From Chloroflexota bacterium (lineage in GTDB: Bacteria > Chloroflexota > Dehalococcoidia > Lucifugimonadales > UBA3495): a stretch of 64,000 nt of DNA. The notes beneath the pieces were generated by a model. The model was not told the origin of the DNA. It did no database searches and worked only from the letters and a program-made list of their open reading frames with translations. Shown piece by piece: positions 1 through 64,000 of this stretch. The position numbers and the translations under genes were made by a program. Numbering within the stretch: position 1 is the first letter of the stretch; every line of letters begins with the position of its first letter. The stretch lies in contig VXOG01000028.1 in the NCBI GenBank assembly GCA_009840165.1, positions 91,937 through 155,936 of the forward strand, written 5' to 3'.

Positions 1-808
1 CCCAGCCCTGCAACACCCCGACCCCGGTGGTGAACATCACAAAGGTCGGCAGAAACGCCACGAACTGCGAATTGCGCAGCGTGTCCTTGAATCCCTGCCA
101 GAAGTGCACTTCTGCCGGCGAAATGTCTCGCGGCGCTCGGTTCCACACCGCGCGCAGCGATAAGTAGCGAAATACCAGCGCCACCACCGCGAAAAAGGTC
201 CCGGCAACCTGGAACCCAAAGGCATCCTTGATGAACCCTCCGGCCACTAGCCCCAGCCCGGCGCCGCCAACGGCGAACAGGAAGATCAGGCTCACCACGC
301 TCATGCGGTCGCGCGCCGTCCTGGTCAATTCCGGCACCAGTGCCTCCAAAGCGCCGCTGGACATCGTCGCCGCCGTGAAGAACAGTTCCAGCATCAGCAC
401 GAAGTACAGCGCATTCCACCAACTGCTGCCCTCCACGGGCAGCGACCAGATCAAAGCTCCGAACAGCGCATAAAACGGAGTGGAGAACATGATGAACGGA
501 ATGCGCCGCCCCCACCGGCTCCGCGTCCGGTCACTCCACCAGCCAATCAGCGGATCCGTGAATGCGTCGATGAAGCGTCCCGCGAAAATCAGAACTCCCG
601 CCAACACCCGGGCGTCTATGTCGAAACCCAGCAACGACACGTCAGGAACCCGGCTCATTCCCTCAATTGCCGGCGGCGCCAGGAAAAATAGCACCCACTG
701 TTGCCGAAAATAGCTTATTGCCTGCAAACCCACGTGATCCGCAGAGAAAAGCATTTTGTTAAGCAGCGGCATTCGCGGCGCCGCTTGTCCCGCCGTATCC
801 GTAGTCAT
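1..808 (-). CDS. MFS / GPH-family sugar:cation symporter-like transporter (3' end outside window)
   Basis: Reading the minus strand from ATG at 808 gives MTTDTAGQAAPRMPLLNKMLFSADHVGLQAISYF...FAGRFIDAFTDPLIGWWSDRTRSRWGRRIPFIM, a typical GPH/MFS motif; frame stays open to the window edge (absent from the ORF track because truncated). Confidence 0.85.
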   Translation of the reverse strand, partial: MTTDTAGQAAPRMPLLNKMLFSADHVGLQAISYFRQQWVLFFLAPPAIEGMSRVPDVSLLGFDIDARVLAGVLIFAGRFIDAFTDPLIGWWSDRTRSRWGRRIPFIMFSTPFYALFGALIWSLPVEGSSWWNALYFVLMLELFFTAATMSSGALEALVPELTRTARDRMSVVSLIFLFAVGGAGLGLVAGGFIKDAFGFQVAGTFFAVVALVFRYLSLRAVWNRAPRDISPAEVHFWQGFKDTLRNSQFVAFLPTFVMFTTGVGVLQGW

Positions 809-956
809 TGCATAAGCTGCCAACCACTCATTCGGGCCGCAATGTACCACATCCGGGTTGTCCCGCAAGCCGGTGTGATAAGATAACTACCGTCGTTTTC
901 GAGTCAGATCGACTGCTTATCAACCTCCCTAATCAGCGCCCAACAGAGGTTTCAAC

Positions 957-1430
957 ATGGCCATCACCGTAGGACAGCCCGCCCCCGACTTCACTCTCCA
1001 CGAAAACCCCGCCACACAGCACAGCCTCAGCGACTACCGTGGCAAGAACGTCGTTATCGCCTTCTTCCCCGGCGCTTTCACCGGCGTCTGCACCACCGAG
1101 ATGTGCGCCTTCCGAGACCGGATTGACGATTTCAACGGCCTGAACGCCGTCGTCCTCGGAATCACCGTTGACCCACCCTTCGCCCAAGCCGCTTGGAAAG
1201 CCGCCAACAACGTCGAGTACACCTTCCTCAGCGACTACAACCGCGAGGTCGTCAACGCCTACGATGTCGCCCTGCCCGGCCTCGCCGGAATGCAGGGTTA
1301 CGTCGCCGCCAAGCGCGCCGTTACCATCGTGGACGGCGAAGGCGTCGTCCGCTATCACTGGGTATCCGAATCGCCCGCTAACGAGCCGGACTACGACGAG
1401 GTGCGCGCCGCCGTCGCCGCCCTCAGCTAA
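957..1430 (+). CDS. Peroxiredoxin (AhpC/TSA family, thioredoxin fold)
   Basis: MAITVGQPAPDFTL...FFPGAFTGVCTTEMCAFRD peroxidatic Cys motif. Confidence 0.95.
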   Translation: MAITVGQPAPDFTLHENPATQHSLSDYRGKNVVIAFFPGAFTGVCTTEMCAFRDRIDDFNGLNAVVLGITVDPPFAQAAWKAANNVEYTFLSDYNREVVNAYDVALPGLAGMQGYVAAKRAVTIVDGEGVVRYHWVSESPANEPDYDEVRAAVAALS

Positions 1431-1457
1431 ACTACTCGCCGGCTGGAACCATTCGGC

Positions 1458-1485
1458 GTAGGGGCGAATAATCATTCGCCCCTAT
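1458..1485. repeat. Palindromic repeat, GTAGGGGCGAAT family
   Basis: GTAGGGGCGAATAATCATTCGCCCCTAT between convergent genes. Confidence 0.9.
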
Positions 1486-1499
1486 TTTCATATCGACTG

Positions 1500-2462
1500 T
1501 CACGAGTGGCTGACCAGCCGCTCCACCACCATCTCCGTCAACCGTCCCGCATCCACCCCCAGGCACACGTTCACGTTCGCCTCCCGCCCGGTCATGCTGT
1601 ACCAGTCCACCACCGTCTGCCCCCGCGTCAGTTCGCCGCCCGTATCCACCGCCACTGCCAGCCGTTCCGTCTCAAACAGTGTCGGATCTACCGCGTATGC
1701 CACTGCTGGCACGTCGTTGTAGCGCACTGCCTCGCCCTCCGCCAGCCGGCCCAATCGCCGGTACGCCGCCCGCGTATATTCCGACGCCGACACCAACAGC
1801 CGCACCGCCGGGGCCGGACATTCAACCAGCCGAGCGAACTGTTCATCGGAAAACCCGCAGTGGTCGCAAACGTCCAACCCCACCTGCACGATCCGCACTC
1901 CGGAGTCATACAGAATCGCCGCCGCTTCCGGGTCCTCGTGTATGTTGGCCGTCGCTACGGGCGATACGTTGCCCGGAACTCGCACCGCGCCCCCCATCAC
2001 CACCACCTCCGCCAGCGCATCCGCGATCTCCGGCGCCAACCGCAACGCGAGGGCCACATTAGTCATCCTCCCCAACGCCAGCAGGGTAATTTCCCCGGGC
2101 GATTCCGAAGCCCGCCGCGCAATCTCCACCGCCGCGTGCTGCGTAATTCCATCGCCGTCATCCGAACCTCGTAAATCGCCCGCCGTCGCTCCTCCCAGCG
2201 CATCCCCGCCGTGAATATGCGCGGCCCAACCTTCGTTGGCCTTACGCAGCAAGGGCCCTTGGGCGCCCGGATACACCGGCACGTCGCCTCGGCCTGCAAC
2301 CTTCAGGATGTGCCGCGCGTTGGCCGCGCACTGTTCCATCGACCCGTTGCCGTAGCTGATGGTCAACGCCTCTACCTGCAATTCCGGGCTGGCCAACGCC
2401 AGCAGAATCGCAGCCAAGTCATCAACGCCGGGATCAGTATCAATTATCACGCGCTTGGGCAT
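1500..2462 (-). CDS. Nucleoside hydrolase (inosine/uridine-preferring family)
   Basis: MPKRVIIDTDPGVDDLAAILLAL DTDxGxDD motif; start placed at MPKR rather than the longer ORF start at 2564. Confidence 0.93.
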   Translation of the reverse strand: MPKRVIIDTDPGVDDLAAILLALASPELQVEALTISYGNGSMEQCAANARHILKVAGRGDVPVYPGAQGPLLRKANEGWAAHIHGGDALGGATAGDLRGSDDGDGITQHAAVEIARRASESPGEITLLALGRMTNVALALRLAPEIADALAEVVVMGGAVRVPGNVSPVATANIHEDPEAAAILYDSGVRIVQVGLDVCDHCGFSDEQFARLVECPAPAVRLLVSASEYTRAAYRRLGRLAEGEAVRYNDVPAVAYAVDPTLFETERLAVAVDTGGELTRGQTVVDWYSMTGREANVNVCLGVDAGRLTEMVVERLVSHS

Positions 2463-2617
2463 TGATCTCGTCTCCTCCGCCGCCAATCCTGTGAATCTTC
2501 CAATCCGGCAAATCCTGATTCTGACAATCCCCGGCCTTTTGACGATGCTACCGGGTTGAGGCATTATAGCCGCTGCAATTCGCTCGCCATCGGCGGACGA
2601 TTTCGGAGGGAATATTA

Positions 2618-3706
2618 ATGGCGGTTAATGAAGTTAAAGGTGTCATCTCCAGGGCCAAAGGCGCGGGCGTCGAGTTGGTCACTATCCACGTGCCCGACCC
2701 CGGCGAGGGCGAGGCTCTCGTGCGCGTTCAGGCTTGCGGCGTCTGCCACACTGACCTGCACTACCGGGAAGGCGCAATCAACGACGACTTCCCCTTCCTG
2801 CTCGGACACGAAGCGGCGGGAGTCGTCGAAAAAATCGGCGACGGCGTAACCAACGTGCAGCCCGGCGATTTTGTGATCCTCGCCTGGCGCGCCCCTTGCG
2901 GAAACTGCCGCTCCTGCTACCGCGGTCGTCCGTGGTACTGCTTCGCCAGCCGCAACGCCCAGCAGAAAATGACCCTGCCCGACGGCTCGCCCCTATCGCC
3001 CGCCCTCGGCATCGGCGCATTCTGCGAGCTCACCCTCGTGGACGCTTTGCAGGCCGTGAAGGTTGACCCGGCCGCCAGCCCGCTGGCCGCCGGCCTTATC
3101 GGTTGCGGCGTCATGGCCGGCCTGGGCGCTGCCATGAACACCGGCGGCGTCGGCCGCGGGGATTCCGTCGCCGTCATCGGATGCGGCGGCGTGGGCAACG
3201 CCGCAATCGCCGGCTCCCGGCTCGCCGGCGCCCACACCATCATAGCGGTGGACATCGACGACCGCAAGCTGGAGTGGGCCAAGGGCTTCGGCGCAACCCA
3301 CACCGTCAACTCCACGCAGACCGACGCTGTGGAAGCCATCCGCGCGCTCACCGATGGCAACGGCGCCAACGTCACCATCGAGGCCGTCGGCAATCCCGCC
3401 ACCTATGAGCAGGCTTTCTACGCCCGCGACCTGGCCGGAACCGTCGTCCTGGTAGGCGTGCCGGATCCCACCATGAAAATTGAACTGCCCTTAATCGAAG
3501 TATTCGGACGCGGCGGCTCTCTGAAATCCTCGTGGTACGGCGACTGTCTCCCCACCCGCGACTTCCCCATGCTCATCGACCTCTACATGCAGGGGCGGCT
3601 CGATCTCGATGCCTTCGTCAGCGAACGCATCGGCATCGGCGACGTGGAAGAAGCCTTCACCAGCATGGAGCGCGGTGAAGTCCTCCGCTCCGTCGTAGTT
3701 ATGTAA
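2618..3706 (+). CDS. Zn-dependent alcohol dehydrogenase (MDR superfamily, class III-like)
   Basis: [13 protein letters not shown]...[15 protein letters not shown], structural Zn cysteines [21 protein letters not shown] nucleotide-binding motif. Confidence 0.93.
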
Positions 3707-3751
3707 AGACACCACAACAAACTCCCTCTCCCCTGCCACATCGCGCCATTT

Positions 3752-3791
3752 GCTCCCTCTCCCCTGGTGGGAGAGGGTTGGGTGAGGGGGA
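3752..3791. repeat. CCCTCTCCCCTGGTGGGAGAGGGTTGGGTGAGGGGG repeat
   Basis: Second copy at 5000-5033. Confidence 0.8.
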
Positions 3792-3812
3792 AATCCTGTT
3801 AAGGAATCGAGT

Positions 3813-4550
3813 ATGGCAACCTTCCTCCTCGTCCACGGCGCATGGCACGGCGGCTGGTGTTGGTGGAAAACCGCGCCGCCGCTGCGCGACGCCGGTCATC
3901 TCGCCTACGCGCCCAGCCTCACCGGCCTGGGCGACCGCGAGCACCTGGCACGCCTGATACCGCCGGCCGTCCTGAATCTCGACCTCCATATCCGCGACAT
4001 CGTCCAGCTGCTGGACTCCGAAGATCTTTCAGATGTGGTTCTGGTTGGCCACGCCTACGCCGGCATGGTAATCACCGGGGTTGCGGAACTGCGACCGGAA
4101 CGCATCGCCGCGCTGGTTTATGTCAACGGAGTCGCCCCGGCCGACGGCGAAGCGATGATCGACCAACTGGCCGCCGTCCGCGGCCCCGAGTTCGTCGCCC
4201 GAATCCGGCAGCATATCGACGATGGCGAGCCGTTCATGGCCCAACCCACAACGGCCCCGGAAATCGCCCAGCGATGGGCCATCACCGACCCGGCTGACCA
4301 GGCATTCGCCCTGCCCAGGCTCTCGCCACAGCCCACCTTGACCTTCGCCCAGCCGGTCCGCACGGGCCGCGCCGAGGCCGCCAGTATCCGCCGTGAGTTC
4401 ATCCTGTGCAGCGAATCCGGGTTTGAATCGGTGGCCGAACACGCCGCCGCCAGCGGCTGGGGCGTCCACCACATCGACACCGGCCACGACCCCATGGTCA
4501 CTGAACCCGAACAACTATCCCAAATCCTGCTCAACATTGCCGCCGACTAA
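3813..4550 (+). CDS. Alpha/beta hydrolase (esterase-like)
   Basis: FLLVHGAWHGGWCW oxyanion motif, VVLVGHAYAGMV nucleophile-elbow region. Confidence 0.85.
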   Translation: MATFLLVHGAWHGGWCWWKTAPPLRDAGHLAYAPSLTGLGDREHLARLIPPAVLNLDLHIRDIVQLLDSEDLSDVVLVGHAYAGMVITGVAELRPERIAALVYVNGVAPADGEAMIDQLAAVRGPEFVARIRQHIDDGEPFMAQPTTAPEIAQRWAITDPADQAFALPRLSPQPTLTFAQPVRTGRAEAASIRREFILCSESGFESVAEHAAASGWGVHHIDTGHDPMVTEPEQLSQILLNIAAD

Positions 4551-4560
4551 TGTCCGTCCG

Positions 4561-4586
4561 TCATTCCCGCGAAAGCGGGAATCCAG
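4561..4586. repeat. REP-like TCATTCCCGCGAAAGCGGGAATCCAG
   Basis: Related copies at 18164-18190, 21489-21512 (inverted), 44979-45004. Confidence 0.85.
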
Positions 4587-4659
4587 ACACCCCATACACA
4601 GGCAGTGCGGAGGGAAACATCGGCCCAAATGAACCAACATCCCGAATCTCCGAAATCCC

Positions 4660-4706
4660 AAAATAACGTCACCACGTACTTGATACGGGGCCAGTAAATA
4701 CTGATT
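4660..4706. repeat. Dispersed repeat AAATAACGTCACCACGTACTTGATACGGGGCCAGTAAATACTGATTCAGA
   Basis: Near-copy at 5218-5266. Confidence 0.8.
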
Positions 4707-4999
4707 CAGAGAAATGACACCCGCCTGTTGCGCCAAACCGTCCATACGTTCTATCCTACTTGTGTCAGGTTTCCCGCCGGGCCCTCGAGAACCCGGCGGA
4801 ACTAGCCGCATCGCATGCAGCGGCAAGCCACCGAAACTACTACACATAGCGAGGTGTCATCGGTTCGGGTCGCTCAACGGCCTGTCGGTTACCCAAAAGC
4901 AGAATTCGGTTCCCCAGGAGCCTAGAGTCGGTCTATTCCCCGACCAAGCTCCCGGAACCCGGCGGGTGCCATCACCGCCCCACGAGGGCCGTCAATAGC

Positions 5000-5033
5000 C
5001 CCCTCCCCTGGTGGGAGAGGGTTGGCGAGGGGG
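5000..5033. repeat. CCCCTCCCCTGGTGGGAGAGGGTTGGCGAGGGGG repeat
   Basis: Matches 3752-3791. Confidence 0.8.
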
Positions 5034-5217
5034 CAAAAGCCCTCGCCACTAGGGCGGCCAGCACGTGGAAGTCTAGGGCTATATCTCTCTGCGCAAGCAA
5101 AAAACAGTGTTGGCCGTGCTCCGACACGCAACCCGAACCGCAAACCTGACACCAAAATCCTCAAAACCCAAGCAGCCAAGCCCAGTTGAGGTGAACCTGA
5201 GCAAATTCCCCATCCTT

Positions 5218-5266
5218 GAAATAGCGTCACCCCGTACTTGATACGGGGCCGTAAATCCTGATTCAA
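5218..5266. repeat. Dispersed repeat GAAATAGCGTCACCCCGTACTTGATACGGGGCCGTAAATCCTGATTCAAA
   Basis: Near-copy at 4660-4706; contains CCCCGTA-CTTGA-TACGGGG hairpin. Confidence 0.8.
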
Positions 5267-5320
5267 ACAATCCTGTGCTACGATACTTGGTGTAACCCAT
5301 ACGCTAAGGAGAATCCCAAC

Positions 5321-6046
5321 ATGGCCGACTCAGCTTTGGGCCTGGACGTCCGGGCCTGCATTTTCGATGTCTTCGGCACCGTCGTCGATTGGCGTTCCAG
5401 CATCACCGAACAGTGCGCCAACATGGGCCGCATCAAGGGTATCGACCGCGACTGGGGCGCATTCGCTGACGCCTGGCGCGGCAAGTATCGCCCCTACATG
5501 GACAAGGTACGCAACGGCGCGTTGCCCTGGACCAACCTGGACGCTCTGCACCGTATGTCGCTGGACGAGGTTCTCGACGAGTTTGAGATCAGCGGCTTCA
5601 GCGACGACGAAAAGATGGAAGTCGCTTATTTCTGGCACAACCTCCGTCCCTGGGCCGACAGCGTGCCCGGCCTCTACCGCCTCAAAAACAAGTTCGTCAT
5701 CGCGCCCATGTCCAACGGCAACATCGCCCTGATGACCAACATGGCCAAGAACGGCGGTATGCCGTGGGACTGCATCCTCGGCGCAGAGGTCGCCCAGCAC
5801 TACAAGCCCGACCCGGAAAGCTACGGCACCGCCGTTAAACTGCTCGGCCTCAAAGCCGAACAGGTGATGATGGTCGCCGCCCATCAGGGCGACTTGCTGG
5901 CCTCCGCCAAAGTCGGCCTTCGCACGGCGTTCGTCCCCCGGCCACGCGAGCACGGCCCCGACCGCACGCCGGATCCCACTCCGGACCCGTCCTTCAACGT
6001 CGTCGCCGAAAACTTCGTTGACCTCGCCGCCAAGCTCGGCGCATAG
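5321..6046 (+). CDS. Haloacid dehalogenase type II (HAD superfamily)
   Basis: CIFDVFGTVVDWRSSI, APMSNGN, HYKPDPESY HAD motifs. Confidence 0.93.
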   Translation: MADSALGLDVRACIFDVFGTVVDWRSSITEQCANMGRIKGIDRDWGAFADAWRGKYRPYMDKVRNGALPWTNLDALHRMSLDEVLDEFEISGFSDDEKMEVAYFWHNLRPWADSVPGLYRLKNKFVIAPMSNGNIALMTNMAKNGGMPWDCILGAEVAQHYKPDPESYGTAVKLLGLKAEQVMMVAAHQGDLLASAKVGLRTAFVPRPREHGPDRTPDPTPDPSFNVVAENFVDLAAKLGA

Positions 6047-6078
6047 AAATCCCGGCTCAAGGATCTGCCCGGAACTCC

Positions 6079-6106
6079 GTAGGTGCGAGGCATGCCTCGC
6101 ACCTAC
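6079..6106. repeat. Palindromic repeat, variant arm
   Basis: GTAGGTGCGAGGCATGCCTCGCACCTAC. Confidence 0.85.
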
Positions 6107-6148
6107 CTTTACCGACAACATCCAAGAGGCAAATAGCGTCAGGGGAGC

Positions 6149-6177
6149 GTAGGGGCGGGTTTCAAACCCGCCCCTAC
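6149..6177. repeat. Palindromic repeat, variant arm
   Basis: GTAGGGGCGGGTTTCAAACCCGCCCCTAC. Confidence 0.9.
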
Positions 6178-6191
6178 TTTTCTCACCGCGC

Positions 6192-7232
6192 TTACGCCTC
6201 CGCCATAGGCTCCAACCCGCACACCTCGGCCACCAGCTCATAAGAACGCAGCCGGTCCTCAAAGTGGTAGCAGATGGTCACTACGCTCAGGTCTCGCGTC
6301 TGGTAGTCTTCTGCCACCTTTTCCAACCCGGTCTTCACCTGTTCCGGGTCTCCGTCCACGCAGTTCCGCATGTACTGCTGGATGAACTGCCACTCGTTGG
6401 TCAGGTACTTGTAATTCGCCGCCAGCTCGGGGGATGGGATACCCTTGGCGCGCCCGGTTACCGAACGCAGCCGACCAAGGTTCCGGCTTGACGCAATGCG
6501 CACCGCTTCTTCCTCTGTCTCCGCACATAGCACCTGCACTCCCACGTTCACCAACGGCTCTGACAGGTATTCTGAAGGCTCAAAATTCTGGCGGTAGGAT
6601 TCCACAATCTGCGGCCCGTCCGTCGCCCCCATCCCGAAGAAGTGGGCATACGCGAACGGCAGACCCATCTTGGCCGCCATGAACGCCGATTCGTACCGCG
6701 ACCCCAGCAGCCATACCTGCGGCGCAGTGTCCGTCTCTTCGTCCGGCGACGCCATCACCTCATTGAATGGATGGTCGTCCGGCTGCGTGTCTTCCAGGTA
6801 GTTGATCACGTCCCGCACCTGCTGCGGAAAATGCCGCACGTCCTTGGGCATGCTCGGGTACGCCAGCGCCGCCGCCGTTATATGGTCGCTCCCCGGCGCC
6901 CGGCCAATGCCCAGGTCAATCCGGTCCGGGTACAGTGAATCCAGTATCCGAAAAGTCTCCGCCACCTTCAGCGCGCTGTAGTGCGGCAGCATCACGCCGC
7001 CCGAACCTACCCGTATCCGCTTGGTGTGGGCCGCGATCTGTCCCACCATCACCTCCGGGGCCGTGCCGGCAAAGTTGGGCAGGTTGTGGTGTTCCGCCAC
7101 CCAGTACCGTTGGTAGCCTAGCCTTTCCGTGGCCACGGCCAACTCGATGGTCTCCCTCAGCGCCGTGCCGGAGTTGCTGCCCTCCCGCATCGGCGACTGG
7201 TCAACCACGCTCAGTTGCAGTTTCTCGCTCAA
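6192..7232 (-). CDS. LLM-class flavin-dependent oxidoreductase (luciferase-like)
   Basis: LSVVDQSPMREG...ERLGYQRYWVAEHHN...RIRVGSGGVMLPHYSALKVAE. Confidence 0.93.
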   Translation of the reverse strand: MSEKLQLSVVDQSPMREGSNSGTALRETIELAVATERLGYQRYWVAEHHNLPNFAGTAPEVMVGQIAAHTKRIRVGSGGVMLPHYSALKVAETFRILDSLYPDRIDLGIGRAPGSDHITAAALAYPSMPKDVRHFPQQVRDVINYLEDTQPDDHPFNEVMASPDEETDTAPQVWLLGSRYESAFMAAKMGLPFAYAHFFGMGATDGPQIVESYRQNFEPSEYLSEPLVNVGVQVLCAETEEEAVRIASSRNLGRLRSVTGRAKGIPSPELAANYKYLTNEWQFIQQYMRNCVDGDPEQVKTGLEKVAEDYQTRDLSVVTICYHFEDRLRSYELVAEVCGLEPMAEA

Positions 7233-7424
7233 TTTTTACCCCTGTTCGCCCCGAATCCGCAGTCGCACGACGGCAATTGTCCGGCGGCGCTATCTGGTTT
7301 ATTTGAAATTCGCAGGTTGCCGAAACTAACCCGCCGGCTTATTATAGTATTGTCAAACGGCATACGCAGTGGCTGGAATCGAACCCGACCCCGAAAGCTG
7401 CCCTTCTTGCTCTTCGATAAAATT

Positions 7425-8741
7425 ATGCGCGCGAAACCGGGAGTGACCAAAACCCCGGCTGTCGAAAAACCGCTAACCGCCAGCGGTAGCAAGTACCTAC
7501 TTGAACGTATCGTCAAGTGGGTGCTTTTTCTTTTGGCGACCGTTTCCGTCCTGACCACCGTCGGCATCATATCCGTCCTGCTCTACGAGGGCATTCAGTT
7601 CTTCACTTCCGACTTCTACCAGGAGAAGCACAGCGAGCTGGAGGTCACCGGCGAGGCGGCTGGGCTCGCCGCCGAATCGGCTCCAACGACCCTGGCCCCC
7701 GGCATCGTGCCCAGGGTGGTCGTGCGTTCAACCACCGATGCGCTGATCTTCGTCAACTGGGATGCGCCGACCGTAGGCCGGGCCCCAGTCTATTACGACG
7801 TAGCCATCACTCCCAACCTCGGCCTGGACTTGACCGACTGCGCCAATCTCTCCGCCGAGCGCACCTCGTGCGTTATATCCGACGCCGGTCTCGGCCGTTC
7901 CTACAAGGTCTCGGTGGCCGCGGTCGCCGGCGTGAGCAAAGGAGTCGCGCTGGAAACTGAGTCCTTCCAGGTCCCCGAAAAGGTCCGATGGCACCGCTAC
8001 TTCACCGACACCAAATGGCGTACCCTGCTGGTGCCTCGTTCCTACGGAATCTGGCCCCTGCTGGTCGGCACCATGATGATCGCCGTCCTCGCCATGCTGG
8101 TCGCCGTCCCCCTCGGCCTCCTCAGCGCCATCTTCCTCAGCGAATATGCCCATCCCAGGCTGCGCGCCATCGCGAAGCCAATACTGGAAGTCCTCGCCGG
8201 CGTTCCTACGGTCGTTTATGGCTTCTTCGCCCTCTTCTTCATCACCCCGCTGCTCCGGACCATCAGCGACGACGTGGGCATCTTCAACGCCCTGTCCGCC
8301 GCCATCGTGATGGGCGTGATGATTGTTCCCATGGTCTCCAGTTTGAGCGAAGACGCCATGCGTGCCGTTCCCATCTCCCTCCGCGAGGGCGCTTACGCCC
8401 TCGGCGCGACCAAGGTGGAAGTTGCCACCAAGGTGGTGGTTCCCGCCGCCCTCTCCGGCATCGTCGCCGCCTTCATCCTGGGCATGTCCCGCGCTGTCGG
8501 AGAAACCATGATCGTTTTCATCGCCGCCGGCCAGAACGAAAAACTCACCTTCAACCCTCTCGACCCGGTCAACACCATGACCGGCTTCATGGCCACCACC
8601 AACTTCAGCGACAACGCCATACCCGGAACCGCCCAGTTCCAGGCTCTGTTTGCCGTTGGCATCACCCTGTTTGTCATCACCCTGTTGATGAACCTGCTGA
8701 GCCAGTTACTGGTCGCCCGATTCCGTGAGGTTTACGAATAA
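7425..8741 (+). CDS. pstC: Phosphate ABC transporter permease PstC with a long inserted extracytoplasmic region
   Basis: C-terminal permease MLVAVPLGLLSAIFLSEYAHPRLRAIAKPILEVLAGVPTVVYGFFALFF; start placed at in-frame ATG 7425. Confidence 0.93.
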   Translation: MRAKPGVTKTPAVEKPLTASGSKYLLERIVKWVLFLLATVSVLTTVGIISVLLYEGIQFFTSDFYQEKHSELEVTGEAAGLAAESAPTTLAPGIVPRVVVRSTTDALIFVNWDAPTVGRAPVYYDVAITPNLGLDLTDCANLSAERTSCVISDAGLGRSYKVSVAAVAGVSKGVALETESFQVPEKVRWHRYFTDTKWRTLLVPRSYGIWPLLVGTMMIAVLAMLVAVPLGLLSAIFLSEYAHPRLRAIAKPILEVLAGVPTVVYGFFALFFITPLLRTISDDVGIFNALSAAIVMGVMIVPMVSSLSEDAMRAVPISLREGAYALGATKVEVATKVVVPAALSGIVAAFILGMSRAVGETMIVFIAAGQNEKLTFNPLDPVNTMTGFMATTNFSDNAIPGTAQFQALFAVGITLFVITLLMNLLSQLLVARFREVYE

Positions 8742-9643
8742 TGGCAGTCGTGCTTGAACAGGACTACAATCGCCGGCTTTCGGCCCGGAAGCGCAGGGCC
8801 AGGATGTTCTACGCCGTCTGCGTGGCTGCCGTCGTCATCGCCCTTGTTATGCTGGTCGCGCTGCTCTACAGCGTGATTTCGGAGGCCGTCCACTGGTACA
8901 GCCTGGAAGGTACCTCGTTGAACACTCTGTTCACGGAAGGGCCGTCCAGCAAGGCCATCAAGTCGGGTCTTTTCCCCGCCATCATAGGGACCCTTTGGGT
9001 CATGGCAATCTGCGTGTTCGTTTCGTTCACCGTTGGCGTTTCTGCGGCGGTCTATCTCGAGGAGTATTCCGGCGGCAGCCGCATCGCCGAGTTGATCCAG
9101 ATCAACATCCAGAACCTGGCCGCCGTCCCGTCAATCGTGTATGGTATCCTCGGGCTCAGCATATTCGTGGCCCTCTTTGCCCTCGGCAAGAGCACCCTCG
9201 CCGCCGGCCTTACCCTGGCTCTGCTGATCATGCCCGTGGTGATCGTGTCGTCCCAGGAGGCCATACGCGCTGTGCCGTCGTCCATCCGCGAGGGCGGCTA
9301 CGCTCTGGGCGGAACCCGATGGCAAGTCATTTGGCGTCTAGTCCTTCCCCAGGCCATGCCAGGCATCTTGACCGGCATCATCCTTGCAGTCAGCCGCGCT
9401 ATGGGGGAGGCCGCGCCATTGGTCATCATGGGCGCCCTGTCCTTTGTGTCCTTCGCGCCCGCCCATCCGCTCGACCGCTTCACCGTGCTTCCCATTCAGG
9501 TCTACGTGTGGATTTCCAAACCGCAGGAGGAGTTCCACCAACTGGCCGCCGCCGGCATCATCGTGCTGCTCATCATGCTGCTCGGCATGAACGCCTTTGC
9601 CATCTTCCTTCGCAACCGACTCCAAAAGAACCAACGGGGGTAG
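8741..9643 (+). CDS. pstA: Phosphate ABC transporter permease PstA
   Basis: VGVSAAVYLEEYSGGSRIAELIQINIQNLAAVPSIVYGILGL; overlaps the pstC stop. Confidence 0.95.
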   Translation: MAVVLEQDYNRRLSARKRRARMFYAVCVAAVVIALVMLVALLYSVISEAVHWYSLEGTSLNTLFTEGPSSKAIKSGLFPAIIGTLWVMAICVFVSFTVGVSAAVYLEEYSGGSRIAELIQINIQNLAAVPSIVYGILGLSIFVALFALGKSTLAAGLTLALLIMPVVIVSSQEAIRAVPSSIREGGYALGGTRWQVIWRLVLPQAMPGILTGIILAVSRAMGEAAPLVIMGALSFVSFAPAHPLDRFTVLPIQVYVWISKPQEEFHQLAAAGIIVLLIMLLGMNAFAIFLRNRLQKNQRG

Positions 9644-9649
9644 TCCCAA

Positions 9650-10435
9650 ATGGCTGCAAGCGCAGTTGCAACCCGTCCCGCTATTCGCGCCATCGACGTC
9701 GGGGTCTATTACGGCTCTAACAAGGTCATCGAAGGCGTGACGATGGACATGCCGGAAAACGAAATCACCGCCATCATCGGCCCCAGCGGCGCCGGCAAAA
9801 GCACTCTGCTCCGCTGCATCAACCGTATGAACGACCTAATCGAAATCTTCCGCATGGAGGGCGAGATGTGGTTCGGCGATTTCAACCTCTACGCGCCCGA
9901 TTCCGATCCCACCCAGATCCGCTACCGCATCGGAATGGTGTTCCAGCGCCCCAACCCTTTCCCGAAGTCAATCTACGAAAACGTAGCTTTCGGGCCCAAG
10001 ATCAACGGGTTCACCGGCAGTATGGACGACATCGTGGAGCAGTCCCTACAGGGTGCGGCCCTTTGGGACGAGGTCAAGGATCGCCTCAGGGAGTCGGCTT
10101 TGGCGCTTTCCGGCGGCCAGCAGCAGCGCCTGTGCATCGCCCGTGCGTTGGCCGTCGAACCCAGCGTCATCCTCATGGACGAACCTTGCTCGGCCCTGGA
10201 CCCCATCGCCACCCTGGCCATCGAAGAGCTGATGCAGGAGCTGAAAAAGCGCTACAGCATCGTCATCGTAACCCACAACATGCAGCAGGCGGGCCGCGTC
10301 TCCGACAAGACCGCGTTCCTGATGCCAGACGAGAACCGGGTCGCCCACCTCATCGAGTTTGGCGACACCCGCACCCTTTTCACCAACCCCTCCTACGAAC
10401 GCACCGAAGCATACATCACCGGGCGGTTCGGCTAA
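9650..10435 (+). CDS. pstB: Phosphate ABC transporter ATP-binding protein PstB
   Basis: [21 protein letters not shown] Walker [17 protein letters not shown] signature, [12 protein letters not shown] Walker B. Confidence 0.97.
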
Positions 10436-10490
10436 CCTTCCACTCGCCGGGCCGGCCGCGCAGACACGGGAACCATCGGGAGACGCTGAA

Positions 10491-11165
10491 ATGCTACGCT
10501 CCGACTACGACCGCAATCTGACCGACCTGCAAACTGACCTGGCCGAAATGGGCAGCCTGGTGGAATCGGCTACCCAATTGGCTCTTAGTGCCCTCGAATC
10601 CCAAAACGTCGGGCTGGCTCAACAGGTTATTGACGCCGACGACGACATCGACCGCCTGCAAGACGCTCTTGAAAGCAAGTGCGTCATGCTCTTGGCTACT
10701 CAGCAGCCGGCCGCCACCGACTTAAGGGCCGTTTTGTGCGCTGTCCACATCGCCGCCGAGCTGGAGCGCATGGGAGACTACGCCGAGGGCATCGCAAAAA
10801 TCTGCATCCGCATCGGCGATCAGCCTCTGGTCAAGCCGCTGATTGATATTCCGCGAATGGCTGAACTCGCGTTGAAGATGCTTGACGAGAGCTTGCTGGC
10901 GTACACCAGCCGGGACGAATGGCTGGCCCGCAAAGTGTGCGCCGATGACGATGCGATTGACGACCTGTACAATCAGATCTACCGCGAATTGCTGACCTAC
11001 ATGCTCTCCGATCCCAGGACCATTGAGCGCGCTACCTATTTGCTGTGGGTCGCCCACAACCTGGAGCGCATCGCCGACCGGGCCACCAACATCGGCGAGC
11101 GCGTTCTATGGCTGGTCACCGGCAATACCGTGGGCAATCGCCCCGAAAACCGGTCGTTGCGGTAG
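10491..11165 (+). CDS. phoU: Phosphate signalling complex protein PhoU
   Basis: MLRSDYDRNLTDLQTDLAEMGSLVESA...LERMGDYAEGIAKI...NLERIADRATNIGERV. Confidence 0.93.
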   Translation: MLRSDYDRNLTDLQTDLAEMGSLVESATQLALSALESQNVGLAQQVIDADDDIDRLQDALESKCVMLLATQQPAATDLRAVLCAVHIAAELERMGDYAEGIAKICIRIGDQPLVKPLIDIPRMAELALKMLDESLLAYTSRDEWLARKVCADDDAIDDLYNQIYRELLTYMLSDPRTIERATYLLWVAHNLERIADRATNIGERVLWLVTGNTVGNRPENRSLR

Positions 11166-11191
11166 ATCCGAAAAATTCGCTCCGGCCAGCG

Positions 11192-11220
11192 TTGACAATT
11201 CCCGACCCCGGCAGTATAGT
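11192..11220 (+). promoter_or_regulatory. Sigma70-like promoter TTGACA-17-TATAGT upstream of the siroheme reductase gene
   Basis: -35 TTGACA 11192-11197, 17 bp spacer, -10 TATAGT 11215-11220. Confidence 0.7.
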
Positions 11221-11329
11221 TTTCGCAAATGCAAAGTAGTTGCAAAACCGTCGCCTTCTGCACTTGTTCTTGTCCACGCACATTGGGGGCAGGACTACCC
11301 TAACTTGACCCGTACAGGCGCCGCCCGCT

Positions 11330-11365
11330 CCCACCGATTTTGCCATTGGCACGGTGGGATTTTTT
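11330..11365 (+). terminator. Intrinsic-terminator-like hairpin in the intergenic leader
   Basis: CCCACCG (11330-11336) pairs with CGGTGGG (11352-11358), followed by ATTTTTT. Confidence 0.65.
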
Positions 11366-11388
11366 GTGTCACAACCGAGGAGGACACC

Positions 11389-13224
11389 TTGACCACCCAA
11401 GCCCAATCCCCCAGCCTGGAAGACATCCACGCATCCAGCCTCAAGCTGGCGGAAGACGCCGGCGCCATCATCCCGTTCATGGAGGATGAAATTCAGCGTT
11501 TCGACGGTGAGGTCGATCGCTTCCGCACGGGCGAGCTGGACAACACTGTCTTCACCCCGTTCCGCCTGCGTCAAGGCGTGTATGGCCAGCGCCAAGCCGA
11601 TGTGCAGATGATCAGGGTCAAGTTGCCCGGCGGCATCATCTCCGCGGATATGCTCGACTGCTTCGGGGAAATCTCCGAAAAATACGCTCCCCTGAAGAAG
11701 GGGCACATCACCACCCGCGAAAACATCCAGCTCCACCACATCCCGCTGGAGCAAACCTCTGAAGTGCTGCTCGAACTGGGCCGCGTGGGCCTCTCCACCC
11801 GCGAAGCGTGCGGCAACACCGTTCGCAACGTGGTCGGCCCCGCCACAGCCGGCGTGAGTCCAGAGGAAGTGTTTGACCCCACGCCCTACCTGACCGCATA
11901 CGTCCGTTTCGGCGTCCGTCACCCCATCACCCAGAACTTCCCCCGCAAGTTCAAGTCGGCTTTCACCGGCAACGACAAGCGGGACGAAGTGGCGGCGGCG
12001 ATCCAGGACTTGACCTTCGTTTCGCAATACCAGGAAGTGGACGGCGAGCAGCGTAAGGGCTTCAAGGTCTATTGCGGCGGCGGAACGTCCATCATGCCCC
12101 GGCTGGCCAAGCCCCTCTACGAATGGGTATCCGAGGACGACTACCTTCGCGTAGCTCTCGCGGTATGGACCGTTTTCAACAACGCCGACATCCTCCGCAA
12201 GAACCGCATGATGGCCCGCCTCAAGGTGTTGATCGACAAGATCGGCCTGGACGAGTTCCGCACTATGGTGGACGCCGAGTTGGCCAACATAGGCCCCATC
12301 GACTTCCGGCCCCTGATGGCCGCCGAAGAAATCCAGCGCGAAGACCCGCCCACGCAGCCTGCTTCATCCAACGGCAATGATTCCAGCCCGGAATACCAGG
12401 CATGGCTCAACTCCAACGTGGAATCGCAGCGGCAGGATGGCTACCACGTCATCTACATTAAGGCCGTCCGCGGCGACCTCAATCCGGCCCAGTTCCACGG
12501 CCTGGCGGATATAGTCCGCAAGTACACCGGCGGCAAGGCCCGCACCACCCAGGAACAGAACATCGTCCTCCGCTGGGTTCCCACGGGATACCTGCACGAC
12601 GTGTGGGAAGCGCTCAAAGAACTGGAACTCGCCGAAGCCGGCCACAACCACATCAGCAACGTGGTCTCCTGCCCCGGCACCGACAGCTGCAAACTGGGCA
12701 TCACTGCGTCAATGGGATTGGCTAAAGCCCTCCGGGATGAAATGTCGAACTGGAACGGCCTCGCTGATGACGCCGGCGTCGGCGACATCAAAATCAAAAT
12801 GAGCGGCTGCCCCAACGGCTGCGGCCTCCATCACATCGCCAACATCGGGTTCCACGGCGCGGCGGTCAAGGGCGTGGACGCCCAGCAGATACCGTCCTAC
12901 GAACTGTTCCTTGGCGGCAACTACGGCGACAACCAAGTTGAGGACTCTCGGATTGGCACTCGCGTCCCCAAGGTCAAGGTGCCCGCGAAGTTGGTCCCGT
13001 CGGTGCTGAAAGACATCGTCACCTACTACAAGGACAACCGCAGCGACGACTCCGAGAGTTTCAACGACTTCCTTGACCGCGTGGGCCTCGAAGAGCTTAC
13101 TTCGGTCGCTGCCCGCGCCCAGGAAGTTGGACACGAAGCCGAGGGCGGCGGCGAGATGTACTTCGACTGGGAGCGCACCAATCAGTACGTGCTGGAACGC
13201 GGCGAAGGCGAATGCGCCGTCTAG
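11389..13224 (+). CDS. Nitrite/sulfite reductase (siroheme, 4Fe-4S, NirA/CysI family)
   Basis: KKGHITTRENIQLHH, ACGNTVRNVVGP, VVSCPGTDSCKLGIT, MSGCPNGCGLHH; TTG start at 11389 preceded by GAGGAGG. Confidence 0.93.
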   Translation: MTTQAQSPSLEDIHASSLKLAEDAGAIIPFMEDEIQRFDGEVDRFRTGELDNTVFTPFRLRQGVYGQRQADVQMIRVKLPGGIISADMLDCFGEISEKYAPLKKGHITTRENIQLHHIPLEQTSEVLLELGRVGLSTREACGNTVRNVVGPATAGVSPEEVFDPTPYLTAYVRFGVRHPITQNFPRKFKSAFTGNDKRDEVAAAIQDLTFVSQYQEVDGEQRKGFKVYCGGGTSIMPRLAKPLYEWVSEDDYLRVALAVWTVFNNADILRKNRMMARLKVLIDKIGLDEFRTMVDAELANIGPIDFRPLMAAEEIQREDPPTQPASSNGNDSSPEYQAWLNSNVESQRQDGYHVIYIKAVRGDLNPAQFHGLADIVRKYTGGKARTTQEQNIVLRWVPTGYLHDVWEALKELELAEAGHNHISNVVSCPGTDSCKLGITASMGLAKALRDEMSNWNGLADDAGVGDIKIKMSGCPNGCGLHHIANIGFHGAAVKGVDAQQIPSYELFLGGNYGDNQVEDSRIGTRVPKVKVPAKLVPSVLKDIVTYYKDNRSDDSESFNDFLDRVGLEELTSVAARAQEVGHEAEGGGEMYFDWERTNQYVLERGEGECAV

Positions 13225-13245
13225 CAACTCCCACACGGTAACGCA

Positions 13246-14070
13246 ATGGCTGCGGCATCCCTGAACGGAAGAGTGCTGGCCTTTGTCGAGGCTCGAATGC
13301 CCGACGAAATGGCCAGCCTCATTCGCCGGCATGGTGGCGTCCCCTATGGCGCGCCTGTCCTCCAGGAACACTACCTCAAGGACAGCCCGGAGGTTCAGCA
13401 GGCGATCACGGATGTTTGCGAAGGTCGGGTTGACACCGCCGTCTTTCTAACCGGCGTGGGCGCTAACGCCATGATGGGCATCGCCGAGGCGATGGGACGC
13501 CTGCCGGAGTTTGAGGACGCGCTGCGCGATATTACGGTGGTAGCGCGCAGTCCCAAGCCCGGCCGTGTTCTGCGACGCCACAAAATCCCCATTACCATCA
13601 TGCCGCCCGAACCCTACACTTCCTCGGATCTGACTGCTGCCATGGCGGCGCTGGACCTCAGCGGCAAGAGGGTAGTTTTCCAGCGATACGGCGGTCCCGA
13701 CTCCGAGCTACCGACATACCTGCGCGAACAGGGAGCGAACTACCAGGAACTGACCCTGTATGATTGGGGTCTGCCCGACGACACCAGCCCGGTCGTCAAG
13801 TTGATCGACCGCATAGAACGCGGAGAGGTGGACGCCCTGGCGTTCACCAGCCGACCCCAGGTGCCCAACTTGTTGGACATCGCCACCCAAGCCGGCAAGG
13901 AGGAGTCGCTCAGGAGCAGCCTTGCCGGCTCCGTTGCCGTCGCGTCGGTGGGGCCCGTCTGCACCCGCAAGCTTCTGGAGCAAGGAATCAACGTTGACAT
14001 CGAGCCGGAGCACCCCCACATGGGCAACCTGGTAATGGCCGTAGCCGACTATTTCGACGGCCGCTCCTAG
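13246..14070 (+). CDS. hemD: Uroporphyrinogen-III synthase (HemD family)
   Basis: HemD-like organisation (VFLTGVGANAMM, ALAFTSRPQVPNLLDIA, VASVGPVCTRKLLEQGI); adjacent to a siroheme enzyme. Confidence 0.82.
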   Translation: MAAASLNGRVLAFVEARMPDEMASLIRRHGGVPYGAPVLQEHYLKDSPEVQQAITDVCEGRVDTAVFLTGVGANAMMGIAEAMGRLPEFEDALRDITVVARSPKPGRVLRRHKIPITIMPPEPYTSSDLTAAMAALDLSGKRVVFQRYGGPDSELPTYLREQGANYQELTLYDWGLPDDTSPVVKLIDRIERGEVDALAFTSRPQVPNLLDIATQAGKEESLRSSLAGSVAVASVGPVCTRKLLEQGINVDIEPEHPHMGNLVMAVADYFDGRS

Positions 14071-14399
14071 TATTTGAACTCTTCCCGCACCGGGCTGAAT
14101 ATGTCCAGGGCGATGGCTTTGGTTTCCTGCCCTTTGGCATAGTGCTCCACGTCGCCGGGGATTATGTACATATCCCCCGGCTTGAGCACTCTCACCTCGC
14201 CGCCGATTCCCATTTCCAGCTCGCCCTCGACTATGATGCCGCCCTGTTCATGCGGGTGGGTGTGCAACGGCACCAAGGCGCCGGCCTCCACTTCCACCAA
14301 AGAGAACAGCATCTGCGCCCCCCAGAATGTCCGCGTGCGCGCGCCCTCCGCCAACTCTTTGTAGCCACGGCCGCTCGGCTCCAGAAAATACTTGCTCAT
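14067..14399 (-). CDS. Cupin-domain protein
   Basis: GALVPLHTHPHEQGGIIVEGELEMGIGGEVRVLKPGDMYIIPGDVEH cupin motifs. Confidence 0.9.
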   Translation of the reverse strand: MSKYFLEPSGRGYKELAEGARTRTFWGAQMLFSLVEVEAGALVPLHTHPHEQGGIIVEGELEMGIGGEVRVLKPGDMYIIPGDVEHYAKGQETKAIALDIFSPVREEFKY

Positions 14400-14423
14400 A
14401 GGTCGTCTCCTTATTGGTTGCAG

Positions 14424-15299
14424 TCAGTCAAACCCCAACCCTTTTTCCTTCAGGCTGCTGAAGCGTCCGCCCTGTCCTATTATCAAGTGGTCCAGCAGTT
14501 CAATGTCCATCAATTTGCCGGCGGATACCAGGTCGCGGGTAACCGCCACGTCCTCGGCGCTTGGCGTCGGGTCACCCGATGGGTGGTTGTGCACCACGAT
14601 GATCGAAGGGGCGTTCTCCCGCACTGCCGGCCGTAGAACCTCCGCAGGGCGTACCGCGCTGCTGTTCACGGTGCCGATGTAGATTTGACGCTTGGCTACA
14701 ACCTGATTGCGCGTATTCAGCAACAGGACAACCAGGTGCTCTTGCGCCAAAAGCGACATCTCCGCCGCCACCAGGTTCGCGGCGTCCTGAGGACAGGAGA
14801 TCTGCGCCCTTTCCTCCGGCGCCAGCGACGCGATGCGCCGGCCCAACTCCAGGGCCGCCAGGATCTCGCAGGTCTTGGCGTCGCTCAGGCCGCGCTGGCT
14901 ATTGAGTTCAGCGTAGCCCACTCGCGCCAGCCCTCCCAGCCCCTCAAACTCCGCCAGCACCCGCGTCGCCAGGCTGATGGCGTTTTCCCCGGCGATACCC
15001 GTCCGGAGCAGAATCGCAACCAGTTCGGCGTTGTTCAGGTAGCGCGGGCCGTGCTCCCGCAGTCGTTCCCGTGGCCGTTCCTGCGCCGGCATTTGCCGAA
15101 TAGTGGGCTGGTAGGAAGGACGCTCCGGGCGACGGGGCGCTGGTTTAGCAGGGGAGGAACCCACCGGCCCGGAATTGCCGGGAGCCTCGGGATCCTTTGC
15201 TGAGACGCCGGCGATGATTTCCTCAAGATAGGCCCGGAAATCATCCAGCGCAGCGGCTTCGGCGGCCGATCCAGCTATGACCATCGTCTTCTCCGGCAC
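14424..15299 (-). CDS. radC: RadC family (JAB-domain, UPF0758) protein
   Basis: RERLREHGPRYLNNAELVAILLRTG...IIVVHNHPSGDPTPSAEDVAVTRDL. Confidence 0.94.
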   Translation of the reverse strand: MPEKTMVIAGSAAEAAALDDFRAYLEEIIAGVSAKDPEAPGNSGPVGSSPAKPAPRRPERPSYQPTIRQMPAQERPRERLREHGPRYLNNAELVAILLRTGIAGENAISLATRVLAEFEGLGGLARVGYAELNSQRGLSDAKTCEILAALELGRRIASLAPEERAQISCPQDAANLVAAEMSLLAQEHLVVLLLNTRNQVVAKRQIYIGTVNSSAVRPAEVLRPAVRENAPSIIVVHNHPSGDPTPSAEDVAVTRDLVSAGKLMDIELLDHLIIGQGGRFSSLKEKGLGFD

Positions 15300-15344
15300 A
15301 AAATAGCGTCGCCGGCCAGTCTAAATCGGCTCCCTTCCATTGCG

Positions 15345-16466
15345 CTACAGTGTGCTGTCATCAATGTATCGGCCCGGCAAAAATTCGTGGGCGTCCAGGT
15401 CATCGATGGCGGTCAAGGTGCGAGTCAAGAATACTTCGGCCAGTTGTAGGCTGCGGTCGCTAGAGAAGTCGAGCTGCCCGCCGGCGACAATCGGAGTCAG
15501 GAAGCACCCCAGCATAACCTGGCGATAGCTGCGCCAGCATTCCTCGAACGTGAAGTCTTCCACCCCGGTACTGCGAAGGACTTGGTGGTATTCGGACAGT
15601 ACCTCCCGCTCAATCTCCCGGCGAACTCCGGGGGCAACGCTGGATGACAGGAAGTAGGCCACGTCGTACAGCCCACTGGATATGCCGCAAACCTGCCAGT
15701 CAACGACGGCGAAATCATCGCTGTCGGCGCTGAAGAACATGTTGTCCAGCCTGAAATCGCCGTGGGAAAACGTTCTCGACCCGGCGGCTACGGCGTCCAG
15801 GTGCTCAACGATACTTCGCCCGTATTCCTCGGCGAGCCACCGCATCGGGTCCGGGAAAAGGTGCCCGAAACGGTTGAGAGCGGCCGGCAGGCTGGCCTGA
15901 TATACCGCGCGAACCAGCGGACGGCGTTCCGGGCTCGTGGAATCATGAAAACCCGATATGGGCGGTTCGTCCACCTTGTTCCAGTAGCGTCCGTGCAGGC
16001 GGGCCACCGCCCGGATGGCGGTCTTCGCCTGCTCCGGGCTGGCACCGTCGAGCTGGTCCACCGACGCCATCTCGCGTAAATCCTCCAACACCAGCACAAA
16101 GCGATGACTGCTGTCATCGAAGTCGCCATACAGGAGGGCCGGTGATCGGACCGGGACATGGTGCGCCACCTGGCGGTAATAGGCATACTCCCGGTAGTAC
16201 AACCCCAGCGTGCGCGCGGTCTGTGCCGTTTCCGGGTGCGAACTGGGCAGTTTGACGATGACGGTTTGGGGGCCGGCGGAGTCAACATCCCGGTACGACA
16301 GGTGACAGCGCAGGATTTTCCCCACCAGGCCAACGCCGCTGCCGATTTCCTCGACAACGGCGTTTTGGATTTCCGGCGAATCACTGTCGCCGCCGTCGGA
16401 CAACGCCCGCGCCAGCCAGTCAGTGGTTAGTTCGCTTTCCGTTCCGGGTATGCCGAGGCTGACCAT
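15345..16466 (-). CDS. Phosphotransferase (aminoglycoside phosphotransferase / EcKinase-like fold)
   Basis: FSHGDFRLDNMFF and FAVVDWQ catalytic motifs. Confidence 0.85.
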   Translation of the reverse strand: MVSLGIPGTESELTTDWLARALSDGGDSDSPEIQNAVVEEIGSGVGLVGKILRCHLSYRDVDSAGPQTVIVKLPSSHPETAQTARTLGLYYREYAYYRQVAHHVPVRSPALLYGDFDDSSHRFVLVLEDLREMASVDQLDGASPEQAKTAIRAVARLHGRYWNKVDEPPISGFHDSTSPERRPLVRAVYQASLPAALNRFGHLFPDPMRWLAEEYGRSIVEHLDAVAAGSRTFSHGDFRLDNMFFSADSDDFAVVDWQVCGISSGLYDVAYFLSSSVAPGVRREIEREVLSEYHQVLRSTGVEDFTFEECWRSYRQVMLGCFLTPIVAGGQLDFSSDRSLQLAEVFLTRTLTAIDDLDAHEFLPGRYIDDSTL

Positions 16467-18112
16467 CAGTCAAATCGGAACTTGGAGAACGTGCCTTCTT
16501 CCTTGGTAATGAATTCCAGCAGCGCCGGCCGGCCCTCGGCGTTGGCCTGCATCGCCCGCTGCATGGCCGGCTTGATTTCGTCCGGTGTGTGGATCTGTTC
16601 CGCGTAAGCGCCCAGGGCCACGGCCACCTGGTAGAAATCGCCGCTCAAGTCCTTGAGGCCGTAGCGTTCCACTGCTGTCGGAATGCGGCTGTCGGGGTAG
16701 ATGGCCATGGTGGAGTTATTCATCACCACCGTGGTAATCGGGATGTTGGCGCGAACCGCGGTTTCCACGTCCAGCCCCACCATGCCAAACGCGGCATCTC
16801 CCATGAAGTTGATAACCATTTTTTCGGGGGCCGCCATCTTTGCGCCCATGGCCAGGCCCAGGCTGTAGCCCAGCTGCGTGGACTTGCCCCATCCGATGAA
16901 ACTGCGCGGCGCGCGGGCTTCCCAGAACGGCGACACCTGTTCGCGCGGGCTGCCGGATTCATGGGTGACGATGGTGTTATCCAGGTCAACGGTGTGCATG
17001 ATGTCCCACACCACCCGGTACGGGTTCAGCGGCACCTCGTCGCTGGTGAGCCGGGGCAGCCACTCGGCCATCCAGGCTTCCCGGCTGGCGGTGATTTCGC
17101 CGGCAAGCTCCTGGTTCGGGGCACGTTGCTGCGCCCCTTGCGCCTTCAATTCATCGATGAACTGGCGCAGTGCCAGCTTGGCGTCGCCGAGGATGGGATA
17201 CTCCGTGCGGTAGTCCTTGTTTATGTCGCCGTCGCCGTTGGTGAGGTGGATCAGCGTTTTGCCTGCGGGGATCGGCACCGTGAAACTGCTCTTGGTGAAA
17301 CTGACGCCAGCCCCAAACACCACGTCGCAGTTGGTGAGGAACCGATGCACCGGCCCGGTTTGGCTGGAACCGCCCACTCCCAACGATAGCGGATGATTCT
17401 CCGGGAAGGCGCTCTTGCCTTCCAACGTGGTCAGCACCGGAATCTGCAAAAACTCGGCCAGTTCCAGCAACTCGTCCGTGGCCTCGGCATACAGAACCCC
17501 CTGGCCGGCCATTATCACCGGACGCTGCGCCGTCAGGAATCCGCGCGCCGCGCGGGTCACCGCCGCCGGGTCGGCCGCCACCCGCATCTGCACCGGCGGC
17601 ACGTAGTCGAAATCCTCTTCGCTGATCTGATCGGACACCAGGTCCGACGGAATTTCCAACAGCACCGGCCCCGGCTTGCCCGAGCGCAATTTGGTGAAAG
17701 CCTGTCGAAACAGTTCCGGCACCCGGTCCGCAAAGTTCACGTGGGCGGCCCACTTGGTGATCGAGTCGTAAGCCTGCACCGGGTGAAAGTTGGGCTCGAC
17801 TCCAAGACGATTCCGGGCCACGCCGGCCGGCAGGACCAGGATAGGCACCGAGTCCGCATACGCCTGGGCAACCCCACCGAATGCGTTTTCCGCGCCCGGT
17901 CCGTTCTGGGCCAGGAAAATTCCGGTCTTCTTGCCGTTGGTGATCCTGGAGAATCCATCGGCCATGTGTACGCCGGTGCGTTCCTGGCGGCAAACCACCG
18001 GCCGGATACCGGCAATGGCGGCGGCTTCGATGAGGGGATTGGACGGCATGACTGCGATCCAGTCCACGCCCTCCATCTTCAATACGTTGGCTACAGCGGT
18101 AACTCCGTCCAC
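16466..18112 (-). CDS. Thiamine-pyrophosphate-dependent enzyme (acetolactate synthase large-subunit-like)
   Basis: PSNPLIEAAA, CRQERTGVHMADGFSRITNGKK, LAQNGPGAENAFGGVAQAY, NFMGDAAFGMVGLDVETAVRANIPITTVVMNN; GTG start at 18112 with AGGAGG 9 nt upstream preferred over ATG 18160. Confidence 0.9.
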   Translation of the reverse strand: MDGVTAVANVLKMEGVDWIAVMPSNPLIEAAAIAGIRPVVCRQERTGVHMADGFSRITNGKKTGIFLAQNGPGAENAFGGVAQAYADSVPILVLPAGVARNRLGVEPNFHPVQAYDSITKWAAHVNFADRVPELFRQAFTKLRSGKPGPVLLEIPSDLVSDQISEEDFDYVPPVQMRVAADPAAVTRAARGFLTAQRPVIMAGQGVLYAEATDELLELAEFLQIPVLTTLEGKSAFPENHPLSLGVGGSSQTGPVHRFLTNCDVVFGAGVSFTKSSFTVPIPAGKTLIHLTNGDGDINKDYRTEYPILGDAKLALRQFIDELKAQGAQQRAPNQELAGEITASREAWMAEWLPRLTSDEVPLNPYRVVWDIMHTVDLDNTIVTHESGSPREQVSPFWEARAPRSFIGWGKSTQLGYSLGLAMGAKMAAPEKMVINFMGDAAFGMVGLDVETAVRANIPITTVVMNNSTMAIYPDSRIPTAVERYGLKDLSGDFYQVAVALGAYAEQIHTPDEIKPAMQRAMQANAEGRPALLEFITKEEGTFSKFRFD

Positions 18113-18163
18113 GGTACGGTTCCTCCTATCCTTCTGCTCTGTTGTTCCGGTCCTTCTCATCTG

Positions 18164-18190
18164 TCATTCCGGCGAAAGCCGGAATCCGGA
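18164..18190. repeat. REP-like TCATTCCGGCGAAAGCCGGAATCCGGA
   Basis: Compensatory C-G swap in the stem relative to 4561 copy. Confidence 0.85.
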
Positions 18191-18214
18191 ACGTATTTCG
18201 CAATCAAAATCCCG

Positions 18215-18928
18215 TCAGCCAATCTCGGCGAGGAAAGCGTCCATCGCGGCGTTGAATTCGCCGGGCTTTTCAACCATGGGGAAGTGGCCCGCGTCCTTCA
18301 TCTTGATGAGCTTGGAGCCGGGAACGGCGCGGTGAATTTCCTCTTCATAATCGCCAGTGGCCAACGGGTCGTCCACGCCCTGGATTAGCAACAGCGGAGT
18401 TTCTAGCGTGTGGATGCGGTCACGCACGTCGAACCGATCAATCACTACCAGGTCGTGGTGTTGCGCCGCCGGGCCGACCTCACGATGCCGTTGCAGCAGT
18501 TTCTCGCGCAGTTCCGGTTCGATGAAGTGCATAATGCCGTCCATCATCCCCAGCCACTTCTCATACGTTGCTGCGTCGGCGGCCGCGTCAAGACGGAACT
18601 GCAAGTCTTCGGGACGCCTCCGCTTGGGCCGCATGGCAATCGTCATCAAGGCCAGCCCCTTTAATTCTTGGGGATAGTCAAGGGCGTACTGCAACGCGAT
18701 ACATGCCCCCAGCGTGAAGCCGCTCAACACGAGGTCGTGGTCGTGTCCTTGAGCGTGCAGCCAGCCACGCAGCCAGTCGGTGTACCGCTCCACGCTGCTA
18801 CAGGGAGTCCCACCTAGGTGGCCAGGTAAATGAGGGGCCAAGCTGCCCGGATAATGCGCCAACTGGTTGACGTAGGAATCCGCGCATCCGCCCGCGCCGG
18901 GGCCGTGAATGAAAACCAATTGCGCCAT
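18215..18928 (-). CDS. Alpha/beta hydrolase
   Basis: LVFIHGPGAGG..., LVLSGFTLGACIALQYAL, LLIQGVDDPLATGDY, DAGHFPMVEKPGEF. Confidence 0.88.
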   Translation of the reverse strand: MAQLVFIHGPGAGGCADSYVNQLAHYPGSLAPHLPGHLGGTPCSSVERYTDWLRGWLHAQGHDHDLVLSGFTLGACIALQYALDYPQELKGLALMTIAMRPKRRRPEDLQFRLDAAADAATYEKWLGMMDGIMHFIEPELREKLLQRHREVGPAAQHHDLVVIDRFDVRDRIHTLETPLLLIQGVDDPLATGDYEEEIHRAVPGSKLIKMKDAGHFPMVEKPGEFNAAMDAFLAEIG

Positions 18929-18983
18929 CGTAACCTCGCCGGCGTAAGGGCTGCGGGCATTCTAGGCGCGGGGGCGAATCGGG

Positions 18984-19448
18984 TCAACTCCCGGACCACC
19001 CCGTAGTTCGCTCCGGAGTAATCTTGATTACCGGGTTGCTCTCCAGATCCATCTCACGGTACTGCGGATACTTAACACGGAGCAAGGCGAGGGCATCCGC
19101 CTGTTCCGCGCCGGGCTCCAGCAACTCGGCGCGGCCCTGCACCAGCAGATACCACAGTCTCGACCAGTCCGCTTCATAATGGTCAATCACTACTGAAACC
19201 TGTGGGTTTTCCAGGATGTTGCGGACCCGACGCAGTCCCCTCAAATTTCCGCTTTTCGGTTTGGCGTCCAGCGCCGAGTAAACGCTCTGACCATCGCAGG
19301 CGAAGCAGAACGGGATGACGTGGGGCCGTCCCGCATTATCGGCGGTAGCCAAATGACCAACCGGGATTTGATTCAACAATTCAACTTGCCGTTGGCTAAG
19401 CACCGCCTCATCGCGTTTTCCTGCCATATCACCCTCGCAGCCGCTCAA
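18984..19448 (-). CDS. Pyridoxamine 5'-phosphate oxidase-like / probable F420-dependent PPOX-class protein
   Basis: QVELLNQIPVGHLATADNAGRPHVIPFCFACDGQSVYSALDAKPK. Confidence 0.85.
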   Translation of the reverse strand: MSGCEGDMAGKRDEAVLSQRQVELLNQIPVGHLATADNAGRPHVIPFCFACDGQSVYSALDAKPKSGNLRGLRRVRNILENPQVSVVIDHYEADWSRLWYLLVQGRAELLEPGAEQADALALLRVKYPQYREMDLESNPVIKITPERTTGWSGS

Positions 19449-20997
19449 TAATCATAGGAATATGCAGCAACAGGTCACTCGCCACGACGCCCGCCCTGCC
19501 CATACTGTTCCGCGCTACCTCGCCAGCCGTTCCATGAAGGTAGCCCCCTAGCGCGGTGGCGTCGTATGGTGCTAGGCCCTGGGCCATCAGGCCGCCGATA
19601 ATGCCGGTCAAAACGTCCCCGGTTCCGCCGGCGGCCAGCGCAGGATTGGCGAAAGGCAAGATACATTGCGCGCCGGTCGGCGATGCGACGATGCTGTGGG
19701 CTCCTTTCAGCAGCACTGTTTGGCCCCACTTATCCGCCGAACTGCCGGCAATGCCAAGTCGGTCTGCTTGCACTTCGATAGTGGATTGGCCGGTAAGCGT
19801 AGCCATTTCGCCGGGGTGTGGTGTCAGCACTGTAGGGCCGCGCAAACGGGCCGGCCAAGCGTCGCAGCGGGCAAGGTTGCTCAACCCGTCGGCATCAATC
19901 ACCGACGGCGGCATAGGCAAGTCGGCGTTGGCCAATAGCAGCCGCTCCACGAACGCCGTCGTTCCTGGCGACAAGCCAAGTCCACAACCTACCGCCAATG
20001 CTGAGTACCCCCCGAGACGTTCCCTGATTAGCTCCGCAGCTGTGGCATCAATACGCCCGTCGGAATCTTCCGGCAGGGGCAGATGGATAGTTTCAGTCAG
20101 TTTCGAGGCCGCTATGGGGTACACGGACTCCGGCGTTGCCAGAGTAACCAGCCCGGCGCCAACCCGGTGCGCCGACATTGCGGCCAGAACCGATGCGCCG
20201 ACGAAGTTCCGGGAACCGGCGACGATCAAGAGGTGTCCGTAGGTGCCTTTATGTGAATCCAGCGGGCGGGCGGGCAGCAAATCAGCGGCTGCCGAATCAG
20301 ACATCCACTCGACCGACAGGTCAATGCCGTCAAGGGCTCCTGTCGGCAACCCGATACCCAACACAACTATCCGGCCGGCATAGGCGGCGCCAGGAAAGGT
20401 GGCGATACCCAACTTGGGGTAACACAAGGCCAGCGTTACGTCGGCAACGAGCGTGTTCTCGTCCGCTGATCCGGTATCTGGGTTCACGCCGGTGGGCAAA
20501 TCCACGGCCACCACGCGCAAATCTGCGCGGTGGCGACGGTGCCGATTGGCCAATGCGGCAACATCGCTCATCACCCCTTCCAAAGGACGATAGCGACCCG
20601 CTCCCAGGATGGCGTCAACTACTACATGACAACTTGCCAGCAATTCGCCTAACTTTGACAAGTCGGCGTCGTCAGCCGCGTCCAATACCGCCACGTCGTA
20701 GGACAGGGCGTCAGCCATCTTGGGATCGTGGTCAGGGCGGCCCCGAACGACGTAGCAGTAAACCTCGGCGCCCCAACGCCGGAGATGTCGCGCTATCACC
20801 AGGCCGTCCGCGCCGTTATTACCCGGTCCAATCAGGAGAAGGGCTTTGCGACCTGCTGTGCCGCCCATACCCTGGCGTATCTGCTGCGCGCAGGCCAGGC
20901 CGGCGTTTTCCATCAAAGTGTCTTTGCTTATGCCGACCCGTTCCGATGCGTCCTCCAGCGCCTGCATCTGGGCGACGGTTACGACTTTGACTGTCAT
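19429..20997 (-). CDS. nnr: Bifunctional NAD(P)H-hydrate epimerase / ADP-dependent NAD(P)H-hydrate dehydratase
   Basis: LLIGPGNNGADGLVIARHL epimerase motif; VLTPHPGEMATLTG and NPALAAGGTGDVLTGIIGGLMAQG dehydratase motifs. Confidence 0.94.
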   Translation of the reverse strand: MTVKVVTVAQMQALEDASERVGISKDTLMENAGLACAQQIRQGMGGTAGRKALLLIGPGNNGADGLVIARHLRRWGAEVYCYVVRGRPDHDPKMADALSYDVAVLDAADDADLSKLGELLASCHVVVDAILGAGRYRPLEGVMSDVAALANRHRRHRADLRVVAVDLPTGVNPDTGSADENTLVADVTLALCYPKLGIATFPGAAYAGRIVVLGIGLPTGALDGIDLSVEWMSDSAAADLLPARPLDSHKGTYGHLLIVAGSRNFVGASVLAAMSAHRVGAGLVTLATPESVYPIAASKLTETIHLPLPEDSDGRIDATAAELIRERLGGYSALAVGCGLGLSPGTTAFVERLLLANADLPMPPSVIDADGLSNLARCDAWPARLRGPTVLTPHPGEMATLTGQSTIEVQADRLGIAGSSADKWGQTVLLKGAHSIVASPTGAQCILPFANPALAAGGTGDVLTGIIGGLMAQGLAPYDATALGGYLHGTAGEVARNSMGRAGVVASDLLLHIPMIIERLRG

Positions 20998-21437
20998 ATT
21001 TCAGTCGGCGCGAGGGGTGCAGTATCATCGCCCCGCAGGATAGCTGCGGCGGCTTGCCGCGATTCTTCAGTGTCGGGTCGGGAGGCAACGGCGACCACCA
21101 TGGCGTAGCCGCGGGAATGGGTCAAGCTGATTGCGATTTCGGTCACGCCGAGGCGTTCGGCCCGGCGCAAAGCCCTACCGTGTAACCTGGGACTGGGCGC
21201 GCCGCTGGGCGCCCGCACCACTTCAACATCCCGCCAACCGACGCCGCGGAATCCGGTGCCCAGTGATTTCATCACCGCTTCCTTGGCGGCGAAACGAGCG
21301 GCCAGGTTGGGGGCGCGGCCACGACAGTAGGCTATCTCGCCGGGGGTGAACACACGCCGCAGAAACCGGTCGCCATAGCGGTCCAGCACGCTGGCAACCC
21401 GTTCGATTTCGATGAAATCCACTCCGGTAGTGAGCAT
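20994..21437 (-). CDS. acpS: Holo-[acyl-carrier-protein] synthase
   Basis: GVDFIEIERVASVLDRYGDRFLRRVFTPGEIAYC, LAARFAAKEAVMKSLGTG, ISLTHSRGYAMVVAVA. Confidence 0.94.
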   Translation of the reverse strand: MLTTGVDFIEIERVASVLDRYGDRFLRRVFTPGEIAYCRGRAPNLAARFAAKEAVMKSLGTGFRGVGWRDVEVVRAPSGAPSPRLHGRALRRAERLGVTEIAISLTHSRGYAMVVAVASRPDTEESRQAAAAILRGDDTAPLAPTEI

Positions 21438-21488
21438 TTTTTACATCGATGGATAGGATGGACAGGATTTTGGCCGAACGCGGCTGTG

Positions 21489-21512
21489 GACTTCCCGCTT
21501 TCGCGGGAATGA
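21489..21512. repeat. REP-like repeat, inverted copy
   Basis: GACTTCCCGCTTTCGCGGGAATGA. Confidence 0.8.
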
Positions 21513-21539
21513 TGGGGCAAGGCAGGAATGCTGGGGGTG

Positions 21540-22418
21540 TTATTCGCCGGTGTGCCCGGCGATGTTCAAGTCTCTCAGGATGTGGGACACGGAATAACGC
21601 CGGTTCAGCACGTAAAAATGAATGCCCGGGACACCGTTGGCCCAGAGGTCTTCAGCTTGGCGCGTAGCGTGTTCCACTCCGATTTCGCGCACGGCGCGGT
21701 TGTCGTCGGAGAACCGTTCCAGGCGCTCGTCCAATTCCGCGGGGATGGTTGCTCCACAAAGCGAAGTGAACCTCCGAATCTGGGGAGTGCTGAGGATGGG
21801 GAGAACGCCGGGGATCACGGGTACTGTGATTCCGGCGGCGGCGGCTCGCTCCTGGAAGCGGTAGAAGTAGTCGTTGTCATAGAACAGCTGCGTGATCAGG
21901 AAGTCTGCGCCCAAGTCCTGCTTCATGCGGGAGTATTCGATATCCGTGTCCAGATCCGCGGATTCGGTGTGTCCTTCCGGGTAACAGGCTCCCGCGATCC
22001 CAAAATCGAAGTTATCCGTGATGTGGGTTATCAAATCGGTGGCGTGGGGAAATTCGTCAACTCCCGGCGCGGTCTCGTTGCTGTCCGCCGGCCGGTCACC
22101 GCGCAGGGCGATCACGTTTTCGATTCCCGCCCCTTGCAGTCTCTCCAGAACGCCGTGGACCTCGCCGCGAGTCTGGGCCACGCAGGTGAGGTGGGCCATC
22201 ACTTCGAGATCAGTCTCGGCCCTGATCCTCATGGTGATTTCTTCGGTGAAGGCGCGGGTGCCCCCTCCGGCGCCGTAGGTAACCGATACGAAATCGGGAC
22301 TGAACTGCTGCAATCCCTTGATTACATCTATGACGGCCGGAACGCCGTCCGCCTCTCTGGGCGGGAAGAACTCGAATGAAATGGTACGTCGTTCGTTTAG
22401 TATTTTTTTGATCTTCAA
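21540..22418 (-). CDS. metF: Methylenetetrahydrofolate reductase
   Basis: ISFEFFPPREADG, SVTYGAGGGTRAFT, LALRGDRP-type motif, LGADFLITQLFYDNDYFYRF. Confidence 0.94.
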   Translation of the reverse strand: MKIKKILNERRTISFEFFPPREADGVPAVIDVIKGLQQFSPDFVSVTYGAGGGTRAFTEEITMRIRAETDLEVMAHLTCVAQTRGEVHGVLERLQGAGIENVIALRGDRPADSNETAPGVDEFPHATDLITHITDNFDFGIAGACYPEGHTESADLDTDIEYSRMKQDLGADFLITQLFYDNDYFYRFQERAAAAGITVPVIPGVLPILSTPQIRRFTSLCGATIPAELDERLERFSDDNRAVREIGVEHATRQAEDLWANGVPGIHFYVLNRRYSVSHILRDLNIAGHTGE

Positions 22419-22446
22419 ACCGTCTCCTGGTGTTGTGTCGTTTGGT

Positions 22447-23226
22447 TCAAAATTCGGGCTGGCGCTTTTCCTTGAACGCGGTGATGCCTTCCCTGGGATG
22501 CGGCGACGTTCCGAAAAGGTGTGTGAACGTCGCTCCTTCCAGCGCTATGCCATCGCGAAGAGGAACGTCCTGGCTGGCGCGGGCGAGGGATTTCATCAGC
22601 GCGAGGCCAGTGCGACTCTTGGTTCGCAAACCGGCAAGGATGGTTTCCAGCTCAATATCCAGCGATTCCGCCGGCGCCGACCGCAGGGCAAGCCCCCATG
22701 CCACGGCTTCGGAACCGGAAAGCCAGCGTCCGGTGGTCAGCAATTCCATGGCTCGCGGCATTCCGACGCGGCGCGGCAGCCGCTGGGTCGAGCCGCCGCC
22801 GGGGATCAGGCCGAAATTAGCGTGCTGGTCGCCAATACGAGCGTCTTCGGCGACGACCGCCATGTCGCAGGCCATCATCAGCTCCATGCCGCCCGCCAGG
22901 GCGTAACCATGCACCGCCGCTATCGTCGGTATGGGCAATTCCTCCAAAGAGAATAGCGCGGCGTTCAAGTCCCGCACGTATTCCGGCAGCAGCGACAGGT
23001 CGTCCAATGCCTGGTCAAAGTAGAGCAGATCGGCTCCGGCGCAGAATCCCCGTCCTTCTCCCCGCACAACCAGCGCTTTGAGGGTTCGGTCTTCGGATAC
23101 TTCCTCGGTAGCCTGCGAAAATTCGCAAAGCAAATCGGGGCTCAGTGCGTTCAGCGCGTCGGGTCGATTCAATCGAATCGTTGCAACCCTATCGTTCCGT
23201 GCCAGTGTAATATTGCTATACTGCAT
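22447..23226 (-). CDS. Enoyl-CoA hydratase/isomerase family protein
   Basis: RLNRPDALNALSPDLL, GEGRGFCAGADL, AAVHGYALAGGMELMMACDMAV. Confidence 0.94.
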   Translation of the reverse strand: MQYSNITLARNDRVATIRLNRPDALNALSPDLLCEFSQATEEVSEDRTLKALVVRGEGRGFCAGADLLYFDQALDDLSLLPEYVRDLNAALFSLEELPIPTIAAVHGYALAGGMELMMACDMAVVAEDARIGDQHANFGLIPGGGSTQRLPRRVGMPRAMELLTTGRWLSGSEAVAWGLALRSAPAESLDIELETILAGLRTKSRTGLALMKSLARASQDVPLRDGIALEGATFTHLFGTSPHPREGITAFKEKRQPEF

Positions 23227-23355
23227 CCAGTGCTCCAGTCGCTACGGGCATGGTAGCGTGCCCGCAGCCAATACTATACCAGACCTTGAATTCGCTGGTT
23301 TATGCCCAAGCTACACGCAGCCCCCCTGAAGCTGCATATTGATTCGGAGAGGCCC

Positions 23356-23835
23356 ATGCAAGACAGTTTCCGCAACTTCAGCTGGATTTTACACGGTTCA
23401 CTGGCCGGCTCGATGGGTCCAATGGACCGTCGTCATCTCATTTACTTCGAACGGCATGACATCACGGCCCTGGTACGCATGGAAGAGAATACCATCTCAG
23501 GCGAGCCCTGGGGTTTCACGGAACTCTTTGAGCCGGTGCCTGATTTCCAGGCGCCCACCATGGAGCAAATCGACCGGATTGTGAACTTCGTCGAGCAGCA
23601 GATCGAGACCTGGGAGCGTCCCACGGTGGTTACCTGCGCTGCCGGCATCGGGCGCACCGGTACGATTCTGGCCTCCTATCTGGTGAACACCGGATACGAT
23701 CCCGACGAAGCCATCGCCTACATTCGGCAATTGCGGCCGGGTTCCATACAGACGCCGGACCAGGAAAATGCGGTCCGGGAATACGCGAAATTCGTGCAGG
23801 AGCGAAACGCCAACCGGCCGCGGCGTTACCGATAA
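23356..23835 (+). CDS. Dual-specificity / Cys-based protein phosphatase
   Basis: VVTCAAGIGRTGTILASYLV CX5R loop; start placed at MQDSFRNF. Confidence 0.85.
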   Translation: MQDSFRNFSWILHGSLAGSMGPMDRRHLIYFERHDITALVRMEENTISGEPWGFTELFEPVPDFQAPTMEQIDRIVNFVEQQIETWERPTVVTCAAGIGRTGTILASYLVNTGYDPDEAIAYIRQLRPGSIQTPDQENAVREYAKFVQERNANRPRRYR

Positions 23836-23839
23836 AGCA

Positions 23840-23887
23840 AATCATACGGGGCCGACTCGCCAATGCGGTCAGCCCCGATGTATGATT
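23840..23887. terminator. Bulged inverted repeat between convergent genes (candidate bidirectional terminator)
   Basis: AATCATACGGGGC...GCCCCGATGTATGATT. Confidence 0.5.
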
Positions 23888-23902
23888 CCGGCTCCCGGGG
23901 GA

Positions 23903-24145
23903 TCAGGCGATCATAAGCTCCTCGCTCACTCGCTCTGCCGGGCGAGTTGCAACCGCCTCATGGAGCGTCGCCGTCAACTCCGCCGGCTCAACCTCCCGGC
24001 TGCACTGTAGGCACTGCAAGTAAGCTCCGTAGATGTCGCGAATCTTGCGCACGTTGCCGCCGCAGTGTGGGCACGCGCGCAGTTCTGCGCGGCGGCGACG
24101 CGCGCCCTGGGAAAACCGTTCGATGCTGACTCTGCTCTCCATCAT
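23903..24145 (-). CDS. Small zinc-ribbon protein, copy 1
   Basis: CPHCGG(N)18CLQC pattern, 80 aa; paralogous to 24309-24590. Confidence 0.7.
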   Translation of the reverse strand: MMESRVSIERFSQGARRRRAELRACPHCGGNVRKIRDIYGAYLQCLQCSREVEPAELTATLHEAVATRPAERVSEELMIA

Positions 24146-24248
24146 GCGTCTCCTTACTTGATGGTGAATGTTGAAAGCGCTAGGTCAGGTGGTCGTCGTT
24201 ATCGGGTTTCGTTCTGAGGTTGAGCGGTCAATCTACGGTTAAATTGAA

Positions 24249-24278
24249 AACGGCCTCGGAGACAAGTCCGAGGCCGTT
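24249..24278 (-). terminator. Rho-independent terminator of zinc-ribbon copy 2
   Basis: 12 bp perfect stem AACGGCCTCGGA/TCCGAGGCCGTT, followed on the minus strand by TTTTCAATTT. Confidence 0.8.
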
Positions 24279-24308
24279 GCCTGCGGGTTGTCTGTCCGTC
24301 TGCGATGG

Positions 24309-24590
24309 TCACACCATCACTGGCTCTTTATGTTCGGTCGGATTGGTCGGTGCGTCGATGGTCGTGGGCGGTACTGTCGCCGTTGTCGGTCGGCGGAACT
24401 CGCGTCCACATTGGGCGCACTGGTGATAAAATCCGAAGGTATCCCTCATCCGGCAAACGTCGCCGCCGCAACGTGGGCACGCCTTGCGCAATAGGGACTT
24501 GCGGGTACTGATCTGCGTCTGCATTTTCCTCATTCCTGGTAAATTGCCGATACCGCTGTTTCGCGCCGCTGGCTCCCACGGTGATTTCAT
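24309..24590 (-). CDS. Small zinc-ribbon protein, copy 2
   Basis: ACPRCGGDVCRMRDTFGFYHQCAQCGREF; aligns with copy 1 ACPHCGGNVRKIRDIYGAYLQCLQCSREV; start could be the internal MRKMQTQ. Confidence 0.7.
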   Translation of the reverse strand: MKSPWEPAARNSGIGNLPGMRKMQTQISTRKSLLRKACPRCGGDVCRMRDTFGFYHQCAQCGREFRRPTTATVPPTTIDAPTNPTEHKEPVMV

Positions 24591-24685
24591 TTTACCGCCA
24601 CTGTATTACCGGAGTATTACGGCTATACCAGCAAAAGCGCGCGAATCAGCATATCATCTTACGCATTTCGTAACAAGGGGGTTTA

Positions 24686-25180
24686 ATGACGAATTTCACG
24701 AATCCGATGCACATACCCGGCCAAGTCCTGTTAGCGGTGTATCGAGAAGCGCGCGCGGCGTTCCCGGCGGAGTGTTGCGGGTGGCTCACCGGCCCCGCTG
24801 CCGGCGACGGTGTGGACTCCATCAGGCCGGCGGAAAACGCCCAGGACGCCGATGCCCTCATTCCTATAGCCGGCAGAACCAGCGAACGGGCCTACTCTTT
24901 CAACTTCGATGACGTTCGCGCTCTCGATGAAAGTTTCGCGTCCGCGACGCCGGCTAGAATCATCTACCATTCCCATCCCAACGGCCAGGCGTATTTTTCC
25001 GAAACCGACCGGCAATTGGCTACGCAGCCGCCGGGGTGGGGTGAAGGCCCGGTATTTCCCGTGCAGCAACTGGTAGTGGGAATAGACGCTGAGCGAGTGG
25101 TGGAAGCCGCGCTGTTCGGTTGGGACGACGACGCCGCAGGGTTCGTAGAACTGGCCCGCTACGAAGGATCTGAGATCTAG
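24686..25180 (+). CDS. M67-type JAB/MPN+ (JAMM) metallopeptidase-like protein
   Basis: FPAECCGWLTGP and YHSHPNGQAYFSETD JAMM motif. Confidence 0.88.
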   Translation: MTNFTNPMHIPGQVLLAVYREARAAFPAECCGWLTGPAAGDGVDSIRPAENAQDADALIPIAGRTSERAYSFNFDDVRALDESFASATPARIIYHSHPNGQAYFSETDRQLATQPPGWGEGPVFPVQQLVVGIDAERVVEAALFGWDDDAAGFVELARYEGSEI

Positions 25181-26193
25181 GCGGTAGGCGTTCCCAACAT
25201 GGCGACCCAGACTGCTCCAACTATGTAGGCGCCGGCCATCAGGGCCAATCCGCCCAGCAGCAGCGGTTGCGGCAGGCGGTTTCTTCCCCACAACAGCAAC
25301 CCGCCGAACAAAATCAGGCAGACGGCGAAGATTCCGGCCACAAAGTGCTCCGGTTCGGGGTGGTTCAGTATGATGCCTTTCCGGTAGAACGGGTCGGCGA
25401 AGGACAGGATAGTAACGTTGAAAACGCAACTGCCGTACAATCCGGCCACTCCGAGGTCGGCGGCGCCCATCCGGGCCGCTGCGACCGTAGCCGAAGCTTC
25501 CGGCATCGTGGTCACGATGGATACGGCCAGGATGCCGAGGACGCCGGAGGAGATGCCGGTCAAATCCGCAACCCGGTCCACGCTCTGGGCCAGGAACACG
25601 CCGGCGATGATAACGCCGATGGAGACCAGGCTGAACATCAGCCACGCCTTGCTCAGCGTCATGCCCGGGTCTTCCACTTCCTCGTCGTCCCCGACGGCCG
25701 GACGGCGCTGGTACACAATCCACATTCCGGCTACATAGACCGCGAGCAGTATGATGGACGACAAGCCGATTTGCCAGACGTTAACCCCGTTCTTGACGCC
25801 GGCGAACAGCACGGCCAATCCGGTCAAAACAGCCGCCAGCACTATGAGGTAGCCCTGCTCCGGGGCAACCCGCTGGAGGAACCGTTTGCCCCCGAACACC
25901 AGCGCCACCATGGCCATGGTGAACATATTGATCATGTTGGCGCCCACCACGTTGCCCAACGCCAACTGTGGGTTGTCGATCTGCACCGCCGTGATGTTGT
26001 TGGAAAGTTCAGGCAGCGATGTCGCCAGCGCCACCAGAATGCTCCCAACGAACAGGCGGCCCCAGCCGGTCAAGGACGCCAACGCATCCCCATACTTGGC
26101 CAACTGGACGCCGAGGAATACCACCGCCACGGCGCTGGCGAGGAAAACGACGATGGCAACGGTGAGGCCAACGCTGCCCAGCAAGTTGAACAC
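25177..26193 (-). CDS. Sodium/calcium exchanger family (CaCA) membrane protein
   Basis: Alpha repeats VGSILVALATSLPELSNNITAVQIDNPQLALGNVVGANMINM and GILAVSIVTTMPEASATVAAARMGAADLGVAGLYGSCVFN. Confidence 0.9.
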   Translation of the reverse strand: MFNLLGSVGLTVAIVVFLASAVAVVFLGVQLAKYGDALASLTGWGRLFVGSILVALATSLPELSNNITAVQIDNPQLALGNVVGANMINMFTMAMVALVFGGKRFLQRVAPEQGYLIVLAAVLTGLAVLFAGVKNGVNVWQIGLSSIILLAVYVAGMWIVYQRRPAVGDDEEVEDPGMTLSKAWLMFSLVSIGVIIAGVFLAQSVDRVADLTGISSGVLGILAVSIVTTMPEASATVAAARMGAADLGVAGLYGSCVFNVTILSFADPFYRKGIILNHPEPEHFVAGIFAVCLILFGGLLLWGRNRLPQPLLLGGLALMAGAYIVGAVWVAMLGTPTA

Positions 26194-26210
26194 GGTCCGG
26201 CTCCGCAGCT

Positions 26211-27302
26211 CTAGCCAATGGCCTGCGCGATGAGATCACCCATGCCTACGGTGCTGGTAACCGTTTCGCCGGACGTAGCGATATCGGCGGTTCGATAGCC
26301 ATTCTCCAGAACGCTCTGCACTGCCCGGTCGATGGCCGCCGCCTCTTCGGTTAAACCGAGCGAATAGCGCAGCATCATGGCAGCGCTGAGGATGGACCCG
26401 CAGGGGTTGGCAATACCCTGGCCGGCGATGTCGGGCGCCGTACCGTGTATCGGCTCGTAGAATCCCGGCGTGGTGGCTCCGGCCTGGGGAACTCCGGACA
26501 GGCTGGCAGAAGGCAGGAGGCCCATGGATGCCGCCAGGATCGCTGCCTCGTCGGTCAGTATGTCGCCAAAGGTGTTCTCCGCTACGATCACGTCGTAAGA
26601 TGACGGGCGCAACACGATCTGCATGGCGCAAGCGTCCACCAGCGCGTGCTCCAGTTCAACGTCGGGGTAATCTGCCGCCACCCGGGTCGCGGTGGCCCGC
26701 CACAGCCTTGACGTTTCCAGGACGTTGGCCTTGTCAACAGAGGTCAGCTTTTTCCGCCGCCCTCGGGCTAGTTCAAAGCCGACGCGAAGCACACGCTCGA
26801 TTTCGGCTTCCGAATATCGCATGGTGTCAACGCCAACGATGCCCTGCGGCGTTTCAGTCCGTCCCTTGGGCTGTGCGTAGTACAAGCCGCCGGTAAGTTC
26901 CCTCACCACCACCATGTCCACGTTCTCAAGGACGTGGGGCTTCAGTACGCTGGATCCCGTGAGTTCCGGATATACCTTTACGGGCCGGATATTGGCAAAG
27001 ACGTTAAGGTGAGCGCGAAGGGCTAAAAGCCCGTCTTCCGGGCGGGTTGGAGCCGACGGGTCATCCCATTTGGGTCCGCCGACGGCCCCGAACAGCACCG
27101 CGTCGGCGTCAGTAGCCAGGTCTCTTACCGTGTCGGTAAGGGGGGTTCCGTGGCGGTCAATGGAAACACCGCCCACGTCCCCGTATTCCAATAAAAAGTT
27201 ATGTCCGAAGGCGCGGCCCACGGCTTCCAGGGCCTTGACCCCCTCCGCCGTAACTTCGGGCCCGATGCCGTCGCCGCCGAGAACGGCGATGTTAAAATCC
27301 AT
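26211..27302 (-). CDS. leuB: 3-isopropylmalate dehydrogenase
   Basis: [69 protein letters not shown]. Confidence 0.96.
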
Positions 27303-27597
27303 AGAAATCTGCTCCTGGCCACCGGCCCATTATGTAAAAAAGCCAAGCCGGAACGAGCCGACGGGTAGTATAGCCTACGGGTTGGCGGGTATCAAACGCC
27401 AGGGCAATTGTGTTGTTCACACACCATAGGGTTATGGGGACAGTTTACCGGACCACCGGACGCCGTTAGGGTCGCTTTACTTGGCGGACACTACGCAGAT
27501 TTACCCGTAGACACGCGGTTCAAACCATTCGGTGCGAATGGAGCGGTAGGTAGCCCGAATGGTGATGGGCGACACCATCGGCCAGATGGTGTGCTTG

Positions 27598-29730
27598 CTA
27601 CGGATTGCCTGCCGGTGGCACAGCTTGACCGTAATAATCGTTGGTGCCCCTTTTGGTATATCGGTAGGCGTCGTTGTTTGCGCCCCAGCAGATAGCGCGG
27701 CCGTCGGTTCGGATTCCGCAAGTGTGCACTCCACCGGCCGCCACGGTAAGGAATGTTCCTGGCGGCGGGTCGGCTTGGCCGTAGTGTGTTTCAGAAACGT
27801 GACTCGTTGAAAATGCCCAATCGCTAGTGCTGGTGATCCGGATCTTGTTCGGCCCCCAGCAGGCAAGAGTATCGTCAACCTTGATGCCGCAGGCATGCGC
27901 GCTGCCGACGCTGACCGATCTGAACTTGCCCCGAGGCGGAGAGGTGTTCCCGTCCACATCGTAGCCCCAGCAGGCGACCTTTCCAGAAACCCGGATGGCG
28001 CAGGCGAGGGCACTTCCGAGGCTCACGGACTGGTACTGGCCGTCCGGGGGCGGCCGCGTGATCGCGCCGTGGCGCTGGCCCGCGAGAGACTGGTACTGGC
28101 CGTCCGGGGGCGGCACTTCCAATTCTCCAAATCCGTACTGCCAGCAAATCAGAGAATTATCGTTCCTGACGCCGCAGGCATTGTTCCCATGTACGCTGAT
28201 GTGTCGGAATGTTCCCCTCGGTGAGCGTCTCGGATTGCTGAAGCCATATCCCCAGCAACGAACCGAATCGTCGGATAGGATTCCGCAGAAGGAAGGCGGT
28301 CTGTTGTAAACCTGTCCCCCGCTTACGGAAGAAAACTCCCCGGATGGTGGTGCAATCCCGTCTTCGAGAAGGTCAGGATGCCAGCAGGACAAAGCCCCGT
28401 CCACTGTTACCGCGCAGCCGTGGGCTATGGATTTGAACGTGCCTTCCGGCGGAGTGTTGGTTTGACCCCAACAAACGATGGTGGCGGAGTCGGTCAAGGC
28501 GCATGTGTTCGCGTCGCCGGCGATGATGTCAGTGAACCCGTTGGGGACCGGTATCCCCGGCGGCGTGTCGGAGTTGGGCACGGCGTTTTTGTTCCAGCAA
28601 ATGCCAACTGGCGATTGTTCACAAAGATAATCGGCGCCGTTACTGGACATGGCGACGTAACCGGGTGCGTTGTTCTGCAATGAAGCGCTGTAACCCCAGC
28701 AAATGACGGTCCCATCCTGCCGAACAGCGCAGTTGTGGCTGATGCCGGCGCTAACGGAGCGGAACGCGCCGTTGGGCGGAGTCAGCTGTCGTTCGCTGAT
28801 GGGAGGCTCTCCTTCCCACGCCCTGAGGGAACCCCAACAAGCCAGAGAGCCATCGGTCTTGATGCCGCAAGTGTGGTCAAAACCCGCGCTGACAAGTTGG
28901 AACGGGCCGGCGGGAGGTAATGCCTGGCCTTCCTCGACAGTGGCTTGCTCCGGAACAGATGTCGTTGTGTCCTGATTCTGGACGCCGGCTGGCTTTGTCG
29001 CCGGGCCAGGGTTGCGTTCGAGCAAGTCCCCAGCCGGTTCATTGCTGCCCCAGCAGACTACGGAGCCGTCGGTTTGCACTCCACAGGTGTGGCGACTGCC
29101 GGCGCTAACGGAGCGAAATGAGCCCTCGGTAGGGCTTGACTGGCCGAATTCGTTATCTCCCCAGCAGAGCGCGGCGCCATCGTCTGTTACCCCACAGGTG
29201 TGGTAGGTTCCGGCGCTGACCGAGCGAAAGGAACCTGATCCCACGGGGGGAATATCCTGGCCTATGGGGTGCACCGGGTGGTAGAGGACGTCGGAAAACC
29301 AGCACTCTATCGTTCCGTTTTCTCGCAGCCCGCAGATATGTGACTCGCCGGAGCTGACGGCAGTGAAAGGGCCGGGGCGCCAATCGGTTGCGTAGCCGAA
29401 GGGGCTCCAGCAACCAATTTCACCGTCTTTAGTGACGGCACAGATATATACGTCACCGACGTCGACAGACTGGAATTCCGGATCGACGGAACCGCGAGTG
29501 AGAATGTCCCCAGCGAGAATGTCTCCGGATTGTCCCCAACAAGCGATCCGTTCGTCCACCCTGAGGCTGCAGGAATATGAACCGCCGGCACTGACGTCGA
29601 TGGCAGGACTGGCTGGGATAGGATGCAGTGGCGGGGGCTTAGTAGTAACCGAACCGCAAGCGACGAGTCCCACGGTCATCAACGCGACCACCAACAGCAG
29701 AAGTGCACACGGGCATCGGGGAGGGCACAT
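27598..29730 (-). CDS. RCC1-repeat (beta-propeller) lipoprotein
   Basis: N-terminal signal with lipobox LVAC (GLVACGS); many FRSVSAGxxHTCGVxxDGSVxCWG repeats. Confidence 0.85.
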   Translation of the reverse strand: MCPPRCPCALLLLVVALMTVGLVACGSVTTKPPPLHPIPASPAIDVSAGGSYSCSLRVDERIACWGQSGDILAGDILTRGSVDPEFQSVDVGDVYICAVTKDGEIGCWSPFGYATDWRPGPFTAVSSGESHICGLRENGTIECWFSDVLYHPVHPIGQDIPPVGSGSFRSVSAGTYHTCGVTDDGAALCWGDNEFGQSSPTEGSFRSVSAGSRHTCGVQTDGSVVCWGSNEPAGDLLERNPGPATKPAGVQNQDTTTSVPEQATVEEGQALPPAGPFQLVSAGFDHTCGIKTDGSLACWGSLRAWEGEPPISERQLTPPNGAFRSVSAGISHNCAVRQDGTVICWGYSASLQNNAPGYVAMSSNGADYLCEQSPVGICWNKNAVPNSDTPPGIPVPNGFTDIIAGDANTCALTDSATIVCWGQTNTPPEGTFKSIAHGCAVTVDGALSCWHPDLLEDGIAPPSGEFSSVSGGQVYNRPPSFCGILSDDSVRCWGYGFSNPRRSPRGTFRHISVHGNNACGVRNDNSLICWQYGFGELEVPPPDGQYQSLAGQRHGAITRPPPDGQYQSVSLGSALACAIRVSGKVACWGYDVDGNTSPPRGKFRSVSVGSAHACGIKVDDTLACWGPNKIRITSTSDWAFSTSHVSETHYGQADPPPGTFLTVAAGGVHTCGIRTDGRAICWGANNDAYRYTKRGTNDYYGQAVPPAGNP

Positions 29731-29742
29731 GAAATTTATCCG

Positions 29743-30048
29743 CTAAACCCTAATCCACCGAAAGGATGAATGTGGTGGTGTGCTGAGAGGGTGAGAAAGT
29801 GCTGCCGGCTTCGGGGATGATGGTTTTTGCGACATCAAACCAACCAGCCAGATGTCAATCACTAAACCGGAATTATCGGCGAGTGATCTCAGGACGTCAA
29901 TCTGGTGAAAGTAGTCAGTAACATAGGCCGGGAGACCGCTGTCATGTGCCGTTGTCCTGGGCGGTCTGTTCAAGTCTGGGAATTCGTCACGTCTTGCCTC
30001 ATCTATATCGCGACGTGAGCCATGCCTCAACATCACGGAAATGAACAA
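29743..30048 (-). CDS. Hypothetical protein (uncertain ORF)
   Basis: 101 aa ORF in an otherwise empty intergenic interval; no recognisable family. Confidence 0.2.
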   Translation of the reverse strand: MFISVMLRHGSRRDIDEARRDEFPDLNRPPRTTAHDSGLPAYVTDYFHQIDVLRSLADNSGLVIDIWLVGLMSQKPSSPKPAALSHPLSTPPHSSFRWIRV

Positions 30049-30213
30049 TTTCCTGCGTAATCACCAATACGGAGAGGCCGCTGTCGACCAACGGGCACGC
30101 CTCGCAGGAATACAACGAATATTCGATGGTGTGTAAACAACATAATTGCCAACGCCAGCGTCAATTGTGGAGCTGTGCAAACCCGTCATTGCGTGCGCAG
30201 CGTGGCAAGTTCG

Positions 30214-30242
30214 TTGACAGACCCGGCCCCAATCCTTAAACT
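30214..30242 (+). promoter_or_regulatory. Sigma70-like promoter TTGACA-17-TAAACT ahead of the DUF1501 gene
   Basis: -35 at 30214-30219, -10 at 30237-30242; overlapping inverted repeat AAACTGGC-N7-GCCAGTTT 30238-30260. Confidence 0.6.
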
Positions 30243-30304
30243 GGCACTATCAGCCAGTTTGCGCTGGCGCTTTTCGTTGTACTCATTAAGGAGGCCCTCG
30301 CAAG

Positions 30305-31435
30305 ATGACCACCACCAATAACAGCCGGTCCCTCGTGGTAATCCAGTTGGCTGGCGCGAATGACCCGCTGAACACCGTTGTCCCCTACACAGATGGACAT
30401 TATTACGACTTCCGCCCCAACGTAGGAATCCCCACTGATCAGGTGATTCCCATTGACGGGCGTCTCGCTTTCAACCCCAACATGGCGCCCATCAAGGCCC
30501 TTTGGGACGAAGGCAAAGTCGCCGTTGTCAACGGCATTGGGTATCCCAACCCGAACCGTTCGCACTTCCGCAGCATGGACATCTGGCACACCTGCGAGCC
30601 GGAAAAAATCGCCACCGAAGGTTGGCTGGGCCGCGTAATCCGCGACCTTGATCCCCAGGGACAGAACGTCATCACCGGCGTGAACTTTGGCCGCGGCCTG
30701 CCCAGGTCCATGGGCGCGCCGGGCGTTCCGGTAGCGTCGGTAGGCAATCTGGAAACCTACGGCCTGTTCCCCGACGTTGAAGAGGAGCGCATTCGCGGCC
30801 TCTGCCTCGACGCTTTCGGAAAGATGTACGGCGGCACGATCCAGGACGCTGTGATGGACTACCTGGGCCAGACCGGACGCGACGCGCTCAAAGGCGCGGA
30901 CATCCTTCGCACCGCTCCCGAGAGCTATTCTTCCACCGTCGAATACGCCGACAACCCCATCGCCCAGGCCCTCAAGAACGCCGCCCAGGTGATGACCGCC
31001 GACCTCGGCACCCGCATCTACTACACCCAGCACGGCAGTTTCGACACCCACGGCGACGAGGTGAAGGTTCACGGTGGCCTATGGAACCAGGTTGCCGGCG
31101 CAGTCAGCGACTTCATGGCTGACCTGGATGAGCACGGCAAGGCCGACGATGCCATCGTCCTCATCTGGACCGAGTTCGGTCGCCGCATCCGCGACAACGG
31201 TTCCGGAACCGACCACGGGTCGGGCGGAACCGCTTTCATCATCGGAAACCAGGTGAATGGCGGCTTCTACGGTGAATACCCGTCGCTGGCGGAACGCGAC
31301 CAGCTGGACGGCGATCTGCACTTCAACAACGACTTCCGCTCCACCTATTCCACCATTGCCGATAAATGGCTCGGCCTGGACGCCGCGCCCATCGTCAATG
31401 GTCAGTTCGAGCAGTGGGACTTCATCCGTAACTAG
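30305..31435 (+). CDS. DUF1501 domain-containing protein
   Basis: LVVIQLAGANDPLNTVVPYTDGHYYDFRP, NPNRSHFRSMDIWHT, YYTQHGSFDTHGDE, WTEFGRRIRDNGSGTDHGSG. Confidence 0.9.
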   Translation: MTTTNNSRSLVVIQLAGANDPLNTVVPYTDGHYYDFRPNVGIPTDQVIPIDGRLAFNPNMAPIKALWDEGKVAVVNGIGYPNPNRSHFRSMDIWHTCEPEKIATEGWLGRVIRDLDPQGQNVITGVNFGRGLPRSMGAPGVPVASVGNLETYGLFPDVEEERIRGLCLDAFGKMYGGTIQDAVMDYLGQTGRDALKGADILRTAPESYSSTVEYADNPIAQALKNAAQVMTADLGTRIYYTQHGSFDTHGDEVKVHGGLWNQVAGAVSDFMADLDEHGKADDAIVLIWTEFGRRIRDNGSGTDHGSGGTAFIIGNQVNGGFYGEYPSLAERDQLDGDLHFNNDFRSTYSTIADKWLGLDAAPIVNGQFEQWDFIRN

Positions 31436-31485
31436 GTTCCCACGCGGATCGTCAAGTCAAGCAAGCGAAATTCTAGGAGGCAATT

Positions 31486-32901
31486 ATGAGCAATGCCGAC
31501 GTTGCCTTGATGGCTCACCTGATGCGGCGGGCCGGATTCGGCGCCAGCCGAGATGAACTGGAACAAAAGGTGGCCCAGGGCTACGAAGCCGTGGTGGAGG
31601 ACCTGCTGCAACCCGGCAGCGCCAATGCCATGCCCGATGACGTGATCCGTCGCTACCATTCGGAAATGGGCGAGATGCGCGAGCTGAACAGCGCCGGAGC
31701 CTACTGGATGTATCGGATGGTCACCACCGACAACCAGTTGGAGGAGAAACTTGCCCTGTTCTGGCACGGTTTGTTCGCCACCGGCTACGCGAAGCTGAAC
31801 CAGGCGAGCGCGCTGACCAACCAGATCAACACATTCCGTCGGAACGCCCTGGGTTCCTTCCGTACCATTCTGGTGGAACTGTCCAAGGACCCGGCCATGA
31901 TCATCTGGCTGGACAACCACGACAACCACAAGGACGACATCAACGAGAACTACGGTCGTGAGTTGCTGGAACTATTCTCCATGGGCATCGGCAACTACAC
32001 CGAGGACGATGTCAAGGAATGCGCCCGGGCTTTCACCGGATGGACGCTGGGCAACGCTGAATACATGTCCACCCGCGCCAGCCGTGATTCCATCTGGCCG
32101 TACAGCCGTATCAACTGGCACTTCAACTACCGCGAATACGATCACGACGACGGCGAAAAGACGTTCCTGGGCCGCACCGGGAATTTCAACGGCGATGACA
32201 TCATTGACATCATCGTGCAACAGGAAGCCACGGCGCGCTTCATCAGCACTCGCCTGTTCCAATACTTCGCCGCCGACGAGGTTGATGAATCGGGAGAGGC
32301 CGTTATCGAAGAGATGGTTCAGTCCTACTTCGCTTCGGACTATGAAATCCGCTCAGTCCTGCGCACGCTGTTCAACTCGGACTACTTCAAGTCGGAGGAT
32401 GCCAGGTTCGCTCGCGTGAAGGGACCGGTGGAGCTCGTGGTAGGCGCGGTGAGAATGGCCGGCACTTACCAGCAGCCGACATTTGGCGCTGACCAACTGG
32501 CCCGCCAAACCATGTACATGGGTCAGGGCATCTTCCAGCCGCCCAGCGTGGAAGGTTGGCACGAGGGAGCCGAGTGGATCGACAGCGGCGCCCTGGTGGA
32601 AAGGGTCAACTTCGTAGGTCAGGAACTGGGCGATCCTTCGCACCCTGGAGTCAAATCCATCATTGACCGGCTGGCCCAGCATGGGAACGGTCTGCTCTCC
32701 CCTGAAGAACAGGTGGCAGGGTGCGCCGATCTCATCGGCCCGCTGGAACTCTCGGAAGCGACCAGCCTGTCCATCAACCAGTTCGCCAGCCAGCAGGGCG
32801 ATGCCGACCTGCGTGAAGGCACTCGCAGCGAAGCCGACGACCAGCGTATCGCCAACCTGCTGCGCCTGCTGACGGCAACGCGGGAGTACCAGTTGGCTTA
32901 G
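31486..32901 (+). CDS. DUF1800 domain-containing protein
   Basis: LMRRAGFGASRDEL, NENYGRELLELFSMGIGNYTEDDVKECARAFTGW, QPPSVEGWHEGAEWI. Confidence 0.93.
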   Translation: MSNADVALMAHLMRRAGFGASRDELEQKVAQGYEAVVEDLLQPGSANAMPDDVIRRYHSEMGEMRELNSAGAYWMYRMVTTDNQLEEKLALFWHGLFATGYAKLNQASALTNQINTFRRNALGSFRTILVELSKDPAMIIWLDNHDNHKDDINENYGRELLELFSMGIGNYTEDDVKECARAFTGWTLGNAEYMSTRASRDSIWPYSRINWHFNYREYDHDDGEKTFLGRTGNFNGDDIIDIIVQQEATARFISTRLFQYFAADEVDESGEAVIEEMVQSYFASDYEIRSVLRTLFNSDYFKSEDARFARVKGPVELVVGAVRMAGTYQQPTFGADQLARQTMYMGQGIFQPPSVEGWHEGAEWIDSGALVERVNFVGQELGDPSHPGVKSIIDRLAQHGNGLLSPEEQVAGCADLIGPLELSEATSLSINQFASQQGDADLREGTRSEADDQRIANLLRLLTATREYQLA

Positions 32902-32934
32902 CACAGCTGAGCAATCCAGACGGCACCGGACGAT

Positions 32935-32962
32935 GTAGGGGCGAATGATCATTCGCCCCTAC
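32935..32962. repeat. Palindromic repeat, GTAGGGGCGAAT family
   Basis: GTAGGGGCGAATGATCATTCGCCCCTAC, inside the DUF1800-NHL intergenic gap. Confidence 0.9.
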
Positions 32963-32982
32963 GCAAAACAGGAGAGGCTGCA

Positions 32983-34017
32983 ATGACTACCGCAACTGCG
33001 GTAAGTGCCGGACCGATGGAGTACGTGAAGACCATCGGCCTCACCACCAACCAGAGCGGTCGGGGTTTCATCAACCCCTACGACTGCGGTTTCACCAACG
33101 ACGGGCGAATCCTGGTACTCAACCACGCCGACGCCGCCCGCGCCGCGCTCATCCGTATCGGTGTCCTCAATTGGGACGAGGATTACCTGGGCGAGTACAG
33201 CAAGGGCACTGGCCGGGGCGAGGGTCAGTGGATGCTACCCATCGGCATGGCCATCAGCGCCGACCAGCGCGTCCACATCACCGACGAGCATCTGCATCGC
33301 GTTACGGTACTCGATACTAGTGGGGAATTCATCCGCATGTGGGGCGAGCAGGGTGATGCTTTAGGACAACTCAACGGCCCCTCGGGAATTTCCGTTGCTC
33401 CTGATGGCACTGTGTACGTAGCCGAACAGCATAACCACCGTGTTCAGGTTTTCACGCCGGAGGGCGATCCGGTCGCGCAATGGGGCGAACCCGGCGACGG
33501 CCCGGGCCAGTTCAATATGCCTTGGGGCATCGGGCTGGACACCGACGGCAACGTATTCGTCGCCGACTGGCGCAACGACCGCATTCAGAAATTCACCGCA
33601 GACGGACAGCACCTGGCGACCTACGGCTCTTCCGGCTCAGGAGACGGAGAATTCAGCCGGCCATCGGGCGTTTGCGTCGATTCGGACGGGTACATCTATG
33701 TCTCCGACTGGGGCAACGAGCGGGTGCAGCTTTTGGACCCGGAAGGCAACTTCGTCCAAACTCTACGAGGGCAGGCTACCCTGTCCAAGTGGGCCCAGGA
33801 TTTCATGTCAGTGAACCCCGACGAATACAACACGCGGCAGATTGCCAACCTGGTTCCCGACCTGCCAGACCACCTCGATACCCCTTATCTCATCTCTGCC
33901 CAGACCGAACCGTACTTCTGGGGCCCGGTGTCCATCCGCCTGGACCCTGAAGGGCGCTTGTTCGTGGTGGAAGCGAACCGGCACCGCATCCAGGTGTACC
34001 AACGCCGCAAGGACTGA
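32983..34017 (+). CDS. NHL-repeat beta-propeller protein
   Basis: Repeated GxxGQLNGPSGISVAPDGTVYVAEQHNHRVQVF / GQFNMPWGIGLDTDGNVFVADWRNDRIQKF / GEFSRPSGVCVDSDGYIYVSDWGNERVQLL. Confidence 0.93.
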   Translation: MTTATAVSAGPMEYVKTIGLTTNQSGRGFINPYDCGFTNDGRILVLNHADAARAALIRIGVLNWDEDYLGEYSKGTGRGEGQWMLPIGMAISADQRVHITDEHLHRVTVLDTSGEFIRMWGEQGDALGQLNGPSGISVAPDGTVYVAEQHNHRVQVFTPEGDPVAQWGEPGDGPGQFNMPWGIGLDTDGNVFVADWRNDRIQKFTADGQHLATYGSSGSGDGEFSRPSGVCVDSDGYIYVSDWGNERVQLLDPEGNFVQTLRGQATLSKWAQDFMSVNPDEYNTRQIANLVPDLPDHLDTPYLISAQTEPYFWGPVSIRLDPEGRLFVVEANRHRIQVYQRRKD

Positions 34018-34024
34018 TCGAGAG

Positions 34025-35458
34025 TTGGCAAACAGCGACATCCTTACCGAGATAAGAGCGGTCGTTGGCGGTGATTATGTAATTGATCACCGTGAGGACC
34101 TGCTGGTGTACGAATACGACGGGTCAGTTGACCGCTCGATGCCTCGAGCGGTCGTTCTGCCGGCGAACACCGGGGAGGTAAGCCAGGTGATGGCTCTGGC
34201 CTACGAGGCCGGCATCACGGTTGTCGGCCGAGGCAGCGGCACCGGCCTCAGCGGCGGCGCCATCACGCCGCCCGATGGCCTCCAGATAGCCTTTCCTCGG
34301 ATGAATCGAATCCTGGAAGTGGATACGACCAACCGCACTGCATTGGTGGAGCCGGGGGTAATCAACCTGGACCTGGACAACCACGTCCGCCAATTCGGCA
34401 TGAGATACGCTCCGGATCCGTCCAGCCAACGCGCCTGTAGCCTGGGCGGAAACATTGCGGAGAACGCCGGCGGTCCGCATTGCCTGGCCTACGGCGCGAC
34501 CACCAACCATGTTGTCGGCATGGAGGTGGTGCTTGAGGATGGCGAAGTAGTCTATCTAGGCAGTCAAGCTCGGGAAGCAGCCGGATATGACTTGCGCGGG
34601 GCGTTCGTGGGTTCCGAAGGAACCTTTGGCATCGCCACGAAAATACTGGTGCGGTTGCTGCCCGCGCCCGAATCGGTTCGCACCTTCCTGGGAATATTCC
34701 CCGACATAGACTCCGCCTGTACTGCGGTATCCGCGGTAATTGGTTACGGAATCGTACCGGCTGCCCTGGAAATGATTGACGCTCTGAGCATCCGCGCCGT
34801 CCAGAACGTCACCGATGCCGGCTACCCCAACGACGCCGGAGCGGTGCTGCTGATTGAACTGGAGGGTCTGCGCGAGGAGGTGGAGGAAGTTACTCAGGAC
34901 GTGGAATCCGCGCTTTGGGATACCGGCGCTGCCGACGTGCGGATAGCCGAGGATGACGCGGAGCGGGAGCGGTTGTGGGTTGGTCGTAAGACTGCTTTCG
35001 GCGCGTTCGGCACTATCGCTCCAAACTATTATCTGGTGGACGGCGTCGTACCGCGAACCCGATTGACTCAGATGTTGCGCAAAGTCAACGAGGTCAGCGA
35101 ACGCTACGGCATCACCATCGCCAATGTCTTTCACGCCGGCGATGGCAATCTTCACCCATGTATGCTGTTTGACGCTCGCGAGCCTGGGGTCATGGACAGC
35201 GCAATGGCCGCTGCCGCGGAACTGATGGAAGAATGTGCGGCGCTGGGTGGCACACTGAGCGGCGAGCACGGCATCGGTCTGGAAAAGAAGGAATTCATGC
35301 CGCTGGTGTACGCCAACGATGACATGGTGGCGATGCAGAGAGTGCGGGAGGCTTTCGCTCCGCAAAATCGCCTGAATCCGGGAAAGATCTTCCCCGACGG
35401 AAGCTATTATCGCCCGGCGCCACACCCTGCGGCGCACACCGCCGGCCTGTACGCGTGA
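34025..35458 (+). CDS. glcD: Glycolate oxidase subunit GlcD-like (FAD-linked oxidase)
   Basis: VVGRGSGTGLSGGA, NIAENAGGPHCLAYGATTNHVVGMEVVL, FHAGDGNLHP, SGEHGIGLEKKEFM; in-frame TTG start at 34025. Confidence 0.92.
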   Translation: MANSDILTEIRAVVGGDYVIDHREDLLVYEYDGSVDRSMPRAVVLPANTGEVSQVMALAYEAGITVVGRGSGTGLSGGAITPPDGLQIAFPRMNRILEVDTTNRTALVEPGVINLDLDNHVRQFGMRYAPDPSSQRACSLGGNIAENAGGPHCLAYGATTNHVVGMEVVLEDGEVVYLGSQAREAAGYDLRGAFVGSEGTFGIATKILVRLLPAPESVRTFLGIFPDIDSACTAVSAVIGYGIVPAALEMIDALSIRAVQNVTDAGYPNDAGAVLLIELEGLREEVEEVTQDVESALWDTGAADVRIAEDDAERERLWVGRKTAFGAFGTIAPNYYLVDGVVPRTRLTQMLRKVNEVSERYGITIANVFHAGDGNLHPCMLFDAREPGVMDSAMAAAAELMEECAALGGTLSGEHGIGLEKKEFMPLVYANDDMVAMQRVREAFAPQNRLNPGKIFPDGSYYRPAPHPAAHTAGLYA

Positions 35459-35461
35459 TGC

Positions 35462-36811
35462 ATGACGGCACTGCCTGATCTCGGTCGGGATATTTCCGCC
35501 CAACTTGCGGCCCTTATCGGCCAAAACCGTGTGGTTAGCGATAGCCGCGTGTCAGATTACTCCATTGGGCCATTCGTTCCTTCAGCAATCGCGTACCCGT
35601 CAGAAATCGAAGAGGTCTCCGCGGTGTTGGCATGGGCACACCGTAACGACATCGCGGTTTATCCCAGCGGGGGCCGGACGCTCAGCAGTCTGGGGAACAC
35701 GCCGAGTCGTCCCGGGATTGCGCTGGACATGACTCGTCTGAATAGTATGATCGACTTTCAGCCGGCGGACCTCACCGTGCGCGTCCAGGCCGGCATGACT
35801 ATCAGCCAGCTCGATTCCACGTTGAGCCGGGACGGAAAGTATGTCCCGCTCGCTCCGCCTCTGGCGCATCGAGCCACCATTGGCGGCACATTGGCTACCG
35901 GCGTCAGCGGGCCAATGCGCTTTGCTTACGGGTTGCCCAGGGATTGGCTCATCGGGATCAGCGTCGTCGGAGCCGACGGAACCATGAGCAAGGCCGGCGG
36001 ACAGGTAGTCAAAAACGTAACGGGCTATGACCTGAACCGCCTGTACACCGGCTCCCTGGGCACGTTGGCCGTGATCACAGAAGCCACTTTCAAGATTACG
36101 CCGGCGCCGACGGCATGGGCAGCGACAATCGCCACGTTCCAAAACAATTCGGGTGTGGTGGCGGCGTGCCGAAACCTACTGTCTCAGCATATCGCTCCGC
36201 AGGGCCTGCACGTCCTGAGTTCGGCGGCAGCCCGAAGGATACAAAATTCCGACCTGCCCAGCGGGTCCGGGCCAATGGCGATTGCCCTGATCGCCGGCAG
36301 GCCGGCGTCAGTGAAGCGTAGGGTGGAAGATACGGTCTCGGCTTGGCGGGACACTGACACCACATTCCAGGTCGCCGGGCAAGAGGCCGTCGAACTGGTC
36401 GAAAAATTAGCGGACTTTCCGGTCAACCCTGCTGATCCACCGTCCGTATGCGTTCGACTGAATGCGCCGCCCGATGCTTTGGAAAAACTCTTGGCGTTGG
36501 ATGAGCAGGACATCGGTGTAGAAGTCCCGGGCGTAGTCGCCGACGCCGGCTTCGGCGGAGGCCGAGTGATGTGGTGGCGCGATATTTCCAGCGAAGACTC
36601 CGTTCGCGTCGCCGAACGCCTCCGGCAGATTCAATCCACAGCGGTGAGCTTGGGCGGCGACGCCATCGTAGAGACCTGCCCGCAGGCGGTAAGAGAGCTG
36701 ATCGACGTTTGGGGACCGGCGCCGTCGGGAATGGAAATTATGCGTCGGATCAAGCGCCAATTTGACCCCAAGAATCTGCTAAACCCCGGACGCTTTATCG
36801 GAGGACTGTAA
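35462..36811 (+). CDS. glcE: Glycolate oxidase subunit GlcE-like (FAD-binding)
   Basis: YPSGGRTLSSLGNTPSRPGIALDMTRLN, GGTLATGVSGPMRFAYGLPRDWLIGISVVGADG; position between glcD and glcF. Confidence 0.88.
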   Translation: MTALPDLGRDISAQLAALIGQNRVVSDSRVSDYSIGPFVPSAIAYPSEIEEVSAVLAWAHRNDIAVYPSGGRTLSSLGNTPSRPGIALDMTRLNSMIDFQPADLTVRVQAGMTISQLDSTLSRDGKYVPLAPPLAHRATIGGTLATGVSGPMRFAYGLPRDWLIGISVVGADGTMSKAGGQVVKNVTGYDLNRLYTGSLGTLAVITEATFKITPAPTAWAATIATFQNNSGVVAACRNLLSQHIAPQGLHVLSSAAARRIQNSDLPSGSGPMAIALIAGRPASVKRRVEDTVSAWRDTDTTFQVAGQEAVELVEKLADFPVNPADPPSVCVRLNAPPDALEKLLALDEQDIGVEVPGVVADAGFGGGRVMWWRDISSEDSVRVAERLRQIQSTAVSLGGDAIVETCPQAVRELIDVWGPAPSGMEIMRRIKRQFDPKNLLNPGRFIGGL

Positions 36812-38211
36812 TGGTCAGCGGCGCAGATCCCAAGACGGGCGAGGTTCAGCATTTGGGCGGCGGAATCGACGCTGGACACGGCTTCCCGTACGGTGTTCCT
36901 TTTGAGGGTTCGCTGAACGACGGGCCCGGATTCGTCGGCAGCGATGCGCCGGCGGAGGCCGATCTATACCGCTGCGTCCACTGCGGCCTGTGCCTCAGCG
37001 CCTGCCCCACGTATGTGGAAACACGGCTGGAAACGGAATCGCCAAGGGGCCGTATCGCCTTGATGAAAGCGGTCCATGAGGGTCGGACCGGGATCAGCGA
37101 ACGCTTGGTGTCCCACTGGGAACTGTGCCTACAGTGTCGAGCGTGCGAGGCCGTGTGCCCATCCGGAGTGCCATACGGCCGGCTGATGGAGCACACGCGG
37201 GCGCAGGTGCGGGAAAGCAATCTCGAGAGTCCCGAACTGAACCGGCTCTCTCGTCTGTTCCTGACGGCCGCTCTGCCCCACAACGGACGGCTGAGACTGG
37301 CGGGTCATCTGATGCGCTTGTACCAGAAGTCGGGCTTGCAAGGGCTGGTACGTCGTACCGGCCTTCTGAAAGCTCTCCCCGGCGGGTTGGACCAAATGGA
37401 AGCGCAAATGCCCGTGATGGGCAATCACTTCTTCACTCCGAGCAGCCAGGTTTATCCGGCGCAGGGCGAACGGCGGATGACCGTCGGACTGCTGTCCGGG
37501 TGTGTCATGCCCATGATGCAGGGTGAGGCGATGCGAGCGGCGGTTCGTGTGTTACAGCGCAACGGCTGCGACGTTGTGATACCGACTGGGCAAGGCTGCT
37601 GCGGCGCGCTTAACCTGCACGCGGGGGATCTGGAGTTGGGGCGACAGTTGGCGAGGCGGAACATCGACGCTTTCCGCGCCGCCGGCGTTGATTCAATCAT
37701 CACGGCTTCAGCCGGTTGCGGCTCCTCCATGAAAGAATACGGCGACTTGCTGCGCGACGACGCGGCCTACGCGGATGTGGCCCACGAGTTCGCGGAAAGC
37801 ACGCGGGACATCAACGAATTTCTGGCCGGCTTGCCCGTGGATCCACCCCGATCTGAACTATCTTGGCGAGTGACTATGCAGGACCCTTGCCACCTGGCCC
37901 ACGCTCAACGGATCACCGAGGCCCCTCGCCAGGTTCTGCGTAGTATCCCGGGGTTGCAACTGACGGAGATGGCCGAATCGTCGCTTTGCTGCGGGTCGGC
38001 GGGGTTCTACTCGCTGCTGCAGCGGGATATGTCCCAGCGACTCCAACGGCGCAAGATAGGAAACGCGCTGGCAACCGAAGCTCAGGTCATCGCTTCCGCC
38101 AACCCCGGCTGCATGGCGCAGTTGGAACAGGGATTGCGAGACGCCGCATCCGACATGCGGGTAATGCACGTGGTAGAAATACTCGACGCGGCGTACAGAA
38201 TCGAACGCTGA
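36811..38211 (+). CDS. glcF: Glycolate oxidase iron-sulfur subunit GlcF-like
   Basis: CVHCGLCLSACPTY and CLQCRACEAVCPSG ferredoxin motifs plus CCG-type motifs. Confidence 0.92.
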   Translation: MVSGADPKTGEVQHLGGGIDAGHGFPYGVPFEGSLNDGPGFVGSDAPAEADLYRCVHCGLCLSACPTYVETRLETESPRGRIALMKAVHEGRTGISERLVSHWELCLQCRACEAVCPSGVPYGRLMEHTRAQVRESNLESPELNRLSRLFLTAALPHNGRLRLAGHLMRLYQKSGLQGLVRRTGLLKALPGGLDQMEAQMPVMGNHFFTPSSQVYPAQGERRMTVGLLSGCVMPMMQGEAMRAAVRVLQRNGCDVVIPTGQGCCGALNLHAGDLELGRQLARRNIDAFRAAGVDSIITASAGCGSSMKEYGDLLRDDAAYADVAHEFAESTRDINEFLAGLPVDPPRSELSWRVTMQDPCHLAHAQRITEAPRQVLRSIPGLQLTEMAESSLCCGSAGFYSLLQRDMSQRLQRRKIGNALATEAQVIASANPGCMAQLEQGLRDAASDMRVMHVVEILDAAYRIER

Positions 38212-38212
38212 T

Positions 38213-39415
38213 CTAACTGGCAATGCCGTTGTTCGCAAAACTCCGCTGGGCGGCCGCTACGCTGGCTCCAAACGCAACCTCGTAGCCGGAATCAGCCAGG
38301 ATCATCTCGAGGGCCGACAGCACGGATAGCACGTTGCTCTCCCGGGCCCCTTCGCCCATCATGCCGATGCGCCAGACCCGGTTGCGGAACTCACCGAGGC
38401 CACCGCTGACCTCGATATTGTAGTCGTTGAGCAATCGGCCACGCACTGCTGCCTCGTCAATTCCCTCCGGGGACTTGACGACGGTGATGGGATTCAGCTG
38501 ATAGTCCTCCGCAGTGGTCAACTCCAACCCCATAGCAGCCAGTCCGGCTCGGAGACCGGCGGCGACATGGGCGTGGCGAGCGTGTCGCTGATCAATTCCC
38601 TCCTCCATCATCATGCGCAGCGATTCGCGCATGGCGTAGGTCATGGTGATGGGGCTGGTGTGGTGATAGACGCGCTGGGTTTCATTCCAGTACTCGGCAA
38701 CTCCCTGGAGGTTGAAGTAAAAGCTCTCGACCCTGGTGGAACGCTTGTTGATGGCGTCCATGGCCCGCTCGCCAAAGCTGATGGGCGCCAATCCCGGAGG
38801 CGCTCCCAGGCACTTCTGGCTGGCGCTGTAGCACACGTCGATGTCCCAGTCATCCACACGTACCTCGTGGCTGCCAAGAGAAGTAACGGCATCGACTACC
38901 ACCAATGCGCCGTAGCGGTGCGCCATGTCGATGGCGTGCTGCAACGGAGTGATCGCGCCGGTCGAGGTTTCCGCATGAACCAGGCCGACCATCTTGGTTC
39001 CCGGGTTGGCCTTCAGCGCATCCTCCAAAGCATTGAGGTCCGCCGGCTCGCCCCACGGAGAATCAACCATGACGGTGTTTGCGCCGCACCGCTCGGCAAT
39101 GTCGGCCAGCCGCACACCGAAATAACCGTTGCGACAGACGATAGCCGTATCGCCTCGTTCGAGGATGTTTACGCACGCAGTTTCCATGGCGCCGGTTCCG
39201 GTGGCCGAAATGGGCATGGTCACGTAGTTTTCGGTGTGAAAGACTCGTCGGAGCATCTCGCACACGTCGTCCATGATCTGGAAAAAGAGCGGGTCAAGGT
39301 GCCCCACCACGGGCTGGGTCATGGCGCGCAGTACGCGAGGGTGGACGGTACAGGGACCCGCTCCCAGCAGCAGCCGGTTCGGGGCTTCAAATTCATCGAA
39401 GTATGATTCGTTCAC
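38213..39415 (-). CDS. Alanine-glyoxylate / serine-pyruvate aminotransferase (class V)
   Basis: LLLGAGPCTVHPRVLRAMTQPVVGHLDPLF, VVDAVTSLGSHEVRVDDWDIDVCYSASQKCLGAPPGLAPISF. Confidence 0.94.
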   Translation of the reverse strand: MNESYFDEFEAPNRLLLGAGPCTVHPRVLRAMTQPVVGHLDPLFFQIMDDVCEMLRRVFHTENYVTMPISATGTGAMETACVNILERGDTAIVCRNGYFGVRLADIAERCGANTVMVDSPWGEPADLNALEDALKANPGTKMVGLVHAETSTGAITPLQHAIDMAHRYGALVVVDAVTSLGSHEVRVDDWDIDVCYSASQKCLGAPPGLAPISFGERAMDAINKRSTRVESFYFNLQGVAEYWNETQRVYHHTSPITMTYAMRESLRMMMEEGIDQRHARHAHVAAGLRAGLAAMGLELTTAEDYQLNPITVVKSPEGIDEAAVRGRLLNDYNIEVSGGLGEFRNRVWRIGMMGEGARESNVLSVLSALEMILADSGYEVAFGASVAAAQRSFANNGIAS

Positions 39416-39462
39416 TGTAATCTCCGCTTTTCAAACTCTCAAGAGGTCCCGGCACGGCGGAA

Positions 39463-40260
39463 CTACACTACCGCCGACGCGCCGCCATCGATGTTGATGG
39501 CCACTCCGGTGAGGTAGCTGGCGCGTTCCGAAGCAAGGAAAGCGATCACGTCACCGGCTTCGGCTCCTTCGCCGACCCGACCCAGCGGCACACCGCGGCC
39601 GGCGGCCAACTGGGCATAGAAATCGTCCATGTCCAGATCGGGCTCGTTATTGATCCGTGTGTCGTACCGCCGCTGGTGCTGGCCGCTCTTGATGAGGCCG
39701 ATGCAAACGGTGTTGACCAAAATGTTGTCGGAGGCCAGATCCTTTGACAGGCCCTTGGTGATGGCGATGCCGGCAGCCCGTGAGATGGACGTGGGCATCG
39801 AGTTGGCGCCGGGAGTGCGCCCGCCGAGGTTGGTGACGTTGATAATGCGACCGCCGCCGACCTTGCGCATTTCGGGGATGGACGCCCGAATCAGGCGGAC
39901 GGCGCCCCATACCTTGAGCTCGAAATCGAACTCCCAGTCGTCATCGCTCACGTCCTCAAACCCTTTGGCCATGGAGGTGCCGGCGTTGTTCACCAGGATG
40001 TCCACACGTCCATATCTCTCGATAGCAGTGTTGACCACTTGAGCCGCAGTATAGCGGTCGGTAACATCGGCGGACAGAGGCAGCACCTCGCCCTCCGTAG
40101 CAGTGCGGATCTCATCTGCCGCTGCATCCAGGACGTCCTGCCGCCGGGCCACGATAATAACGTTGGCTCCCTCACCGGCCATACGCAAAGCGGCTGCTTT
40201 GCCAATGCCTTCACTGCCGCCGGTTACGATTGCTACCTTCCCATCCAAGCCCAACTCCAT
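39463..40260 (-). CDS. Short-chain dehydrogenase/reductase
   Basis: VAIVTGGSEGIGKAAALRMA, DILVNNAGTSM, C-terminal YLTGVAINIDGG. Confidence 0.93.
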   Translation of the reverse strand: MELGLDGKVAIVTGGSEGIGKAAALRMAGEGANVIIVARRQDVLDAAADEIRTATEGEVLPLSADVTDRYTAAQVVNTAIERYGRVDILVNNAGTSMAKGFEDVSDDDWEFDFELKVWGAVRLIRASIPEMRKVGGGRIINVTNLGGRTPGANSMPTSISRAAGIAITKGLSKDLASDNILVNTVCIGLIKSGQHQRRYDTRINNEPDLDMDDFYAQLAAGRGVPLGRVGEGAEAGDVIAFLASERASYLTGVAINIDGGASAVV

Positions 40261-40354
40261 CGCTCGCCTCCTTGTAAAAACCCGGATAATGTGACGGTAT
40301 CCGGGCGCAATTGTGTCGATAACCGACGGGGATTATAGCACAGGGCTGCCGGCG

Positions 40355-41128
40355 CTATTCCGATCGCGCTCCCGTCAGCCCCCACGAACCTTCGTGATCA
40401 CACGTGCCCAACATCTCTTTCAAGGCTTCCACCTCAGCCCTGCTAACCGTTAGCTCCCACTGTGCCTTGACCGACACCCAATCGGAAGCGTACCGACACC
40501 ACCCGGCGGTGTCCTCAGGCCGCCATTGGTCGGGCGGCTGCTTCCCCTTGGAGCGGTTCAGCGATGATTCGGTGACTTGGAGGCTGGCGGGATGATTCAG
40601 GTCGTTTGCATAGGCGCGCTTGCGCTCCTTATCCCAATCCCAACCGCCGGACTCGTGGGCGTGGCCCAGAGGCACATGATGGTCAATGTCCACGTCTCCA
40701 GCGTCGGTGAACACTTGGCCGCTCCATGGCCCGAGCCATTCGCCTCCCGTTACGCGGCATTCCTCATCGCCGGCAAAGGCGACCGCGGCAAGGCTTTCGG
40801 CAATCAGGGCCTCGGCCCGCGTGTCCTGGCAATCCTGGTCGGCGTCCACCCAATGCCGCCAGTCCCTCCGGTCGTACTCGATTTCGCTGCCCCGCTCGGC
40901 AACCGGCAAGTCATCCAGAACGGCAACTACTTCCTGCACATCCGATGGTAAGGGACGATCAAGGGCGGAACCACCGCCGGGCGTCGATGATTCGGCATCA
41001 GCCAACCGGGATATGCCATCGGCAACCCGTCCTGCCGTTTTAACTGCTTTGACGCCGGAATCACATGCCAACGACACCAATATCGCCAGCAGCATAAGCC
41101 CCAGGGCGATAGTGCAGGCACTTCTCAA
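40355..41128 (-). CDS. Secreted-type HNH endonuclease family protein (DUF1524/GmrSD C-terminal-like)
   Basis: N-terminal hydrophobic signal; RDWRHWVDADQDCQDTRAEALIAES...DVDIDHHVPLGHAHESGGWDWDKERKRAYANDLNHPASLQVTESSLNRSKGKQPPDQW. Confidence 0.88.
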   Translation of the reverse strand: MRSACTIALGLMLLAILVSLACDSGVKAVKTAGRVADGISRLADAESSTPGGGSALDRPLPSDVQEVVAVLDDLPVAERGSEIEYDRRDWRHWVDADQDCQDTRAEALIAESLAAVAFAGDEECRVTGGEWLGPWSGQVFTDAGDVDIDHHVPLGHAHESGGWDWDKERKRAYANDLNHPASLQVTESSLNRSKGKQPPDQWRPEDTAGWCRYASDWVSVKAQWELTVSRAEVEALKEMLGTCDHEGSWGLTGARSE

Positions 41129-41133
41129 CCTTT

Positions 41134-42354
41134 CTAAACCCCGAAGCCTTCCCGCTCGGCAATGGACGGCACGTCTTTATCGCCGCGGCCGCTGAGGCAA
41201 ACCACGATAATGTTGTCCGAAGGCATGTCGGCAGCCATGCGGCTAACGTGATAGATGGCGTGAGCGGATTCCAATGCGGGAATGATGCCCTCGGTTTGAC
41301 ACAGCAGGCGGAACCCTTCCAGAGCCTCGTCGTCCGTCACGGATAGGTATTCGGCGCGGCCCGTGGCCTTCAGCCAGCTGTGCTCCGGCCCGACACCAGG
41401 GTAGTCAAGACCGGCCGAGATGCTGTGCGCCTCCTGAATCTGACCGTGCTCGTCCTGCAAAAGGTACGACATTGAGCCGTGCAGCACACCGGGTCGGCCG
41501 GCCGACAGGGTGGCTGAGTGTTTGCCAGTTTCAACCCCCTCCCCCGCAGCTTCCACTCCCACCAACCGGACATCTCCATCGCCGATGAATTCATAGAACG
41601 TACCGATGGCGTTGCTGCCGCCGCCAACACAGGCGGCTACTGCGTCGGGCAGGCGTCCTTCTACGTCCAGGATCTGTTGCCGGGCTTCGTATCCAATTAC
41701 CGACTGGAAATCCCGGACCAGCATCGGGTACGGGTGAGGGCCGACCACACTGCCAATCAGATAGTGTGTGTTTTCAACGTTCGTAACCCAATCCCGGATG
41801 GCCTCATTGATGGCGTCTTTCAGCGTTCGCGTGCCGGATTCCACCCCGATGACCTCCGCCCCCAGCAGGCGCATCCGGTACACGTTTAGCGCTTGCCGCA
41901 CCGTATCCTCAACCCCCATATAGACGATGCACTGCAAACCCAGCATGGCGCACACTGTTGCGGTGGCGACACCGTGCTGTCCGGCGCCGGTTTCTGCGAT
42001 TATGCGCTGCTTGCCCATCCGCTGCGCCAGCAGGCATTGTCCCAGGGCGTTGTTAATCTTGTGCGCTCCGGTGTGGGCCAAATCCTCACGCTTCAGGTAG
42101 ATTCGGGCGCCGCCGCAATGTCGAGTCAGGTTCTCGGCGTAGTACAGCGCAGTGGGCCGGCCGGCGTAGTTTCGCATCAGGTGGTCAAGCTGCTCAGCGA
42201 AACCGGCGTCGTCCTGGGCAGCGCGGTAAGCCGTTTCCAGTTCGGTGAGGGCGGCCATCACCGTTTCGGGAACGAATTTCCCGCCGAAATCACCGAAGCG
42301 GCCCCGTTCGTCCGGGAGGTTAGTCTGGGTGGTAACTACCATGGGGGACTCCAC
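41134..42354 (-). CDS. trpB: Tryptophan synthase beta chain
   Basis: [51 protein letters not shown]. Confidence 0.97.
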
Positions 42355-42363
42355 TGCTGTCGA

Positions 42364-43020
42364 TCAACCGCCACTGCGAGCATTGGCGACGAATTGCCTG
42401 ATTTTTGCGCGGTCTTGTGCGCCGTCGGTTTCTACACCGCTGGAAACGTCCACGCCCCAGGGGTTCACTTGGGCCGCCGCGTCAGCCACGTTCTCCGGAG
42501 TCAGCCCGCCCGCCAGCAGGAACTGTCGCCCGCTCTCGGCCAACTTCGCGGCAATACTCCAGTCAAAAGACTGCCCTGTACCCCCGTGCAACCCGGACAC
42601 CTGGCTATCCAGCGTAATGGCGCAGCCGGCGGCGGCGTAGGCATCGATCAACTCAACCATCCCGGCAATGTCGGCGTCATCCGCGACATGCAAGACCTTG
42701 ATAACGCCGGCGTGTTGCCGCACGCGCCGGCAGTCGTCTGGCGATTCGTCGCCGCACAACTGCACACAGTCCAGGCCGGCGGCAGCGATAGTATCCAGCA
42801 CTTCCTCCACTGGCTGATCGCCAAACAGCCCAACGGAGCGGGGGGCGTCCGGCCCAAGTTCGCCCAGCGCGTCGGTGATTACTCGGGCCGCTGCCGGTTC
42901 GATACATCTCCGCCGTCCGGGGACGAATACCATGCCTATGTAGTCTGCCCCGGCTTCTGCGGCCACCAGGGCGTCTTCCAGCCGGCGCACGCCACAGATT
43001 TTTACCGTCGATACCGGCAT
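42364..43020 (-). CDS. trpF: Phosphoribosylanthranilate isomerase
   Basis: VKICGVRRLEDALVAAEAGADYIGMVF, VGLFGDQPVEEV, LLAGGLTPENV. Confidence 0.95.
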   Translation of the reverse strand: MPVSTVKICGVRRLEDALVAAEAGADYIGMVFVPGRRRCIEPAAARVITDALGELGPDAPRSVGLFGDQPVEEVLDTIAAAGLDCVQLCGDESPDDCRRVRQHAGVIKVLHVADDADIAGMVELIDAYAAAGCAITLDSQVSGLHGGTGQSFDWSIAAKLAESGRQFLLAGGLTPENVADAAAQVNPWGVDVSSGVETDGAQDRAKIRQFVANARSGG

Positions 43021-43025
43021 CAGCG

Positions 43026-43832
43026 TCAGCGGACGGATAGCACGGGAGCGCCGGTCAACGAACGCACTTTGGCGGCGGTATCGTCGGCGGTTACTAGCGC
43101 CTCGCCGACCAGCACCGCGTTGACCCCGTAGGGTTGCAGCCGCAGCAGGTCGTTGGGCGTGCTGATTCCGCTCTCGCTCACGATGACCCTGTCTGTCGGA
43201 ATTAGCGGGGCGAGTGACTCGGTGGTCGCCAGGTCGGTAACAAAGGTGTGCAGGTCCCGGTTATTGATGCCTATGACTTCGGCGCCTGCGCCAACCGCCG
43301 TAGCAATCTCATCGGCGTCATGGGTTTCCACCAACGGCGTCATACCCAGCGCCCGGCCCACGTCGATCAACTCGGACAACTGCGTTGGAGAAAGGATATC
43401 GACAATCAGCAGGTAGGTGTCTGCCCCAATGGCCCTTGCCTCATAAACCTGGTACGGGTCGAACAAAAAGTCCTTCCGGAGCACCGGCACACTGCCAGAC
43501 GCTCCACTTTCCTTGACCGCCGTAAGGTGCCCCGGCTCGCCCAGGAAATGCCCGTCGGTAATGACGGAAACCGCCGAGGCCCCGTTCTGGACGTAGGTAC
43601 CAGCCAGCTCAGTGGGCTGGAAGTCTTCCCGGAGGAGGCCCTTGGATGGAGAGGCTTTCTTCACTTCCGCAATCAGGCTAATCCCTTCCGCGCGCAGCGC
43701 GCCAGCGAAATCCAGCGCGGCCGGCCTGCTGGCAATCCGTTCCTGCAAGGTGCTCAAGGGAGTAGCGGACATCGCAGCCGCAAGTTCTTCGCGCTTCTTG
43801 GCAACGATTCGGTTAAGGATGCTTGCCGGCAT
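43026..43832 (-). CDS. trpC: Indole-3-glycerol phosphate synthase
   Basis: LIAEVKKASPSKGLLREDF, VLRKDFLFDPYQVYEARAIGADTYLLIV, GINNRDLHTF, VSESGIS. Confidence 0.96.
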   Translation of the reverse strand: MPASILNRIVAKKREELAAAMSATPLSTLQERIASRPAALDFAGALRAEGISLIAEVKKASPSKGLLREDFQPTELAGTYVQNGASAVSVITDGHFLGEPGHLTAVKESGASGSVPVLRKDFLFDPYQVYEARAIGADTYLLIVDILSPTQLSELIDVGRALGMTPLVETHDADEIATAVGAGAEVIGINNRDLHTFVTDLATTESLAPLIPTDRVIVSESGISTPNDLLRLQPYGVNAVLVGEALVTADDTAAKVRSLTGAPVLSVR

Positions 43833-43833
43833 T

Positions 43834-44853
43834 CTATTCTGTCCTCAACTGTTGTGTCAGCGAGATCATGGCGTCCAGTTTTTCGGTGGCCTTGCCGTCG
43901 GCGATTGACGCTCTGGCCAGCTCGATGCCTTCCGAAAGCGTGCCGGCCATATCACCCGCGACCAGCGCCGCGGCACTGTTCAGAACCACCGCGTCGCTGA
44001 TCGGCCCGGCAACGCCGGCCAGAACGCTGCGCATGGTAGCAGCGTTGGTAGCCGGGTCGCCGCCGCGCAGGTCGTCAGGCGTAGCGGCAGACAAACCCAA
44101 GCGGCCGGGCTGCACCACGTAGGGCCGGATGGTGCCGTCCAGCACCTCCCAGCCGTTGGTGTCGCTGCCTAAGGAAATCTCATCCATACCGTCATCGCTA
44201 TGCACGATGATGGCGTGGTGCGTACCGAACAACCGCAAAGCCTCGGCCATCTTTTCCCCGACCTCGGGGTAACCTACGCCGATCAACTGGCAAGACACGC
44301 CGGCCGGGTTGGTGATGGGCCCCAAAACGTTGAACACGGTGCGTATCCCGATTTCGCGGCGCACGGGCGCGGCGTAGCGCATGGCAGGGTGATAGGCAGG
44401 AGCGAACATGAACCCGATGCCGATTTCGCGCAGGCATCGCTCCACCCCTTCCGGCGGCAGTTCGATCTGGATGCCCAAGGCTTCCAGCACGTCGGCGCTG
44501 CCGCAATCCCCGGACGCGGCCCGGTTGCCGTGCTTGGCGACGGTCAGGCCGGCCCCGGCCACCACGAATGCCGCGGCGGTCGAGATATTGAACGTACCCT
44601 TGCGGTCCCCGCCGGTTCCGCAAGTGTCAATAGCGGTTCCGCCAGGATCTACCCGAAGGGATTTTTCCCGCATCACCGTGGCGAATCCGGCGATTTCCTC
44701 GGGAGTTTCGCCCTTGAGCGCCAGCGCAGTCAGATAGGATCCCAACTGAGCCGGCGTAGCTTCGCCCTCCATGACTTCGCGCATCACCTCGATGGCATCG
44801 TTCATGGACAGGGATTCGCCGGCCACCGCCGCGGATATGGCTTCACGAATCAT
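43834..44853 (-). CDS. trpD: Anthranilate phosphoribosyltransferase
   Basis: DTCGTGGDRKGTFNISTAAAFVVAGAGLTVAKHGNRAASGDCGSADVLEALG; start placed at MIREAISA. Confidence 0.95.
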   Translation of the reverse strand: MIREAISAAVAGESLSMNDAIEVMREVMEGEATPAQLGSYLTALALKGETPEEIAGFATVMREKSLRVDPGGTAIDTCGTGGDRKGTFNISTAAAFVVAGAGLTVAKHGNRAASGDCGSADVLEALGIQIELPPEGVERCLREIGIGFMFAPAYHPAMRYAAPVRREIGIRTVFNVLGPITNPAGVSCQLIGVGYPEVGEKMAEALRLFGTHHAIIVHSDDGMDEISLGSDTNGWEVLDGTIRPYVVQPGRLGLSAATPDDLRGGDPATNAATMRSVLAGVAGPISDAVVLNSAAALVAGDMAGTLSEGIELARASIADGKATEKLDAMISLTQQLRTE

Positions 44854-44978
44854 CTGGCACCGCGATTCGGTTAGAATTGTCGGCAAATATAATAGCACGC
44901 CTGCTGATGCTTCAATCGACTTTCCGGTGCCACCGCTGTCACTCTCGCACCACCACCGTCACTCCCGCACCACCACCG

Positions 44979-45004
44979 TCATTCCCGCGAACGCGGGAAT
45001 CCAG
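44979..45004. repeat. REP-like TCATTCCCGCGAACGCGGGAATCCAG
   Basis: Preceded by tandem partial units. Confidence 0.85.
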
Positions 45005-45021
45005 CAACGAGGTAACTACCC

Positions 45022-45822
45022 ATGCGCGTTGACGTTCACACCCATGTTTGGCCCGACCGCATTGCCGATGCCGTCGCCGAAAATATGGAAGCCGACCTGG
45101 GTTTCACCCCCATCGCGGCCAACACGGTGGCCGGCATCAAGGCGCACATGGCGGCGTCCGGTGTTGACAAGTCCATCGTACTGGGTGTGGCGGCGCGGCC
45201 GGATCAGGTAAGGCGCGCCAATGATTGGCTGATTTCCATAACCGACGATAACCTGGTTCCTTTCGGCGCCGTTCACCCCGACCTGGCCGACAAGGCCGGA
45301 GAAATCCGCTATTTGCGCGAGAACGGCGTCAAGGGCATTAAGATGCACCCGGTAATCAACGGTTTCTATCCCGACGATCCGCAGTGGTTCCCGGTGTACG
45401 AGGAACTTGGCGATGATATGACCCTCGCGATCCACGCCGGCCGGCTGCCCCATCAAGGAGCGGACGCGCCGCTGTACGCCGCACCGGAGCGCATCGCCAA
45501 CATCGTCCAGCGGTTTCCGAAACTCAAGGTGATCGCCCTGCACCTGGGCGGGTTCTACATGCTGGACGAAGCGGAGCGCGCGCTGATGGGACACGAAAAC
45601 GTGCTGGTGGACACCACCTGGCCGCCGTCCATCAGGGAACTCACCGCCGAAACCCTGACGGCCATCATCGGCAAGCACGGGGCGCACAAAGTTTGCTTCG
45701 GCACCGACTACCCGCTGGTGGACATGGGCAGCGAGTCCGATTACCTCGCGTCGCTGCCCCTCACTTCAGGCCAGGTGGAGGGCATCCTGGGAGAAAACGC
45801 CCGGCGATTTGTCGGGCTCTAG
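45022..45822 (+). CDS. Amidohydrolase family protein (ACMSD-like)
   Basis: MRVDVHTHVWPDRIA, HAGRLPHQ, KVIALHLGGFYM, CFGTDYPLVD. Confidence 0.9.
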   Translation: MRVDVHTHVWPDRIADAVAENMEADLGFTPIAANTVAGIKAHMAASGVDKSIVLGVAARPDQVRRANDWLISITDDNLVPFGAVHPDLADKAGEIRYLRENGVKGIKMHPVINGFYPDDPQWFPVYEELGDDMTLAIHAGRLPHQGADAPLYAAPERIANIVQRFPKLKVIALHLGGFYMLDEAERALMGHENVLVDTTWPPSIRELTAETLTAIIGKHGAHKVCFGTDYPLVDMGSESDYLASLPLTSGQVEGILGENARRFVGL

Positions 45823-47885
45823 TCCACCATCCCGCAGGCGTTCAGCACAAAGGCGTATTCCTCAGCCACTTCCTTGATGCGCTCAAACCGCCCGGAGGCT
45901 CCCGCATGGCCGGAATCCATGTGGATTTTCAGCAGCAGCGGGTTGTTATCCGTGCGCGTCGCCCGCAGCTTGGCGACCCACTTGGCCGGCTCCCAGTAGG
46001 TAACCCGTGGGTCGCTGATCCCCCCCGTCACCAGCATGGGCGGATACCGCTGCTCGCGCACGTTGTCGTAGGGCGAGTAAGTGCGGATGTACCGATAATA
46101 TCCCTCATCGTTGGGGTTGCCCCACTCGTTGTACTCCATGGTGGTCAGGGGCAGCGTGTCGTCCAGCATCGTGTTGAGCACGTCCACAAAGGGCACGTGA
46201 GCCACCACGCAGCCGAACAGGTCGGGACGCTCGTTGACCACCGCGCCCATCAGCATCCCGCCCGCGCTCCCGCCGGCGGCGGCGATGCGTCCCGCCGACG
46301 TGTAGCCCTCTGCAATCAGGTAGTCCGCGCAGTCGATGAAGTCGTTGAACGTGTTCCGCTTGTTCAGCAGCTTTCCGTTCTCATACCAGTCCCAGCCCAT
46401 TTCCATTCCGCCCCGGATGTGGGCAATGGCGAAGATAAACCCCCGATCCACCAGGCTGAGGGCCGAAATGCTGAAACTCGCCTCCATGTTCAACCCGTAG
46501 CTCCCGTATCCGTAAAGATACAGCGGCGCGCTGCCGTCAACGGGCGTACCCTTCCGCATCAGCACGCTGATGGGAACCGCAGTGCCATCCCGGGCCAATG
46601 CCCAGATGCGCCGGGTTTCGTATTCGTCGCCGTCGTAGCCGGACGGTATCTCCTGCTGCTTCCGCAGCACCCGCTCCTGCGTTTCCATGTCGTAGTCGTA
46701 CACCGACGCCGGGGTCTTCATGGAGGTGTACCCAAAACGCAGGGAGGCGGTATCGAATTCACGTCCGCTGCGCGGCGATATGGCGAAGTCTTCTTCCTCT
46801 ATGCCGGAAATGTAGTGGCTATCCCCGTTGTCCAGGCGGAGGATCATCACCTGTGGCAACCCATCCTTCCGGCAGCCAACCACCAGGTGATCCCGGTAGG
46901 CATCAACGCCCCGTATCGGTCTGCCCGGTTCGTGAGCCATGAACTCCGTCCAATGCTCCCAACCCGGCGCAGTGATGTCCGTTGTGGACAGCATGAAATC
47001 GCGAGCCCCATCTCCGTTATGCCGGATGAAAAAACGGTCGCCGTGATCCACAACGTCGTACTCAAAATCGCTCGCCCTGGGCTCAATCAGCGTGAGTTCG
47101 GCATCCGGGTCGTTGGCGTCCAGGAAACGCCATTCGGACATATTGTTGCCGCCCGCCACCACGTAGATGAACCGTCCGCTGTTCGACTTGCCGCAACCGA
47201 CGAAAAAGCGCGGATCATCTTCGTGATAGACCACCGGGTCGTTACCCGGATCTTCCCCCAGCGTGTGCCGGTGGATGCTCACCGGCCTGTGGTGCTCGTC
47301 CAGCACGGAGTAATAAAAGGTGCGGCTGTCATTGGCCCATTCCAGGCTGTAGTAGGTGTTGGGTATAGTATCGGGCAGCGTCTCGCCGGTAGCCAGATCC
47401 ACGACCCTGATGGTGTACTGCTCCGACCCATCGAAATCAGCGCCATAAGCCACCAGCTGATGATCAGGGCTGTTCTCGAACACGCCAACTCGCGTGTAGT
47501 CGTGGCCTTCGGCAAGGGCGTTCACGTCCAGCAGAATTTCCTCCCTGCCCTCTTCGCTCCCGTATTTCCGGCAGTAAATCGGATACTGGCCGCCCTCTTC
47601 GTAGCGGACGTAGTAATAGTAATCGCCGTCTTTCTCCGGCACCGTGTTGTCGTCCTCCTTGATGCGGCCCCGAATCTCATCGTAGATGGTGGCTTGCAGC
47701 GATTGCAGCGGCTCCAAAAAGGCTTCGGTAAAGGCGTTCTCGGCCCGCAAGTGTTCCATGGTGGCCGGATCGTCCTGCTCGCGGAGCCAGTGCCAGGGAT
47801 CTGCCCAGGAATCCCCATGGACTTCCACCAAGTGCGAACGACGGGGGGCTGAGGGTTCAGCCGGTGGCTGGTCAGGCGTCTGCAT
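45819..47885 (-). CDS. Oligopeptidase B / S9 family prolyl oligopeptidase
   Basis: DSWADPWHWLREQDDP, GYGSYGLNMEASFS, IAAAGGSAGGMLMGA catalytic Ser motif, KIHMDSGHAGASGRF; start placed at MQTPDQPP. Confidence 0.94.
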   Translation of the reverse strand: MQTPDQPPAEPSAPRRSHLVEVHGDSWADPWHWLREQDDPATMEHLRAENAFTEAFLEPLQSLQATIYDEIRGRIKEDDNTVPEKDGDYYYYVRYEEGGQYPIYCRKYGSEEGREEILLDVNALAEGHDYTRVGVFENSPDHQLVAYGADFDGSEQYTIRVVDLATGETLPDTIPNTYYSLEWANDSRTFYYSVLDEHHRPVSIHRHTLGEDPGNDPVVYHEDDPRFFVGCGKSNSGRFIYVVAGGNNMSEWRFLDANDPDAELTLIEPRASDFEYDVVDHGDRFFIRHNGDGARDFMLSTTDITAPGWEHWTEFMAHEPGRPIRGVDAYRDHLVVGCRKDGLPQVMILRLDNGDSHYISGIEEEDFAISPRSGREFDTASLRFGYTSMKTPASVYDYDMETQERVLRKQQEIPSGYDGDEYETRRIWALARDGTAVPISVLMRKGTPVDGSAPLYLYGYGSYGLNMEASFSISALSLVDRGFIFAIAHIRGGMEMGWDWYENGKLLNKRNTFNDFIDCADYLIAEGYTSAGRIAAAGGSAGGMLMGAVVNERPDLFGCVVAHVPFVDVLNTMLDDTLPLTTMEYNEWGNPNDEGYYRYIRTYSPYDNVREQRYPPMLVTGGISDPRVTYWEPAKWVAKLRATRTDNNPLLLKIHMDSGHAGASGRFERIKEVAEEYAFVLNACGMVD

Positions 47886-48393
47886 TACTATCTCCTGAAT
47901 GTGGATCCGCATCGGGTTGGTCTTCGGCAACCGGCTCGGCGCGCACCGATTCCGCCGCCGAAACGATAGCAGCCAGCTCATCTTCCAGATAGCGTCCGCA
48001 AGCGCCCGGTCTCATTTTGGCGACCAGGCTGCCTAGCCATCCGCCATATTCGGCGCGTATCGAGATGAAAGCCAAGCCGAAGTCCTCGTTGGTGTATCCC
48101 GGGTCAAGCTCGTCGCACATTCTGATCCGGTAAGAATACTCTGCCCAAAAACCAGGGCCGATGGTGCGATGGGAAAGGCTGCTGGGTTTCTGCACAGACG
48201 TGATTATGCTGGTGAACCTGTCACGTCCGATGTGCAGCAAAATTCGGTGCCCCGGCATAGGTTCCTTTCCGTCCGGTAAATCCGACCTCCGGTAGCGGCT
48301 GCTGTGTATGGTGCGACTGGGAAAATCGGCGACTGCCTCCCACGCTTCGTCCGGCTGGCAGGGCAATATCTTGGTGATTTCAAATACGGGCAT
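47872..48393 (-). CDS. SRPBCC (polyketide cyclase/START-like) family protein
   Basis: FEITKILPCQPDEAWEAVADFPSRTIHSS...; start placed at MPVFEITK to avoid overlap with the divergent gene. Confidence 0.72.
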   Translation of the reverse strand: MPVFEITKILPCQPDEAWEAVADFPSRTIHSSRYRRSDLPDGKEPMPGHRILLHIGRDRFTSIITSVQKPSSLSHRTIGPGFWAEYSYRIRMCDELDPGYTNEDFGLAFISIRAEYGGWLGSLVAKMRPGACGRYLEDELAAIVSAAESVRAEPVAEDQPDADPHSGDSNADA

Positions 48394-48505
48394 GCGACTT
48401 TCCAAACTCTGCCACCCACTGGGCAGCCAATTTGACCCCAACGACGTTTTATGCAATTGTAGCGCAGGCCCCTTTTCCGGCGGATGCTGTAGCAGGAACA
48501 GAACT

Positions 48506-49762
48506 ATGCCAAACGGAGCTCTGACCGGTCTTAAAGTCCTTGACTTCACCCACTACGTCGCCGGGCCTTATTGCACCAAACTTTTGGCTGACTACGGAGC
48601 GGACTTGATCAAGGTAGAGGCGCCCTCCGGCGATGGAGCGCGGCAAATTGGCCCGTTCCCCGATGATGTGCCGCACCTGGAGAAAAGCGGGCTTTTCCTG
48701 CACCTGAACACCAACAAGCGCGGCGTTGTCATCAACCTGAAGCGGGATGAAGCGGCTGACCTAGTTTGTAGCCTGGCATCTTGGGCGGACGTGGTCGTCG
48801 AAAATTTCAGACCCGGCGTCGCAACGCGGCTTGGCGTCGGGTACGAGCAGCTATCAGCCATCAATCCCCGGCTTATCTACACCAGCATTTCCAATTTCGG
48901 GCAGACCGGCCCCTATCGAGATTACAAAGGCTCCGAGATAGTTTTCTACGGAATGGGCGGCGAGATGCACTCAACTGGACTCGCCGACCGGGAACCCCTC
49001 AAACTCGGCGGCAACGTCGGACTCTACCAGGCTGGAGCGGTGGCGGCCGTGGCCACAATGGGCGCCATTCTGGCCGGTTCTTTCGCCCCGGATGGTGCCG
49101 ATGCGCCAGGCCAGCACATCGACGTATCCATCCTCGAGACTCAACTCGGCTCCGTGGACCGTCGGCAGAGCGCCCTCCTGGCCCACCAGTACACCGGCGA
49201 ATTGAGCCATCGACCGGCATCCGGCGGTTCCGGCGGCTATCCCAACGCCGTGTACCCGACCGCAGACGGTTATTTGCAGATCAACGGCAGTAGGATGTAT
49301 TGGCCGCGCACTGTCGCCATGCTCGGCAACCCGCCGGAACTGAACACGGAACGCTGGCGAGACCCGGCATCCCAGGGCGACCCGGACATGCAGATCGAGT
49401 TTGAATCGGCGCATTTTTTGCCCTGGCTGCTGGAACGCACCAACGCCGAGGCGTGGCAAGCCGCCCAGACCCACCACGTACTCTCCGGCCCGATTAACAC
49501 CATGGCCGACCTGGATGTTGACCCATCGTTCAATGCTCGGGACGTTTTTGCCAAGGCCGACCATCCCGCCGCCGGCCCGCTGCGTTACCCCGGCCGGCCG
49601 TTCATTATGAACCAGTCACCCTGGCAACTCCGACACACGGCTCCGTTGCTGGGCCAGCACACGCAGGAAGTGCTAATCGAATTGGGCTACTCCAAATCCC
49701 ACATCAGCGCTCTGGCAAAAGCCGGCACAATCCTTACCAATGCGCCATGTAGGGGCGAATAA
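48506..49762 (+). CDS. CaiB/BaiF family III CoA-transferase
   Basis: GLKVLDFTHYVAGPYCTKLLADYGADLIKVEAPSGDGAR, LKRDEAADLV, SNFGQTGPYRDYKG. Confidence 0.94.
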   Translation: MPNGALTGLKVLDFTHYVAGPYCTKLLADYGADLIKVEAPSGDGARQIGPFPDDVPHLEKSGLFLHLNTNKRGVVINLKRDEAADLVCSLASWADVVVENFRPGVATRLGVGYEQLSAINPRLIYTSISNFGQTGPYRDYKGSEIVFYGMGGEMHSTGLADREPLKLGGNVGLYQAGAVAAVATMGAILAGSFAPDGADAPGQHIDVSILETQLGSVDRRQSALLAHQYTGELSHRPASGGSGGYPNAVYPTADGYLQINGSRMYWPRTVAMLGNPPELNTERWRDPASQGDPDMQIEFESAHFLPWLLERTNAEAWQAAQTHHVLSGPINTMADLDVDPSFNARDVFAKADHPAAGPLRYPGRPFIMNQSPWQLRHTAPLLGQHTQEVLIELGYSKSHISALAKAGTILTNAPCRGE

Positions 49763-49776
49763 TTATTCGCCCCTAC
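49749..49776. repeat. Palindromic repeat, GTAGGGGCGAAT family, overlapping a stop codon
   Basis: GTAGGGGCGAATAATTATTCGCCCCTAC; TAA at 49760-49762 is inside it. Confidence 0.9.
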
Positions 49777-49794
49777 GCTAGGATAGGAACTATC

Positions 49795-51093
49795 ATGCCA
49801 CGCCTGCCATTAGAGGGCCTGCGCGTCCTGGAGATCACCGTAGTTTGGGCCGGCCCTTACTGTGGTTCCTTTCTCGCTGACTTGGGCGCGGAGGTAATTC
49901 GCGTCGAGTCCACCAAGACATTCATTCCCTTGACGCGCGGGGCCGCGCCGCATCCTTCCCAGGACGTCATCGACAACCTTCCTCTGTACTCCGGCGGCGT
50001 TCCGGACCGCATTCCCGGCGAGCGTCCCTTCAATCGCTCACCCATGTTCAACTCCCATGCTCGGAACAAGCTCAGCATGACGGTCAACCTGCTGGATCCC
50101 GGAGGACGGGAGATTTTCGACCGCCTGGTCGCCATCAGCGACGTCCTGGTGGAAAACAACCCCACCGAAACCATGGAAAAGCTGGGCATTTCCTACGAAT
50201 CGCTGAAGGCCGTCAAGGACGACATCATCATGCTGCGGATGCCGGCCTACGGAAGCACCGGGCCTTATCGGGATTTCCGTGCCCACGGCGTCCATATTGA
50301 GGGTGTCGTCGGCCACACCATGCTCCGCGGCTACGAGGATACCGACCCTTCGTACAACACGACGGTTCTAATGTCCGACGCGGCTGCCGGCGCCCAGGGC
50401 GCTTTCGCGGTGCTGGCCGCGCTGCATCACCGGAAACGAACCGGCGAGGGCCAGTTGGTGGAATTGGGTCAAGCGGAGAACGTATTTCCGTATATGGGTG
50501 AATACTACCTGGACTATCTGATGAACGGGCGGACGCATAGCCCCACGGGTAACCGCCACCCGTCGGCGCTGCAAAACTGTTACCCGTGCGCCGGAGAAAA
50601 TCGATGGGTAGTCATCACCGTTTATGACAATAGCCAATGGCGTGCGCTGTGCGAAATCATCGGCGCGCCGGATTTGGCGTCTGATACTGAGTTGTCAGAT
50701 CATGCAGCCCGGCGCACCCGCCAGGACGAAATCGATCACCGCATCGCTTCCTGGACACTCACGCAAACCCCCGATTCTGCCATGCATACGCTGCAACAAC
50801 GCGGCATCCCTGCCGGCGCGGTGATGAACCAGGCCGATGCTTTCGCGGATTCACATATCCAGAACCGACAATTCTTCCGCGAAGCTTACCAGGAAGACTG
50901 CGGCACTCACCTCTACCCCGGCCCGCTGTACAAGATGTCCGCAACCCCTCTGGGCATAAGGCGCGGACCCTTTATGTTCGGCCAGGATAACGAGTACGTG
51001 TATCGTGAACTGCTGGGTTACAGCGCTGAGGAATGCGCCGCATTTGAAGCGGCCGGCCATATCGGCGCCGATTACGCAGAGGGAGTGGGCTGA
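49795..51093 (+). CDS. CaiB/BaiF family III CoA-transferase
   Basis: GLRVLEITVVWAGPYCGSFLADLGAEVIRVE, MPAYGSTGPYRDFRAHGVHIEG. Confidence 0.94.
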   Translation: MPRLPLEGLRVLEITVVWAGPYCGSFLADLGAEVIRVESTKTFIPLTRGAAPHPSQDVIDNLPLYSGGVPDRIPGERPFNRSPMFNSHARNKLSMTVNLLDPGGREIFDRLVAISDVLVENNPTETMEKLGISYESLKAVKDDIIMLRMPAYGSTGPYRDFRAHGVHIEGVVGHTMLRGYEDTDPSYNTTVLMSDAAAGAQGAFAVLAALHHRKRTGEGQLVELGQAENVFPYMGEYYLDYLMNGRTHSPTGNRHPSALQNCYPCAGENRWVVITVYDNSQWRALCEIIGAPDLASDTELSDHAARRTRQDEIDHRIASWTLTQTPDSAMHTLQQRGIPAGAVMNQADAFADSHIQNRQFFREAYQEDCGTHLYPGPLYKMSATPLGIRRGPFMFGQDNEYVYRELLGYSAEECAAFEAAGHIGADYAEGVG

Positions 51094-51167
51094 GTCCTGT
51101 CCTCTACAAACGTCGGCTGCGGTGTTACGATAGGGCTGCACAAACACCCTTGAGCGAGGTAACACCT

Positions 51168-52118
51168 ATGCCCACCAAACGCATCGGTATCCATGCCGGC
51201 GCACCCAACGCCGAAGCGTCCCTTGATCTCATGCGCCGCGCAGAGGCAGCCGGCGTTCAGGCCGCCTGGCTGACTACGGGAGGAACTGGCCTGGATGCCC
51301 TGACGCTCTTCTCCGCTGCCGCCGTCCAAACCGACAACATCCTGTTCGGTACTTCCATTGTTCCCACCTATCCGCGCCATCCAATCGTGGTAGCGCAACA
51401 AGCTCAGGTAATTGACCAACTGGCCCCGGGACGGCTGCGGATCGGAGTCGGACCAAGCCACCGGCCACCGATGAGGGCCATGTTCGGGTTCAACCTGAGG
51501 GCGCCGCTCACCAACCTGCGCGAGTACCTCCAGATCCTGCGGGCGCTGCTGCAGGATGGTTCAGTTGACTTCGACGGCCAGGAATACACTGCCCACGCCA
51601 GCATCCCGCGCCCGGTCAACGTGGCGGTGATGGCGTCGGCATTGCAGGAAGGCTCTTACGAGCTGTGCGGCGAGCTTGCTGACGGCGCGATCAGTTGGGT
51701 CAGCCCGGCGGTGTACCTGCGGGATAGAGCGCTGCCGGCCATGCGCCGGGGTTCCGACCAGGCGGGACGCGACACACCCCCGCTAATCGCCCACGCCCCC
51801 GTTTGCATCAGCACGGATACCGACGCCACGCGGCTGGCGGTTCAACAACAGCTATCCAATTACCCCCGCCTGCCGTTCTATCAGCAGATGTGGGCCGCCG
51901 CCGGACACCCGGAAGCTGCCGAAGAAACGTGGAGCGATGGCATGATCGAGGCCACGGTGCTGACCGGCGACGCCGACAGCGTCGGCGAGCGCATGGTCGC
52001 CATGCTCGACATGGGTATCAGCGAGTTGCTGGTTACTCCCGTTACCGCTGGCGACGACCCCGCCGCCGATATGGAGCAGACTATCCAATTACTGGGCAAA
52101 GTTGCCCTGTCGTTGTAA
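51168..52118 (+). CDS. LLM-class flavin-dependent oxidoreductase
   Basis: IGIHAGAPNAEASLDLMRRAEAAGVQAAWL..., TSIVPTYPRHPIVVAQQAQVIDQLAPGRLRIGVGPSHR. Confidence 0.9.
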   Translation: MPTKRIGIHAGAPNAEASLDLMRRAEAAGVQAAWLTTGGTGLDALTLFSAAAVQTDNILFGTSIVPTYPRHPIVVAQQAQVIDQLAPGRLRIGVGPSHRPPMRAMFGFNLRAPLTNLREYLQILRALLQDGSVDFDGQEYTAHASIPRPVNVAVMASALQEGSYELCGELADGAISWVSPAVYLRDRALPAMRRGSDQAGRDTPPLIAHAPVCISTDTDATRLAVQQQLSNYPRLPFYQQMWAAAGHPEAAEETWSDGMIEATVLTGDADSVGERMVAMLDMGISELLVTPVTAGDDPAADMEQTIQLLGKVALSL

Positions 52119-52132
52119 CCCGGAGTAGAACC

Positions 52133-53236
52133 ATGAAACTCGGGTTGTTCAATATGCCGTTGCATCCGCCGGGTCGATTGCACGCTGATACCTACGACGA
52201 AGACCTGGAGTTGATGGCGCTTGCCGACGAACTCGGTTACTCCGAGGCCTGGATCGGTGAGCACTTCACCACCGAATGGGAGAACATGCCCGCGCCGGAC
52301 CTGTTCATAGCCAGGGCGTTGGGAGTCACGAAAAATCTCGTGATGGGAACCGGAGTGTCTCTACTGGCGTTTCACGATCCGATCATGATCGCACACCGGA
52401 TTGCCATGCTGGACCACTTGGCGCGGGGCCGCTTCTTCTTCGGAATCGGCTCGGGAGGCGTACCTACCGATTCGGAAATGTTCCAACTGGACCGTCAATC
52501 AGGGCAGCAACGCAACCTGATGCGCGAAGCCGCTGAATTGATCGTCAATATGTGGACTGCCGAGGAACCTGGAAAGTTCCACCACCGCGGAGAGCATTAC
52601 GACGTCAAGTTGCCGTCTCCTCGCCCGGAAATGGGCCTGTCGTTTCATATGCGGCCATACCAACAGCCGCATCCGCCCATCGCGGTAGCCGGCAGCAGCC
52701 CATCGTCGCAGACGTTGGAGGTTGCAGGGGAATTGGGTTGGTGGCCGATGAGCACCTTTTTCCTGCATTCCTCAAACCTGCCGATGCACTGGGAAGCCTA
52801 CGCCAAAGGAGCTAGCGCCGCCGGACGCGCGGTTTCGCGTTCTCAATGGCGGATCGCCCGCGAGATATATGTCGCGGACAACACTGAGCAAGCGATTAGC
52901 GACGTCATGGACGGCCCGCCGGCCCACACATTCACCAACTATTTTCTCCCTCTGCTGGGCCAGGGTCTGCGGGGATTGGATGGCATCAGGACAACGCCGG
53001 ACGTGCCGGACTCTGCCCTGACACCGGAGTACATGCTGGAGAATTTCTGGATCGTGGGCGACCCTGACGCCTGCGCTGAGAAAATTCGGCAACTCTACCA
53101 GGACACGGGCGGATTCGGCACACTGCTGATACTGTGCCACGATTGGGGCAACGACCGAGCCAAGGGACTGCGCTCTCTGGAATTGCTGGCCAAAGAAACC
53201 CTGCCTCAACTGGAAGATTTAACACCGTCCCACTAG
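52133..53236 (+). CDS. LLM-class flavin-dependent oxidoreductase
   Basis: DLELMALADELGYSEAWIGEHFTTEWEN, TGVSLLAFHDPIMIAHRIAMLDHLARGRFFFGIGSGG; start at MKLGLFNM. Confidence 0.93.
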   Translation: MKLGLFNMPLHPPGRLHADTYDEDLELMALADELGYSEAWIGEHFTTEWENMPAPDLFIARALGVTKNLVMGTGVSLLAFHDPIMIAHRIAMLDHLARGRFFFGIGSGGVPTDSEMFQLDRQSGQQRNLMREAAELIVNMWTAEEPGKFHHRGEHYDVKLPSPRPEMGLSFHMRPYQQPHPPIAVAGSSPSSQTLEVAGELGWWPMSTFFLHSSNLPMHWEAYAKGASAAGRAVSRSQWRIAREIYVADNTEQAISDVMDGPPAHTFTNYFLPLLGQGLRGLDGIRTTPDVPDSALTPEYMLENFWIVGDPDACAEKIRQLYQDTGGFGTLLILCHDWGNDRAKGLRSLELLAKETLPQLEDLTPSH

Positions 53237-53268
53237 TGCCGCACGCAATGCTTGTCGAAGGAGGAATT

Positions 53269-53595
53269 ATGTTCATCGCCACCAACCGCATCAAAGTTAA
53301 GACTGGCTACGGGGACACCTTGGAGCAGATGTTCAAAGCGCGTGGCGCCGTTCAGGACCACCCCGGCTTCATCAGCTTCGAGCTTTGGAAGATGAACAAA
53401 ACCCCCGATCACGAAGAATTCCTCGTAGTAACCCATTGGGAAGCCGAGGAACACCACAACACCTGGACTCGCAGCGACGCCTTCCGTTCGGCCCATGCCG
53501 GCGGCCCGCCCGACTTCCTGCTCGGCCCCGGTGAGTTTCACACCTACCAGGTAGTGCATCGCTTGGAAGCGGCGGCGACCGCGGCGGCGGATTAG
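53269..53595 (+). CDS. Antibiotic biosynthesis monooxygenase-domain (ABM/IsdG-like) protein
   Basis: MFIATNRIKVKTGYGDTLEQMFKARGAVQDHPGFISFELWK...FLVVTHWEAEEHHNTWTRSDAF. Confidence 0.92.
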   Translation: MFIATNRIKVKTGYGDTLEQMFKARGAVQDHPGFISFELWKMNKTPDHEEFLVVTHWEAEEHHNTWTRSDAFRSAHAGGPPDFLLGPGEFHTYQVVHRLEAAATAAAD

Positions 53596-53625
53596 GTCCG
53601 TCAGGGTTTCGCCAAGGAGTTCGCC

Positions 53626-54267
53626 ATGACGACTGCTCCGAAAGCTCGCATCGTCCCGGACGACGCGCTGGTCATAAACCTGCGCGATCTGGGTGTCTTG
53701 GCAACCGGGCCGGAACTGGACAGGCTGTTCGCCAAGTTTTGCGACCGGAACAGTCAGAGCGTTTGGCAGTATGAGCTCACGCCGGAAGGGGAGATAGTCG
53801 TCTTGCCGCCCATAAACCATCCCGGCGGGCTACATGAAAACGAGACTGCCACTGAATTGAATATCTGGAGGCGCGGCTTTGGAGGAATGGCGACGGGTTC
53901 CAACGCCTTTTACCGGATGCCCATCACGGGGGGTGTTCTGGTGCCTGATGCCGCGTGGGTTTCGCCCGAACGGTTATCCGAGCATCCCCCTGTTCCTGGG
54001 GATCCGATTCCTATTTGCCCGGATTTCGTCATTGAAATCCGTTCGGGCACCGACAACCTGGCGCCTCTACACGCCAAAATGCGCCTCTATATGCAAAATG
54101 GCGCCCTGCTGGGCTGGTTGATCGACCCGATCAACAGGCGAGTTTATATCTACCGCTACGGGCAAACGGAAGCCGAACCGTTGGAAAATCCGCTGATCCT
54201 ATCCGGAGAGGACGTTCTCCCCGGTTTCACCTTTGACGTTGCTCGCTGGATTTTCGACCGGACGTAG
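53626..54267 (+). CDS. Uma2 family (DUF820) putative endonuclease, copy 1
   Basis: GFGGMATGSNAFYRMP...VLVPDAAWVS...CPDFVIEIRSGTDNLAPLHAKMRLYMQNGALLGWLIDPINRRVYIY. Confidence 0.93.
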   Translation: MTTAPKARIVPDDALVINLRDLGVLATGPELDRLFAKFCDRNSQSVWQYELTPEGEIVVLPPINHPGGLHENETATELNIWRRGFGGMATGSNAFYRMPITGGVLVPDAAWVSPERLSEHPPVPGDPIPICPDFVIEIRSGTDNLAPLHAKMRLYMQNGALLGWLIDPINRRVYIYRYGQTEAEPLENPLILSGEDVLPGFTFDVARWIFDRT

Positions 54268-54288
54268 TTTCAGGAAATGAGGGCGTAG

Positions 54289-55536
54289 ATGGATCCGTCC
54301 GAACCTACTTTATTGGCCGAACAGTTCGGCCCCTTGCAGGGGGTTCGCATACTGTCCACCGGCACCATCGTGGCCGAGCCCTTTGCTGCCGTGATGGCGG
54401 CCGAAATGGGCGCCGAGGTGATCCATATCGAGCGCCCCGGCAAGGGCGAGGACTGGCGGGTGGCCGAGTTCCCCATCCAAGCTCCCAGCGGGGATCTGGT
54501 AGCCAGTTCCTGGCTCCAGGATCACCGGAACATGTACCACACCACCCTGGACTTCAGCACAGCCGAGGGGCGGGATATCTTCCTCAAGTTGGTGGAGCGG
54601 GCTGATATTTGGATGGAGAGTTCCAAAGCCCGCACCTACGACAAGTGGGGACTGGACGACGCCACCGTCTTGGCGGCCAACCCGAGCATAGTGATCTGCC
54701 ATATATCCGGATACGGGCAGGATGGCGACCCGGAATACGTGGGCCGGGCGTCTTACGATTTCACCGCCCAGGCGTTCGGCGGCATGATGAATCTCATGGG
54801 CAATCCCGAACCCGACCCGCCGACTCGTGCGGTGCCCTGGACCGCGGACTACATCACCGGTCTGTTCTGTATGTGGTCGTCCCTGGCGGCGTACATTCAC
54901 GCGCAACGCACCGGAGAAGGCCAGGTCATCGACTTGGCTCAGTTCGAGGCGGTCCATCGCATCTTGTCCGGGACTATGGTCGCCTACAACGAGTTGGGTA
55001 TGGTACGCGAGAGGGCCGGCAATAAGGCCGGCAACGCTCAGCCTTGGGACACCTTTCAGGCCAGCGATGGCTGGGTTGTCATCGCCGCCGTCGGTCCAGC
55101 TGTGTACGCCAGGGTCTGCCGCGTGCTGGATTTGGACCCGGATGACGAGAAGTGGGTCAAGGCCCGTCGGGAGGTAAACTCGCCCGAAGGCATTGAGTTC
55201 GACGCCGTCCTGCGCGGCTGGGTAGAAGACCGAACGGTGGACGAGGTGGTGAGGATATTCAACGAAGCCCAGGTGGGCTGCAGCCGGATCATGAACGCGC
55301 GGGAGATGGCTGAGAATCCCCATTATCGCGCCCGGGAAGTGCACCTGGAATGGGAAGACCAACAACTGGGAAAAACGGTAAAGGGAGTGGGCATAGTGCC
55401 CAAGCTCTCCGGGACACCGGGCAAGATCTGGCGCGGCTCAGTCCCCGTAGGCCACGACAACCACCTGGTCTATGGCGACCTGCTCGGAATCAGCCCCGAC
55501 ACGCTCCACGAACTGGCGGAGCGAGGCGTTATCTAA
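54289..55536 (+). CDS. CaiB/BaiF family III CoA-transferase
   Basis: GVRILSTGTIVAEPFAAVMAAEMGAEVIHIERPGKGEDWR, FSTAEGRDIFLKLVERADIWMESSKARTYDKWGL. Confidence 0.94.
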   Translation: MDPSEPTLLAEQFGPLQGVRILSTGTIVAEPFAAVMAAEMGAEVIHIERPGKGEDWRVAEFPIQAPSGDLVASSWLQDHRNMYHTTLDFSTAEGRDIFLKLVERADIWMESSKARTYDKWGLDDATVLAANPSIVICHISGYGQDGDPEYVGRASYDFTAQAFGGMMNLMGNPEPDPPTRAVPWTADYITGLFCMWSSLAAYIHAQRTGEGQVIDLAQFEAVHRILSGTMVAYNELGMVRERAGNKAGNAQPWDTFQASDGWVVIAAVGPAVYARVCRVLDLDPDDEKWVKARREVNSPEGIEFDAVLRGWVEDRTVDEVVRIFNEAQVGCSRIMNAREMAENPHYRAREVHLEWEDQQLGKTVKGVGIVPKLSGTPGKIWRGSVPVGHDNHLVYGDLLGISPDTLHELAERGVI

Positions 55537-55561
55537 GGGCCACGGGAGAGGAGTACGAATC

Positions 55562-56203
55562 ATGACCACCGCCGCGGAAAGCAGTATCGCCCCGGACAGC
55601 GCCTTGGTAATCCACCCGCAGAGCTTGGGCGTTACTGCAACCGGTTGCGAACTGGAAAAACTGTTCATCGAGTTTTGCAACCAGAACAGTCAAAGCGCTT
55701 GGCGGTTTGAGCTCAGTCCACAAGGAGAAATCATCATTATGCCGCCCGTTCATCACCCCGGCGATGGCCACGAGCACGACTTGGGCATCGAGCTGGGGTT
55801 GTGGGCGCGGGAGTTTGGCGGAGTGGCTAGAGGTTCCAGCGCCGCTTTTCAAATGCCGGCAACCGGCGGCACCCTCTCGCCTGATGCTTCATGGACAACG
55901 CAAGAAAAATGGGACTTCCACCCGCATTTGGCTGGCGATTCGCACCCATTCTGTCCCGATTTCGTCGTTGAAATCCGCTCCACCTACGACAACTTGGCCC
56001 CACTCCACGCCAAGATGCAAATCTATATGCGAAACCATGCGCTGCTGGGCTGGCTCATTGACCCACCCAACCGCCGCGTTTATATCTACCGCGTAGGTCG
56101 GACTGAGCCGGAACTGCTGGAAGGCCCGCCCACGCTATCAGGCGAAAACATACTGCCCAGATTCACTTTTGACGTTGCGCGCTGGATCTTCGACCGCAGC
56201 TAA
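55562..56203 (+). CDS. Uma2 family (DUF820) putative endonuclease, copy 2
   Basis: Same length (642 bp) and collinear with copy 1: FCNQNSQSAWRFEL, CPDFVVEIRSTYDNLAPLHAKMQIYMRNHALLGWLIDPPNRRVYIYR. Confidence 0.93.
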   Translation: MTTAAESSIAPDSALVIHPQSLGVTATGCELEKLFIEFCNQNSQSAWRFELSPQGEIIIMPPVHHPGDGHEHDLGIELGLWAREFGGVARGSSAAFQMPATGGTLSPDASWTTQEKWDFHPHLAGDSHPFCPDFVVEIRSTYDNLAPLHAKMQIYMRNHALLGWLIDPPNRRVYIYRVGRTEPELLEGPPTLSGENILPRFTFDVARWIFDRS

Positions 56204-56237
56204 CTAGTTCTTGCCCCACCGCCCAGCGGACACAAAA

Positions 56238-56257
56238 GCCCCGGCATATGCCGGGGC
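56238..56257. terminator. Palindromic terminator between Uma2 copy 2 and tRNA-fMet
   Basis: GCCCCGGCATATGCCGGGGC with CTTTTATCTTTT downstream and AAAA upstream, usable in both directions. Confidence 0.7.
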
Positions 56258-56271
56258 CGACTTTTATCTTT

Positions 56272-56346
56272 TGGTAGCGGGGGTTGGACTCGAACCAACG
56301 ACCTTCGGGTTATGAGCCCGACGAGCTGCCACTGCTCCACCCCGCA
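56272..56346 (-). tRNA. Initiator tRNA-Met (anticodon CAT), CCA encoded
   Basis: TGCGGGGTGGAGCAGTGGCAGCTCGTCGGGCTCATAACCCGAAGGTCGTTGGTTCGAGTCCAACCCCCGCTACCA: unpaired 1:72, A11:U24, three G-C pairs flanking the anticodon loop. Confidence 0.95.
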
Positions 56347-56354
56347 TTGTTGTT

Positions 56355-56405
56355 GAGGGTTACGAACCCGATCCGCTTCTGGCGGACCACTGCTCCACCC
56401 CGCAT
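56355..56405 (-). pseudogene. Truncated tRNA-like sequence sharing the fMet 5' half
   Basis: 19 nt identity (ATGCGGGGTGGAGCAGTGG) to the fMet 5' region, then inserted hairpin TCCGC-CAGAA-GCGGA, then TCGGGTTCGTAACCC anticodon-arm-like sequence; no T arm or acceptor 3' strand. Confidence 0.6.
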
Positions 56406-56487
56406 CGTCCGTAGGAAGAAACTGAAATAGGAAGTTTGAACCGTTTTGTCGAGAACCGAGCCAGAAGAATTAGAAGCTCCTGGCGTG

Positions 56488-59553
<3,066 letters not shown>

Positions 59554-59715
59554 CACGCTAGGAACTTCAAATTCTCTAGACTCGGTTCTTTTATGCAGTT
59601 CAAACTTCCTATTCAGTTTTTAACGTGCTCTAACCGTTCGTGGCCTGCCCGACTCGTTCGCCGGTGGCGCTGCCGCATCCGTAGAAGGCGACTTCCGTTC
59701 AGTTGGCGGAAATGG

Positions 59716-59744
59716 AGTATAGGGCCAATCACGCTTTCCGTCAA
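59716..59744 (-). promoter_or_regulatory. Sigma70-like promoter for the 23S rRNA: TTGACG-17-TATACT
   Basis: Minus strand -35 at 59744-59739, -10 at 59721-59716. Confidence 0.7.
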
Positions 59745-59779
59745 GCATTTCAGACCGGCCAATTGGCGTTATAGCGATT

Positions 59780-60631
59780 TCAGCGGCCAACGAACGGGGG
59801 CATGCCCCGATTCTTGTCCAGGAACCACTGGACAGCGATCTTGTGATCCTCGGTTTTCCTGACGTGCTCCTGCGCCGCCGACGCCAGCTCCAGGGCTTCC
59901 CGGAAAGAGAGGTCCATGCTCTCCTGCACCAGGTACTTGGTAAGCGAATGGGCCACCGTGGGACCTTTGCCGATTCGCGTCGCCAGTTCCATCGCGCCTT
60001 CCATGAGTTGGTCGTCTGGGAAGCATTTGCTGGCGAGGCCCATCCGCACTGCGTCCTCACCACCCATCCAATCCCCGGTGTACTGCAACAGCAACGTGTT
60101 GCTGGTGCCGATCAGCTTGGGCAACTGCCAGCAGCTACCGTCGCCGGGGATGAGGCCATTAAGCACGAACCGCTCCGAGAGCCGGCCGGTTTCCCCCACG
60201 ATCCGGATGTCGCAGGACAGGGCGAGTCCGCAGCCAACCCCGGCGGCCGGACCGTTGACCACCGCGATAGACGGCTTTTGCAAGTCGTGAATCCGGAGGG
60301 GAACGAAATTTACCCTGGGGCCGCTTTCAACGCGGCTCTGTCGGCCCTTCATGTATTCCATTTTTCCCCAGGTCAGCGGTTCAGGTTCCGTTTCCGCTTC
60401 CCTCTCATCGATCCTGCGCCGAAACCCGCGCACGTTTGCGCCGGAGCAGAAGGACGGCTCGGTGCCCGTCAGGACCAGCACCCGTTCCTCCGGGTTGTTT
60501 TCAAACTCGTCCAGCCGCTCGAACATCTCCGCAGCCATGTCCGGCCCCAGCGCGTTGCGCGTTGGCGGATCGTGCATCGTCATAACCAGCACGCCGTCAA
60601 CCACGTCGGTCTTGATAAATTCGTATGCCAT
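59780..60631 (-). CDS. Enoyl-CoA hydratase/isomerase family protein
   Basis: MHDPPTRNALGPDMAAEMF, GTEPSFCSGANV, VVNGPAAGVGCGLALSCDIRIV; start at MAYEFIKTD. Confidence 0.93.
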   Translation of the reverse strand: MAYEFIKTDVVDGVLVMTMHDPPTRNALGPDMAAEMFERLDEFENNPEERVLVLTGTEPSFCSGANVRGFRRRIDEREAETEPEPLTWGKMEYMKGRQSRVESGPRVNFVPLRIHDLQKPSIAVVNGPAAGVGCGLALSCDIRIVGETGRLSERFVLNGLIPGDGSCWQLPKLIGTSNTLLLQYTGDWMGGEDAVRMGLASKCFPDDQLMEGAMELATRIGKGPTVAHSLTKYLVQESMDLSFREALELASAAQEHVRKTEDHKIAVQWFLDKNRGMPPFVGR

Positions 60632-60829
60632 CGGCCTAACCTCGCCGACCCCGGCCTCAATCGCCGGGGTGAAAGTTGCGCCCATTCTACCCGGCGCAAT
60701 TCGAGCCGGCTACCGCTGCCAGCGCTGGCTACCGGAGGCGGTTTGCCAAGTAAGTGGTCATATCCTAAAATCGGCCTATCCTACCGGAACGTTCACATCC
60801 ATACACCGCCAACCCGCTGGAGTCGCATC

Positions 60830-61267
60830 ATGCAATCGGGAACTATCGTCAATCTCCATATCGCCCGTGTTAAAGGAACCCCCTCAGATCCGGTCGAAGC
60901 GGCGCGGGCCATTTCCGCCGAGGGACTGGAAGGCGACCGGAGCCGCAACCCCCGGAACCTTCGGCAAGTCCTGGTGATGGACAAGGAAACCCTTGACCAC
61001 TACGGGCTCGAGCCGGGACAAATCAAAGAGAATCTCACCGTGACCGGTTTGGACTTGTCGCAAGCGCGTCAGGGCCACGTCTTTTTCATCGGTGACGACG
61101 AAAACCACGTTACCCTGGAAGTGACTGGGGATTGCGAGCCGTGCCAGAAGATGGACGCTCTGATACCCGGGCTGCGCGAGGAGATCTTCGGCAAGCGCGG
61201 CATCCTGACAGTGGTTCTGCAAGGCGGCGAAATCAAGGTGGGCGACGCGATCAGATTGGAACCGTAG
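60830..61267 (+). CDS. MOSC domain-containing protein
   Basis: AISAEGLEGDRSRNPRNLRQVLVMDKETLDHYGLEPGQIKENLTVTGLDL, GDCEPCQKMD; start at MQSGTIVN. Confidence 0.9.
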   Translation: MQSGTIVNLHIARVKGTPSDPVEAARAISAEGLEGDRSRNPRNLRQVLVMDKETLDHYGLEPGQIKENLTVTGLDLSQARQGHVFFIGDDENHVTLEVTGDCEPCQKMDALIPGLREEIFGKRGILTVVLQGGEIKVGDAIRLEP

Positions 61268-61313
61268 CCGGATTGGAGCAGGAATCAGATTAGGCTTCTC
61301 AAATCCATTTACG

Positions 61314-62717
61314 GTGAGATTGACGATGCGCTTCTCAATGAATCTTCCTTCCCATCGACTTCGCACTGTTGCCATTGCCACCGCATTCGCGCTTCCGGCC
61401 ATCGCGCTTGTAGCCTGGCCGCGCGCGGCTCATGCCGCCGGCGTCGATACCGAAACCCAGTTCGTGCTCAACACCTTCGCCTTTCTCATCTGGGGCGCGC
61501 TGGTGATGTGGATGTGCGCAGGGTTCACCATGCTGGAAGCCGGCTCCGTAAGGACAAAAAACGCCTCGATGATCTGCTTGAAGAACATCGGCCTTTACTC
61601 CATCGCCGGGCTGGCCTTCTATTTCATCGGTTACAACCTGATGTACAACAACGTCCAGCAGGTGATCGGGACGGTGGTGTGGCCGCTGTATGGGCCGTCC
61701 GGGGACGAGATGGCCCTGCTCAGCGGGGACGAATCCGCGCTGGCCGCGGTGGTCGACAACGGATACTCGGTGATGTCGGACTGGTTCTTCCAGATGGTGT
61801 TCGTTGCCACCACGGCGTCCATAATCTCCGGGGCGCTGGCCGAGCGGGTCAAGATGTGGAGCTTCTTCCTGTTCACTCTGCTGCTGACTGCGCTGATCTA
61901 CCCTATCATCGGTTCTTGGACGTGGGGTGGCGGCTGGCTGTACGGTATGGGTTTCCAGGACTTCGCGGGCTCCACCATCGTGCATAGCACCGGAGGTTGG
62001 GCTGCGCTGGCCGGCGCGCTGGTGGTCGGGCCCCGGCTGGGCAAGTTCCGGCGAGACGGCTCGGCAAGAGCCACACCACCTTCCAACGTGGTGCTGGTAA
62101 CTCTGGGCGTGTTCGTCCTCTGGTTCGGCTGGTTCGGATTCAATGGCGGTTCTCAACTGGCGTTGGGTTCAGCCTTTGACGCAGTGGCTATGAGCAACGT
62201 TCTGGTCAATACTAACCTGGCGGCGGCGGCCGGGGTGATCACCGCGCTGTCTCTGTCCAGGCTGGTGTTCGGACGGATCGACCTCTTGGTTGGCCTGAAC
62301 GGAGGTTTGGCCGGCTTGGTATCGATCACAGCCGGGCCGGACATAGTTCCGCACGCCTGGTCGGTGCTCATCGGCATAGTGGGCGGCGCGATCTGTACCG
62401 GCGGGATCAAGTTCCTGGAGATCGTCAAGGTTGACGACGTAGTGGGCGCGGTGCCGGTTCACCTGTTCGCCGGCATCTGGGGCACGATTGCCGTGTGCAT
62501 CGCGGCCGGCGGTAACTTCGTTACGCAGTTGATCGGCATACTCTCAATCGGCGCATTCGTGTTCGGCCTGTCCTGGGCGGTCTGGTTCGCCATCGAAAAG
62601 ACCATCGGCGTCAGGGTGTCCGAGGTGACGGAGCGGTTGGGGCAAGATACTGCCGAGCTGGGTATGGAGTCCTACCCCGAGTTCGTGCTGATGCCCGAGC
62701 CAATGGACGACGACTAG
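61314..62717 (+). CDS. amt: Ammonium transporter (Amt family) with N-terminal signal sequence
   Basis: FTMLEAGSVRTKNASMICLKN, GFQDFAGSTIVHSTGGWAALAGALVVGPRLGKF, WFGWFGFNGGSQLA. Confidence 0.96.
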   Translation: MRLTMRFSMNLPSHRLRTVAIATAFALPAIALVAWPRAAHAAGVDTETQFVLNTFAFLIWGALVMWMCAGFTMLEAGSVRTKNASMICLKNIGLYSIAGLAFYFIGYNLMYNNVQQVIGTVVWPLYGPSGDEMALLSGDESALAAVVDNGYSVMSDWFFQMVFVATTASIISGALAERVKMWSFFLFTLLLTALIYPIIGSWTWGGGWLYGMGFQDFAGSTIVHSTGGWAALAGALVVGPRLGKFRRDGSARATPPSNVVLVTLGVFVLWFGWFGFNGGSQLALGSAFDAVAMSNVLVNTNLAAAAGVITALSLSRLVFGRIDLLVGLNGGLAGLVSITAGPDIVPHAWSVLIGIVGGAICTGGIKFLEIVKVDDVVGAVPVHLFAGIWGTIAVCIAAGGNFVTQLIGILSIGAFVFGLSWAVWFAIEKTIGVRVSEVTERLGQDTAELGMESYPEFVLMPEPMDDD

Positions 62718-62746
62718 ACCAATTCCTACGAGACCGCAGCACCAAA

Positions 62747-62774
62747 GAGGGGAGGCTGGTCGGCCTCCCCTTTA
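62747..62774 (+). terminator. Rho-independent terminator after amt
   Basis: GAGGGGAGGCTGGTCGGCCTCCCCTTTA hairpin. Confidence 0.6.
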
Positions 62775-62798
62775 TGCTTGGCTGTATCTGGTGCTGGT

Positions 62799-64000
62799 TC
62801 AGCGAACCAAGGTATCCCGGATGGCGGCGCCCACGTTGCCAACCTGCGTCACATCCTGCCACTGCCGGACCGCGTCCTCAACGCGATTCTCCGACAGCAC
62901 CAGCCCAACGTTTTCCCGGAACTTGCCGGCGATGTTGTCCATGCCCCAGGGGTTGGCCTGACTGCCCAGGATAGATCCGCGCGCCGTTTCGTGCTCAATG
63001 ACCCGGCCGTCCTTCAGGGTTACCCGGATCGGTACGCCCTTGGATACCGTGCCGCCACCCTGCTCAAACTTGGATTGGACGCGGATGTTCACCCGTTCCA
63101 TCATGTCCGTCACCTCCGTGTCAACAATCTTCTCGTCGGTGAACGTGTCGATGCCTATCCGGCCGTCAACCAGGGCCGCCGCCATGTTGTACTTCGCGCT
63201 GAACTTGCCCTTGAGGTCGCTTTCGGGCTCCTCGTAAAGCATCACCGTCGAAGCGTAGGACTGCACAATCTCGGCGTTGGCCACTTCCTCGTACCCAAAT
63301 TCGTGCTCACGCATCAGGCCCAACACGCTGTCCAGCATGGCGTGGTTGCCGCCGCAGGAGGGGTACTTCTTGATCATCAGCGCATCCTGCACGTGGAAGG
63401 GCTTGCCCAATTTATCGGCCGCTTCCTCCAGGTCCGTGTGTTCGTCCCCGATAACGGTGGCGGTAAACCCGACCGGGTGCTCAAGGATCTGATCGCCGGC
63501 CGTAAATCCCCGTTGCGCGAGCTGGGCCGCCATCACGCCGTCGCGGCAGGTCATGCCTGCATGCAGGGGCTTGGTCATGGTGCCGAAATTGTGGATCACG
63601 CCGCCGGCCATGGAACCCGCCATGCCCAGAGCCATCGTTGTCTGCCCTTCGTCCAGCTTCAAAAGCTTGGCGCACGCAGCCGCGGCAGCCAACCTTCCAA
63701 GGATGGCCGTGCTGTGAAATCCGCGGTGCATCTGCTGACCGTGGTAGTGGGTAGCGTAGTCCACGGCCAGACCGACCTCGCAGCCCACAACGTAAGCCTC
63801 CATGAGGTCGCGCCCGGTGGCCCCGATGCTTTCGCCGAGAGCCAGGAGGGCCGGGAAAATCGCGACTGTAGGATGCCCGAAGCCGCCGAAGTCGTCGTAG
63901 TCGAGCGCGTGGCCCATCGTGCCGTTCACCAGAGCGGCGTTGAGCGCCGAGGTACGTTCTCCGGTGGCCAGAATAGTCGCCTCCTCGGTCCCGCCCAGTT
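62799..64000 (-). CDS. MmgE/PrpD family protein (5' end outside window)
   Basis: NGTMGHALDYDDFGGFGHPTVAIFPALLALGES, YHGQQMHRGFHSTAILGRLAAAAA; frame continues open past the listed ATG at 63929 to the window end. Confidence 0.92.
   Translation of the reverse strand, partial: LGGTEEATILATGERTSALNAALVNGTMGHALDYDDFGGFGHPTVAIFPALLALGESIGATGRDLMEAYVVGCEVGLAVDYATHYHGQQMHRGFHSTAILGRLAAAAACAKLLKLDEGQTTMALGMAGSMAGGVIHNFGTMTKPLHAGMTCRDGVMAAQLAQRGFTAGDQILEHPVGFTATVIGDEHTDLEEAADKLGKPFHVQDALMIKKYPSCGGNHAMLDSVLGLMREHEFGYEEVANAEIVQSYASTVMLYEEPESDLKGKFSAKYNMAAALVDGRIGIDTFTDEKIVDTEVTDMMERVNIRVQSKFEQGGGTVSKGVPIRVTLKDGRVIEHETARGSILGSQANPWGMDNIAGKFRENVGLVLSENRVEDAVRQWQDVTQVGNVGAAIRDTLVR

Follow-up and report, generated by a model that had tools for sequence, protein, structure and literature searches.

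What is the truncated, tRNA-like sequence that lies beside the initiator tRNA gene of this Dehalococcoidia-type Chloroflexota bacterium: a structured RNA with a role of its own, a mimic of tRNA, or the remains of a duplication? In the window, by which we mean the whole 64,000-nt stretch of contig VXOG01000028.1 that was analysed, the minus strand carries in order a 23S rRNA gene, a spacer, a 58-nt partial copy of tRNA-fMet and the intact tRNA-fMet gene (Table 1). We consider, with a probability of roughly three in four, that the partial copy is a repeat-driven pseudogene, made by a palindrome-associated, template-switch-like tandem duplication that was followed by expansion and contraction.

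The 19-mer ATGCGGGGTGGAGCAGTGG has exactly two occurrences on the minus strand, spaced 58 nt apart, and a search of the window that tolerated as many as 3 mismatches gave no third match (chance expectation 0.01). The original prediction had described this duplication, and it was also right that the upstream copy is followed by TCCGCCAGAAGCGGA, by TCGGGTTCGTAACCC with CGT in place of CAT and by TCAACAACA, and that the unit stops with neither a T arm nor a 3' acceptor before running into the real tRNA. Of the two copies, ARAGORN and Rfam recognise the downstream one alone as a tRNA. The unit does not present the acceptor, D, anticodon and T arms of a functional tRNA; it has no RF00005 or ARAGORN match, and no tRNA-model match even at E<=10. 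The intact gene is apparently the sole initiator in this genome, for which 49 tRNAs were found, and no other of them has such a copy upstream (17/17 identity; next best 13/17). Judged by eye, the tail TCAACAACA is possibly a diverged copy of the upstream flank of the tRNA itself, the likeness being weak. The 23S rRNA gene is surrounded by an inverted repeat (79%; window 56419-56495 and 59546-59619) that is likely a 23S processing stem. Across window positions 1-64000, 5S and 16S rRNA were not found by Rfam at gathering thresholds, and it is tRNA-fMet that comes after 23S.

Table 1. Features of the 23S rRNA to tRNA-fMet locus in window coordinates
Feature	Position	Strand	Remarks
23S rRNA	56486..59553	-	Precedes the unit; a common transcript is presumed
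Truncated tRNA-fMet-like unit, 58 nt, one copy	56348..56405	-	Transcript order 56405 to 56348
19-nt exact copy of tRNA-fMet 5' end and flanking bases	56387..56405	-	Acceptor 5' strand, D-stem 5' strand, D-loop GTGG
Palindromic module TCCGCCAGAAGCGGA	56372..56386	-	One substitution from the dispersed palindrome TCCGCC-NNN-GGCGGA
Anticodon-arm remnant TCGGGTTCGTAACCC, anticodon CGT	56357..56371	-	In the unit fold pairs with the 5' tRNA strand (GAGC:GTTC, GGG:CCC)
Tail TCAACAACA, junction of unit and real tRNA	56348..56356	-	Compared by eye
Direct repeat of 19 nt, second copy, at tRNA-fMet start	56329..56347	-	
Intact tRNA-fMet (CAT)	56272..56346	-	ARAGORN and Rfam
Terminator-like hairpin GCCCCGGCATATGCCGGGGC, then TTTTG, after the tRNA	56232..56257	-	Read from the sequence

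In the inserted "D-arm hairpin" we recognise a copy of the host's own dispersed palindrome, a point that the original prediction had missed. With the reversed pattern as control (counts given as pattern/control), TCCGCC-NNN-GGCGGA occurs 38/6 times in the window's genome (G000), 65/1 in G005, 202/9 in G008 and 47/4 in G090, all of which carry the unit. The other two carriers, G224 and G048, have TCCCGAT-N3/4-ATCGGGA (84/0 and 49/0); G090 has both types (41/0 for the TCCCGAT type), and G000, G005, G009 and G002 have no TCCCGAT-type copies. In all six carriers a palindrome dispersed in that genome, or a decayed form of it, stands between GTGG and TCGGG; the window's module has one arm substitution and is one base off TCCGCCAGAGGCGGA. 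Carriers have the top palindrome counts in their comparison sets, and within the genus, ranks 1-3 of 14 all fall to the three carriers (p=0.0027), the TCCGCC-type counts in the eleven non-carrier congeners being 6-31.

The palindrome loops are freely variable, and copies are nested in other repeats, for example GTCATTGCGAG...GGCAATCTC and GTAGGGGCGAA...TTCGCCCCTAC. Other dispersed palindromes stand at window positions 4564, 18167, 21492 and 44982, such as ATTCCCGCGAAAGCGGGAAT and ATTCCGGCGAAAGCCGGAAT. In the congener G011 (L125:1113-1540), TCCGCC-NNN-GGCGGA forms the end of RNase P RNA stem P3, and its flanks GG...TCGGG resemble those of the tRNA units; GG...TC flanks common to the tRNA units and RNase P P3 were present in 10/59 sampled modules, mostly tRNA units. 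That the modules sit at the apex of longer palindromes did not hold as a general claim (TCCGCC flank stem mean 3.9 vs 3.7, not significant); the difference for TCCCGAT modules (5.6 vs 3.6) is only suggestive. Movement of the palindromes by a RAYT gained no support: a search for the Y1 transposase (PF01797) found none in 11/12 genomes, including five of the six carriers. The single match, in G224, was weak, and control genomes matched as expected. No constant GTAG or CGTC tag was noticed on reading the palindrome contexts inspected.

Pattern searches across the order covered 250 and 247 genomes. Units were found in 6/250 genomes, spread over three families, and 244/250 had none in a pattern search whose exact matching misses decayed units. 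Copy numbers, which may be mis-assembled in arrays as many genomes are metagenome-assembled, are one in G000, two in tandem in its congener G005, four with a 63-nt period in G224 of the same family, and one each in G048 and G090 from two other families. The most distal of the G224 units is decayed, and that array likewise comes after 23S. A third member of the genus, G008, has one decayed and truncated unit, which the exact tandem pattern missed and a GGTCC pattern recovered; an extra match to the latter pattern, in G094, is coding-like and not a unit.

The order of 23S and then tRNA-fMet is kept in most relatives, and the unit is absent from most of the aligned loci. The closest relative, G009, has an exact 58-nt empty site within an otherwise near-identical spacer, and together with the 19-nt exact direct repeats this matches a tandem-duplication tRNA pseudogene. 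The GTGG-module-TCGGG junctions are identical across three families. Copy and hairpin co-occur in every carrier found, and the pattern search of the order gave no truncated copy without the palindrome. The tails of G000 and G005 are dissimilar, though the adjoining spacers align well. What the loci show is an unstable tandem unit and no conserved RNA gene. Of the interpretations first offered, a decayed duplication fits these observations, namely absence from the nearest relatives, the empty site, copy numbers of 0, 1, 2 and 4, and decay. A maturation element and a tRNA-mimic decoy gained no support, given that anticodons are mutated (CGT, CAC), that several units have a broken anticodon stem and that so many genomes have no unit.

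Most intact units fold as one extended hairpin with outer GGG/CCC and GAGC/GCTC pairing and the palindrome at the tip. The fold is possible because tRNA-fMet has an imperfect inverted repeat in its 5' half, GGGGTGGAGC...GGCTCATAACCC, and the end of this repeat also explains the break of the unit after ACCC; a hairpin-free fMet copy in Lachnospiraceae stops at the same AACCC. Intact units are more stable than dinucleotide shuffles (z -1.6 to -4.6), and the decayed unit G224a has z 0. Of the pair cells, 94.9% were formed, and covariation was 0.224 vs 0.116 in shuffles. The covariation check that the original prediction had proposed thus yields a signal above shuffles, but the positive is misleading here because the hairpin belongs to the palindromic repeats dispersed in the host genome. 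The double changes concern just two pairs, which differ between the two palindrome types, and the apparent covariation therefore reflects the palindrome type used, by exchange of one for the other, and not base-by-base selection.

Several changes in the anticodon part preserve pairing within the unit via G-U (GTTC, GCTT) and spoil the anticodon arm, the numbers being small. Template switching between short inverted repeats has been described to cause arm homogenisation and spacer inversion, and such homogenisation can occur without selection (PMC8604942). In eight units, the 5' 17 nt had 1 change in 136 positions vs 13 in 120 for the anticodon part, with a p value of 0.0004 that is optimistic since the units are related. 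The lower 5' divergence fits homogenisation by slippage or, less likely, constraint.

The proposed origin begins with a genome that carries a dispersed short palindrome of the form TCC-stem-loop-stem-GGA. At the single tRNA-fMet gene, a palindrome-associated template switch or duplication would copy about -13 to +41 in tandem, and in the copy the stretch between GTGG and TCGGG would be swapped for the palindrome, the essential tRNA downstream being spared. Direct repeats of 17-19 nt would then allow exact loss or multiplication, by recombination or slippage, and the units would drift into decay. The event would probably have recurred independently and not been passed on by descent, and the products would probably lack function. 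This origin is favoured by the coincidence of the unit end with the end of the fMet inverted repeat and by the match between palindrome type and host. Counting against it are the better folding of intact units than of shuffles, the weak tail/flank likeness, and the failure of the Y1 search in 12 genomes to find an enzyme that moves the palindromes. The higher 5' conservation of the units could stem from constraint as well as from homogenisation. The identical junctions in three families would be surprising if the units were independent, and could reflect shared ancestry or a site-specific mechanism.

Shared ancestry deserves the most serious hearing among the alternatives, although we think it clearly less probable than recurrence, which is the only part of the preferred explanation that it contests. 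One early palindrome duplication would have descended vertically and mostly been lost by direct-repeat recombination, the palindrome later being swapped for the host-abundant type; the common junctions and the ease of exact loss agree with this. It needs, however, long retention of a deletion-prone array together with repeated palindrome swaps, and it sits poorly with the dissimilar G000 and G005 tails beside well-aligned spacers and with unit presence that tracks palindrome abundance. We rate as unlikely a bolder proposal, that the initiator tRNA gene offers, in its 5' half, a preferred landing or amplification site for a class of TCC...GGA palindromes without a known transposase. These would insert into loops of structured sequences or take their place (in REP-like repeats, in RNase P RNA P3 and in a tRNA half), so that composite units arise repeatedly, multiply in place and possibly tune tRNA-fMet folding.

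A structured regulatory or maturation RNA seems improbable to us. Under this reading selection would keep the hairpin between 23S and the tRNA as a processing signal, or the unit's 5' half would adjust the supply of tRNA-fMet by competing with the 5' half of the real tRNA for its 3' acceptor. The position in the presumed transcript, the extended hairpin with its well-formed pairs and the covariation above shuffles speak for it, as does the modelled capture of the real 3' acceptor by the unit's GCGGGG strand (P 0.86 in G000, 0.80 in G224), which makes an effect on folding of the real tRNA possible in these two genomes. Capture is inconsistent, however (0.02 in G048 and G090, 0.16 in G005), and the folding of unmodified tRNA sequences is unreliable. 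The rarity of the unit in the order, a covariation that comes down to two pairs between palindrome types, both of them plentiful at other places in their own genomes, and a G224 array that keeps a decayed unit alongside intact units and a normal tRNA also weigh against it. It is very improbable that an element once integrated at the 5' end of the tRNA left the repeats behind as the remnant of its attachment site: tRNA sequence is indeed repeated on both sides of inserted DNA, but only 39 nt lie between the repeats, tandem arrays of four exist and the palindrome is otherwise explained. Least credible of all is a decoy for tRNA enzymes; it would account for the exact 5' tRNA sequence, but the acceptor has no pairing partner inside the unit, the T arm and any tRNA model match are missing, and the anticodon is mutated, with its stem broken in G224 units. 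The composite looks like repeat-driven genomic debris and not like a tRNA mimic.

The repeat-driven pseudogene reading gives these loci a wider interest. They are natural instances of a rearrangement associated with a palindrome, and the essential RNA gene at which it occurs, apparently present in a single copy, is always spared. They also call for care in the search for RNA genes, since palindromes specific to a host can pass for covariation in an RNA. Should the palindromes spread with no Y1 transposase, these loci would allow the way in which they do so to be tested.

A scan of about 85,000 species returned real cases in Chloroflexota, Lachnospiraceae, Gemmatimonadetes and Magnetospirillum. 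Two Lachnospiraceae MAGs with the same sequence (L049, L064) have a truncated tRNA-fMet copy without a hairpin upstream of the intact gene; it ends after AACCC and its tail resembles the upstream flank. In a Gemmatimonadetes contig (L085), a truncated fMet 5' copy is followed by a different hairpin, AGGCGGCCAAGGCCGCCT, upstream of an intact tRNA-fMet, and in the one Magnetospirillum case the tRNA runs off the contig end. Most genome contig matches were coding-like or low-complexity repeats and not tRNA units. None of the viral contig matches (12 to the tandem pattern, 9 to the GGTCC pattern) was a tRNA unit; they were repeats, coding-like, or one recurring sequence without a tRNA. No account of tandem repeats made from a truncated initiator tRNA in bacteria turned up in searches of the literature.

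Several known systems share part of this picture. REP/REPIN elements with their RAYTs are likewise host-specific, many-copy palindromes, and ordered tandem clusters of them are known (PMC3733652, PMC3116915); here, in contrast, no Y1 (RAYT) transposase was found in 11 of the 12 genomes searched. The repetitive hairpin elements of sponge mitochondria show recurrent invasion and a scattered distribution among relatives, but in organelle genomes and with unrelated sequences (PMC2800124). Rickettsia palindromic elements are short dispersed palindromes in or beside genes, one of them in the rpmE-tRNA-fMet spacer of Rickettsia, and their size varies between species; in the cited passages they exceed the present palindromes in length (25-102 bp reported, mppA-purC spacer) and differ from them in sequence, with no partial tRNA duplication seen there (PMC1950309). 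In tandem-duplication tRNA pseudogenes, too, a partial copy stands beside an intact tRNA, as seen independently in Lachnospiraceae, Gemmatimonadetes and Magnetospirillum. The Chloroflexota cases differ in that they always swap the 3' half of the D-arm for a host palindrome and can form arrays.
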